Source of the DNA: Branchiostoma floridae
Taxonomy: Eukaryota > Chordata > Leptocardii > Amphioxiformes > Branchiostomatidae
NCBI RefSeq assembly: GCF_000003815.2
Contig: NC_049988.1
Span: 13,019,926-13,083,925 of the forward strand
DNA length: 64,000 nt
Direction: 5' to 3'
Position numbers and translations under genes: made by a program. The notes under the pieces are model-generated. The model was not told where the DNA came from. It searched no databases and saw nothing but the letters and a program-made list of their open reading frames with translations. Each line of letters begins with the position of its first letter. Positions within the stretch are counted from its first letter, which is position 1. Below are positions 1 through 64,000 of the stretch, piece after piece.

Positions 1-54
1 GTACTGACTGTTTGTGTATGTTTGTGTGTGTGTAAATGTGTGTGTGTACATGTA

Positions 55-57
<3 letters not shown>

Positions 58-84
<27 letters not shown>
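58..84. repeat. (TG)n microsatellite
   Basis: A run of TG dinucleotides preceded by looser TG-rich sequence from about position 10. It gives rise to a Cys/Val-rich reading frame that I do not take as coding. Confidence 0.9.
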
Positions 85-89
<5 letters not shown>

Positions 90-798
90 ACGGGCTTGCC
101 AGCAACAGAAATTTGTTTCTTTATCGAATATCTATCTTCTAGAACAGAAACCATCTCAGCTCGTGCAACAAGAAGGAAGAGCATAAATCACTGTAAAGCT
201 AAATGTACTGACCCAGGGGGGGGGGGTATAATTACATGTATCTCCTTGTTCTCTATGCTAGTATGCCATGTTGACATACACAATCTCGGTAGTCACATAG
301 CCTTTTTGAGGCTGTGGATTGTTATCCAATGTACAATTTTTTGTGTCCAGGACAGAGCCCAATCCTCTCATTCCACTGCCAATAATCACTCCAACCCCCT
401 TGTACAATTTGGAGTGGGGAAAGTACTGTACAGCACAGATTTTGTGCCAAAGGATTTGAACCCAGGACCTCTGTTTTCTAGGTCTAAACCCTAAAGCATT
501 TACTCAACACAGTACTCAGGTACAGTACTTGAATGTGTTCCTGACATGCTGCAAGGAAGGCCTACCACTACCAGACACATTCCCGAAGGGTCCAGCCAGT
601 GGTGGACAGGTTAACCTCAGGTCACTTGCAGGGTTAAAGATTAGCAATTACTATGCCTGTCAATCAGCTATTTTGGCAGAATGCCATATGATTGGGCTAT
701 GAATGGGGGGATCTGAGTAGCCTGACGTGATAGCCAGGCCAGGTAGACAGGCCAGGTAGCCTGGCCTGGTAGACAGCCCAGCCTTTTAAGCGAACCCA

Positions 799-1000
799 CG
801 TATGTCTGTGATTCTGCTGTGCAACTGACAACTTACAATTGACGAATCGCTCGGCAAAAATTATGCCACACGACGTATGTCTTCTGCTGTGCAACTGACA
901 ACTTACAAATGACGAATCGCTCGGAATAAATGATGCCACACGACGTATGTCTATACTTCTGCTGTTCAACTGATTTGCACAGAATGAAATGCCCTACCCT
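799..1000. repeat. Tandem repeat, unit about 71-73 bp, ~2.3 copies
   Basis: Units begin at 799, 872 and 943 with CGTATGTCT and contain CTGCTGTGCAACTGACAACT and GACGAATCGCTCGG; the first two units are nearly identical, the third decays after about 40 bp. No gene is visible in 500-1350. Confidence 0.75.
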
Positions 1001-1356
1001 TTGTGACTCGGGCAAAAATTGCCCAACCTGTGAAATAGCTGCTTTGGTGCTATTTGGTGAGAATTTTGAAAGATTTGTCAACTGTTGTTTTTGCAGTGGT
1101 CCCGAATTTGCATTCAAATTTGAGAGGTCTGATCCTATTGTCCCTTTCCAAAATCTGTTGGTTTAGGCACCTTTTGAATTTTTCTGTTGTTTTTCTCCCA
1201 AAGTCCACCGAAAAGTGTTACTCTGTTTGGCACAAGTTGGGTCTCGGATTGCCATTTTGGCACATTTTTCCAAACCATGGCCGACAAAACGCTTCCGTAT
1301 GACCCAACTTACGACAACTTTGTTGCCTTTCCAAAATTGGCTTGTATGTGTGAGTT

Positions 1357-1785
1357 TTGAGACCATGGTACCCTTCTCTCCCACCCAGGATGACCCGGAT
1401 TACAACCAGTGGAACGACCGACCCCGTCGGCCGGGTCGCCGTAACCGGCGTCAAGAACATTCCTTTTCAGAGAGTCCGGTACTCAGTTACGTCTGGGGAG
1501 GAGTTTTCCCAGGGCACCTGTTCTGAGTCTGTTTCAGGTTCCGACCAGCAATCTGTTGAGGAGAATGACCAGGGCGAGGCGACCGTCTTGAAGGCTCCTG
1601 GTCAGCCGAGGCAGAGACGGCCAGCTAACCTGGACCAGGACATCTCCTGTGACTACCCGACGTGTCCCGACGATTCCGACACCGAGAAAGACGAGAGGCC
1701 ACCGACGAGCTATGCTGCTGACGTCCCGACCGCGACTACACCGCCGCAGACCGATGTGCATGGAGGACTTCGCTTTGGATTCTGA
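1357..1785 (+). CDS. Open frame at the 3' end of a probable LTR retrotransposon (uncertain)
   Basis: This open frame ends 0.9 kb before a purine-rich tract and a candidate LTR. The translated tail is rich in Pro, Thr, Asp and Arg with no domain I can recognise; it could be the C-terminal tail of a pol polyprotein or a cellular exon. A CT-rich acceptor-like stretch (CTCTCCCACCCAG) sits just inside the frame at about 1376-1388. Codon use is GC-rich at third positions, unlike the flanks, which argues that it is or was coding. No reverse transcriptase or integrase motif lies inside the window, because the element would extend leftward beyond it. Function unknown. Confidence 0.3.
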   Translation: MRPWYPSLPPRMTRITTSGTTDPVGRVAVTGVKNIPFQRVRYSVTSGEEFSQGTCSESVSGSDQQSVEENDQGEATVLKAPGQPRQRRPANLDQDISCDYPTCPDDSDTEKDERPPTSYAADVPTATTPPQTDVHGGLRFGF

Positions 1786-2683
1786 CTAGGATTATATAGA
1801 CTTAACATAGTGTGTTATTGTTTAGTTGTGTTGAGCAAAGACAGACCACTTTGTGTCTTGCGGTTCTGATGGTGCAAATCATTCGGCTGGGTGTGCTGGT
1901 GCATTGGTTGTTGTAGATTGTGTTGGTTCCTGTTTCACCTGTAAATCACCGTGGCTAGGTCCCCCGGAAGTTAAGGTCATATGAAGATTTTTTTTAGTGT
2001 TAAGTACGGATGGAACTCCGGAGCTGAGATGAGAGGATTGGTAGGTATACACGTTTTCTATTATCACGCCGTAGCCATGCAAGTGAGCTCAAGTCTCCTG
2101 CTGGTGTCGTCTGCGTGCTGCGTGTCCACCTCTCAAGGAATTGGATGGGGATTTGGGTATCTAATCTCAAAGGTGATTAGCAGCAAATCTCTCCCCATAC
2201 CTGTGAGTATGCATTAAGGCTATTTAGGTGTTTATTTGAGTAATAAAAGACATTAGTTTAAGTGATTGACCAGGCAGTATTCATGGGATTCTGCATGTTC
2301 TCTCTGCTTCTGGTGTGTCTGGCTGCTTTGTCGTCTGTTATGCACCTGTCACCGTCGCAACCGTTGGAGTTTTGTCTATTGCGAAGCACACTTTTCAGAC
2401 ACAGTATAGAAATTAACCAATGCTGTTTCACATGATTATTGCTTGTGTATTGCTTATGTATACTAGTGTGTATATCTGTATTATGTTGAACTTTTGTATT
2501 GTATTGGCAATATGCGCGATGTGAGTGACCAACGACTGGTGAGAGCAGTCTAATCGGTCACAGAGAGCTAGATAATGATATATGACTGATGTTCCAACTT
2601 TTGTTGTTTTATATCAACCTGTTGCATTTTTGTTACACCTCTGTTGTAATGTTGTGGTATCTTACATTTGAGGACAAATGTTC

Positions 2684-3155
2684 GGTGAGGGGGAGGTAGT
2701 GTAACGGCCATGACCTTTGACATATGAGGTAATTAGGTCATGACTGTCTAGGCCATATGGGCGGAGCATAATTAGCATGTTAGGTATTCCTTATTTGGTT
2801 GTGATGGTGAGAGCATCCAACCAGCTTACCTGTGATGGGCGGAGTTAGAGATGGTATGAAGAGATTTAGTGAATCGGGCGCCCCTCTGGACTGAGGTAGG
2901 TTCACTTTGAGGGCTCGTCCCTCTGTTGGATTGTGTACTAGTTAGTTATACCAACTCTCTCTGTAAATACACTTAGAACCTCCTTGGATCTCTGTATCAT
3001 TATCCTATCCCTAGACCTGTATCCTATAACCGTAACTTGCTGTAGTCCTATTGGAGCACATTGAATTATATGTTACTTGAGTTTAGCATAGGTTGAATAA
3101 ACACGGCTCACAAATAGTAATCGACTGGTTTGGCTGAGTTCCTGATAAGCTAACA
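2684..3155 (+). mobile_element. Putative polypurine tract plus 3' LTR (Ty3/Gypsy-like)
   Basis: A purine run (GAGGGGGAGG) is followed at 2700 by TGTAACGGCC, the usual arrangement of a polypurine tract and the start of a 3' LTR. The candidate LTR runs to about 3155 and ends in CTAACA, so it begins TGT and ends ACA. It contains AATAAA near 3096. The 5' LTR would lie left of the window, so direct-repeat proof is not available here. Confidence 0.5.
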
Positions 3156-3198
3156 TAGGACTTAGAGACCAAACACCCCAATTATGATATAATGCTAG

Positions 3199-3357
3199 TC
3201 TGACAAATGATATAGGGGCAAATTACTAGACCGACAAATTGAAAATGGTATAATGGCATATTCCAAACCAGACAAATGGCATATTCCTAGTCCGAAAAAT
3301 TCCATAATGGTATATTCCTAGTCAAACAAATGTCATAATGGCATATCCTAAGTCAGG
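3199..3357. repeat. Imperfect tandem repeat, unit about 36-42 bp
   Basis: Four degenerate units of the form GACAAAT...ATAATGGCATATTCCTAGTC follow each other directly downstream of the candidate LTR. They are too short and AT-rich to code. Confidence 0.65.
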
Positions 3358-3689
3358 TGATCATTCATACAGAAAAATGACATCTCGACGATATGTATTA
3401 ACACTTCCAATGTCGCATCACTGACTTTCTGTCATTGATATCATCTGCAAGTCACTCATCCGGCCTGGCAAATGGGAGTGTAACGCGCCTGTCAACCTCG
3501 ACTTTCACATTCAAGGGCCAGAATAGTTTTGGCACAGTAACATTTCCTCAAATTGAGGAACTCATGCCCTGCTTTAACACGACTCTCTCTGGCCGTAATA
3601 TCCTGTCGTCTGTACGTCTTGTGATCTACTAGCTGTGTGTCACTGACATGTGAATTCTGCATGACCTTGCCGTTAAATTTCTCGGTTGT

Positions 3690-3763
3690 CCGTGTCCTCT
3701 TCACTTCGGCACTTGTGCTTCACGCGCGTCGGACGCATTTCTATAGCTCCTGTTGCATAGTAG
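3690..3763 (+). promoter_or_regulatory. Probable 5' UTR exon of binding-protein gene copy 1
   Basis: About 70 bp here (ACTTCGGCACTTGTGCTTC ... GTCGGACGCATTTC ... AGCTCCTGTTGCAT) matches 10725-10786 upstream of the second gene copy, and both end at a splice donor GGTAAGT. The coding exon at 5109 has an acceptor 16 bp before its ATG, so an upstream non-coding exon is required. Conservation in an otherwise diverged upstream region supports this as the transcription start side of the gene. Confidence 0.6.
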
Positions 3764-3949
3764 GTAAGTCGTCGTTTTTGTCTTGATACTTGAATGAGTT
3801 CTGTTAATGTTAGCTCTATCGGAACTCAGGATTCCGTGTCTACTTCACCTATTTGAATGTTAAGTTTCGTCTCTCATATTGAAGATGAATTTCATTTTAT
3901 AACGGAATAATCTAGATACGCTAGTTTACGCAATGAATTATTCACGTTT

Positions 3950-4255
3950 CTCGAAGCAAGTACAACATATTTCAAAAGACTTGACGCTACAGACAGATTT
4001 GCACATTTATTTAGATGTCAGAACTCCAATAATGCAAAAATAGGCAAATACATCAAAGACTGCTTTGCTATTAGAAAGAATACTGAAGCTAATGATTAGC
4101 CTACTTCACTATGATACTATATGAATGAATTATGCATGTTAGCCCTTATTGTTATGTTAACTATACCTCTATTTTGTACTTTATGTAATAGTTGTTGCCA
4201 TACTTTGTACCATGTACAATTGCCGTGCAATAAAGTTCTTCCATCGTATCATATT
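3950..4255 (+). mobile_element. 3' end of a LINE retrotransposon (5'-truncated)
   Basis: The frame around 3981-4097 reads as the last residues of a LINE protein (LDATDRF, then RCQNSNNAKIGKYIKDCF) with a stop. It is followed by a 3' UTR ending in GTGCAATAAAG near 4228. The same protein tail and UTR occur at 22050-22340, and the UTR alone near 46745-46805, so this is a dispersed family. Confidence 0.7.
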
Positions 4256-4259
4256 CATG

Positions 4260-5100
4260 ATTACGGCACTTTCGGGAAAATTACGTATACAAAGTGAATA
4301 TTAGCCTTCGATCAATGTCCTCCAGAACTCACATCAGTAGACAACAAGCAAGAAAAACACGGATTAGGAAGGAGACTGTGAACTGTGATAAGAGCTGTGT
4401 TGGTCTTATTCGATTTACCAAAGCGCTGTCGAAATGTTTTGTATCTTAATTTGAAAGAAAGGACTCCAGTTTAACAAGCGCAGACGAAAAAACAACAACA
4501 TAAACTTGACCCGCACACCTCTAGCCGTAAACTGTCCATGTTTTTTTCTCTTTCACTAACGTTATTGTTTGATTTACAAGTACAAGGACGTCGCCTGCAG
4601 TGGAATGGCTTGACGTTGATACATACTTTACACGTTATATCTGATTTACAGCTGTGTGGTCAGATCCTTCGCAGAGTCAGAAACCGTCACGATTTTGACC
4701 CCAAGATTACCTAAAGATTACCGAGATTAGCGAAAGTTGATTTACGTCCTTTGTTTCCGGGTGAGGTCAACATCTCATCTTCTTAGTCACGCACTCCTGT
4801 GTGCCAAAAAAGAACTCTGGAACTTGACCAGTTTCACTTCCTCTTATTGAATATTCGCTAACTTCCTAGGGAAACTATTCAGCCTCTTTTGGGAACTTTA
4901 TACAATTTTGTCCTGCCGTTTGCGTTATATGTGATAAAATCTAAAACAGAACACAATGTACATCCGTCGCAAATGTGAACATCTTAAGCTGAAGGATAAG
5001 GTTGTGATACTTAATCATTTATTTTCATATTTGAAAAAAAAACTCATTGTTAATAGGCCTACCAATGGAAACTATACTCAATATTCTAAAATCACACATT
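4260..5100. other. Leader intron of gene copy 1
   Basis: AT-rich sequence between the proposed 5' UTR exon and the first coding exon. I see no gene or clear repeat in it beyond the end of the LINE tail. Confidence 0.5.
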
Positions 5101-5108
5101 CTTTCTAG

Positions 5109-8100
5109 ACTACGGATCTAAAGAATGGCAGACTATAAGGAAACGAGGAACCTGAGGTTCAAGTACCGCAGCCTGTTGATCGGGGTGGTGGCAAGCGGAG
5201 TCGTGCTGGCCATAGTGATCGGCCTCGCCGTCGGCTTGACAATACAACGATGCAACGAGCGCAAACGTAAGATAGCACTTTTAAGAAAGCATTCAATTGC
5301 TGTGAGATAAAACAGCAATCTTCAATGGGAATTCTGAGATTTGTTGCCTATTACAATAAAACATATTTTCTTTATCTTAAAATAGTTTCAATAGAATACT
5401 TTTCTTTTGAGATTACATCTCTTTTTAATACGCTACACATTAAAACTAATTCACCGATCGTTTTAGCATAAAGGGACGTTTAACGGTAACAAATTTGAGA
5501 AATGATTCGGCATCAAAATTACTATTCTGCCACTAAAATAACTACGTGTCTTATATCATTTACAATAACAGAGGAAATTGTCCACGTCGGTCTGCTGTTT
5601 CCGACCAACGACGAGTCAGCTGATGGTATGAGGGAAGCGGCGATGATGGCCGTGGATGACATCCGTGTCCATCGGGAGAAGGTACCGTCAGCTGCGGACA
5701 TCCAGGTCCACACCGGGGACTACGATGGATCTCCAGACGGGGCTCTGCAAACTTTCCGCCGCCTGTACAGCCAGCAGGACGTGCGTCTGTTCGTGGGTCC
5801 CGACACCAGCAGCCATGCGGTCCATGTGGCGGAGTGGGCGATGGTGAACGCACCGGACGCGGTCTTCATCTCTCCACGAGCAACATCCGAACGACTTGCC
5901 AACGCAACGAACGCCATACGCCTCAGCATGGGCGACCATGCTCTTGCTCTGGCCTTGTACCTCAAAATGCAAAGTAACAGCGTTTCCGTCGTCATCCCGG
6001 TACACATCGAGGACATTTACTCTACGGGCCTGGTGCAGAGGATTCGCGACCTGGCAGACGATATGATGGACGACATTGCAGTCACTACCAGTATCAGCTA
6101 CGCTCCGGGGACAATCACTAACAAGGAAGAAGCGGGGAGGCTGACTGAACAACTTCGCGACGCCCTCAGGGACAACCCAGATGCAGTCGTCCTCCTTGTG
6201 TCGTATTCAGAAGCCCAGGTTATCCTGGAAGCAGCCAATGGTGACAGCACCCTGTTGGGCCGCATGTGGTACACCGGGGACTCCTTGGCTCTCCGAGAGG
6301 ACATTCTGAGTTCTGATGACGCAAAGCAGTCTGCACAAATGGTAAGCCTGTACGGACTGGCCTACGCTGGGGAGGAGCTCCACAGCAAACGGAGGATGCG
6401 CAAGATGCAGAAGCTTGCTGATCGCCTGAAACGCTCGCCTCCAATGTTTGCTCCGCTGGCCTATGACGCCGTCAACCTGATCTACGACACGTGTCAGATA
6501 ATGCAAACCACCGATGCTCAGGTGGTTCTTGCACACCTTACCCGCGAGGCAGAATGGCAGAACGGACTGTCCGGCAGACTGGCGATCGACTCCCAGATGG
6601 GACGCGCGTTCGGAGATTTCCTGCACTCGTTCGTCGCTCCACAGATTCCAGACATCGGCAAGGTTACCGTCGCCATGACAGGGTCCTGGATTCTGGACGG
6701 ACTGTCGCAGGTATCTCACGACGACGGGTCTGACCAGCAAGGCGGCAGGAGAAGTGAACCGGAGGTAGCGGTATCTGACATGATGTCCATGTCCGCTGTG
6801 ATGTCCACTGCCATGTCGTCTGCCTCGATCTTTAACAGGTCTGATGTCATGGCATTGAAAGCAAAGGCTGGAAACGACTGTCACAACGCGAAGGTACTAT
6901 ACTTACATCTTTTTTTGCAAGGTTTAATAGTGTGCAAGCTGTCAGCCAGTAGTGGACTGCGGTAGATTTATCCAAAGAAATGTTACATGACACAATTTGA
7001 TGTTGTACTTTCTGACGTCTTTCACTTTACATCATCAATTGCCAAAGAGTCTCAGGGCTACTTCCGTGTGATTGATGCTATCCTGTTATGTTAATTTCCA
7101 GTTTTTCATCACTGCTACGGATCCAGCAACATACATGCAGGTAGAACACGACTTCACAGACGCCACATTCCCGGAGATGTTCATAGTTTCTACTGCCTAC
7201 GGCTACAGTCTACAGATGAGCTGTGACAAGCCGGAAGGGCCCGTGGTGTTGGACGTCCTCTGCCCGCCAAGCACCAACCCTAGAGACAACATGGCCTGTG
7301 TGGAAACCGTCACCTATCCCGTTACTGATCAGGTAACAGGACACCTTCAACTGTCAAAATATCCGCGTAATGATTCTTTCAAGAATAAGATCGACAGATA
7401 CATAGAGGCCAAGATCGTCGGAGGAGCGTCAGTGGGCCGCCAGCCTTCCAGCTCCTGACTGCAGAGACATGGAGTCTCTGCGGTTCAGGTAAATTCATGA
7501 GATAAATACATTGCGTTAAATACACAGATTAAATCTTGTTCTCTGTTGCCTTACTTTTTTTTCAGGGTGGCCGCCGCCGCCTACTGTTGTCTACAGGCAC
7601 CATCGGAGCTATTGGAGAATGTATCGGGGAGGTTGCCGGGTGTGCTGTTTGCTTCGGTACCCGGGTTCTGTTCGAGTCCAGCATATTGGGTAAGACAGAA
7701 ACCTCGATGACAATGAAGAGTTGCTGTCTAAATCATCAGTCGACTTAAACAAACATCATATTCCGATTGTGTACGACAATTTCACATGTCCATTGATTGC
7801 CTTTTTGTCCCAGTCTTTTTGATGGGGACTACTTTCTTGAGACCAGGAAACAATGGCCCAAAAGCAACTATTTGTACTTATGAAAAACAAACTTGTTCTA
7901 CACAGACAGTGCAGCTGCATGTGCGGAGCCCTGCGCATTCGGCATTGGAGGCACCTGTGGTAACGCCATTGGAGAGGGTATTGGTGACGCTGTAGCAGCT
8001 ACTGTTATCTGCACTGAACTTTTTGTCCAAGGTAAGGATGAAAAATGGTTTTCAATGGATCTCAACAATTTTTTGTTGTTGTATGAAACTAAGTTGGTTT

Positions 8101-9317
8101 TAGCTTCATCTTCTCGAAAAAATGAATTTTCATAAAAAGCAGTCAAATGCAATTCGTCTTCTTCTTTCTTCAAACTTAAAGCATGGTTTTTAAAGGTCTT
8201 AGGTTATTCTTCTTGATGATTGTACATGTGTTCTTTTACGTGCAGAGGTTTAGCGCCTGGGACCTCAGAAACAGTACTACGTGTTTAACGGTCATCATCT
8301 GAAATATTGAATGCAGCCCTAATGATACACTAAATGAAGTACAGTTCAGACAAGATAAGACGCAAAACATCGTCCTTGCCCCCACAGGCCACCTGGATGC
8401 GCAGACGTACCTGGCTGATGCCGCCTTTGGTCGCCAGCTGGCTGCCGAGTCCCCACACGTGATGGAAGGGTACCACACCCTGGCCAGCCCCATCGTCTGG
8501 CTCATGCAGCGGTCTGACACGGCTACAGACATCGTCAAGGTGAACCATTTTAGATTCTTATCTTTCTTACTTCTCCTTGAACATACAGTAAATTCTTATA
8601 AGCACCGGCTCCATGTATGTAGAACTGGTTGGCGCGTTGAAATTTGTGGAAGATTGTAGAAAATGAATCTGAACAGGTGCATATAGCATTAATGTATAAA
8701 GTTAATTTTCACAAATTGTCCTTATATGGCAACTGTATGCTGGTACCGGTGATACTGCTGATTGCAACAATAACAATAATTTATAAAGTCAATTGTAGTT
8801 CATAAAAAAATACAGTAAATTTACAGGTTCTGGTCTGATGAAAAATAAGTTTGCTGTTTAAGATCATGGCTCCTTTAGTGTAAGACAGGCAATACACCAT
8901 GTACTGTCCTCAGACATCTTAGCTGTCAGTCTTCTAACCACATCGATAAGACAGTACATCATCAATCATTAGACTTAGCCCTTTGTCCCGTTTCCTGCAC
9001 CTTCTGTCTAATGTATGTCAGCTAAATTTAAATTTAAGTGTTATACAGTTTCTCACAAGTGTTCCTCCGTATATTTCCAGACCTTTGCCCTACCCTGGGC
9101 CCAGCATATGAGCTACCTACAGGGCATGGCGGATGAAGGGGACGAGTTCGGGGCCGTTGTCATGGAGATAGGGATGACCCTGAGCGGTGCAGTGGGGAGG
9201 GTCACACAGGGGACCAGGGCTGTCATTGCGCTTGGTGATGTCATCCTTATCCCTGTCCTCATCGCCATGGTTACCATTGTGGCATGTCTTGCTATGTGCA
9301 ACTTTGGCATGAAATGA
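5109..9317 (+). CDS. Membrane-anchored periplasmic-binding-protein-like protein, copy 1 (777 aa, 7 coding exons)
   Basis: Coding exons: 5125-5266 (exon from 5109), 5572-6893, 7102-7332, 7566-7689, 7906-8031, 8388-8539, 9081-9317; all have GT/AG ends and matching phases and sum to 777 codons plus stop. Residues ~16-41 form one hydrophobic anchor after a short charged N-terminus. Residues ~48-380 look like a type-1 periplasmic binding fold of the LivJ/Leu-Ile-Val class (HVGLLFPTNDESADGMREAA; VGPDTSSHA; FISPRATSERL; Y-S-TGLVQRIRDLA). A Met/Ser-rich linker, a Cys-containing module, two Gly/Cys-rich exons (ECIGEVAGCAVCFG; CAEPCAFGIGGTCG), a segment with ADAAFG...YHTLASPIVWLM, and a C-terminal membrane segment (ILIPVLIAMVTIVACLAM) follow. 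No kinase, cyclase or 7TM part is present, unlike ANF or class C receptors. Ligand unknown; a sensor or solute-capturing surface protein is an inference. The ATG at 5125 is used because it follows the acceptor and is shared with copy 2. Confidence 0.85.
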
Positions 9318-9319
9318 TT

Positions 9320-10040
9320 AGAGATCCTTACGGTGTGCTTACATGTAGGTAATCCCGAATTAAGATTTGATTGGTTTTTGTACCAGATATACCATAAAAT
9401 ATAATCTTATATTTAGATCACGCAAAAAATCTGCATAGGTAAAGTAGCTATGCACTGTTCTTTGTTTTTTTTAAACAATTCAAGTTGACAAGGAGACTGT
9501 TAGCCTGGAAATGCTTCATTTTGACATTGTTGAATAGTGCACATCATAGCTACAGTTGTAATCATATGTTATTCCACAGCCAAATGAGAAATAGAAGTGG
9601 CAATAGAATGTTTATCCCTATGTAGCGAGTAACAAGTGATACTCAATGTCGCCTTACTTATCAGCAGGGTCTACATTGTGAAATCTATTAAGACATAGCC
9701 TTAAGGTCCTAATTCATCTAAGTACATGTAGTAAATGATTGGATTGTCAACATTGTGACCTGTGTAAGTTAGTTAATGTGTACATGGTGTACATAACCAA
9801 GCATAGATTATGCAGATTTGCATAATCAGAACATTTCATGGGGGTATGATGTCTCCGAATTCTTGTTTTTAACTAGTTTTTTATGCATAATTACCAAGCA
9901 CGGCATGGACCATGTACAATGCTGTGATGACAGTAGAATAGAGATGGGTCAAATAGCTTGTCTCAAAACTTTGCTGTATTCAAATGATGAGTGAAGCTCA
10001 GAGCCTCTTGAATGCTTTGGAGTATCAAATGTCACTTTTC
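9320..10040. other. Intergenic region after gene copy 1
   Basis: AT-rich 3' flank with no open frame of note and no clear repeat until the foldback fragment at 10047. Confidence 0.5.
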
Positions 10041-10046
10041 ACTTTC

Positions 10047-10085
10047 CCGAGACTCGGGAGCTATAATACGGCTGGATACCAGGCT
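10047..10085. mobile_element. Half of a foldback inverted-repeat element
   Basis: The stretch CGAGACTCGGGAGCTATAAT ... GGATACCAGGCTA equals the right arm of the hairpin elements at 21384-21494 and 56103-56211. The left arm is missing, so this is a truncated copy. Confidence 0.7.
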
Positions 10086-10261
10086 ACAGGATGGTTCGGT
10101 TAGAAGGTTAGAAAGCTCTCTGGGTTGATTCGGACATGGTTAGGACATGCTAGGTGCTAAAAGATAGGCGTTGTCAGACTCTTCCCGACCTTCCGCCAAC
10201 CAGGTTCGGCTATGTGTAACCGGGGTTAGTTAGGGAACTCACAACAAGGCGTGGTCACTTC

Positions 10262-10498
10262 AGCAACGTTAACAATGAACTTCCTGAATACATCAATAGT
10301 TTTCAAAGGACCTCTGACTCTCACAGCTATCCCACCCGACACAGTCAGAATCTATCCCTGAAACTACCACTTGTACGTTTGGAATGCGGGAAGCGCAAGT
10401 TCTCTTATAGAGGTATTACCGCATGGAACAGTCTTCCACCATCTCTAAATACTTCCACGTCCAAATCTGACTTCAACACCAAATGCAAGGCTTGGTAA
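10262..10498 (+). mobile_element. LINE reverse-transcriptase C-terminal fragment
   Basis: The frame reads LPEYINSF..., SHSYPTRHSQNL, FSYRGITAWNSLPPSL, then a stop at 10496. The order H-Y-TR, then a Gly/Phe-Tyr-Gly segment and WNSLP is the standard end of many non-LTR reverse transcriptases in deuterostomes. There is no start codon and no upstream catalytic domain, so it is a dead 5'-truncated copy. Confidence 0.75.
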
Positions 10499-10724
10499 TC
10501 TAGTCAAAGCATTTTCAAAAGTTATGCATTCTTCTATCATTAAGCACAGTTTTCACGTCACCGTCGTGTACAGAAGAATATCTACAGCTTTTTTCAAAAA
10601 CTGTACCGCACTACTTTGTGCCCGAACTACTTCTACTGAGTTAGGAGGCGCGGATAACTTCTGTACTCTGTGACGTTGTAATGTATGACGTAATATGTAT
10701 TGACAACAGGACTTTGCACCTGTC

Positions 10725-10786
10725 TTCTTCACTTTGGCGGTTGTGCTTCTTGCCGTCGGACGCATTTCAAAAGCTCCTGTTGCATG
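10725..10786 (+). promoter_or_regulatory. Probable 5' UTR exon of binding-protein gene copy 2
   Basis: Matches 3690-3763 and ends in the donor GCATG|GTAAGT. Upstream at about 10684-10690 lies TGACGTAA, which resembles a CRE/ATF site; this is not conserved in copy 1. It would be spliced over a 3 kb intron to the acceptor at 13787. Confidence 0.55.
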
Positions 10787-11189
10787 GTAAGTTCTCGCTA
10801 TTTCTTGATTCTTGTATGGAGTTCTGGCTATGTCGGAATTCAGACATGCTCGTTTATGTCTAGGAGGTTTTGTTTATGTCAACCACACCATTGCTTTAAA
10901 CTGCGACAATAACACGGGTAACAAAAAAGCTAGAAATGTGCTCATACCTCTGTGTGTCATTTCTTGTGCTCCCGCGCCCAGATATTTGCCGAAAGAATGT
11001 CAAAATGTTTAATGAGGAATTCCTTTTCATATCATCGGGAAAGAGGGGTACCCGTTTTACGTATAGGCATTTGCATCTTGTTCTTGAATACAAGTAGGCA
11101 ATTAAGTAGAACAGTTGACTAACACATTTGTGGTCGCAGCTCAATTATCCACCATGCATATGGCTTTTCTGTTATCAACTTAAGTCACT

Positions 11190-11489
11190 GATTTTCACAA
11201 GAATGATGCCTGCCCATTTAGGTACCGCGACGGTGCAGTTGTACAGGTCCGGATGATAAATCAATTCTTGTGCCAGTCTAGATTTGAAGATATTCACAGA
11301 TCCTTGGTACGGTAGAGCCGCGAGCCTGTTCCAAACCGGAGTTACTCTGGAAGAGAACAAGAGAGACCTAGCTTGGCTCGGACCGTTCAACTGATATATA
11401 TATATAGGAGTATCCTCTTGTATTGGATATAGCACTTGGCATGGATATTGATCTGTTGCATAAGTTTCAGTGGTTCTAAGAATGTCCAA
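11190..11489 (-). mobile_element. LINE reverse-transcriptase C-terminal fragment
   Basis: On the minus strand the frame contains ARSLLFSSRVTPVWNRLAAL followed by SVNIFKSRLAQEL, the usual ending of a non-LTR reverse transcriptase (R-x-F-F-S-x-RV-x-x-WN-x-LP ... FK). It differs from the fragment at 10262, so it belongs to another family. It lies in the leader intron of gene copy 2 and has no intact catalytic region. Confidence 0.65.
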
Positions 11490-11499
11490 CCCAGTTGTT

Positions 11500-13380
11500 T
11501 ACATCGCTCCTTCGTCTCATTAAGTATGGAGTTAGCACAGTTGCATACAAAATGATTCACTGACATTCGGGATATTTTGGCAAATAAGGAACATTAGAAC
11601 TGCAGAGTATCACTGAACTGTAAATGTGGTCAAAGGGTAGTTTGATTCCAGAAAGTCAACATTTGCTTCATAGTTCATCCAAAATTGGACTTTCGCACAA
11701 AAAGGAGGTTGCAAAATTATCAGCACACTTCCTTATCTTCGTTGGACCCTTGTTCTGGGAATTGTAAGTGATCTGCGCCCTAGGTTTATTACAAATAGGG
11801 ACTTCGTTTACTCTGCGATTAGGCTCATCATGTACCGCGTTACATGACTTCGAGTGATACAGCTGGCGCATAATGGTGACAGGGGCATCGAGAAACAAAA
11901 AAAACAACATGCCATTTACAAACGAGGTTCAAAAAGCCAATAGATAGGCTTATAATCAAAGACGTATGAAACGACTCTGATTAACCTAAGTCTTGTAGTT
12001 GTAGGAACGGAGGCATCTGTAGCGTTGATTCTCTAAAACATTGCGGTAAAATCATTGTGGAAATGTTTAAAGCTTAGCTTCTGCACAATACATATCGACA
12101 CAACATTGGAAATAACTCTACACGGGGTTTGATCCGGTGGGTCATGGGAACACACACATGAAAGGATTCACGCAAACTAATCACGGAGAAACCAAACTCT
12201 CCTACTCAACATACTTTCTCTCTTAAGTGCTCACCACTATCTGTCTATCTGACCCGTACTGACCTGCGGGGAGAAAGCGCTACAAGGGAACGACACACTC
12301 CGCTGCCGTTCTTTTATGATTACTCCTCGCACGTCCATTTTGCTGTCCACAGGCATCGTTGACCATAACAAGCCTTATTGGTTCAACAGTACACGGTCTT
12401 TTCACCCGACAAAGGTACACAAAGAAACACAACTTATGAAGAGACAACTGATTACTTAAAGGGGACCTCCGAACCCCAGACGCAAGTGTTCTGTTTCTTC
12501 AGAAACATTTTTCTGAATCAAGATTGCCAAATTCTACTTCGTAATTTCAAAATGGCTTGGTATATTATCACCAAATGTTCAGGGGATGGTGTACTCGTTA
12601 CGTTTTATCTGTCACAAATGCTACTCGCGTCTCGGGACGTTAAACGAACGACGGTGTCTTTAGACAAAATTGTAGACCAACTGTCAATAATCTTCGCCTT
12701 ACAACTGTGACACTGAACATTGTAGAAGCTTTCGAGATGATACGCTGTACCAAGCACATTGTAACATTGTTTTGGAATACACAGATACAAATCTCGGCAC
12801 CTCGCAATGCAAACAACCGTTTGGTAATTTAGAAGACTTTCAACAAGTTGATAGAAAACACCAGACAGGAATTTTCAATAAGTAAGAAAATTCCACAGAT
12901 CAACTGATCTCGGTACCTAGCCATGCAACCCGCCGTTTGGTTACTTTGGGACATTTTCAATAAGGAAGAAAATTTAAAGAGAAACATCCTGGCACCTAGC
13001 ATGTTTTCCAAACGTTTGCAGTTCGACCAAAAATTATTCCGCACACTTTGCGAACACAGGTCTTTCGATAGAAACCGTGCTGGAGAACAGTGTGCAGTCT
13101 GTCCAAGTTCATTTCATTATGGCTTTGTTTACGATACATGGCAGTGTACAACCCTGTACCAAGCGGACTGATAGAAACACTGTCAAGTGTTGTTACCCAG
13201 ATTGGTCTAGTTCAATATTCACGATGAACTCAGAAAGCACACAAACAACTCACGGAGAAACCAAATTCTCCTACACGACATAGTTAAGCTCATCTGTGTT
13301 GGTACGATCCATGTTGCAGTTTGTAAATGTCATTCAACACAAGCAAATTTCTTATCTCGAATTACGAGGCCATTATGATC
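11500..13380. other. Leader intron of copy 2 with degenerate local repeats
   Basis: No gene is visible. Two segments near 12170-12212 and 13240-13282 are related (CACGGAGAAACCAAA shared), and pieces near 12792, 12908 and 12986 share a CTCGG(C/T)ACCT core about 115 bp apart, suggesting an old tandem array. Confidence 0.4.
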
Positions 13381-13480
13381 ATTACTCGAGTCACGTATCC
13401 CTAACGTCACGTGCTCAGAGTAATTGAATCACCAATCCTGAAGAAGGTCGACCGAAAATTCGAGGCAAGCAATTTGTTTT
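13381..13480 (+). mobile_element. Penelope-like 3' tail fragment
   Basis: Contains TCCTGAAGAAGGTCGAC, AAAATTCGAGG(C/T)AAGCAA and an AGTCACGT...CACGTG(C/A)TCAGAGTAA block. These match, in opposite orientation, the 3' non-coding end of the Penelope-like insertion at 17150-17691. Only the tail is present. Confidence 0.65.
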
Positions 13481-13945
13481 GAATGACAGTTACAAACTTC
13501 AAAAGTATACTAATTTCTTAGTGTACAACTGTACAGCCTGCCTCTTAAGCTTAGGCTGTCAACGAGCTGTTACATGAGTGGAGGAGATTATCAACTAATA
13601 TGGTTTATGCAAATGAGGACCTTAGTTGCATAGTTGATGAGAAACACACATGATCCATCAGTCTTTAAGGTTAAGATCATTCAACGAAGGTGTGGGGTCA
13701 TGTAGCTCTATCGATATCGTTTTTCCTATGGTCTTCTGAATGGACTTTTAAAAGAAAATATTACACGATATTACACATCCTTTTCAGACAGCAGATCTAA
13801 AGAATGGATGATGATAAGGAACTGAAAACTCAGAAGCTGAGGCACCGCAGCCTGTTGATCGGGGTGGTGGCAAGCGGAGCCGTGCTGGCCATAGTGATCG
13901 GCCTCGCCGTCGGCCTGACAATACAACGATGCAACGAGTCTAATA

Positions 13946-14171
13946 AGGGGCCGGTTTACACGAGGCAAAAGAAAACGACTTTTCCTAAGAATGCCCTACG
14001 ACGTTCAAAGCGCGCGCGTGTCCTAGGACACTTTTTTGTCCGTGTAAAAATGAAAATGACGCGCTGCGGCGCGCCGCATTGTGGCACCTCCGGAGGTGGC
14101 GCCGCGCGTCGAACGTCGTAGGACATCTTTAGGACAACTCATTCTTTGCCTCGATAAGAGAAAGTTTAACG
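13946..14171. mobile_element. Inverted-repeat (MITE-like) element at the anchor-exon donor of copy 2
   Basis: The left arm CGAGGCAAA ... TCCTAA-AATG-CCTACGACGTTC and the inverted right arm GAACGTCGTAGGACAT ... TTTGCCTCG enclose a GC-rich centre with its own small hairpins. The right end runs into the N gap. Nothing like it is present in copy 1 at this place. Confidence 0.7.
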
Positions 14172-14321
14172 NNNNNNNNNNNNNNNNNNNNNNNNNNNNN
14201 NNNNNNNNNNNNNNNNNNNNNNNNNNNNNNNNNNNNNNNNNNNNNNNNNNNNNNNNNNNNNNNNNNNNNNNNNNNNNNNNNNNNNNNNNNNNNNNNNNNN
14301 NNNNNNNNNNNNNNNNNNNNN
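14172..14321. other. Assembly gap (150 N)
   Basis: Unknown bases. By comparison with copy 1 it should hold the intron end, the acceptor and about the first 30 codons of the binding-domain exon, plus the end of the inverted-repeat element. Confidence 0.95.
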
Positions 14322-17149
14322 TGACATCCGTGTCCATCGGGAGAAGGTGCCGTCAGCTGCGAACATCCAGGTCCACACCGGGGACTACGATGGATCTACC
14401 CACGGGGCTCTGCAAACTTTCCGCCGCCTGTACGACGAGCAGGGCGTGCGTCTGTTCGTGGGTCCCGACACCAGCAGCCATGCGGTCCATGTGGCGGAGT
14501 GGGCGATGGTGAACGCACCGGACGCGGTCTTCATTTCTCCACGAGCATCATCCGAACGACTGGCCAACGCCACGAACACCATACGACTCAGCATGGGCGA
14601 CCATGCTCTTGCTTTGGCTTTGTACCTGAAGATGCAAAGCGATAACGTGTCCGTCGTCATCCCGGTGCACATCGAGGACATCTACTCTACGGGCCTGGTG
14701 CAGAGGATTCGCGACCTGGCAGACGATAAGATGGACGACATTGCAGTCACTACCAGTATCAGCTACGCGCCGGGGACAATCACCAACAAGGAAGAGGCGC
14801 AGAGGCTGACTGAAGAACTTCGCAACGCTCTCAGGGACAACCCAAAGGCTGTCGTCCTACTTGTGTCGTATTCTGAAGCCAAGCACATCCTGGAAGCAGC
14901 TAACGGTGACAGCACTTTGTTGGGCCGTATGTGGTACACCGGGGACTCCTTGGCTCTCCGAGAGGACATTCTGAGTTCTGAAGACGCGAAGCAGTCTGCA
15001 CAAACGGTAAGCCTGTACGGACTGGCCTACGCCGGGGAGGAGCTCCACAGCAAACGGAGGATGCGCAAGATGCAGAAGCTTGCTGATCGCCTGAAACGCT
15101 CGCCTCCTGTGTTTGCTCCACTGGCTTATGACGCAGTCAACCTGATCTACGACACGTGTCAGGTAACCCGGACAACCGATGCTCAGGTGGTTCTTGCACA
15201 CCTTACTCGCGAGGCAGAATGGCAGAACGGACTGTCCGGCAGGCTGGCAATCGACTCCAAAGGTAGTCGCGCGTTCGGAGATTACCTTCACTCGTTCGTC
15301 GCTCCACAGATTCCAGACATCGGAAAGGTTACCGTCGCCATGACAGGGTCCTGGATTCTGGACGGACTGTCGCAGGTATCTCACATGGACGACGAGTCTG
15401 ACCAGGATGGCGGCGGTAGGCGTAGGAGGGAAGTAGCGTCCTCTGACATGATGTCATCTGTGGCGTCCACTGCCATGTCGTCTGCCTCAGTCTTCAACAA
15501 GTCTGATGTCATGGCACTGAAAGCACTGGCTGGAAACGACTGTCACAACTCGAAGGTAATGATAGACTGTTTGATTGTTTTTATACTTTCTGGATGAAAT
15601 AATTGTAAAAGCCAGTGGCGGAAAAACCCAAGACAATGTTCACATGTTACCGTTACAGGCTTTGGTAGTATGTTCTTGGTATCAGTTATCTTAACATCAT
15701 ATGATTGATGGTACCCTGTTGTAATTATTTTCCAGTTCTCCATCACTGCTACGGATCCAGCAACATACATGCAGGTGCAACATGACTTCACGGACGCCAC
15801 GTTCCCGGAGATGTTCATAGTTTCGACTGCCTATGGCTACAGCCTGCAAATGAGCTGTGACAAGCCGGAAGGGCCCGTGGTGTTGGACCTCCTCTGCCCG
15901 CCAAGCACCAACCCTAAAGACGACATGGCCTGTGTGCAAACCGTCACCCATCCTGTTACCGATCAGGTGTGGTTTCTGTCTTTGCAATCTTTTTTTTCAC
16001 ATTTGGTGTATGTTTTTGCAATGACATCGTCCATGGTCAAAATATTTATTATCATTACATGTCAGGTGGAGGATATGTGTTTAAAACATAGCAGATTACA
16101 ACATGTCATATTTTGTTTTTGCTTTGTTTTGCAGGGCGGCCGTCGCCGCCTACTAGTGTCCCCACGTGAAGCACAGGAAAGCCGTTCAGCACACTGTGTT
16201 GGCAACGTTCTTGGGTGTAGTCTTTGCTTCGGAGTCTTTTCGTTTTTCCTAGGTACCACAAAAACCTACTAGATGACAATTAGGAGTTGCTGTCTATATT
16301 ATCATGTGTATGATTGTTTTCATTGTTACATATATTATGATACTTACCATGTGACCTGTACTTAGCCCAGTGGGGCAAAAATGTGCAATAAAGGTCTTCA
16401 TTCACTTATATTATCATTCAACTATAACTGACGTGTATCTTGATTCTTGTCAAAGATGACATTTTCAGTTTTATAAAGAATGACTTTTCATTCATATAGC
16501 TTTTTTAATTGTTCAATGTTCCAAAACCATGAAACAGAACCCCAAAAAGCTACATGTACATTTGAAATACTTTTGTACTCAGGTCCGTTTGGAGCTTTCT
16601 GCGCTATACCTTGTGCAGCCGGTGTTGGAGGCATCTGTGGTTATGCTGCCGCACGTGGAAGTGGCAAGATCATCTGCACTGAACTTTTTGCCCAAGGAAA
16701 GCATTTATAGAAAATGATTTTTTTTCCTCATATCTACATGAAAAGCTTATCTCCTTATCTCCTAAAATTTCACTGATAACTTAATAAAGTACATAACCTT
16801 TTAATAAAGTAAATTACCTTTGATGGATCATCTCCAGTCATAAGGTGGTGCTCAGTTCACACATGATGACACAGAGTTTTGTATTTGCCCCCACAGGCCA
16901 CCTGGATGCGCATACGTACCTGGCTGATGCCGCCTTTGGTCGCCAGCTGGCTGCCGAGTCCCCACACGTGATGGAAGGGTACCACACCCTGGCCACCCCC
17001 ATCGTCTGGCTCATGCAGCGGTCTGACACAGCGACAGACATCGTCAAGGTGAAGCATTTTGGATTCTTATGTTTCTGCCTTCTCCTTAAACATACAGTAA
17101 ATTCTAACACGCACCGGCTGCATGTATGTACAACTGGTTGACACATTGA

Positions 17150-17691
17150 AGATTTTCCAATGTCTTACAACACCAAATTTTGCTTACCTCGAATTTTCAG
17201 TCGCACTTACGTCGACCTTCTTCAGGAGTGATGATTCAGTTACTCTGATCACGTGACTTAGAGACACGTGATTCGAGTAACGAATCATAGATACCTGGCA
17301 GGCGGTATCGGCCCCCGTCTCTGTTGAGTGTCGGCTGGTGTGTTCTTATGTAGATGGCTTCCTTTACCCCCCTCGCAAAGTAATCCGGTTCGGTGTCCAA
17401 TATTTGTACTTTGTCCAAGATGATGAAATGTCCCGGTGATTCAATATTAATGTGCTGCGATACCTTCGACGAGACCGAGCTCTTTCTCCTGTGCTCCAAG
17501 AACTTAGTCTTGCGCGAATGCTCGGTTTCCCCAATGTATGATTCTTGGCAGGGACCACGGGTATTTCTGCCCTGACAAGGGGTGTGGTTTATTACGCCAC
17601 ACTTATCCTCCTTCTTTGTTTTGTCTTTTGGTGCCACCAATGACTGTCGTAGGGTTCGCGTTGGTCTAAAACAGGTTTGTATCTTGTGGTT
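17150..17691 (-). mobile_element. 5'-truncated Penelope-like retroelement with GIY-YIG endonuclease end
   Basis: The minus-strand frame contains GVINHTPCQGRNTRGPCQES, then SYIGET, a following EHRR, and near the end AIYIR...LNRDGGRYRLPGIYDSLL. This is the GIY-YIG domain and C-terminus characteristic of Penelope-like elements; reverse transcriptase is absent. It sits in the last intron of gene copy 2. It is flanked by CTGGTTGACAC(A/G)TTGA at 17134-17149 and 17692-17707, and copy 1 keeps the unoccupied site near 8626-8640 (CTGGTTGGCGCGTTGA), so the insertion postdates the gene duplication. Confidence 0.85.
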
Positions 17692-17839
17692 CTGGTTGAC
17701 ACGTTGAGTTGACGAGTTATGTGGAAGATTGTATAAAATGAATCTGAACAGGTACATATAGTTTTAGTATAAAATTACTCTTCAGAAATTGTCCTTATAT
17801 CGCAACTATTGTATGCTGGTACCGGTGAAACTGCTGATT

Positions 17840-18020
17840 GTAAAGTTAAAAAAGTTAAAGTTGCCCGTACATCAGTAACAGATGCGTAGGGGTGGCGCCC
17901 ATCTCCATTTCTGTAGCCCTTGGGCCACACATGTGCAAGTCACTACAGCAGGGGGCTGGTCCGCTGGTAGTGATGTGTGTTTAACTTCCATACTCTTCCT
18001 CATTAGTGCTGAGTGCTAAT
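17840..18020 (-). mobile_element. SINE-like insertion in copy 2 intron
   Basis: Copy 1 reads CTGCTGATTG directly into AACAATAACAATAATTT (near 8755-8782); copy 2 has about 180 bp between these. The insert contains GGGGTGGCGCCCATCTCC, TGTAGCCCTTGGGCCACAC and a TTTAACTTTTTTAACTTTA tail on the minus strand. Related pieces are at 20350-20480, 33262-33285 and 51150-51195. Confidence 0.7.
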
Positions 18021-18308
18021 GTAACAACAACAATAATTTGTAAAGTCGATTGTAGTTATAAAAATACAGTAATTTTACAGGTTCTAGTCTGATGAAAAAT
18101 AAGTTTGCTGTTTAAGATCATGGCTCCTTTAGTGTGAACTGGCAATACATCCCGTACTGCCCTCATTGTCGAGAAAGACGAATGAACCTTTCAGATGAGA
18201 ATCAGACACCTTAGCTGTTAGTCTTCTATCCACATTAATAAGACAGTACATCGCCAATCATTAGAGTTTTGTCCCGTTTCTGCACCTTCTGTTGAATGTA
18301 TGGCAGCT

Positions 18309-18408
18309 NNNNNNNNNNNNNNNNNNNNNNNNNNNNNNNNNNNNNNNNNNNNNNNNNNNNNNNNNNNNNNNNNNNNNNNNNNNNNNNNNNNNNNNNNNNN
18401 NNNNNNNN
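18309..18408. other. Assembly gap (100 N, probably of unknown size)
   Basis: The left flank matches the start of the last intron segment of gene copy 1 (about 9000-9018) and the right flank is inside the mucin repeat of the minus-strand gene. The last exon of copy 2 and the 3' part of the mucin gene should both lie here, which 100 bp could not hold. Confidence 0.9.
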
Positions 18409-18690
18409 GTTGTTTCTATGGTTGTAGGGGGCGCTGTTGTAATGACGGTTGTGGGAGGGACTGTTGTGACGACGGTTGTAGGAGGCGCGGTCGTTTCTAT
18501 GGTTGTAGGAGGAACGGTCGTTATGACGGTTGTAGGGGGAACTGTTGTGACGACTGTTGTAGGGGGAGTTGTTGTTTTCACGGTTGTTAGAAGAGTTGTC
18601 TCTGTGGTTGTGGGAGGAACTGTTGTTTCTACCGTTGTTGGCGGAACGGTTGTTACGACAGTTGTTAGCGGAGTTGTTGTTTGAATAGTA
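18409..18690 (-). repeat. 27 bp coding minisatellite (mucin repeat)
   Basis: On the plus strand, units like GTTGTAGGGGGAACTGTTGTG repeat with a 27 bp period and encode PPTTVxTTV on the minus strand. It continues into the gap, which is a probable cause of the assembly break. Confidence 0.85.
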
Positions 18691-21600
18691 GTAGGTGGAT
18701 CCGTTGTCACTACTGTGGAGGGGAGAACTGTGGTTCTGGGCGTTGTAGGTGGAATCGTCGTATCGCCTGTAACTGTTGTCTCTAAAGTAGTTAGGAGAAC
18801 TGTTGTTGTCTCTACACTTGTAGGGATAACTGTAGTATCGTTTGCCACAGCTAACAGGTGCCTCAACAGGGGATGTTGTCTTGACAGAAGGGTTTGAAGC
18901 CGTTTTCGCGACACTACTGGGAAAAAAGGGTCTACAATAGTGGTAGGAACGAAAATCTAAATGTACATGATACTATATAATGTATTATTATGTCTATTGT
19001 GTACTAATAAATGGACTGCTCTCAGCAGTCCATATTATTGCTAGAATAGTCACTTGTGTCCACTTGTCAACATTGTTATCTATACCAAAGTCTTTTATTT
19101 TATGAATGTTTACTATGTATTCTGTATGTGCCATGTTGCAATTAGCACTCGGGCAAGAATTTGCAAGTAAACTTTCTTTACTATCGATATATCTACCGTA
19201 TATACCACAACGGGAATTCTTGGTACAACTAGCGGTGCGAGGATAAACTATACATGCACTAGCTGTAGGAATTCGTCCTGTAATAAGCGGTGCTTAAAAA
19301 TCTATTGTTTTACTCGGAAAAAACAGTGTTTTGCTTTTGAAGATATGTTTTAACTAGGAATAACTCACTACTATGAAAAAATTGTTTTACGAGGAAAAAC
19401 TATTGTTTACTTAACTTAAAGGTACTTCAAGAAGAAAGAAATAATTACATTTCTTAAAGTAAGAACTACACTGGTATTGGGATGAGTGGTGGGGTACATG
19501 GTGTATCGTGTCAGAAGAAGTAGCAGAATGTCGTTCATCAACTTGTAACATTAACTTTATAGAAGTGTTTAACTTGTTTAACGAGCAACATGATTCCGTC
19601 ATTACAGTCGTTAGAACGAACTCTTGGCTGAACAAGCTACAGAGGAGTTATTACAATGATAAAAAGGATGAAAAGATCGTCTCATGTCTGTTATAGTGAC
19701 AGACGTTGAAGTTCCTGCGGTAGGTTTGTCAACAGTGGTAAAAAGAGTCTATGGTACATGGTTCATAGTCGTTTTGAAACCGTGGTTTGCTATGTATACA
19801 TATAAATGTAAATGTTTTATAAGTAAACTTTACATAAAGTGCTGCCACTGACTTTCCATCAATATTGCTTTTCTACCATTGCAGTTGTTTTGTAAACAGT
19901 GTGTTCAAAGCTTAAAGGTACGTAGGGGCTACAACTAAGTCTGTACATATCAATCAATTAACAAAATAAACCATGTGTTAATTCGTAGCCAACTTACTGG
20001 TTGTTTTGTCTGGTGCCACCTTAGTCGTTAATGCTTCTGTTGTCTTGGTAGTTGTCAAGGGTGGTGTCGATGTCACTTCAGTCGTTGAATTTGCGATAGT
20101 CGTCTGGGTGGTTGTGACATTCGGGCAAGTTGAAGCTGTAAATAAAGGTGAATGTTTACACTTTGATTGGATTGGATTTGGTTTAATAGCCTGCATAATA
20201 ACATGCAGCCAAGCCTACCCGACTAGCCGTAGGCTATTACAAAGTAGCCCCTAAAACTGACGAATATATATATATATTTTTAAGCGGTTATAATGCACGT
20301 ATAACGGTGTAACGTTATATGTTAAAGTTTGTTCAAATTGTCCCGACCCCTTTCCATGTATATGGGTGGCACCCATCTCCGTTTCTATAGCCCTGGGCCA
20401 CACAGGCCACTACATCAGGGGTTAGATCACTAGTAGTGGGGCGTGTTCAACTCCCATAGTCTCATAAGTGCTGATTACCATACAGAGAAACCCGTAGAAA
20501 CCATGCATGTTACAAATATTTTGTCCAGTTGGTCCCCTGACCTTACGAACACTCAACCCCCAGGCTGCTGTACCGGCACACTTGTTATGTAACCACGATA
20601 CAAATCATTGACATTTGAATATCATTTTATTACACAGCAACAAGAAAACTTTACCTAACTTAAACGTATATGTCATGAACATTATGTCAGAATAAAGTTC
20701 ATTTATACCTCTCGGTGTAAGTCTCAATGTGTCCGCTTCGTTGTCTAGCAGAACGTTAAATTACACACATCAAGAGTGGTAATTACACATCTAGGTTTAG
20801 CCAGATGTTCATAATTCCATTTGTCACCTTAGTGCTCTGTGGGTCATGACCTTATAAGGTGGTATCTCACTGCACTTGGGGCACGTGTGCGGCACTGTGA
20901 GGTTCGAAAGATAACTCGACGAATTTCAGAATTTTCTTACGTTTTGTGTATTTTGCTGTCTCTTAGTCATACTTTTACGTATTACACAATATCTAAATTA
21001 TAAAATATGAACGAACCCTGCAGTGCCACACCAGTGCCCCAAGTGCAGTGAGATACCACCTTTATGGGGTATGCTTTCTTCTATACCATGTTTTCGTATT
21101 GTATGTCAGTTATGGTTCTCAATACAAAGGTCGCTAAAACAACTGAATGAGTTTAAATTTGCAAACATTCAGGTGTTTCAGAAAGCATCTGCTATATTTC
21201 ATCAGTAACTGGAAATAATCTGACGTCCAACAAGTATTGCAAGTAGCGGACGCTATCATAAGCGTCTGACCGTTTCCATTTGCTTGAGCTACTTTTGACT
21301 TGTAGATCTTATGATCTGTTTGCCTAACCTACATTTACGTGTCAACTCTTGTTGTCACCGGCTAGGTCAAAGTCTCAAAGAAGTAGCCTGGTATCAAGCC
21401 GTATTATAGATCCCGAGTCTCTTCTGTCCTCTTCGTATTTGCGAAGAGGACAGAAGAGACTCGGGAGCTATTAATACGGCTGTATACCAGGCTATCAAAG
21501 AAAAGTGTCAGAAACTTACGTTTTTGGCAGATGTACCGTACTTTGTTGTTACAGTCGTAGGGTGCCCAAACTGATCCGACATTTCTTCCAACGATGACAC

Positions 21601-21975
21601 AATCAGTCGCCTCGTCGTTCAGTACGGTCGGGTGAAACGGTCGGAAGGATCCCAGAGGTGACCCGTCATTCCACACGTACGTTCCCTCAACCGCTATATC
21701 ATCAAGTCCTATCCACGATCCTTGTAGATTGTAGTAATCTTCCTCTTGTAACAACACGAATTGTTCCTCGTTAATGCGAGTCAAAAGCGAAGCCCCTTCA
21801 GCCTCGCATGTGGCCCGAGCCACGTGGTATTGTGCCGCGCACCCGTTACAGTTCAGCTTTCTGATGCAGAGGCCTGGGATCCTGGTGGCGAGATACTCGG
21901 GATCCTCGCAGAAATGAACCGCTGCAGAACATGTTACAGGGGCTTCTGTCGTCTGCGCTGTTGTTGTGGGTGGTC
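18409..21975 (-). CDS. C-type lectin domain / threonine-rich mucin-like protein, partial
   Basis: Exons in transcript order: 21520-21975 (152 aa), 19998-20135 (46 aa), then from about 18850 down into the gap at 18408; all phase 1. The first exon carries a short TTT-Q-TTE linker and a C-type lectin-like domain with LCIRK, C-x-x-C-AAQYHVARATCEAEGASL, WIGLDD, YVWNDGSPLGSF and WAPYDCNNKVRYICQK. The usual EPN or QPD calcium/sugar motif is not visible, although WNDG is kept. The second exon is Thr-rich with one Cys and N-x-T sites; the third is a run of about 9-residue units of the form VPPTTVxTT, dense in O-glycosylation sites. A secreted or surface recognition protein is likely. The 5' part (signal peptide) was not found above 21975, and the 3' end is in the gap. 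Confidence 0.75.
20350..20480. mobile_element. SINE-like element copy in lectin gene intron/flank
   Basis: Shares GGTGGC(A/G)CCCATCTCCGTT, TAGCCCTGGGCCACAC and the CTACA-CAGGGG segment with 17840-18020, in the same orientation. More diverged than that copy. Confidence 0.6.
20858..21061. mobile_element. MITE family D, copy 1 (204 bp)
   Basis: Begins AGGTGGTATCTCACTGCACT and ends with the inverted complement. The terminal inverted repeats are about 45-50 bp with few mismatches. A second copy is at 26610-26844. No coding capacity. Confidence 0.85.
21384..21494. mobile_element. Foldback element, near-perfect hairpin (111 bp)
   Basis: Two ~50 bp arms (TAGCCTGGTAT ... CGAGTCTCTTCTGTCC) meet at a short loop CGTATTTGCG. 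The flanks TCAAAGAAG and TCAAAGAAA look like a 9 bp target duplication with one change. It lies just downstream of the donor of the lectin-domain exon, inside the intron. Confidence 0.85.
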
Positions 21976-22049
21976 CTGGTAGGCAAAAAAGAAGATTATA
22001 ATGAAACAATGATGGGCTGCATATTGGACACTGAGATACTCCGTAAATG

Positions 22050-22345
22050 TACAGATGCCAAGAGACTCGATGCTACAAACAGATTTTTATATATCTTTAG
22101 ATGTCACAACTTCCATAATGCAAAAATAGGCAAGTATATAAATAACTGATTTGTTATTTGAAAGAATACTGAAACTAAAGATTAGCCTACTCCGGATTGT
22201 AACACCATATCAAAGACGTTTTAGTTGTATTCACTATGATGTAAAGTTTATTCTATACCTCTATTTCGTACTTCTGTGTAATAGTTGTTGCCATACATTG
22301 GACAATGTACAATTGTCGTGCAATAAATACTTTCTTCATCACTCT
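22050..22345 (+). mobile_element. LINE 3' end, second copy
   Basis: Encodes RLDATNRF..RCHNFHNAKIGKYINN before a stop at 22147 and then a UTR ending GTGCAATAAATAC. The same tail is at 3950-4255. Confidence 0.7.
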
Positions 22346-22379
22346 CCTGAGTGGGATGAACGGGCTCTAAAACAATAAT

Positions 22380-23900
22380 ATTAGCAGGAATTTTGCGATA
22401 GACCAATCGAAAATCTCGTAAAAAGTTTTAAAATCGTCGCCGAGGCCTTGCTGAATTTACGGAATTAAGCGCAGCTTCCAGAGACCCGCGAACGTCGGCC
22501 GAGCTTCTAACATCGACCGAAGCTCGCGTAATCGGATGTCGGTCGTTCTTCAGTCGAAAATGCATTTTAGTGCTCACCAACACGTCGGCCAAGCTAAATT
22601 GTTTTATTTGTAAAGGGGGATTTGAGGGAGCTTTGTAATGACAGGGGTTCCCTGATACAATAGTCGAGATTTTCTTTTGCAATTTCTGGTTGTAGAGCAA
22701 GCCAGTAATAATCGCCGGATGTTGACGTTGCAGCAGTATGTTTGGTTTTGTGCTGAGACGCGTTTTGTGTCCTTGACTTTAGTCAGTAAGCCATAGACCT
22801 TCGCAACTCCCCTGAAGACAAACCTGTCTTTATCTGACCTACTGGGTTAGATCATTGTGATGCTTTCTTTTCTCATTCTTTGACAGAACAAAACGCCTTT
22901 GGCTATGTTGTAGTGTCTGGCAAGGAGCAAGGTAATTACTGCCCATCACGTGGTCGATAGGACACAATAAGAACTTAGAATGTTCCTATTTTAGCAAAGG
23001 AGTGACAAAAGTTTTAAGAAAGAAGACATCTGCAGTTGACTCCGGGTCCTTTGGAGCAAAAGGGGGTATCATTTAACAACAGAAATCTCTGTCTTACGTC
23101 AATGCTTTGTCACACCGTCTTTTGTGAGGTTACCAAAAATAGTACTGGAAAACGTTTCACGTCACTCAAATGATTATCTATTTGATGTTGTAGCAACTTA
23201 TTGAACATCGTCAATTTCCTGTTCCCCCCTTACTTACTGTGTGGTGTATCTTTGAAACCTTTATTCTACATACCACTTAGAAGGTCTGCCGAGTCTAATC
23301 TATGTTGGGCGAGTTACACTTAAATCAAGAAGTTTGACTGGTTGAAATATTCATGTATTCATAAAATATAATGTATTTGTCTATTTTAAACCCTACTTAT
23401 GTAACGGTCGTTTGAAATATCTACATACTTGATTATAGTGTATGGAATAGACGTACGTTTTCCATCGAAAAATCTCGACCTACCTCCCCCGAAAAAATGG
23501 ACTTATCCACAGACAGAAATAGTGCCTGAGGTAGGCGCCACCATTCAAGCTGGCCATATTCATGGGGGGTTCAAAATTCTGAACTTTTTTCAATATCTCC
23601 TATATAAATCAACAGATCACTTTGAAAGCTATGCAAATTAGAATCAATGAACCAATGAATATATGAACCAATCACAATCTTAAACCTAACTGCCCCACCA
23701 TATTTAATTACGGTGTCAAATATATTAATTGGAATAAACAATGTTTGATTGCCTGTTATGGGGGTGATAAATTAATCTCATAAGGCATTTCAAACGTTAA
23801 TCGTGAAAACAGTATGTATAGACATTTTCAGAAGCACTGCGTGAGAATTTGAACCCAATTAGTTTGTTCAACCATTTAAATTTCCGGTCATAGCACATAG
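22380..23900. other. Intergenic, no gene recognised
   Basis: AT-rich sequence with a slightly GC-richer patch at 22440-22560. No open frame has recognisable motifs or paired splice sites. Confidence 0.4.
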
Positions 23901-23903
23901 TAA

Positions 23904-24146
23904 GGCCCCTTTCCACTAGACGGTGATCGCGCTGCGCTCTCACTGCGACCTACATAGGATATGTGTAACTTTCGCTTCCACACTGGGTATATCATACAAA
24001 ACGTACAAGTGTGACCGAGAAGACAACAAAGCGCACAAAATGTGAAAAAAAATTCGTTTCTTGTCTTTACAATTCGTTAAGCGATATGTCAAATTTTAGG
24101 TCGCAGAGAGAGTGCGGTGAGAGCGCCGTCCTAGTGGAAGGGGGCT
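23904..24146. mobile_element. MITE family B copy (terminal CCCCTTTCCACTAG)
   Basis: Left end CCCCTTTCCACTAGACGGTG, right end CGCCGTCCTAGTGGAAGGGG, with an internal AGAAGACAACAAAGC. Divergent copies are at 28062-28490, 40615-40845, 41741-41922, 43974-44168 and 62092-62275. Confidence 0.8.
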
Positions 24147-24231
24147 ATAAGAAGTTCCAAGGTTTGTATTTCTTGTCACCTTTGTTAATTTGACTTCTTA
24201 AAATGTGATTTGTCTAATCATGTTACTTTGT

Positions 24232-24670
24232 GTGTGTAGAGACGATGAGTATGACTTTACGTCATATGTATACCGGGTGAGGTCAATAACCTTATTACTA
24301 AATGTGTTCAACCGTTAATATGTGTAGTGAGAGTCGTTGTTAGAACATTTCACAGGGTGTAACATTTGTTGTTGAATGCTACGTAAAAGTGCGTTATCTA
24401 AATATGCTATCAGCTTTGTGTCTTTACAGACGTAAATGTTTGGACGTCATGTGTATACATAAGGTGAGACCTATAACTTACGGATGGCTGAGTTGTGTAG
24501 TTAGAGTCGTTGTTAGAACATTTTAAACGGAGTGTAACATTTGTTGAATGCTTCTAAAAGGAGATCGTATCTAAGTATGTCATCAGGTTGGTGTTCGTGT
24601 AGACTTTGAATATGTTTGGACGTCATATGTACAAAAGGGGAGGCCGATAACTTACGGATGGCCGAGTTTT
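24232..24670. repeat. Tandem repeat of about 180 bp, ~2.4 units
   Basis: ACGTCAT(A/G)TGTA occurs at 24259, 24444 and 24620 (spacing 185 and 176 bp), each followed by a G-rich segment and TAACTTACGG or its relative; GTCGTTGTTAGAACATTT follows in the first two units. Confidence 0.75.
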
Positions 24671-26600
24671 GGTGGCTCCAGTCTAGGTGGTACGACCTAA
24701 TTATCGATTCGGCGTTCCCTCTTTAAGCACGCATTTGCCTGTTAAAGTTTCCTCCCTTTTAATTGGTCAATTTTACATGCCTGAATCCATAATCGCAACA
24801 TGGCGTCTTCCACTGCCCTCCCAATTGTTTTTCTTTCGTGGTGTGAAAATATCTGTGATATAAGATATAAATAACGACTCCGAAATTGATATGGAAATAT
24901 GATCGACAATGTTAATAAACTGATTACGTTGGTTAATAAACTGATTACCTTGGTGGAAAAATTGGAACGAATTTATTCCACGTCATATATGTGTACCAAG
25001 CCCCTTTTCACATGGATAACTGCAATGTTTTAAAGGTAGGGATAACTCCAATCCTGTTAGTTTAGAAGCTGAGCTATTCGGCCAGAGTGCAGGAAAGCTT
25101 CCAGGTGTATTTCCAAAAAGACTTCTTAGGCTTGAACCGCTCGGGACCTTTAACAGTACAAGTGCTTCGATCAGGGCGTGCCAAATATGGCACACGAAGA
25201 ACCCTTATGTCGTGGGATTTGTACATTTTTATGTATTCTTAAATGAAAGCATAACCTTTTTCTGTCTAAGAGATGAAATTGCTACATGGCAGTAAATATG
25301 AGACAAAGTAACGCCACATACCGAAGCCTGGGATTGCCAAGAGTATGGCGATCAGTGAAGAGAGTTGAAATCCGGTCATTGTCACACGTTGTACGTTGTC
25401 GTTGCTTCACGTTAAAGATCTGTCGTTGGTTAATCAGGAACACTTCTATCTACAGAGTCAAGATCTCAGTCACTTAACGTGATAGACGCAATATGAGAGG
25501 AATCCGTCAGAATTGCGTTGCCCAAAGTTAAGTTATAACGTCTGTACTTCGGGAGGAAGCCATGGTAGAGTTGACCGCAGTAGTACACAATGTTCAAGTG
25601 ACACGTCAAAAAGTCGCGCAGGTCGTCCACACCCAATGTTTACTATTATCCAGCGATTATCTGCGTATATCGCCCTTTTTAGACGCCAGGCGGCCACGTA
25701 GGCATTTCCGTGACCATCTAGGATTAAAACACAAATTATAGGCTATATAACATCTATGATTTACTAATCTCTAAAATTGCATTTTTCAGCCTTTTTTTAC
25801 AAAATCTTGCAATCTTCCAATTGTTATTCTTGTGTTAGACCTTGTATTTCCTTTAATTTTGTAAAGTCATTGTGATGTCTAAATCAACCAATCAATGTAC
25901 CGATTTAGATATATACAGTGTAAATAGACAATCAAATCCGTACCAGTCTCTGTCTGTAATCAGTTACGCCAATGTTAGAAGTCAAAGGTTAACATTATTA
26001 AGACATCGCCCTAGAACGCGATGATGCATGACTTATATAGGTGTTTACTTTCGCTGAAATCAAGTTCACTCCAAACGTTAGAGAAAAGGGCGTTAGAAGT
26101 ACTCTACTTTTTTTTCACCTCCTATTATCCTATATATTTTAACTATAAAAAAAATGTACAAAATTTGACGTCCGAAAAAAAGTGTATAGTTGAAACCAGT
26201 ATACACAATTCGTAACTAATCTGTAAACTATGACATAGCGATCACAATACAAACCTGTGATGTTTTATCATGTTGTAATTAGCTATATTACAGATCTGAA
26301 TCACGTATTCGGCTACTACGGAGAAAGGCCACTGTGGACAGCCCATAATCTAACTACGTGAATCAGAACATCCCCCGCCCTCTTTAATCCGAACTCTGTC
26401 TCTGTTGTCTGTTCTGTACCGCGGTTACTTCAGTAGGGCATTACTATGCCAGACATGTGTCATGTCAAAATAGACCCCAGTGTCAAGTCACAATCAATTA
26501 AGCTCGGACGAGTCGAGTAATTGTTGCTCCGTGAGAACAATTTTTGTCTAATTGAATGGCTCTCAGATTGTTCGCAGATCATTGCGCTTGAAATGTACAG
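24670..26600. other. Intergenic, no gene recognised
   Basis: Only short, unsupported open frames; no splice-consistent exons or family motifs seen on either strand. Confidence 0.4.
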
Positions 26601-26609
26601 TAAGAGTAA

Positions 26610-26844
26610 AGGTGGTATCTCACTGCACTTGGGGCACAAGTGCGGCACTGCGAGGTTCGTTCACTGTGGCATTGTTGTATTATTTTCTCAGATTGTTTTG
26701 AATTCAGATATTACGTAATGCGTAAAGGTAAGACTTAGAGGACAACAAATTACACAAAACGTAAGAAAATTATGAAATTCGTCGAGTAATCTTTTGAACC
26801 CCACAGTGCCGCACCGGTGCCCCAAGTGCAGTGCGATACCACCT
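26610..26844. mobile_element. MITE family D, copy 2 (235 bp)
   Basis: Same ends as 20858-21061 (AGGTGGTATCTCACTGCACT / inverted), with a longer centre. The two centres share TTTTGTGTA/CAAAACGTAAGAAAATT-type sequence next to the right arm. Confidence 0.85.
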
Positions 26845-26849
26845 TGAGG

Positions 26850-27740
26850 CGAATCCTAGTTTGAGAAGAAAAATATAATTGCAACAAGTACTATACTTCA
26901 CCCTGAACAAATAACAGGAACGGATAGGGAGACCGAATTAGAGATTTAACTTAGCATGGAACAACTTAGAGCTTATCAGTATCCCTCATTCAATATCTAC
27001 GACTAACTAGTAGGCTTGCCGGACATAGTTTCAAAGAATGCACAATTCATCTTTAGAATGGTCAAGATACATCGTAATTAACAGATTATCCACATAAGAT
27101 TATGACGTCAGCAACTTTTCATCGTATTATGTGGAACCCACAAATCAAGGATTTACTTTAAGTCCTATAATGCATGATTACAAAGCGCGGAAGATTATCC
27201 ATCGTCCATTTATTCAGTAAAGCTTGGATAGTACGTAAATAATGAACCATGTGTACTTTCTGCAGAAATACATACGTCAATGTTCTATACACGCGTACGG
27301 TTTGTGAAAGACAGCACAGCTGTTTTTAGTCTCTACTACAATATTTGATTTCAATACTAAGGTTAGCACAATGTATAAGGGTACATTTTCTTTGATTGCC
27401 TATTGATAATATCACAATGCGTAAGATACATGTGAGATGAAGCTTTGTTCATAGATACGAGTGTCTGTAACAAAATGAAACAACTTAGAATAGTAGACAA
27501 AGCTGTCAAGTTTAATCGTTACAAATCACCTCTTTATACTACAAAATTAACATCAGCTATTGTAAAACAGATTCAAGCATCGAGCTTACGAGCTTAATGC
27601 ATCTTAATTAACATGTAACAAGATATCAGTGTCAGAACTCTTATATTGGAATAACAGAATTCGTGATATTGATGGATATATGTTGCGAACTTTCTACTTC
27701 CACAATTCGTGCACAAGTTAAATATTGAACCAACGAAGTC
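26850..27740. other. Intergenic, no gene recognised
   Basis: AT-rich, no repeats or exons that I can support. Confidence 0.4.
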
Positions 27741-27799
27741 CTATTGATTGACCATAACTGTTAGCACAGGTGATGTAATCATGTCCGGGTCATAAACAC

Positions 27800-27925
27800 A
27801 TGTCGCCTGACGACGCGCGTTACTGTACCGCCCCCTTTCCCTGTTCGGCCACCTTTCCCCGCATGGTACAGGTGGAGACCTCCGAGGGGTGGGCCGACCG
27901 CTCTCCTTCTGCGATCTGTACAAGC
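27800..27925 (-). other. GC-rich island with a possible terminal exon (weak)
   Basis: In an AT-rich surround, this stretch has on the minus strand a good acceptor (ACGCTTGTACAG) followed by an open frame IAEGERSAHPSEVSTCTMRG ... and a stop. The phase (0) does not match the neighbouring minus-strand gene. It could be the end of an unknown gene or a remnant. Confidence 0.2.
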
Positions 27926-27960
27926 GTGTGGGTAGAAAAGATGAAAAGGGTCACAAATAG

Positions 27961-28012
27961 CTTGGATACTTGGATACTTTATTAGTTCATTAGCTGACAT
28001 ACAAATGGCTTA
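27961..28012 (-). mobile_element. Retroposon tail fragment
   Basis: TGGATACTTTATTAGTTCATTAGCTGACATACAAA recurs near-identically at 36635-36675, there followed outward by TGGA repeats. Read on the minus strand it is a 3' end with AATAAAG and a short tandem tail. Confidence 0.55.
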
Positions 28013-28061
28013 TCAGTGCTCGTCTAGATATACTACACAGAAAGGTTTCAACAGTTTAGGC

Positions 28062-28490
28062 CATTTTCACCTAGACAGCAATCGCAGAGGGCGCGGTCAC
28101 ATAGGTCGTGCGATCGTCGTACGATTTTGATGCCAGAGGATTTTCAAGCAGGATGTGACAGAAGCAACCATCAACATGGATCCAAAACAGCATTTTGTGC
28201 GCCAAGACAGCTGAAATTTGCAGGAGACGTACATTTGTGTCCTCCAAAATGCCCGAAGTTAGCGATCGTACGACGATCGCACGATCTATGTGACTGCACC
28301 CGAGCGACCGCACAGCGACGTACACAATTGGATTTGTGTGATCCTAGATTCCATTATTGATATGATTCAAGATGTAAAAGTCAAGTCAGATATGATCTAG
28401 AAGACAACCCACAAAACGTGCAGGGACCCGTTCCTCACTTTGAAACTCGTTGAACGATCTGTCAAATATTTTATCGCTCAGAGGTCACAC
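28062..28490. mobile_element. MITE family B copy interrupted by family C
   Basis: The left end (TTTTCACCTAGACAGCAATCGC) and the segment after 28300 (GAGCGACCGCACAGCGACG ... AGAAGACAACCCACAAAACG ... TCAGAGGTCACACTCCTGC) form one family B element split by the family C element at 28089-28300. Confidence 0.65.
28089..28300. mobile_element. MITE family C, copy 1
   Basis: Starts GGGCGCGGTCACATAGGTCG and ends CGATCTATGTGACTGCACC; arms include the palindromic CGATCGTACGACGATCGCACG. A second copy at 29828-30050 shares most of the interior (GGATCCAAAACAGCATTTTG; CTCCAAAATGCCCGAAGTT). Confidence 0.85.
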
Positions 28491-28499
28491 TCCTGCTGC

Positions 28500-29820
28500 G
28501 TGTTCGCAGATTTCTATGATTATACTTTTAGGAGTGAATATCTCCATTTGCAGACAGCGCACTACACCTTAAAGAGGTACATACCTGTTTGTCAAAGACC
28601 GATTACAACCAATGTCCTTTTAAAAGAAGAGATTTAAAGACTTGTTCTTTCTTAACTTTTTCTCATCCTGGGGCCGAAATATCAAAGGAATTTCAGATTT
28701 GTCGTTTGATATGAAGTGTCATTACGCTCCAGTGATATATCAAAGCTTTGTTCTGTCAAATGTATTTGCCTTTGGGGACACTTCGGCCTTTCAACCGTCA
28801 AAACAAGACTATATATCTTAGCTTTTTGACACAATGAGCTATTGATGTGTACGTGATAACTTTAACCTATGACATACACACAATCAAAGTGATGGTATAG
28901 ATAAGAGCGTCCTAGACCTTTGAGAATGTGTGGGCAATTGAAAATTTCATTTGTATCAGCAGAAATATTGCAATAGACGTTGTTTTTGTTTTTCCTGAAA
29001 AATCATGTCCTCGAACAGAATTAGGATAAAGCTTAGTTTGTTATTTTACGAACCAAGAGAAGGATGACAATAATCAGCAAACACCGACAGTCTAGGTGTT
29101 ACAGAGATTTCGCCGCCCGTGATTTTGAACTCCTCGGGGGAGGGGACGAAATTTGCGGGGGTGCAAAATCGCTGTGACACATACAGGTGTATCTATGATT
29201 ATTTGAGGGAGGAGCATAAGTTTTAACATCACCTGAAATCCTTTAAAGACGGAAAGGTCCCAGCAGGATTTGATAGAAAATGTCATGAAGAATGTTTACA
29301 CCACATAGACTTAGATTATCAACCCAATGCTCCAATTTTAGAGGGTGAGTACGTGAATTTTGAGTTTACGAACCTCTACGTCTTCAATTTTCTCCTAAAG
29401 TACAATGCAGATATATTCCTAGTATCCACTACACAAGGGAATGACTTGTATCAATATATGTGTCACAAGGAGCTTAGCACTATTTTAACTTTGTATTGAT
29501 AGAAATTAGTAGAGATATGGTAACAGATAACTTATAACAGTTCTCTTGTACTAGCTTCCAAATGCTATTATCAGAAGGGATCATTCTGCATTGTTTATCC
29601 TTTAAGGCTACAAATGCAGCCATTCTAACTACATATAGGTCACTGTTGTGTGTGTGCAGGGAAGCTACAATAATCGGATATAGAAACAGGGCGGGAACAA
29701 TATGGTGACATTTAGCTTCAATATGCCAGCCATATCTCCTATATCCTGAATAAATTAGTCCATTTTCTTCGTTTTCAACAGAGAATTTGTGCAAAGCAGG
29801 CCTTTTGACGACAGCAATCA
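28500..29820. other. Intergenic, no gene recognised
   Basis: No supported exon or repeat between the two family C elements. Confidence 0.4.
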
Positions 29821-29827
29821 CTGTTTA

Positions 29828-30050
29828 GGGCGCGGTCACATAGGTCGTGCGATCGTCGCACGATGTAAATGCCATACGATTTTTAAGCAGGCCGTGACAG
29901 AACAGTGACAGAACCAACCAACGACACGGATCCAAAACAGCATTTTGTGTAACAAGACAATTGAACTTTGCAGGAGACGTACACCTTTGTCCTCCAAAAT
30001 GCCCGAAGTTGGTGATCGTACGACGATCGCACGGCCTATGTGACCACACC
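29828..30050. mobile_element. MITE family C, copy 2
   Basis: Ends GGGCGCGGTCACATAGGTCG and CGGCCTATGTGACCACACC are inverted complements for about 30 bp. Lies just downstream of the last visible exon of the minus-strand cassette gene. Confidence 0.85.
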
Positions 30051-30111
30051 ATAAACTAAAAACTATCATATCAAATGTACAGTTATGCAGTGTTTATATT
30101 TTTATACTTAC

Positions 30112-33100
30112 AGGACGTCCCCTCCTGTGCCGGAGTCGGTGGGTTGTCCTCCTCTCTCAGCATGTCATCCGCCATGTCACGTACGTCATCAAACTGTTTG
30201 AAGTCAATACCGGGCACCTCTGGCAACGGCTCTGTACACAAACACAGATGTGAGGTAGGTGTTTTTTTGTGTGTGTGAAGACAGACAGATAAACACACAG
30301 AAGGACAGACAACAAGATTACGGAAAATCAGAATTTTAAAGGCAACGACATGATACATACTGTCATAGTCATTCATTTGATTAAGTACGGCATTTGTAAC
30401 TGGGGCAGGGTGGTGGATACACCACTTGCTCTATGCCCCAGGAGCTCACGACCGTAGCATGTCCAGAACTCGAGATATCAAACCCGGACGTTCCGCTGCA
30501 GTACCATAGCAAGCCGCTATGGAGCCTGTTCTAAGGTCTCACCAATACCAACCCATGTACCAGATATCAGGACAATCTATTCAGACATTCTCGAGTTATT
30601 CTGGTCAACTACATACACATATGTATACACACATACATAGAAACGCTAAGGAAATCATATTCTAGCGAAGGTAATAACTGATGAAAGTTCCAAGGCTACC
30701 TGGGATGTGTTGATGCAACTCTTCCCGTGACATCCTGTCGCCTGCTGCTGGCTGTGTTTCGCCAGACTGGGTGTTACTCGTGCGAACCGTTTTGACTGTA
30801 GTTACCGTAGTTTTTGCACCTGTAAAATGTAAATGAGAGATATCTACTATTCAATGATCACAACCATAGCATTTCCAGAGCACCAGATATCAAATCATTC
30901 CTCTATTTTGTTTAGACTTAATAACATTATCTCAGTTGATTTTTGTACTTTTTATGTCCACAAATTGTATAGATTTTGGTGCTTATGTTTCATTTTATTG
31001 TATATGAATTGTTACGGACTCCAGGAATAATAGTGGTACAATATCACTAATAGAGATCCTGACAAAACAAGCAAACAGGCATACGAAATATCACTTTCCG
31101 CCCAAGACTTCTCAAGTTATGCCATTCACAAACAGGTACACGCACAGCCCCGAAAACATAACCTTATTGGCGAAGGTAAGAATTGCTTCACAAGAGTTCG
31201 ATGTCACTCGGGTGATCCTTTGACCCACATCTCCATTGCCTTCATGAATACCATGCCGCTGCAGTTAAACATTCTATCGTTAGAGGGTGTTGCGCATCAA
31301 TGTATCGTGTGACCTTGCAATTTGCAATGCTTTGTTGTGACTAAGCATTATCATCGACCGGTAAACCGAGAACCCCCCGAGTTAAAGACCTGACTTCTTT
31401 TATTGATAATTTGGAACAAACACATTGAGTGTCTGCATGGGGAGGGGATGGCCTTACCAAGGAACCTCCTTGGCCTGACGAAACGTAAAATTCAGGAGTA
31501 CCGGCAACGGTAAACGATAATGTGAATTGACGTTTCGTTCTAAGAGCTAGCTCATTGCTTGTTGCCTTGTATTCATGGTGTGCCTGGCAAATGTGTTAAC
31601 GTTGTGTCTAACGTTGAATAAGTACCAGCCGGCTTGATCTGAAGTCAATTAAAGTAGCTTGCTACGCCTCATGCTGCATGTAGACCCTCTTAAGTTTATA
31701 AACTCCTAAGGTGAAGGCCCGTTACGGTACTGTTCTCAGTGCCCTATTGTAACTTCCACACACGTCCAGTGTTGTCGGGGCCCTCCCCGTGAAATTCTTC
31801 TCCATGGTCCACAGCAAACAAAGCCTACGTGAGCTAAATGCACGATAAATCACAACGCACAAAAGGCTCGGTGCTGGCAGAAGGACGTTTTTGAAACCCA
31901 TGGACCACTAGACCGTAGTTACAAGACTGGTGCACACAGAGACAAAATACCTTAAAATCACAGTTTAAACATCACACGTCGTCGATTTAGTCTATTTCAG
32001 ATCATTACTAACAACATAACTGTCGTTATAATATACTTGTCATACACACGCACCCCTCCCTTTAAATTGCCGATGACCTACAGAATACGATCATTGTTGA
32101 CATGAAGGTGAACTTCGACCTCTGTGTGACTACGATGACAGCAGGTAAAACAGTTTAATCAGGAAGTGAGAGTCTAGGCATGTTCTGGGGGGGGTGGAGG
32201 GTGTATTGGAGCTGGCCTGAAAAGGGTCTGGTTTATAAAACAATACATCTTGTAGAAATTTTGCTACGGCTGGTGCCACTAGTAAAAAAAACAAAGGATG
32301 TTGAATTTCCAAAAGAATTGTGTGAAAGCGGCTAAGATGTGCCGAAACTGTGGCAATCTTTTCAGTACCGTAAATCATAAACTAACCGCGTATACCTTTC
32401 TTTTCGTTCCGTTTATTTTAATAGCACAGACTATACAGTCAACATGTAATATGGACGAGTTGTTTTCCGTACTGCTGCTCTTTGTGGATAGACAGTAAAA
32501 GTACTAGTCTTGACTAGAATCAGAATGCCTACAGCACATACATATCGGACAGTACACTAGACAATGTCAATGTATCACTATGTAGCTAGACTCAAATACA
32601 ACCCCAAAGTTCCCTGTGCACTCGGACAACCCCTCACAAAACACCGTGTTTCAACATACACACTTAACAAATCTAGCCTAACGTGAAAACTAACAACATT
32701 GTTTGGTTTTAGAACTCAGGACTACTGACCTTTCAAACCGGTCCCCACTACTGGCCGTTGGTTTGAAGTAATCCGCCGACCTTCGTATCTAACCCGCCTG
32801 GAGGCCATTTTGTGCCTTTTGTTGTGCGCCAAATGGGAGGTAGTCTGGCTCGGTGGGACAGTGCATGCATGGGCAGGTTAAGCTCAACTTACAGTATCAC
32901 GTAAACCTGTCTCGGCAAAACTTTGTTTAAACCTAAATATCTATCTTTCGCTTACCTCGTCCTCTCTCTAGTGACTATAAAGTAACGCGCCAAAACAAAT
33001 AACTGGAAGGTGCTATTGGGACTAAATACAGATCAATACTAAGTTTTGACCTAATATATGAGTATGATGCGTAAAATCCGTATAAAAACAGAAAAACGTC

Positions 33101-34263
33101 AAATATTTTTGGATCCATTTTTGGAGTTTCTCTGCTTAGCATACAACATTTGTAAAAGTATACAGTAGTTTAACACAACCACTACAATTGAACTAGTTAG
33201 TCCCCTACTGTAACGTTAGTAGTGATTACACAAACTTGTGAAATGCAAGTGCTATTAAAACGGAGATGGGCGCCTTATGGTGTGAGAAGACCTAGGTCTT
33301 TAACTCTTTTTACCGATATGAAAGAGAACCACTAATATTTTAATTATGCCCGTCGACACGCGTCTATAGTTCCATCAGGCTCGCCTTAGGCTGTATTACG
33401 CCCGCCATTGTGTCACACATGCATCCGTAATAAGTGCCATTACTCAGAGTCAAACTTCCAGAACTCTCGTCCGTTTTCCAAGTCAAAAACACCAACAGCA
33501 ATTTTGCGTTTGTTTTATGTTTTAGATTCTATGAGCAACGAAATTATACAGGCATATTACACGTCGATGGGTACCAATGACCTTGTCACATGTTTGGCAG
33601 GTGCATTGTGGACATGCCCCCCTCCCCACCTTAGAAAATCTTTTGGAATGTCGTCACTCCCTTTCCCATAACACCCCACCTTTCCACACCCTTCCTGCCC
33701 TAAACTTTTTATTCAAGAAACGTCTACTGAAAAACACTGACAAGTCAGTTAAGTTGAACTGTTTTAAAAAGGACTGAGGTAACCATAGCAGCTGGTCTAA
33801 CATTAGGGCACATGAGAACAATGGGGCACGGTCTCTGGCCAAAATTCTCGTACGTGACTGTAATACACAAGCAGCAAACTGTACTTTTAACTCCTGACTG
33901 AGTTCAGAATTTAGATTCTACAGGAAATCAATTTGAAACTAGGAATGTCTTTGTGATTGTTGCATCCATTCACCCTCATTAAACGCACAAAGACAGACAC
34001 ACGGGCGCATATAACGCCAGTTCACCTTTATTCGCGGGGTAGCCTTTGTCCGTTGCATTCAAGACTAGGGTATTAAGGGATATTAAGTCAACGGTCGGTG
34101 GTTTCAAACTGCAATACCAAACAGAAATGCAATTTGGAACCACTGTCCATCGACTTGATATCCCTAAATTCCCTGTTCGTAAATAGAACGGATATAGGTT
34201 ACCTCGCGGATAATGGTGAACTAGCGTTACACACACGCGCATACTCTCTCCCTGTCTCCCACA

Positions 34264-34312
<49 letters not shown>

Positions 34313-37300
34313 GAACACACACACACATTCAGATACAGAAAATGGTATTCTATGCAGCAATCACTTTGTAATAACTGAAGATACTGCATACGTGTATACA
34401 TACACATACCTTCTCCTGTTGTCTCTACCCTCGCCTCGCTAGTGGCAACACGAAAACTCGCCATCCCAGCGTCGTTAGCTGCAAGAACAATTAAGCATAT
34501 CGTTAAAAACTATGATATAAAATAAAACAGACAGAAGACCTTCCCACTGGACCACCACACGTTATATCCATGCTTTTCACCGGAGGTTACAACTGTAAAG
34601 AGATAAAATGTGCAATGTTAAGATAGTGTGTTATGAATCTTTTATGAATGATGTGATTTGTGTTATTCATATCAATCATGTGTTAGGCTACATAAACGCC
34701 AGTGATGTGAGGTATGTTGATGAAACGTGATACTGATAATGATGTTAGGGTGCATTGTTAGAGATGTTAACCTACACCACATGAGGTAAGTTGAATTCAG
34801 TCCTTTTTTCTTTACCTTTTCTTTGTAGGAAACATAGGTGCCTTCTTACATAGATCATCGATGAAACCTAGATATGGGCCTTGGTGTTTTACACTAAGTC
34901 TTTTAAGACTTAAAATCTCTTGTCTATATGTATATTTCAAATTTGGGGTAAACGATCGACAAAGTTTGGCGAATGGCACTGTCTATGTATATACAGTTTC
35001 GTAACAACCTTGCATACAATACACAATAGATATGTATAAAGACAAAACAAACAGAATAATCCAAAAATATTTCATCAGCGTTTTCTGTTTAATGACGAAT
35101 AAAACTAACAACCACAAGGCCTACTACACCATTCTATTGCATTATACATGCAACATACTCGTACATACAAATGTATCTTCGAGTTGGTCATTCTAGTCAC
35201 ATTGCTTTACTGCAAACACTACTATGATTGCCTTGCCTTGCCTGGTTGCATCTAAGACAATAATACTAATCTGATATGCGGTGTTCATTTTTACTGCTAA
35301 TATCTATAAAATATAAACTTAAAGTGAATAAAATTCACAAGGATCTGTGATGACAATGTTTCATTTTTATGTTCTTCTGGGCCCAGCCTTCAAGACCAGC
35401 AATGACCCTCAGTGTGTCTATGTAATTAGATCAAAAGTTTTTGAAAGTGATGTTTTTCTCAAGCCTTCCCCCCATTCTTTGACCACCGTGTGGTTTTTTC
35501 CAGTGTTTCGACGCTTTGTTTGACGGTGTTTAGAACTGCTTCCATCCTCTTCACGACGTCTTCAAACGACTGTTCTCCTCCACCGTTCAACTCTGCAGCC
35601 ATACAAGCATGGTTCGTTTCTTACCCAGTTTCTTTAGATTGCATTAGAAATTGCAAGTGGTATAGATTGAGAACATAATCGGCAAAATGAATAGGCAAAC
35701 ATCGATATCACGATAGAATTAAACTGGGGCCATTTACTGTCACACAATGACTGGACATTGAAGAGAATACCTATGGATTCATATGTATAGGAAAGAAAAC
35801 TGAAGGAAGACAGTGTATTACATAATTATCTATAATTCACATACATTAAAGAGCATAATTACTGTAGTGATAACCTGATTCAGGTGACAGGAGAAAGGCG
35901 TGTGCGGTACAAAACCATCTATTAACACTAAACGCCCAGTTGTCAAGTTTAAAGTTTGCTACAACGTTATATCTTCCAAAGCATTACCTTGCACTGTGTC
36001 TCCGTTTTCCATCACGACTGTTTCCGTTGTTGTCATCCCCTGAACCTGGTCACCTGGAAAATGAAGAATAATTGGTAAAGTACCACAGCTTAAAGGTAAA
36101 AATAAGAAGGTTAACATTGGCATTGCCACTACGATTAATAACTAAAACATGGCACGTAGTATGCTATAAACATCTCAATGGCTTTGCAGTAACCAAACTG
36201 TGCATGTGTATCAACTTGTATTTCATCTTCTTACATCTATATCGGTAGGGGTTGACAGAAATATGGCGATACCTGATGTTCCGTAGGATGCGATCGTACG
36301 ACTTGAAGTGGTTTGTCTTCTTGACATCCTTTCTTCCCTCTTGGCTCGCGTCAGTGCAATGATGTCGTCAATCAGAACCTGGGAATCACCTGGACAGGAC
36401 ATCGATAGAACAACAACATTAGAGTTCAAAAGCTACCACAACCGTACGATGCATTTAAGTCTAATGACTCTTAAATATTTAGCACTATCGTAGAGTAAAA
36501 CTTGCCACCAGGAACTGTAGGGGCATAATCAGCACTTACAGCTAGATGTCGAAAGACCGGTTAGATGTGGCAGGTCGTTCAGTGTAATATGACTAACTGC
36601 TGCCACACCAGCGAAGCTGCCATGGATGGTGTATGGATGGATGGATGCTTTATTAGTCCATTAGCTGACATACAAAAAAATTCTACTCAGCTAATCCCGA
36701 AAGGAGGTTACACCATCTATAGTGATACAGATAAAGATTGTAGCTACAAGTTTGAAAGAAAAGGAAGGTAATGAAATGCTTTTAATGAGAATTACCTATT
36801 GCCTTCTCAATTTCAGCCGATGCAGGAACCGCAGTGAGCGTATCACTTTCCACAGCCTTCATCTCACCACCACCAATCTCAGTCCTTCCGTCGATTTCTC
36901 CTTCTGTCGTCTGCAGGTCTGCTTCTATGTAAAAGGTACCAGAAAGACTGTAGGACCGACAAACTCACCACAACATTGGTACAACAAAATTTAACTAGGG
37001 AGCCCAAACCTACATCACTAAATCCTGACATCAAAAGCTATCTGAGTCAAAAAATCAACCTACAGGATATTCAAGACAAAAGATTAAAAAATACAGTTGC
37101 AGTACCAAGGTCGACCGCCAGAGGTCCCATAATCGACCTTGGCCTTTGTCTTTCCACATACTAAGTAGCATAACAATCTATTCAACGGGTCCTAAGTTAT
37201 GCTGACCACAGACACTAATAAACACGCACACATACAATACCTTCATTTTCCTAGGAGGTGCCGAATTGTGCGATCGTAATGACAACAGTACTGTACACCC

Positions 37301-40300
37301 ACCAGAAATTGATGTTGTTATTTCCGCCTGTGGGGTGATGTCAGGAGCCTTTCCCCCCTCCTCTTCATCTGCTGTGTATGTGGTCGTTGATTCCCTAAAC
37401 TCTACTTTACTATCACCTGTTGGTAAGAGATACATATATATATATATATATATGATATGTATGACACATATGAAGACGCTGATGGATTTTGCACGCAAAA
37501 GTTGACATCCAAACATTTTGTTGACAGTGAAAAAAATCAGGAGTAATCCATTTTTTAACTGTAAAAAGGAATCAACCGTACGTGCATCTTTGTCCAAACG
37601 GTTAGTTGTATGCAGTCAAGCTTCATTTATTCTGACACATTTAACTTGTTTCAACCCACCTTGTAACTTCCCGAACTCCGTGGATGATGTAGTCATGTCC
37701 TCAACCATTGTGCATGTTACTGTTTCAACACTCGTACTTGTAAGAACAGTCTGGGAATCTAAGCAAAAATGCAACTTAGCTAGGATACTGTAATTCTCAA
37801 AAATTCATCTAAATTATCACAAATCAGCATTGCTTCAGTATTTCGTAGGTCTTTAAACGTGTATATGTCAATTGGGAGACAAATTGTCCTTTTGGAGCTG
37901 ATTTATGATTTTATAATGCAGAATCAAAATGGTAACTAAATGGTTTCTTACACACGGTTGATGGTATTGTCTTACCTTGTTGATATGTCATGATGGACTC
38001 CTTTGTCGCTGACACCGTTTTACCGTCGGTACGCCATACTTCGTTCTCTTGGTGCTCTTCGGTGGTAAAAAGCGCCCCCTTTGCCTTTTCTACAATACTT
38101 GCATTGCCAGAGAGCTGTAGCCTTTGCCTGGCCAGTTCGGCCTTTTCCAGTTCCAACTGGACTCGTTTTGCTTCTTCCTCGGACAAAAGTGCAGACTTGC
38201 TCGTCTCTATAGGAAAATATTATTATCAGTAACTCTTCTGTGTTATAGAAAATAGTATAGTCTATGATAATATTCGTTATTGTTATTAATTGCTTGTATA
38301 AGCATTTTTACAGTCCATTGAATCTTAATCAGAAGTTTGTCATATCTATGTACTTCTAGTTCATTCAAGAATTATTTCATCAGTATTGTGATTAGCGTTT
38401 CTTAAGTTTACATTTAAAGAAGGGGATTACCATATGCTTTTTCAGGCTTCTTCTCTCCTCCTGCAAGGTGCTTTGATATTGATCTAATTACTGTTTATGT
38501 TTTAGTGTGAATATATTAACATAGAAACGAAATCTTACAAATTCAATTGTAAAATTCGTATCTTTTGGACCCCACAAGTCTATCATTACATCTTAAACAT
38601 TACTATCTAATTCACTTCTTAATGATAGATTATTGTTTAGGGAAATGAAATTTCATGTCAGCTCAATACAGTTTGAACATTGTAATTTGCCTAGGTGACT
38701 AGCCTGTTTTACACAATCTCTCGCTGGCTGGGGTAAATGACCCCTTCCTTAGAGCGACAACTGTAGGGCTGACCGGTAGGAGCGCGATTTTAGTCAGGGT
38801 ACCTAGATGACGGCAATCTATGAAACTCACCGACTATTTTCCCATCCTCCGAGATGTTGACACGCTCTTCCTTCAACTGCGCCCTGATCAGTTCCATCTC
38901 CTTGTCCTTCTGCTGTTCCATGGTGAGCAGCACTTCTGACGTGGTTTGCACGATCCGTGCATCATCAGTGATCAGGCCTCTCTCTTCTTTCAGTTTCTCC
39001 CTCAGCTCCTCCATCTGACGCAGTTTCTCCTCCTCCTCTTCTCTCAAGGAGGCATTGAAGGAGGAAAGCAGGTCTCCTTCCTCGCGTCTTGAGACTTTCT
39101 GAGGTTGAGGGCTCTCTGTGCTTGCTCGCCGTTCCTCGTCTTGTTTCCGCTCGAAGATGGAGACCATGAGGCTCACATTGCCACCGACAACAGCCTCCTT
39201 CTCTGCCTCCCTCTCTGCTTTGAGGTATCATAACATACTTTAACAATTAGGTTGTCCAATCTAACCAAATGTACTGATTGATCAATAGCCCAGAGCTAGT
39301 ATAAAGTGACGGACATGTAAACCTATCTTTTAAAACTTGTAATACTCCTTTTGTCATCGTTTTATCGTAATCTATTTACTGTTTATAAGGATTTCCTGTG
39401 AAATGTAGAAATGAAATGAACACTTACGATTAATGAAATCAAATCACGGCTAAATGAATTTACAATTAACTACAAATTGTGATTCTGTATTACTAAGGAT
39501 CTCCTACCAGTATTTATGATGATATTAGGAGACGGAAATTCTGCTTCCGAGACTCAATTTGTCATCTTCAGAACGTCCATGGTATAATGGTACAAGACTC
39601 AAAATGATGACTAAGTTTACCTTTGACCTTATTACCACGCCTTAATAAGGTATGCTTGACGGGTGTTTTGTGAATCTCACAAATATCATCCACCATATGA
39701 TACAATTATCAATGTCCACATATACGCCTTTAACACATTATCGAGTTAACTGTGCAGTCAGGCCATTACTATCAAAACAGTTGTCTGGAGGTATTGTCAC
39801 AAACGTGTTTGGAATATGGGAGGGGGGTAATTTAGAAATAAGATAGCTCTATCTGTGATTACGAGTTTCGTTTGTTATAAATAATGCGCATTATGCTTAA
39901 CTAGGAAAACTTAAAAACACCCAGAAGCCATTGTTTGTCTTTTCTTGTAACAACCAAACTTGTTGTAGGCATGTCTTATTGATATAGAACACGGCTGTGA
40001 AATATATGCCAATTCTACCTGTTATTCCACAACGTACAAGATTCGTTTGACTTCCAAGAAAAGATGTATTTAAGAATGTACATTTCTTCGTCATCTGGTG
40101 TTTCGTACATGATAAAATAAGCCTCTCTACAATAACATAACGTCCTTTATAAGTGACATACCTGTGTTTTCGTCCGCCATGTTTGTTACGTCGCTGCTTA
40201 CGTGCCCTGAGGGGGCCCTTAGGGACGATTGAACGAACACAAATTACCGGCGGGGTCATCAAAATGGCGGCCTCTCATTTCTTCCGCTACACAGAGCATC

Positions 40301-43300
40301 TAGTTGTCGTTCCAGACATTTTCTCTATTGTTGTTTAATTAAGCATCTCAAATGTCACTGTGCTTTGATGTGTGTGGCTCGTCGTTCTTGGTGTTGTTGT
40401 TGAATTTACGGTCCTCAAAAGAGTGTGACAGGTATCTAATTGTTCTCTTTAAAGTGTGTTTCTACTACTATTGGTATGCACTACATTTGATTGAAGTAAA
40501 CCTAACTCACACGCTATCTTTTAAAACAAGCGAAACGCCTCTGGTTACTCTATGTAATTATACGACTGGTATCCGCTCAAGCATTTAGTCATCTCCTATT
40601 AAATTCATGATTATAGCCCCCCTTCCACTAGATGGCGATCCCTGAACGACCATACATTGACCAAAATCGGATCATAGTAATTCTTGATTTCATAACTGGA
40701 ATATGGTGCAAGCTGTAGAGTATGATTTAAAAGACAACAAAAGCTGTATAACATTCTTAGACATCGTCTTTTATCTTTGAAATTCACTGAAAAATCTGCT
40801 AATTTTTGGTCGCTGTCTGGTCACTGCTTCTAGTTGAAAGGAGGTCTAACAGCAAAGATGACAGCATTTTGTTTGCTTTGTATATTTTTGCTATTTTTAC
40901 TTTACGGTCTAAAGTGTTCTTTTGAGTGAAGAGAGTGAACGTTCTATAGCCTGTTTGAAATTGGACATACCGTTGATGCATGTTTTAAATCCGTTAACCT
41001 GTGTGGGATCACCTTCATTGTTCACAAAGGCTCGCTTGGTTACGTACGTTATTGCGTTTGGCAGCTTTCACTCTACTCGTCAGCGCAAAGGCCAACATTG
41101 GCTTGTCCTAAAGTTTCCACTCAAGATGAGACGATCTTTGAAGATGTATAGGAGAAACATATTGCTGTGTTAACTCTGTTAATAGAGATGGAAGAACTGA
41201 GCGTACTAAATGGGAGCTAAAGACGTGAGCTATCCATGAGAACTTCCAACAAAAAGGCAGAAATATCTTGTAAGAATCACGATGCTCTATTGCTATCCGC
41301 CTTTCCGTGCAAGAGAATACATTCACAGGTGGTTTTCCGAGTTATCTTGCACGTAAATCTACATAGTTAGCAGCGGCCACCTGGTCCAATAACATCGCTG
41401 TTTTGTCATGCATGCGAAAGAAAGCCAAATTGCAGGCCTAACATCTGGAATAAAGTCCCCAGTCGCAACTAGTTGGACCAGTTTTGTTGTTGTTGGTATA
41501 GTCCAAAGGAATGTTTTGAGTTCTGCAGTAATGTAGTCGAGAAATGATGACGTTTGAAGTCTATCCAACCCAATCTTTATTCTCTTATTTTTTGCACTGA
41601 GACTGTTACATCGGAGTGATATTATATAACAAGAGTGGGGACGACACTATTAAACTAATTTAACAAAAGATTTATGAAATGTAAATCGCTCCTTACACCC
41701 CCTCCCTCTTATACTGACATCCAAAAGTTGGACCTTGCTATCTCCCCTTTCCACTTAAGATTGCGATTGGTGAGCGATAAATGGTTTAACAGTTTGCTTT
41801 AAGATACGTTTGTATGTTTTGTTATCATTTATATTATATCTATGTATAATATTGCAATTACAAAATCCAATGTTGGTCTTTCAGCGGTCGTTCAACAATC
41901 GCAGTTTAGTGGAAAGGGGACCTAACGTTATTAGAAATTGTCGTAACAGTTCTCTCTCTCTATATATATATATATTGCTGGTGTGACTTAAATAAAGCAA
42001 GGAAATGTCGTGATAATCCATATCCATCTTCACTACAGGTTTGCAGTATTTCTTTTGGGATCGTAGACGTACCAAGAGGAACCTGCCAGCAAAAAAAAGG
42101 ACAAACAAATTTGATCTGATATCCGCATATGTTGAACGCATTTCTGTACAATACAACAATTACTGTTACAACAATAAAACACGTATTACAAAGAGTGTTG
42201 ATCATTCAACACCCAGAATACTAATAGCCATTGGCCTTCTGGGTGTTGAATGGACAATACTATTCGGAGTATGGAATATATAGTTTGATAAATAGAAATG
42301 TATTATAGTATCTTTCATCATGTATAGATAACCGTTCTTTCATTTAGAATTTGGAAACGACAAACTTTGCCAGTGTAATTACTATGTTGACAACATTGTC
42401 AACTCTCAGCTCATAATTGTTCATCATCCCTAATCCATGAGTCTCTTGCGTTGAAAAACAGCTGCATATAGGCTTTTTGAACTTTATTTATTTGCTTTAA
42501 GACAAAAAATGTCCATAGCAATATCATCAAACATAGAATATGACAATCACAATGAAAAAGAAACCATAGGAATAACAATATTAAAAGTACCACAATGACA
42601 GACGGGTTTTGTTTTCGCTACATATTCCACAAATAGTGTTGTACACCTACCTGATTCTAAATCTACAATTTATTAACATCTACTATACAGTGAGGTTTTT
42701 GTGCAAAAATTTTGAACTTTTAAGTCCAATTCCCCCAGTTTAAACAGATGTCTGCTGTCAATGAAAGGGAGTATAAGCTATACTAGGACCGCTTCCTAAT
42801 GCTTTAATGCCATAGAGCATTTCAGAATAAGTAGGATTAACAAATTACCTATTTAGTCACAGGCACGATCTCCTCTTCAACAACCTCCCGTCGTTTTCCT
42901 AATGGTAAAATCCACAATTTGCATACGATTAAAGCAAACATCGTTTCATGAAAGATACTTTTTTTCACCGCATATACAAATGCAAACCAGTATAGTGTCA
43001 CTCGCCATCTTGGTACTACTTGTATACTACCTTCTTTGTTCGTTTAACGCTAGTTCACCTTTATCTAACCGAACGTTATATCCGTTGTTTTTAAAATCAG
43101 TGTATCTAGGGGTATCAAGTCTCCGGACGGTGGTTTTACACTGCACTTTTCTAAGAACATTGTAATTGATATCCCTACATACCCATAGGTTACCCCACGG
43201 ACAAAGGTGAACGGGCGTTACATACGCAAGTCTATACTTTTTACAGTATTTCAGCTAGACATACTACAATACTAGTACATGTACATACGAGGGGCATTCA

Positions 43301-45128
43301 ATAAGTAATGTCCCTGACCCATTTCCCATAGCAGGAGATTAATGAAACTTGGCACAGTTATTAGTCTTTCTCTACATAGGAATCACCCAGAGTTATGCAT
43401 TTCTCCCATCGTTTGATGCAGCTCTGGACACCGTTTTTGTAGGACATCCCAGGTTCGTCCTCCGACAGATGCCTCATCAATGGCAGAAGAGGGACGACCA
43501 GGTCTGGGAGCTGTTTCCACAGACTTACGGCCTTGTTTGAATTCAGGATGCCAGCGTTTTACAAGGTCATATGATGGGGCATCATCACCATAACTTTTTT
43601 CATTTCATCAAAAGTCCCCTTTGGTGTGTGTCCTTTCAAATACAAAAACCGGATCACTGTGCGACACTCAACTTGCTCCATTTCACACCTGGTCCATTTC
43701 ACACCTGACTCAGTTCAAACACCAGTAAATCAGTAACCACAATTAGTTTAGAGCTGTTTTTTGCAACATAACCCATAGACATATGACTCATTACACATGC
43801 AAAATTTCATCTAGATCAGACAACTGGAAGTGGGTCAGGGACATTACTTATTGAATGCCCCTCGTAAAGTGGCGAAATGTACCGTGTATCTTTAGTCTTG
43901 TGTTTTGGGAAGGTCTACGTTTATATGTACATGCAAAGTTATGCTCAGCCATTTAAAAGTAAGTACTCAGTACCTCCTTTCTGCACTGCTACCGCTAGGT
44001 GACAATATGTTCAATGGCTTTTAAAGACAAAGAACGATTTTTCTTACGTTTATGTGTTTTTAAGTGATACTTTGACATCTTGCCTCATATTCCAATTATA
44101 AAATCAAAGCTTAATTTTTTTGTTACTGTTCGGTCGTCCAGCGATCATTGTCAGGTGGAAAGGGGCCAAACTATTTAAATGTTTTACCTCGTGTCTTTTC
44201 TATAACTTCAGGGGGAGGGACGGCACCCGGGACATAGTCTTTCCGTGGAGGGACGCCCTCGCTCCGTGTGGGAACTATCACTTCTTCGCTAACCTCCTGG
44301 CGTTTTCCTGAATTCATCGAAATAAAACATCAACTATCAACGGATTTTTCCATAACCACAAAGAACGAATCCCCCTATCAAATAATCTGTACCAATCACA
44401 AACAGATCTGATTTCTTCATCATGTAGTAACTACAAAGTTTACGAACAAATTAAAGGAGGTATATATGCGTACTGTTTGCGCTTGAAATTTTTTTAATGA
44501 ACCATGTAATGAACATATGCATACAATTATTTAAACTCCTTTATACGTTTCATATCCTTGAATATATTGCGTGATACACAACACAATGCATGGTAAGAAT
44601 AATCAATGTACAATCATCAATATGTTTCTTAGGTTTGATTTGAAAATCTGCGATGCGGGTTACCACGTACCTTTAGGGGCGTTCACATCCGTTTTCTGGA
44701 TGACTTCTTCGACCACTTGTCGTCCTGAACAGACATAGAAGATTTTGTTATAGGTAGTAGCAAGGACATATTCATTACATAAAACACTACTACGTAAATC
44801 AATGTAAGTACAGGTTAGGTCCCTGTCACCCTTGTTTTTACGACCGTTGTACGATACTAAACCGAGAGCATTATTTGGATAGTCGTGAATGTGTTGAAAA
44901 TAATTGACTTGTCTTGGACCCTTGTCGGCAGTTGGTACTGTCAAAACCTGCCAGCTCTATGGAGCTAGGTCCACTCACTATGAACACAAAGCGCACATAA
45001 TTCACGTCACTTTCAAAAAGCAAATATTTAGACCTGTCTGGAGGACAACAATAAAACGACAATGAAACATGGTTTGACGGCTCCATGCACTATAAATGCA
45101 TACACGAATTCCTACCTTTGCTCGCCAT
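30112..45128 (-). CDS. Large multi-exon gene of unknown family built from phase 1-1 cassette exons
   Basis: Exons in transcript order: 45116-45128 (ATG, MASK), 44671-44724, 44188-44307, 42849-42898 (ends in a stop), 40162-40180 (ATG, MADENT), 38831-39217, 38431-38460, 37976-38206, 37660-37758, 37303-37416, 36796-36924, 36273-36389, 35988-36053, about 35467-35597 (stop), 34410-34478, 32730-32808 (ATG, MASRRVRYEGRR), 30700-30819, 30112-30231, then out of sight. All use GT/AG and, apart from the two stop exons, enter and leave in phase 1. The 387 bp exon is a charged coiled coil (NASLREEEEEKLRQMEELRE; MEQQKDKEMELIRAQLKEER) and the 231 bp exon continues it (SEEEAKRVQLELEKAELARQ). Other cassettes are Thr/Glu-rich and low-complexity. 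No signal peptide or membrane span; a cytoskeletal or scaffold protein is a guess. Not recognised. Confidence 0.65.
31040..32130. other. Intron, nothing recognised
   Basis: Non-coding sequence inside the minus-strand cassette gene. No repeats that I can match elsewhere in the window. Confidence 0.4.
32730..32808 (-). CDS. Alternative first exon (MASRRV...) of the cassette gene
   Basis: ATG at 32808, 26 codons rich in Arg, then a donor GGTCAGT in phase 1, which fits the next exon at 30819. An AT-poor flank and no upstream acceptor suggest a separate promoter. It would give a short form made only of the 3' cassettes. Confidence 0.4.
32840..33960. other. Intron, repeat traces only
   Basis: Only a short SINE-like piece (ACGGAGATGGGCGCC at 33262) is recognisable. 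Confidence 0.4.
34259..34328. repeat. (CA)n microsatellite
   Basis: Interrupted CA run inside an intron of the minus-strand cassette gene. Confidence 0.9.
35467..35597 (-). CDS. Early terminal exon of the cassette gene (isoform end)
   Basis: Acceptor CTGCAG at 35598 in phase 1, then ELNGGGEQSFEDVVKRMEAV and LNTVKQSVETLEKTTRWSKN..., stop TGA near 35467. The helical SFEDVVKRMEAVLNTVKQSV suggests a coiled coil. Exons further downstream in the same phase (34410-34478 and on) mean that this exon must be skipped for the long form. Confidence 0.55.
36635..36680. mobile_element. Retroposon tail with TGGA repeats
   Basis: TATTAGTCCATTAGCTGACA matches 27966-28001; the (TGGA)n run abuts it. Intronic. 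Confidence 0.55.
37435..37453. repeat. (AT)n microsatellite
   Basis: Short TA run next to the acceptor of the exon at 37416. Confidence 0.9.
38431..38460 (-). CDS. 30 bp microexon of the cassette gene
   Basis: CCTTGCAG acceptor and a GTAATCC donor enclose exactly 30 bases that read GEKKPEKAY in the shared phase (1-1). Too short for gene finders, but phase and splice sites both fit. Confidence 0.5.
40162..40180 (-). CDS. First exon MADENT of the cassette gene
   Basis: AACAAACATGGCGGACGAAA gives a good start context; the exon is 19 bp and ends ACAG|GTATGT in phase 1, matching the coiled-coil exon at 39217. The flank is GC-richer than the region (40150-40280), consistent with a promoter. Confidence 0.6.
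40615..40845. mobile_element. MITE family B copy
   Basis: Left CCCCCTTCCACTAGATGGCG, right end CTTCTAGTTGAAAGGAGG inverted and diverged; interior AAAAGACAACAAAAGC. Lies just upstream of the MADENT promoter. Confidence 0.7.
41741..41922. mobile_element. MITE family B copy
   Basis: TCCCCTTTCCACTTAAGATTGCGATTGG at left, CAATCGCAGTTTAGTGGAAAGGGGA at right. Confidence 0.75.
42849..42898 (-). pseudogene. Tandem-duplicated cassette exon ending in a stop
   Basis: Reads KRREVVEEEIVPVTK then TAG at the splice donor, next to the related exon at 44188-44307 (KRQEVSEEVIVPTRSEG...). Either a decayed duplicate or a very short isoform end. Confidence 0.5.
43288..43864 (-). mobile_element. Non-autonomous mariner, copy 1 (577 bp)
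   Basis: Inverted ends CGAGGGGCATTCAATAAGTA, flanked by TA on both sides. On the minus strand it carries a disrupted piece of the mariner transposase N-terminal helix-turn-helix region ([14 protein letters not shown]..., then [12 protein letters not shown]) joined to the transposase end. The catalytic DDD part is deleted. Confidence 0.85.
43974..44168. mobile_element. MITE family B copy, diverged
   Basis: Interior AAAGACAAAGAACG and right end CAGGTGGAAAGGGGCC match the family; left arm poorly kept. Its right end abuts the 3' side of the exon at 44188. Confidence 0.5.
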
Positions 45129-45129
45129 G

Positions 45130-46740
45130 ATTCCCCAAGCTCGACTCGTCCACACCTGCAAAGACAAAAGGAACACTCCTCGCTCAGAATTCTTTTCTTC
45201 TGAGTCTGTCAAAGCTTAAAAACTCAATCTGGTTAGGCATGGATTAGACAAGCGACTTCTCAAACACAATAGCCAATCTGTCCGCCGAATTACATGCAGA
45301 GCGGGAAAAAGGACGAGAGTTGTTGAGCAACATAGTTTGCCCGATGATTAAGACGAAATAGATAATCGCCAACAGTCAGTTTGTCTCCAAGGACATTTTC
45401 TTAAAAATGGCGACACCAGATTTCGTAATGACAATAATACAGTAACAAACACATGAGAATCACCTGGTGAGCACCTAAACGATACTACAGAAGCACAGAC
45501 TGGGAGTAGTTATAACGAAGGTGTGCCCCCTTTACGCCTTGTTGTAAAGCACGTTGTTAAATCTGTCATTATCATTCGTCACCCATTCTGAGTCATAGCA
45601 AATTTACGGCACTGGTTTAGACACATTGGTTATTACGGTTGCTAACTAGACAGTCTTATTGTATGTGGAATCTTCCACAATAGTTTCAGCTTATCTTAAA
45701 TATGTGGAATCTTGAACAAGGAAAAGTCATGTAGCTTGACAATTATACTTACTGTGTGAGAAAGTGTTGTTGTTGTTCCTAGCCTCAGGCTATACGAGAA
45801 GTATTGAAAGGCACAACCTTGGTGGGCTATATGTTAACGTTTTGTATTACGTAGTTGTGTCTCTGGGCGGGTCTGTATATATGCGTGGTGACCTTTGAAA
45901 TGAAGGGGGGGGGGGGACTAACGACTGAGTAAGTAGACAATGAAAGAGAGCCTTTTATCGTCATGTATTTTGTGCATGGTGCGTATCGTGTGCAAATACA
46001 CCATGGGCACGCAGAATAAAAGGCGTTGATGTACTGTTAGAAAGTCATATATAGGGGCCATATGTTAGAGTATTGTTGTGAAGGTCTTGTTTTGTTTTGA
46101 GAGAATGGTTAAATGATTACCTATATCTACACCATGGGTAACGGCAATAGTATAATAGGGACAACGTTACTTCTCTGCTGACAATATTCCGTTTTTTTTG
46201 GCGAATTTTAGCCGGGTGTCCCAGTATCAATGAAATTTTAAAATGTTTTTTACTGTAACACTGAACGCCCTCTGTTTCTTACTGTCTTCCGTTAGAATAG
46301 TTGCATGAATGAGAAAAATGAGAACTTCCAGTTCCCTATTCAATATAACGATAATGCAAAATATCTAAAATGCTACATACGTCAGTAATACAGAATCTTT
46401 CAAAAATGACAAGAATAAAGAAGTAACCGTTTGTCGCAATGTGTATTTTAAAGTTAATATACAGCAAATTGTACTCTATATAACCTCCAAGGTAGACTTA
46501 GCATGTGGCAAGAAAGGTACTATATATAAGGTATAATCTATACCCCATAACTGTCTCACACGGATATAATATTGTACTCTTGAATAATAAACACATCAGA
46601 TGAAGTGATAATCACATGTGTACAAATTCCTTCCTAAAAAACAAACCCATTCGACGTATTTCACACAGGTTACATGTGAAATACACTATGCCTCCATATT
46701 TTCTATTATGTTAGATTAGTATACAGATGTAGATAGTTTG
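45130..46740. other. Intergenic between cassette gene and lipoxygenase
   Basis: No exon or repeat recognised; includes a G run at 45906-45916. The MASK start of the cassette gene lies just left. Confidence 0.5.
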
Positions 46741-46812
46741 TAGTTGTTAGTAATACATGTTACTTGCCATACATTGTACCTGCTGCAATCGTTGTGCAAT
46801 TAACTTGTGTTT
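46741..46812 (+). mobile_element. LINE 3' tail fragment
   Basis: TTGCCATACATTGTACCTGC ... CGTTGTGCAATTAA resembles the UTR end of the LINE copies at 4195-4235 and 22283-22330. Confidence 0.5.
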
Positions 46813-46814
46813 TA

Positions 46815-47870
46815 AAACTTTATGTGGCGCAAATAGTAATAAATGCCCGCTCAACGGTTGCTTGGTAAGATATCTTATACTTGATCTTACACCAACTTGT
46901 GGTTTGGTAAATCCGACCAGCAACATTTCCCCGTCCAACGTTTTGCTACAGAAACAACAAGGAAACAGACAGCGCTATATACGTGATACTGGCAAACCAC
47001 CACCATCAACTATGATGTACTTTATCAGACGACATTTAGTACTAACCTCCGCACGTATTATAACTGAATATTTTACCTTGTACATCAGTCTAACAGTGGT
47101 GTGTACTTGTCGGTACAACGTTGATCTACCTACTTGTAAAATCATGTATACCCGGCAGCTTGGTTAATGGTTCAAACGACACAGACAAATTAAGATAAGT
47201 AGCAGCACATAATTCTAACCCCAAACTTGACTTGACAAACATAAGAAGCACTAGAAGATCATTAAATATACATAACACCAAAGCAAACTTGGAAACGCAC
47301 TCACAAATCTGATGAATTGTGCACAATCCCGCGTACATATTGGATGAAGAAAAGAAATACACAGTGTCAATTAAGGAAGCATTTAGATAAGGTTTCCCAT
47401 TCATATCTAAGTCGTAAGTATCCGTGTATTTCACGTTGTCAAACTTTAAGAAATAAGACCCGGCAAATGCGGTACCATGAGACCTTGTAAACCTCACAAA
47501 GGAAATATTACACTTTGTTCTACTTGGTATGTACAGAAACATCATGCACGTTTATTGTATTTGAAACATTTGCCTCAGCCAAAAATATACTGACTGTGCC
47601 GGATTCCGTGCCCTAGACACGGTCTCTGACAATTCACTGACCCTACCACCTCAGAAAGGCTATGTGATTACCTTTATCTTATGTCCTTGTCTTTTCTATG
47701 AGACACTGTTACAATAAGTTACTAAGAGTGCATGCAGTGCCACATTGTCCTTGTCTCTAACATGACTGTTATTGCATCCTTTACAACTAGCAGTGCATTG
47801 CAGTAAGCATTGGTAGACTATACATGTGTGTAGCCTGCGTTTTTTATCTCAATGCTCCAGTGGTTTCCTC
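46815..47870. other. Intergenic, nothing recognised
   Basis: 3' flank of the lipoxygenase gene; no supported exon. Confidence 0.4.
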
Positions 47871-47876
47871 CCTCCT

Positions 47877-50800
47877 CTAGATGCTGATAGCGTTGGGGAT
47901 CTCCGTAGGGTTCAGGTATGGGTACGAAGTCTTTCTCGCCTTGTCTCGCTCGCTGCTCTCTTGAGAGATGGTGGCAAGCTCCTGGCAGAATCTGTAGGTA
48001 TGAAAATGTAACATTAGGTCAACAAGCTCTAAATGGTTAGGCAGTTCAGCACGTACAGCCCAACTAGCCCGTGGCTACTACAACGCGCCAGCCCTGCTGA
48101 CAGACACAAATACAATACAGAAGGAGTTTGACAATAAACAGGATAATGATAAATAGCCAATATTAGTAACAACCAATACCTGACAGAATTGTGAGGTGAA
48201 TCATGTCTACCAAAACAAAATTGCACCCGGGCCAAAACAGACGTCCAATGCTACAACTGTCCTATTACAACGTTTCCACCTTACATCCTGCCACTCGGAG
48301 AGCCGACACCGTGAGGACACACACCAAAACAAACAGATCGGAAACAATACCTCCAACCTCCGATGTCATGGGGGTAATGATACAATCTAGAAGGTGTGTT
48401 GTATATTTCTAAGACTAGCGCAGTAGATATCGTAACAATCACAGAATGGTGTAGGACATAAAGACTTACTCTTTCCACGCCTTGACCCCTATCGGATCGT
48501 ACATGTACTGCCTCTCGAAGTCGCCCAGAGGCTGGGTGCCCCTGTCACTCAGGATCTTGGTGACGACCATGATGTCCAGCGTGTGGGACTTGTCGGGCAG
48601 GGCACTGATGATGTCCTGTTCCGTCAGAGGGTCCTATAGGGGTTAGAGGATAACCATAGTCTTTGATTATTGAACTTAGACATTCAAGTCGTTGAGAAAC
48701 AAAGAGATCACAGAGAGAGAGAGAGAGAGAGAAAGAGAGAGGGAGAGAGAGGGAGAGAGAGGGAGAGAGAGAGAGAAGCTGACTTATATTTTATAAAATG
48801 ATCATCATTGATGAATAAATGCCAAGGGGCCAAAAGTCGACCTTCGTTTTTCATTCACCTACTCATTTACCAAGTGTCATCACAATCAGTCCAGAGGTTC
48901 TTACTTTATTCTTCCCAAAACACAAACACACACAGACACAGACGCCTAAAACTACACCCCCATTTGATTTATAGCGATTACTGTTCGTCTCTAGATCTTC
49001 CTTCCTGGTGTTAAATCGTACATGTATGCATGACTGGACACGCAAGACACAATTATCATACGAGACTGTAGCAAGTACTGATTTAGAAACACATGGGCTG
49101 TCATTTACCTTAGTCTTGGGTGGCTCCCCATGCATGAATGCTGGGTAGTTAGGAGGAAAGGCATACTCGTCGTACTGGGCGAAATTAGCGGCAGCATGGC
49201 TGACACTACAGATGAATATGATGGACGTTACCGTGGCAACGATCTCATCCACAGTGGCGAACTTTCCACCGCCGGGCACTCCCTGAAAACACAATAGAAC
49301 ATTGTTATCAAACACTATATAGTACCAAATTGTCTAAAACATAGCCTGGATACCAGACCCCAGCCCGATCTCAAAAATAGTCGATAGATATTTTAGGGAT
49401 CAGGTCTGGGGTCTGGTATCCAGGCTATCTAGAACACTGCAAAACGGCAAAGTCATAATGATTTCCTGATTGACTGGGAACGAGTATATACCTTGATCTC
49501 ACAGCCTCCCTCTGACTGAGGTCCCCCTAACTCTCGTACCCAGGCCTGTAGCTCGTGATCTTCGGCAATCTTCGCTGGGACGTCTGAAACGGACGATGAT
49601 TATTATTATATGTCTTTGATACCATACCCAATTAAAAACGAAAATGGGTGGTTGACAGCTCATACAATGGATGCTATCGACACTCCTGTCCCCCGTCGAT
49701 TGTCAGTATAAAGAATAAAAAAAATGTATATTGATATTTATCCAAATGGCGCTGACCAGTGCGAAGGCACCATTTTCCCATGGCATAACCACAGGCCATT
49801 ATGTACACCACTTGCGAGCTCCACATGACGGTCAAGTGAAGACCGTTGGCGGTCAAGTGACTGTTCCCTTCGCTCACTCGATGGTTTATTCGGTGGTTAT
49901 ACGTATACGGCCATTCCTTATTTATGACTCCGTATACACCCCAGGGCGGGTCATAAACCCTATACATGTATCATACGTGAATAAGAATGCAGTAACCTAC
50001 CATATGTGGCCTCTACCACCTTCCTGACATACGTGTTGATAGCGTTCCAGATGGGGAGGGCGTCATCACGGTACGGGTAGTTGGGGAGGGCTTCCACGTC
50101 CTCTACCTATAAAAGGGACATGAAAACAGTAAAGAATTGTCAAAACCCCTTGATTTCGTCTTTCGCTGTACAACGTTGTATCAGTTTGCATACAAATTTG
50201 CTACTTGTGCATTTCCAGACCAAAATACTCGTAGAATAACAGTAATAGAAACAAGAGTTACTTACCCCACGATTCTTCAGTTCAGCAGGGAGAGTGCCCT
50301 GGACGTCCAGTCTCCAGTCTTTCCATCTATATGGGAAAATAAGAAGTGACCTTTTACTCGTAAAGTTCCAATTTCAACATTAATTGTTTTACACCATTTC
50401 TCAACATCATCCATGCATGAGACCATTAAAAGTCCACATTCAAGTTTAGAAGAAGATTTTTACTTACACTTTCTTCACAATGTTGAAGAGACCTTCCCTT
50501 CCCATCTGCATCGTTTTGTCAATCCATCCGTCCGGGCAAACCAACCTGTCCAACGCAAGACTGTAGAAAAGAAAAAAGACAATGTTAATGTTTAGAAAAG
50601 TATGCTGTTGTATGATCTGTCTCATCAATACGTACCATAGAAATTCTATGTTTTATCATTTTATCATTTATCATTTTTTCATCAAAAGTTTAAAGATTTC
50701 TTTAATGACAATCAAGATGAAATTTATTTTCGCAGTCTGCAATAGATATCAGTCATAACATTTACTTGCTATGGCCTAAATACAGTATGACATATGAGCA

Positions 50801-53800
50801 ATTATCATTTCTATCGCTAGGGGGCGCTCACGTGTTGATAGCCAGCAGGTACAGGAAGTGAGGCGCCATCAGACGGAACATCGGGTGCGATGCAGACAGT
50901 TGGCGATGGGTGCAGATCGCGCAGGACTCGGCAATGAGATGGGTCAGTCCTAGACAAAAAAGAAACCCAAAACATGCAGTTATAACATACCTTTTGTTAT
51001 CCCGAAATATAACTATAAACAAATCATCGGTTTCATAAGTATGACAATGAATACATCAATTTCAAACAGTTTATCTGGGTTCTTCTGATAAAATAATAAG
51101 TACCAGTAGACTAGTCACCTGCTGTAGTGATTGCACAACGTTGTGTTGTCCAGGGCTACTGAAACGGAGATGGGCCCCGCCCTATGCGCCATCAGGCGCG
51201 GGAAATACTTTGACTGACTAATACAATGATAATCTTGACCTACCAAGATGAGTGCATGATTGGTGATAAGAGCAGTCGGCCATGTTGTACCACATCTTCG
51301 CCATCATCCACGTGTACTCATGGTCCGAGGGAAGAAACACCTGAGACATAGATCATAGATAAGAGAGTCGTAAAGCGGATGTGACGTAAAGCAGGAAACA
51401 GGATGGCGACCGGAAGGTGTCATAAATTTAAACATGGTGGTGTCCATGGACGGAGGCAATACAAAACAGTTTAACTTACGTCAAACTTGAAATAGATACC
51501 ATCACATCAACAATCAGACCCAAAATAAATGGAAAGACAAAAGAATAATTCAACGATTGTTTTTTAAAAAGCTAACCGGATTGTCTGGTCCCTTCATTGG
51601 GAAAAGCTGAATGGCGATCGGCATGAGATCCTTATCCTTGTTCACGAACAGAAGAGCGTACGGTGCGGTCATCTGTGGAAAAAGGAAACATTTTGATGAG
51701 AAATGCAAAGAAACCTGTTTGTAATTTACTCTCCAGCCAAAGGTAACATTTCAATATTTACTGTTATTTCTATTTTATATCTACCTAGTACGGCAATTTC
51801 ATCTAAAAGTTGACATTACATTATCCTACTGCTGCGTTCAAGCTACATGATTGTGCCAACAAAAATATGGGTAGTTATGACAATTGCCTAAAGTTGCTGG
51901 TGCTATCACAGTAGCGCCATCTTGCGTTCGCACAAGTCTTCGCACTACTAATGACATTTGCTATTCTAGTACATGTATATGTTTTGATGTATTTTGGGAG
52001 GTTAAAAAATTTTCCGCAGTAACGATCGACAGCACATGTATTTCACCTCCCTCTCTTCCTAAATGTTTTGCTAAAATTGCCACCAAAGGTCATATTTTAC
52101 GCCATACCGTTCTGTCATTTTTACACTTGGTTCCCTCCAAGAACGTCAGGTCAACGATGTAGAGCCGCTTAGCTCCCAGGGCATCCTCAAGGGAAAGTCC
52201 CTCCAGATGGGGCTCCAACATCTCAGCTGTCACTCCAAAACTGGAGAAAATATAATAAAAAAACAGAAGTTATGCTGCAGTTCCAAGGTCACATACCAGG
52301 GGGCCAAAATCGACCTTGACCTTTGTCTTCCCAACACCTACCTACAAAAAAAATATATTTAGTTATGCTGATTACAAATATTCGGAAACACAGAGACACC
52401 CAAAACTATATGACTGTACATTTTCATGGAGATGGAGATACAAAGCACGCGAAATATTGACGTCACTGATTTCAGGGTACCAGCGGGCATGACGGACAAA
52501 GTTTCACTGTCATGGGAGAGATAGTACAAACAGTGTGTAAGGAAGAACGCCAAAATGGAATTTCCGATTAATTATGAATGTACAACAGAACGTAACATGC
52601 TCCTTTTACCTCTGTGAACGGGTACTGTTTCTGGTGGTGTTTGTAAGTTCGCAACTTTCAAGATGCTTTTAATGGATTAGAATATTTGGGTAGATATTTA
52701 GGTCCAGACGAAACGTGGCAATTTTGGCCCCCCTAGCAGTATTTTCAGATACCACACTAGTCCACAGCATTACAAACCCACCCATTTCTTAATTACCAGT
52801 AGTTTGGTTCAGTCCATAGACAGCTGGTCTGTCCGGCGAGGTCAATGACTCCCGGCTTAAGACTTATTGAGCCTCAACTGTTATAACGCATGTTAGACTA
52901 GGGCTATGGCCGCTATGCCATCAAGCAATTTACAAAAACTCTAAATATTTTACAGAGGTATGTATATGAGATGTTCGATTTTTTGTTTCAATGTTTTTTT
53001 TACATTTCTTTGTTATTCACTACGTAATATTGACACTTCCTTACTTCTCTGGGATTTCACTGCAGAGCTTGAAAAGAGTCGGGTTGCATCCCATCAGCCT
53101 TTGCTCGCCGAAGTTGAGATCTTCCTTCCAATAGTTCATCCCCTGGTGAAGTAGAAAAAAAATAAACACCAATGTATATGCGTTAATATACAACTAACAA
53201 TTATGGTAAACCTATATATGCAACATAGCATACCGGCAAATCATACTCCAATAGTAATATTCACCAATTCTAGAAATAATTGCTCTGTTAGAAAATGTGT
53301 TCTTCTGTGTATGATTCTTTTTTGTGTGCTTGTTTTGTATAACTTAAAGGCTTTCTCCACCTAGTAGTTATTAAGTATATTCTTCCATATGAATCATAAT
53401 ATTGTATGTCAAATATGTCATTTGCGTTTATATCATATAACTGATGTGTACATTTAACTGTGTTGAAAGGTAACTCTCGTTATATATTCTCCATATAGAT
53501 GTTAGGTAAAGTGTTTTATGTAAGGACCACTTGTTGATTTCCGTTGCCATGACGACGTGACTTGCGAACGTAAACTGAAGGCTCTTTTGTGTCGTGGACA
53601 CAAGTCATTTCACTTAAGCCAAGGGGTTATAAGTCTTATAATTGGTTAAGCTACAGTATGAATCAGCTGGACAATTCGCGCATTTAGAGAGTCCCAACGG
53701 AGGATTTACGCCCTAAAGGTTCTAAATAGTGCGGATCGGGGGTATAGAATGGCGCGGTTTGTACAGTGAGTGGCGGTGTATTGGGCGCGGAATGCCGCCG

Positions 53801-56800
53801 TTTCACAGCCACCTGCCGCTAAGGTCCCAGGGGCTTTACATCTGTCACCTGACACCATGGGTGTTCTATGTCTTGTAGTAACCTTTGGGATAGTTAGTAC
53901 AACGAACTGAGCGCGCCTGGGACAATTCTGGACTATATCTAGGGGGATGTTTAGAATTGATATTCGCGATAGTTGCCCGAGTAAAGTTATAAGAGAAGTT
54001 CTTTTTCTGCATTCTACAACTGTTTTTTTTTTCACAAACATGTAAATACGCACAATAAGTGAGAAAGATGATTATGCTAAACAATCATAATAAAGCAGCT
54101 GTATAAGAGAGGTCAGAAGTTTTAAAGTTTATATGTTGGCCATCAAACGAATTTATCTTTCAGCGCAAATTGAGTATCGTATATGAAATGGAATACACGT
54201 TACATAAGAAAATTATCAGGCAAAGTGTTGCAATAAAACAGACGTGAACTAAAGAAAGGCATTAAGAAAGAATGAATATCGTAATCTAAACATATCATAA
54301 GCTTCACGAGCTCGAGATCTCATGAACTATGATATGAACATGATTGAAGACAGATCTTGGTAACTGTTCACCTTTGACATTTTCATGTTACTTAAACTGT
54401 ATAGGAAATGTTGCTGATCCCAGTGGATCAGTGAGACATCGCCTCCAGCTCTGACGTCATGACACACATTTAGCTTGTTTCCCAGCAATACGTGCGTTGG
54501 GTAAAGACGCCATGTGTTTATTATACACCAAACCATTAGAGATTATACAGAATCCTATTCTGTACTATACAAAAGCGTGTTACCTACATTTAAACTGGCG
54601 TACCAATATAATGAATAACGACATTAATCCAAGCTAGCCGTCAGAGGAATCTATCTTGATATTTCATCGCACACATATAATGCATGCTGGCACCACAGGG
54701 ATTAAATGACTGTCTGTGTNNNNNNNNNNNNNNNNNNNNNNNNNNNNNNNNNNNNNNNNNNNNNNNNNNNNNNNNNNNNNNNNNNNNNNNNNNNNNNNNN
54801 NNNNNNNNNNNNNNNNNNNCACACACACACACACACACATACACACACACGCACACACACAGTAACTCCACCTCTCATTCAAGTCAAAACGTTTTACACA
54901 TACCCGATAATCGTTGGAAAACTGCTCATCTCTTGGCAAGTCTTTGCCCTATAGGAAAATAGAGATTTACATGATTTTAGTCACAAACGATAAGGAAATT
55001 CTAATACATATAGTGACATTTTCTTTTAGGGGGGGGGCTGGGGGCTCAGGATTTCTTACAGAAAATGACGTCAAGAAATACCGCAAGTAGTTTGGGTCAA
55101 GACGTGTTAGGTGGCCCATAGTATCTTGTATCAAGTTCTACCTTACGTCAACAGGAAGCTCAAGTAGGTGCGGTCCGAACTTACACTTCGCAAATTGTAA
55201 AGCAAAGAGACTTCATTGTCTTTTCATACAATGAGACAGGAAATTGTTCTTAAACGGTAAAACCTCAGTTAATGAACGAGCTGCCCTAGCCTAACCTGAA
55301 GAGGGAAGTACAGGCTTATGATACATGACCTTTTGACCTTGAACAAAAGGTTTAGTTGTTGGCTATTACCGTGCGATCCAACTTTATGTTGTTATTACCT
55401 CAATGAGAAAGTGGTATAGTTTGGCTAACCACCTTGTTCGGCGGTGCATTTTATAATCTCGTTCTACCACCCGATTCCCTGCTGTACCCACCTGTACCGG
55501 CAGCCCCTCCACGTTCTGCTTGTATTGGTACAGCTGTCTCTTGAGGTTGAGCAGCCGGGTACGCTGGTCGGTGTGCTGTTCAAACTGTGGTAGACAGCTG
55601 TCGTACGGTGTCAAGAACAGCCGGTCGCCTGCGTTCACCCACCTGTTAATATATTACAGCATTGATGTTAATTTTAGTTCCAAAGATCTGGAGAGTTTTC
55701 ATTCGTACATCCATGACCTATTTAGAGTTTTTGTAAGTTTCTTAATACAATATAAAGTTAACTCAATCATGTCCATTTAGACATCACAAGCAATCATTCT
55801 CAACACCTGCCATCCTTGAGTGAATACAAAATATTTTTGTATACATGACTGTTTTCCTTGGCCACGTTACAATTAACAAGAAGTTCCTATGGCGTATGTA
55901 AAACAATGCCCGTACGACCAGTCTCACTAGTCTGTACCATACTGACTACGCTGGCTGATAATTGTGAGAATGATTTGCCAGGGGTACAGGAGAGCAAACA
56001 TCAACCTCACCATGGACTGACTTTCCTGGCCAATTTCCCGATTTTTCCCCCCGAATATAATTCTACTATCCCCGCACCCCCGTAGAAAGGCCTGGTGGAG
56101 GCTCGCCTGGTATCCAGCCTTATTATAGCTCCAGAGTCTCTTCTGTCCTAACCGTATTTGCGGAGAGGACAGAAGAGACTCGAGAGCTATAATAAGGCTG
56201 AATACAGGCTAGGTGAAGGTTACAGTCTCACCTCTGCACTGGGAAAACAAACTTAGTCGGTTCTCCGATGATGTCCACAGTGATGACCTCCACGAACCAG
56301 TCATCCACCTTCATGGAGTCATCCCTCCAGATCTCAATCTCCTTCACGTCGTTCGGCAGCCTGGCGTCACTGATCTTAAACGTGTCCAGACTGCCCGCTT
56401 CGAAGTCGTTCTTCCAGCGGCAGTCGAGCAGGACGTCCCGGGTGCGGTTGCCCTTGATGTCGTGCAGGGCGATGAAGACGTTCCCGTCGGTGCCCCCGCC
56501 TTTGACGTCGCCTGTCCGCACCGTGACGACGGCGTCAACCGTGGAGTTTTCACTGCTACAATTTGCTCCCATGTTCTTAAACAGCTGTAAAAGTTCTGCC
56601 TGTAAGGGAAAGAAAATCAAGCATGAATAACGTATGAATTTTAGCGTATATTATGTAATGTACAGAGTCAACCGTGGAGTTCTCGATGCTACACGCTGCT
56701 CCCATGTCCTTAAATCACTTACAAGTCCACCTGCCTGTGGACGAAGGAGACTTAAGCATGGATATCATAACATTTGAAACACAGCAATTCTGATACTTCG

Positions 56801-57828
56801 AAAGATACACAAATATCGATAAAATAAGCCTGTGGGTGAAAAAAAAATTAGGTATGAATATGTCACGTATGTAGTCTCCATGCAGATTTGTCAGCTGGAG
56901 AAGAATTTGGCCAAATAGGGACGAATAAGTTACCGTGGGATTTCAGTCAGTCGTTTGCAGTTTATCTATCCACCGGCCGGACAGTTCACTCCTAGGCCAA
57001 TTAACTCCTACTGGTCATCATTTTACTCCTAACTTGGCCAAAGTCCCCTATTACTAGTACGAGGGGCGTTCAAGAAGTAATCGCCCTGACCCACTTCCAG
57101 TTGTCTGATCTAGATGAAATTTTGCATATGTAATGATTCATATCTCTATAGGTTATGTTGCAAAAAACAGCTCTGAAATAATTTTGGTTTTTGATTTAAA
57201 GGTGTTTGAACTGAGTCAGGTGTGAAATGGACCAGGTGTGAAATGGAGCCAGTTGAGTGTCGCGCAGTGATCCGGTTTTTGTATTTGAAAGGACGCATAC
57301 CAAATGAGACTTTTGATGAAATAAAAGAAACTTATGGTGATGATTCCCCATCATATGACCTTGTAAAACGCTGGCATTGTGAATTCAAACATGGCCGGAA
57401 GTCTGTGGAAACAGCTCCCAGACCTGGTCGTCCCACTTCTGCCATTGATGAGGCATCTGTTGCAGGACCAACCTGGGGCGTCCTACAAAAACGGTGCACA
57501 GAGCTGCATCAAACGATGGTAGAAATGCATAACTCTGGGTGATTCCTATGAAGAGAAAGAATAATAACTGCACCAAGTATCATTAATCTCCTCCTTTGGG
57601 AAATGGGTCAGGGCGATTACTTCTTGAACGCCCCTCGTACTAGTGTTATTCGGCCAGGTCGGAGTCTGGTAGAAACTATAAGATATGGACCACATCAGTT
57701 GTGATGAACTATTTCTAAAGTTCATCATGTATAAGCTAGTCAGTTGCTTACCATGCTGAGCTAATCAAACACTGTAGATCTATCCTAAGCTGTAGATGAC
57801 CTGCTGCTGACGAAACTTGTGGTTCTAC
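47877..57828 (-). CDS. Animal lipoxygenase with N-terminal PLAT domain
   Basis: Adds O2 to polyunsaturated fatty acids. Exons in order: 57752-57828 (ATG at its last three bases), 56232-56599, 55492-55642, 54904-54948, [one expected exon not found], 53045-53142, 52108-52240, 51577-51672, 51244-51340, 50832-50949, 50468-50560, 50266-50326, 50001-50106, 49492-49583, 49109-49282, 48470-48633, 47877-47991; phases agree throughout. The 368 bp exon is the PLAT/LH2 domain ([32 protein letters not shown]). The catalytic domain has [15 protein letters not shown], then iron ligands HQSCTH, the later His and Asn of SHAAAN, and the C-terminal isoleucine of PNAISI-stop. The His/Asn pair resembles 5-LOX rather than 12/15-LOX. 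About 638 residues are visible; roughly 55-60 are missing between SNDYR and GMNYWKED, perhaps in the gap at 54720. The substrate position cannot be told from this. Confidence 0.9.
48714..48777. repeat. (GA)n microsatellite
   Basis: GAGA run with GGGAGAGA interruptions in a lipoxygenase intron. Confidence 0.9.
49342..49427. mobile_element. Foldback element (86 bp hairpin)
   Basis: TAGCCTGGATACCAGACCCC and its inverted copy enclose a short AT-rich loop. Flanks TCTAAAACA and TCTAGAACA suggest a 9 bp target duplication. Ends are shared with 21384-21494 but the arms differ. Confidence 0.8.
51150..51200. mobile_element. SINE-like fragment
   Basis: GGGCTACTGAAACGGAGATGGGC is the reverse complement of the core at 17890-17925. 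Intronic. Confidence 0.45.
54720..54819. other. Assembly gap (100 N) in a CA repeat
   Basis: The right flank is a (CA)n run to about 54860. The gap lies in the lipoxygenase intron where one coding exon is missing. Confidence 0.9.
56103..56211. mobile_element. Foldback element (109 bp hairpin)
   Basis: Same family as 21384-21494: GCCTGGTATCCAGCC ... GAGTCTCTTCTGTCCT, loop CGTATTTGCG, then the inverted arm. Flanks GGTGGAGGC and GGTGAAGGT may be a 9 bp duplication. It lies 20 bp downstream (in transcript sense) of the PLAT exon donor. Confidence 0.8.
57060..57637 (+). mobile_element. Non-autonomous mariner, copy 2 (578 bp)
   Basis: Ends CGAGGGGCGTTCAAGAAGTA and inverted complement, with TA target duplications at 57058-57059 and 57638-57639. 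The plus-strand frame 57222-57542 has the transposase N-terminal HTH ([20 protein letters not shown], then [33 protein letters not shown]) fused directly to the C-terminal end ([19 protein letters not shown]). The catalytic core is gone. It sits in the lipoxygenase gene between the first and the PLAT exon. Confidence 0.9.
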
Positions 57829-58360
57829 CTGCAAGTTATGACTACACAGTACACACACAGGCTACCTTGGGAGGGCATTGCTTAAGTAATAAGGTTACCA
57901 CCTACTTCTCAGAGCTAACGAAGGACGAATTGGCCCAATGTAGAATCTTGATCGTATCAAAGAGGAGAGAAAGTCCAAGTTGTAACCCAAAACCGTCCAA
58001 AGACGGGGTATTCAAAATAAGGCAAAATGGCACCAGTGGTGCTTAAACCAAGTCGGAAAGAGTGGGCGGCCATTGGTTGGGATAAGCTCAGACAATAACA
58101 ACGAACTTCAACCCATGCCGAACATTCTTTTCGTTAACTCCAGATCACTTTATAATAAGATGGAAGAATGTCGAATTCGTCTTTATTACATGAATACAAT
58201 ATACAAAAACGTGATAAAAAAAACAAACAATTTTCCTGACGCACAATTGAACATCGCAGAGACGAAAGCAGAGCAATTAGAACTGGGCAATGAGAGGTCT
58301 AATAGACTAGTAATCCGTTCGTTCATTCTTTCATTCAAAATAAGCTAGTTTGTTGCTCAC

Positions 58361-58440
58361 CATGCTGAACTTATTATAGATCGCTACTAAGCTCTGGATG
58401 GCTAGCTGTTGGCCAAACTTGTAGTTGCAGTGGCAGAGGA
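58361..58440 (-). pseudogene. Duplicate of the lipoxygenase start exon (copy B)
   Basis: This ~80 bp matches 57752-57828 and ends at CAGCATG|GTGAGC, also a donor. In phase 0 it is open leftward and would add YKFGQQLAIQSLVAIYNKFSM to the protein, but its acceptor is poor. It may be an alternative or a decayed first coding exon. Confidence 0.4.
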
Positions 58441-58909
58441 TTATTTTTTTTACAAAGACTGAGCCAGGTGGTCTCTGAGTGGTTTCTTTATTTCGCAGAA
58501 ATGATAAAACGTTGTCTGATCGGTCACGAAGTACCTCGTGACCAAAATCCAAGTCTGTGATTGGTTGAAAGTATGTGGCAAGACCAGTTTTCAGCTTAGG
58601 CCACACCGACTTAATTTTTTGGATGACATCCGCGCGCGCAGTGATTTCACCTGTTCTCAAAAGAAACCTGTGGCCATATATCATCCCATATGATGGGCAT
58701 ATCAATCAGAATGTTATGCTTACCGAAGGACCTGCTCTCCGTGGTAAGGAGAAAAGAATGGTCTGGGTGTTTAGTCCTGTGGTTTCGCAGTATTTTTTAT
58801 TTCTGCTGGATTTTTCCTTTTTTTCGCCCGCGTGCATCAGTTTTGGGGTCTCCAGAGGACGTCAACCATGAAATTAAGTCGGTGTGGCTTGATCAGTTGG
58901 CCTGCTCCT

Positions 58910-60540
58910 AGTCAAACCACCTCCATCCGGGATCCCTCCCGGGGCTAATTGTCACCACCGTCGAATGTATGCAATCCATCTTGGAAGATCAGAATTAGGT
59001 ATACAAAAACATTGTATTTCCAGTTACAGTCATGAATAAAAGGGCCGGTCAGTCGGCAGGAACATTTTTCCTTTTTTTTCTGTGTTTTTTTTTCTCTTCA
59101 GATTTTGACCGAAGTGATCCAACGATTACAGTTGATCAAAACATGTAAAACATGAACAAATGAAATGCAAAAGGGTACTGGCTTTTTCAACTTCATAATA
59201 TCATACATATCCATACATTGTACAAGCTACACGTTTATTTAAAAACTAAACAGAGAAGTACAATTTTTATTAAATATGTTTATTTGAACTGTTCAAAGCG
59301 TCAATCTGAGTGTGAAGTACAGGAAATTTAGCCTGATTAAATCTCGCATATAGCAGCCCGCCAAACCGGGCAGGGGTCAGTTACATCCCTGGACAGCGGA
59401 GTTTGCGTTACACAGACTACAGGAACTTTAGCTGTTCTGAATTCCATCCCTTTTGAGAGAGAAGAGAACTGGTTTATTTATGTCAGCGGGTGACAAAAAA
59501 TGCTACGGCTGGCAGTTTTTGCAAGGGTCGGTTGGAAACCGGAAATACAACATTTTGTCCAGGCCGTAGGGAAGAGTTTGATTAGGTTGGGCAGATCACT
59601 TATGATTTGATTTGATTTCAGTCAGACATTAAAAAAAAACACAGGAATCTTCACTTTTCAGTTTTGGTGTGTCCGGGGTATGCCTACCGTAAATTCAATT
59701 CAACGTAGCCTTTATATGTCTAGCCTTTATCGACCTATATATCTGTATCCATGCACATTACGTAATCTAAAATCTCGCGCATGCGTACTCATAGCGGCCA
59801 CTTGGAACCTTGCGTAATAGAGAAATATGCCCACGTCCCTCCTCCTTTCGGAGAGGAGGGGCACTGCAGGTCGTTGGGTATTTGTGTCACGCTTGTCCAC
59901 AGGAAGTCATTCAGGGTCACCCATGATTGCCACCGTGCGCTGAGCGACCAATGAAACATTCTGCTCTGGAGGATCTATTAGTGAAATATTTGCACATCTC
60001 GTCAGACCAGTTTTTCCAGTCCATCTAACAATAGAATTGACCCCGAAAGGTAAAATTCAGAACACAGCATACACCATTTTTCAGGGCTGCTAGCCCTCAT
60101 CAAGGAGGTTAAAATCCTCCTGGCCCTCATGCTTAGGGCTGCAATTTGAAGTTGAAAGACTTTTTTATAGCCACATGTCAACTACAAATGTGCAATGATT
60201 TAATCATAACAACATCTTCATTATGTACGCAACTCTAGGCAGGTGATTAAGTGTACTTTATTGTACGTACAAGCGGTCGACAGGAATAGACAGTAAAACA
60301 GACAACTACACCTCTGCAGCTTCGATATAGATTAGTAGTCATGATCATCCCCTAGCTCTTCAAAGTAGGAAGCAATATAAGTACTGTTATTCATATTTGT
60401 AATAACAGTGGCTAAAATTGTTATATCCCCAAGAACAAGCCTCTGAAATATTGTCAAGTAGGACCAACAAGTTGGTAAGGGTGGGCGAAGTGCCTGTTTT
60501 CTAGTTGAAAACCATGCGTACTATTACGTATACATTAGAC
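58910..60540. other. Long 5' intron of the lipoxygenase gene, nothing recognised
   Basis: No exon or repeat that I can match; a small hairpin AGGGCTGCTAGCCCT occurs at 60083. Confidence 0.4.
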
Positions 60541-60696
60541 AATGCGAACACGCTGTGACAATAACAAGGAATAAAAGGGGATTCGTGAAACTGATATACG
60601 TAATAAACAGTACTAAACTCAGAGGTAAAAAACAGAAACATAACCCTCGTGACTTTTCAAGGACGCCCTTGCTTTGTCCCTGGTTCTACAGACACG

Positions 60697-60897
60697 ATGC
60701 CATTACCAGAAAAACCTCCCACCACAGTCCCCGCAATCGCCCCTTCTTTCATAACCTCCCCGGTCACCACCGACACGGTATACGGCAACGCACACGCAAG
60801 GCAGCCGTACGTTATCCTACCAATCTACCCAAGCTACCCGTCGCAGCGCACGACTCAATATCTTGATTCTAACCCAAAATACATGTGTACAGTATTG
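60697..60897 (+). CDS. Small proline-rich open frame ending in a CAAX-like CTVL (uncertain)
   Basis: ATG at 60697 lies 5 bp after an acceptor-like GGTTCTACAG. The 66-codon frame (PLPEKPPTTVPAIAPSF...; VILPIYPSYPSQRTTQYL) has strong C/G third-position bias and ends KYMCTVL, which fits a prenylation box. No family recognised; it could equally be antisense leader sequence of the lipoxygenase gene. Confidence 0.3.
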
Positions 60898-60924
60898 TAA
60901 TACACCAGAAACACGTTGTCTTAC

Positions 60925-61010
60925 CTGTCAAAATCGCTGGTCTCTGTGTCCCGGTGTGAAAGAGGTGTGGTTCTAATTTCTGAAACGCTGGTCTTTTAAC
61001 TGTCAGACAG
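60925..61010 (-). promoter_or_regulatory. Candidate 5' UTR exon of the lipoxygenase gene
   Basis: On the minus strand a GC-richer stretch ends at the donor TTTGACAG|GTAAGA, with no ATG. The start exon at 57828 has an acceptor, so an upstream leader exon is needed. The right border is not defined. Confidence 0.4.
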
Positions 61011-61594
61011 CCAGCGCTGTTACCAGGATAAGATATACCTAGTCACCAATCCTGGGGATATAGTCGGCGCTTTTGTAAATGGGACGTAAGACAAGGAGCG
61101 AGTCCCATGTCAATTTGCATACCGTGTTGTGGAACGGTCCGACCTGCTTGTTACTGGTAATAGGCGTCTATTTGTCACCATGGTGACGGGTGGAGGTGTT
61201 TGTTCGTGTGTACAGTCACTCGTACGTCATGGCGGACGAATTTGACTCTGATGGCAGGTCACATCAACACTGACGTAACGATACCCTTGGATGTCTATGC
61301 TGCCTATTGTGTACTAAATATTACCATTCATTCGGACTGGGGCGAAACTATGTCTACTTAAGCTGTGGGAACTTCCGACCAGAGACAATCTCGGAATTTT
61401 ACTCCGTCCCTTTCGCAGCCATGTCTAATTTGCATAGCATGACACCTTGCGACACTCCCATGTCGCTTACGGACTTCTTATACTGAGACATTGGCGAGGA
61501 ACATTCAGAAGTGTTAAAGTACTGTGAGCCACGCCTTCGTATTGGACAAGCTGCTACCACAAGTGCGACACGACGTTTTCGACTACCAACCAGC
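61010..61594. promoter_or_regulatory. Divergent promoter region between lipoxygenase and phospholipase
   Basis: About 580 bp separate the candidate lipoxygenase leader exon and the phospholipase ATG. It is GC-richer than the surroundings; I see no clear TATA box. Shared control is an inference from the distance. Confidence 0.4.
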
Positions 61595-61786
61595 ATGGGC
61601 CAAAGGAAGTCTAAAATCGAGGCCAAGCCTGTCAACCCTAAACTATTCCAGCGGCTTTCCACGAGGAACTTATTATTTGACAACCCTGCCGCTGAAGAAA
61701 AATATTCGGACTACGATTTTCCCTTTGAAAATCTGGTGTTTGAGGGCGGCGGTACCAGAGGATTGGCCTATGTCGGTGCAGTAAGG
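61595..61786 (+). CDS. Patatin-like phospholipase, first exon (partial)
   Basis: The ATG (context CCAGCATGGG) begins MGQRKSKIEAK...; 64 codons, donor GTAAGG|GTGAGT in phase 0. The end of the exon reads LVFEGGGTRGLAYVGAVR, the glycine-rich oxyanion loop (GGGxRG) that opens patatin-type acyl hydrolases. The catalytic GxSxG serine and the Asp-Gly motif must be in later exons right of the window; I did not find them before 64000. A Gly at position 2 with following basic residues could allow N-myristoylation. Such enzymes free fatty acids from membrane lipids, which is the substrate class of the neighbouring lipoxygenase. Confidence 0.8.
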
Positions 61787-62091
61787 GTGAGTACTAAGTA
61801 CTTCGTCTCAACTTTCATCAAAGTATGTAGGAATGATTGGTGCAAACAACACAGGTAGTATTTAACCCAATCTAGTATATCGCCATGTATTGTTTGAACG
61901 AGAAATCAAGTTAGAGAGTTGTGTACTTATATCAGTACCGGTATCATATTCAAAACATGTAGGTAAGACGACAAACAGGTTTTCAGACAATTTATGCTAA
62001 TTGTAAATGACCTGGCGGGCATTCTTCTCTAGATCTCCGCCCGCATTGTTTGATAGCCCGTAAAATTGCCAGTGGTAAATTATCATACATA

Positions 62092-62275
62092 TATCTCCAT
62101 TCTACTAGACGGTGATCGCGTTACAACCTCCCTGTAATCTAAAATCGGATGATCAATATGTAAAAGTCTGACTGAAAAGACAACAAAGCACATAAAGAGC
62201 AAAAAGGAATATCTGTTTCTTGATCTATGAAATTTGTCGTTGAACTATCGCAGTGAGGTTGCCACGTTGATAATT
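62092..62275. mobile_element. MITE family B copy in phospholipase intron
   Basis: Left TCCATTCTACTAGACGGTGATCGCG, interior AAAAGACAACAAAGCACA, right end CTATCGCAGTGAGGTTGCC. Most similar to 23904-24146. Confidence 0.65.
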
Positions 62276-62311
62276 CGACAAGTAACACGTGTCGTAAGTT
62301 TCTCATTTTTG

Positions 62312-62360
62312 TTTAATGACAATGACAATGACAATGACAATGATGTTTATTGCATGTTCA
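62312..62360 (-). mobile_element. Retroposon tail with hexamer repeat
   Basis: (AATGAC)n directly followed by TTTATTGCATG; on the minus strand GCAATAAA followed by (TGTCAT)n, the look of a LINE/SINE 3' end. Confidence 0.5.
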
Positions 62361-62850
62361 TGTTAATATATCGCCTTTTATTGAGGACATATTTTGTTGT
62401 GCGAAATCTTTATACATACATTCACGTTACAAAATAGGTATACATTACCATTCACCTTGACACGTATAGAAATATAGGTCGGTGGCGTAACAAACCGAAG
62501 AAGGTATATGTATCAACTATAGTGCTTTGTAACTAAGTTTCAAAGTTTATGTGATAATATGAATAGTAGGAGCCCCACCTAACGTCCCTATGACAAAAAA
62601 AACAAAACAAATAAGACAACACACATTGACAGCTTACGTCTAAGAATGTGTGCAAATACGTCTGGCAACACAAAAGCGTGCTTTTTTCGTGGCCCAAGGC
62701 AACGCCAACAACTACACATAGTTGGCACAAAGATAAAATTCTCTATTATAACGTTGAATAGAATAAACGGAAGTGGGATCAGAACTGTGGATTATAGGTG
62801 GATCATTCGATGAAGATTAGACCCCCAGGTAGTAAGATATGTTAGATTAC

Positions 62851-62930
62851 TCAAGTCTGTTACTCAAGCAACATTTACTCGATGAACAGTTTCTCAAGCA
62901 ACAGTTACTCAAGCAACAGATACAAGTCTA
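62851..62930. repeat. Short tandem repeat, ~20 bp units
   Basis: ACTCAAGCAACA(G/T)TT-type units repeat about four times with changes. Intronic if the phospholipase gene continues. Confidence 0.6.
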
Positions 62931-64000
62931 TCAAGTCGCTTAGGTAATCTTGCGTATTCAGTAGGTGGATCATTATACTCGAAAAACCTGGTCTTAACTG
63001 TAATACCTCTTGTATTAATGTCTATGCGCCATTGGAAACCTTTTTTTAGGTTTAGATCATAAATACAATACAGCTGAACTGTTCCATGGCAATTTAAATC
63101 CGAATGTTTGTTTGATGTTACAGTTGTGCCTACACCGTCTGCTGTTGCACTTACCGAAAAGAAAAAAAGTCGAAGGATTTTCAAGCATCTATAGTACTAA
63201 AAATGCTTGCCGCAATTTAACAAAAGAAGTTATACGTCAATGACAATACAAAAATCACAAATATGTCAATCTGAACTTACCACTAAGCATAATGGAAAAC
63301 GCAGTATTGCTATCACCTTGTATTACGCTGTTGTTACACTAAGAGAATTAACGTCATATGTATGAGCAGAGTATTGTGTAAAATGCTAAACGCAACAGTT
63401 AACCATATGGCGAAACCCACACTAGACTGTACTCAGCGTAGACAAGTAGTCCTCTCAAAGACACCTGATCTTGTGTTGGTAGAAGATGTTTGTGTAAGAA
63501 GACGCTTTAGTCGTAGACACACACTTGACATTGTACTAGCATAGTAACCTTTTTACTATTCTCCATAACAACAAACGTACAGTGTCGTCTCTGCCTTTTT
63601 GTTTGGCTATTCAGCGTTGACTTAAGCTCTCCTTTCACCCGATAGACTTGACTTATAACACACGAGAAACCCAACCCTAAAAAGTAATTTGAGGGACGGA
63701 AGTTTTCCTTGACTTTGTATAGTATGGTCACGATACACGTTGGTAGTTAGGGGAAAGTATAAACAAACTTCATAGGGTAAGGCGGAAGTTTGATATTACA
63801 CCGTTCACTCCTATTTCTTTGATTTAAATTGAGTTATAATATTTTACCACTTCCCTCTAGCTGATACTCTTTGATAGGTTGGTTTCTTCTTTTGGGACTG
63901 TACTGAAAATAGTACAAAAATAGTTTTGTCGTTCCTTAATTTTGGGCCAAAAATCATTTTCTACGACGTCGGCCTTAAAATTGCGCGCAAGTGAGCATTT
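62930..64000. other. Probable intron of the phospholipase gene, nothing recognised
   Basis: No exon with patatin motifs was found before the window ends. Confidence 0.4.

Follow-up and report, generated by a model that had tools for sequence, protein, structure and literature searches.

Animal Venus flytrap (VFT) domains are known for sitting in front of a cyclase, a kinase, a channel or a G protein-coupled receptor (GPCR). The natriuretic peptide receptors (NPRs) are not known to have an N-terminal anchor, and among them the clearance receptor NPR-C combines a VFT with a short tail and no cyclase. The LivJ/LivK-type (HAAT) branched-chain binding proteins (PF13458) are soluble or lipid-anchored and serve an ABC importer. 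In Venus kinase receptors (VKRs) the VFT is likewise part of a membrane protein; amino-acid ligands are reported for them (PMC2680970, PMC3703292), and the latter paper states that chordate genomes have no VKR. A lead on other animals comes from PMC11985324, which lists Peripla_BP_6 among the domains found in orthologue groups that vent sea anemones have in common. No publication on the family described here was found in the PMC open-access literature, judged by titles and abstract openings, and its members may already be in databases as uncharacterised proteins.

The gene lies in a window of 64,000 nucleotides of Branchiostoma floridae DNA, the whole stretch that was analysed. Seven exons between 5125 and 9317, with GT-AG at all borders, join into an open frame of 777 amino acids, which bears out the seven-exon model of an earlier, sequence-only reading. 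The gene and its end at 9317 stand as that reading had them; the start moves from 5109 to the ATG at 5125. The exons are:

5125..5266, + strand: exon 1, N-terminal signal anchor, aa 1-48 (gene model, hydropathy)
5572..6893, + strand: exon 2, complete type-I periplasmic-binding / VFT domain and Ser/Met-rich linker, aa 48-488
7102..7332, + strand: exon 3, Cys-containing module of no known family (no Pfam match; dN/dS)
7566..7689, + strand: exon 4, basic GGRRRLL start and Gly/Cys-rich segment, diverged in three of four other copies
7906..8031, + strand: exon 5, Gly/Ala/Cys-rich segment, diverged in three of four other copies
8388..8539, + strand: exon 6, conserved module, 94-98% identity in four other copies
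9081..9317, + strand: exon 7, membrane span at the C-terminus, then a short tail and the stop codon (gene model, hydropathy)

Strong hydropathy spans at aa 12-45 and aa 742-777 agree with the single anchor ahead of the VFT and the final membrane span that had been proposed, the latter preceded by Cys/Gly-rich modules; a weaker Gly/Cys-rich hydropathic stretch occupies aa 571-633. Judged from hydropathy, the protein would be bitopic, with its N-terminus inside, a signal anchor, an extracellular VFT, a Cys/Gly-rich stalk, a second span and a tail of few residues. The protein has two N-glycosylation sequons and 15 cysteines, of which C355 alone falls within the flytrap fold. The gene is no chance ORF, as four further copies retain most of the exon order and dN/dS is low.

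Exon 2 scores 61.6 bits against the Pfam ANF_receptor profile (cut-off 25.4) and 48.4 bits against Peripla_BP_6 (cut-off 31.7). With profiles over the curated cut-offs and a two-lobe fold it is a member of the type-I periplasmic-binding / ANF_receptor superfamily, and the earlier description of a full type-1 binding fold in one 1.3-kb exon is confirmed; the VGPDTSSHA and ISPRATSERL signatures are both inside this exon. The structure model was made from four family and 41 bacterial rows and is biased toward the bacterial shape. A fold prediction from four near-identical rows was discarded (pLDDT 41.7). NCBIfam gave no family for either of two exon-2 sequences, and PDB sequence searches with the exon-2 domain alone returned nothing significant, the sole relatives among the matches listed being bacterial Leu/Ile/Val-binding proteins at E 0.56-0.68.

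The usual animal VFT partner modules are absent downstream at the Pfam level, as had been claimed. At E<=1 Pfam finds nothing in the whole 777-aa protein beyond ANF_receptor / Peripla_BP_6, no match in exons 3-7, and no cyclase, kinase, 7TM or channel part. The seven-span domain that follows the VFT in class C GPCRs has no match at this threshold, and the frame stops after one span in four exon-7 copies. At the same threshold the kinase-homology and cyclase domains of receptor guanylyl cyclases are absent, as are the tyrosine kinase that follows the single span in VKRs and the bilobed ligand-binding core and pore that follow the amino-terminal domain in ionotropic glutamate receptors, plant GLRs included. 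A stop directly after ..MK is common to copy 1 and three other exon-7 copies and differs in copy L010; since it falls at the same place in these four copies, the protein most likely ends after the short tail without an effector. A distinct receptor-like family is thus supported, given the absence of the usual partners. The list of animal VFT partners in the sequence-only reading (cyclases, class C GPCRs, ionotropic receptors) is itself incomplete, omitting the cyclase-less natriuretic clearance receptor and also the VKRs (PMC2680970, PMC3703292).

The prokaryotic sequences used for comparison were gathered with LivJ-type queries. From 80 loci 59 were hand-picked (the 21 omitted were mainly of the Burkholderia group), 57 of them with an open frame, and five plasmid loci, one archaeal (L018), bring the total to 62 rows. 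In pairwise comparison exon 2 reaches these rows at 32.2 bits at best, with a median of 14.7, whereas the best value against nine class C rows of the genome is 5.5 bits and against eight partial NPR-type rows -1.7 bits; GABA-B1 gives 2.5-2.9 bits and GluA2 never a score above 0 (negative in three runs, unreported in one). By this score the LivJ-type prokaryotic proteins stand closer to the domain than do the animal VFTs that were compared, in agreement with the earlier suggestion. As a control, 17 animal VFT queries, several of them fragments, were compared with the same prokaryotic rows and gave medians of -2.2 to 5.3 and a best of 22.0, against which the likeness of the family to prokaryotes stands out. 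Other animal VFTs can be equally isolated: between class C and NPR-type rows the best score varies with the query from 2.3 to 32.3 bits, and the NPR-type L032 rows reach class C at only 2.3-3.0 bits. Used as the query, GABA-B1 finds a class C row at 23.8 bits and a bacterial sequence at 22.3.

Similarity to the prokaryotic proteins is remote, at 14-23% identity. The family shares with LivJ/HAAT proteins the type-I fold over the whole domain, the SPxAT, YSTGL and AYDAV-like motifs and the five ligand positions discussed below; it differs in being an animal gene with introns, two hydropathy-predicted membrane spans and stalk modules, and it is without the LTG loop common in many bacterial rows (by eye). 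With class C GPCRs (mGlu, CaSR, GABA-B) it has in common a VFT ectodomain with an amino-acid motif, and with the natriuretic peptide receptors, NPR-C included, a VFT, to which NPR-C adds the likeness of a short cyclase-less tail. Peripla_BP_6 matches seven places in the genome, five of which are the family; ANF_receptor matches 90, with the family accounting for two among the matches listed. In profile-profile comparison, where some bacterial reading frames are wrong, the family scores 55.9-125.0 with 12 size-matched bacterial subsets and 27.7 with seven full-length class C rows, and class C scores 38.7-113.2 with the bacterial subsets.

Two trees were calculated, one sampling 25 of the 62 prokaryotic rows, the other 23 of the 62 together with four of the eight NPR-type rows. 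In both the family lies between the prokaryotes and the animals, on a branch 2.3-2.5 changes per site long, and is nested neither in the prokaryotes, which lie on one side with 94/92 and 92/93 support, nor in the animal VFTs, and both unions are compatible with the topology; a long branch can produce such an in-between placement. None of the groups compared, namely class C, natriuretic/cyclase, GABA-B and AMPA VFTs, takes in the family. A position within a known ANF-receptor clade, which would have spoken against its distinctness, did not arise with nine class C rows, eight NPR-type rows, one GABA-B and one AMPA-type sequence.

The GTDB, plasmid and sampled-genome searches brought up no close bacterial relative. 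A GTDB scan with two 7-residue patterns, a weak test, matched 221 stretches and confirmed no relative; the same kind of scan of IMG/VR matched 201 stretches with no relative. The plasmid tblastn search returned 20 records, all at E 0.3-8, five annotated as ABC or branched-chain substrate-binding, three as unrelated proteins and 12 with no named feature. Profile searches gave E<=1 in three of eight genomes, and partial matches at E<=1e-4 in two of about 398 sampled genomes (best 24.7 bits).

We put at roughly an even chance that the family is an old animal or eukaryotic VFT lineage of vertical descent, which lost its effector or never had one and whose bacterial look is that of a retained ancestral amino-acid-binding pocket. 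The tree position is compatible with a stem on the animal side, the ANF_receptor score of exon 2 exceeds that for Peripla_BP_6, and the searches above found no close bacterial relative. Single-exon VFTs exist elsewhere in the genome, those of class C receptors also sitting in single open exons. Prokaryotic profiles fit class C about as well as they fit the family, so bacterial likeness alone does not mean transfer, and GABA-B1 is the best-scoring animal receptor for a mixed profile (A3, 41 of the 57 bacterial rows and four family rows) at 115 bits. Against vertical descent stand the pairwise scores of at most 5.5 bits with all 17 class C and NPR-type rows, the low or negative values for GABA-B1 and GluA2, and the predominance of the family among the Peripla_BP_6 places.

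An old transfer, in which the gene of a LivJ/HAAT solute-binding protein gained introns, anchors and stalk exons, we consider rather unlikely. The best matches are prokaryotic, with a median above those of the animal queries, the bacterial subsets outscore class C against the family in profile comparison and the AYDAV and SPxAT motifs are LivJ-like; but identity is low, the family is not nested in the prokaryotic sample, and that sample was collected with LivJ-type queries. The GC content of exon 2 (0.571) is within the range of the other exons (0.528-0.638), and the scarcity of cysteine (two in exon 2) does not mark the bacteria in this comparison, as the family has 0.46 Cys per 100 aa, the prokaryotic rows 1.11 and GABA-B1 and GluA2 1.09; GC and low Cys were dropped as evidence of origin. 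The single large exon was also dropped as evidence of transfer because the class C VFTs of the genome share it. Of the possible bacterial origin raised in the sequence-only reading, the nearness to LivJ-type proteins holds and the origin itself is not borne out, the searches having found no close bacterial relative and the trees nesting the family in neither group; on the sequences compared such an origin is possible, and an old animal VFT lineage lacking an effector explains them equally well or better. Slightly more doubtful is the fuller proposal that an ancestor captured a bacterial amino-acid-binding protein which gained introns, two anchors and a new Cys/Gly-rich stalk to become an amino-acid sensor or trap independent of all known animal VFT receptor classes.

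The ligand can be approached through the binding pocket. Ser165, Thr188, Asp208, Tyr236 and Asp318 are given as the five main amino-acid-recognition residues of mGlu1 in PMC2680970. The motif was mapped to exon 2 through a CaSR-like row (L022), with residues numbered over window positions 5574-6893:

5808..5810, + strand: S79, equivalent of mGlu1 Ser165 and CaSR S147 (CaSR position counted from the alignment)
5883..5885, + strand: T104, equivalent of mGlu1 Thr188 (alignment)
5934..5936, + strand: D121, equivalent of mGlu1 Asp208 (alignment)
6018..6020, + strand: Y149, equivalent of mGlu1 Tyr236 (alignment)
6279..6281, + strand: D236, equivalent of mGlu1 Asp318, the weakest assignment (gapped otherwise in alignment A3)

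All five motif classes are present in the four family rows, with Ser at the T104 position in one. The motif is complete in 57 of the 62 prokaryotic rows, in one of the nine class C rows and in none of the eight NPR-type rows, several rows of the genome being fragments, so that these counts are low. Across the prokaryotic rows S79 is the best-matched serine (0.98 as S/T; median of 32 Ser 0.06), T104 the best-matched threonine (0.94; median of 20 Thr 0.06), and Y149 (0.97) is second among 11 tyrosines, behind Y297. D121 and D236, at 0.95 each, come behind four other Asp (37 in all, median 0.23), and model pLDDT is about 66 and 56 in the blocks that hold them. Retention of the motif at about 20% overall identity points to an amino-acid pocket kept in the family; as the motif is intact in all four copies tested, the protein probably binds a small amino acid.

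Our tentative proposal, held with slightly less than even confidence, is that the protein is an amino-acid-binding, membrane-tethered flytrap without an effector of its own that acts as a co-receptor or scavenger. The flytrap would close around a free L-alpha-amino acid or a closely related compound. Because the protein has no enzyme, channel or 7TM part, we infer a capture or co-receptor role, in which the closed state would be relayed through the stalk to a partner membrane protein, itself purely conjectural; alternatively, the protein may scavenge the bound ligand. Roles as a transporter subunit or adhesion protein are further possible alternatives. With an apparently intact pocket, two anchors and no effector, the family would represent an amino-acid co-receptor or scavenger of a new kind, or else a bacterial binding protein that became a surface protein in an animal; a single domain of about 380 residues is enough to test both readings directly.

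There are five copies of the gene in the 513-Mb genome, all on contig C10. Exon 2 has five matches, two in the window, two at C10 13.93-13.97 Mb and one, with a TAG, at 3.91 Mb, and a sixth, interrupted by stops, is only a remnant (L016, L056); in copy L010 the frame of exon 2 contains a TAG. Exon 1 has five matches and exons 3-7 match at 24 places, all on C10; among the best-scoring candidates of the genome search no stalk or anchor exon was found away from the family. A lone exon 7 (L057) lies at C10 13.946 Mb. A frame of 1740 aa around an exon-7 copy was rejected as an artefact of a run of Ns. The second copy in the window, which the sequence-only reading does not mention and which is possibly broken or misassembled, is in tandem with the first:

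13804..17048, + strand: second tandem copy, exons 1-6 recognisable, at about 13804-13938, 14323-15555, 15736-15966, 16135-16251, 16583-16696 and 16897-17048

An N gap in its exon 2 leaves the domain readable only from residue 28, exons 4-5 match weakly, the exon-1 donor and exon-4/5 borders are ill-defined, no GT follows exon 5 and no exon 7 was found. Across the family the exon-2 donor and both borders of exons 3 and 6 are kept in five of five copies, and the exon-7 acceptor in the five examined; clear assignment failed at the exon-1 donor in both copy 2 and L008, at the exon-2 acceptor in L008 and at several borders of exons 4 and 5.

Exon 2 is under purifying selection, with dN/dS of 0.26-0.39 in all six pairs that four copies allow; the fifth copy, which contains a stop, was excluded. 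Values are 0.14-0.31 for exon 3 (ten of ten pairs, five copies), looser for exon 1 (0.10-1.0 in ten pairs) and 0.35 for exon 7 (one pair); exon 6 is too similar between copies for a judgement, with almost no silent change. In most copies exons 4 and 5 have changed much more than the adjoining exons, with 42-57% identity to copy 1 in three of the four others and 98-100% in the L008 copy, and the exon-by-exon pattern over exons 4-6 (window 7566-8539) looks as if produced by gene conversion or shifting constraint. That the family is transposon-spread or decaying and without function is very improbable: the missing exon 7 of copy 2, the TAG of L010, the lone exon 7, the exon-2 remnant and reverse-transcriptase-like frames near the C10 13.95-13.96 Mb copies would favour it, and against it stand dN/dS values far under 1 for exons 2 and 3, an intact frame in copy 1, conserved splice sites and stop and the confinement of all copies to a single chromosome.

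Those reverse-transcriptase-like frames (by eye), at L056 5223-6956 (+) and L057 5076-6194 (+), may explain the scattered lone exons. Elsewhere in the window a C-type lectin exon (21404-22072, - strand; Pfam Lectin_C 43.4 bits) lies near a Thr/Pro/Val-rich repeat frame on the same strand (18261-18956), the two perhaps forming one mucin-like lectin gene, and a PLAT/LH2 domain exon (58.5 bits) is found at 56228-56650 (- strand). At L024 (C11:11896000-11902500) an open frame of 890 aa carries a head-to-tail pair of VFT domains of class C type, and more VFT matches surround it.
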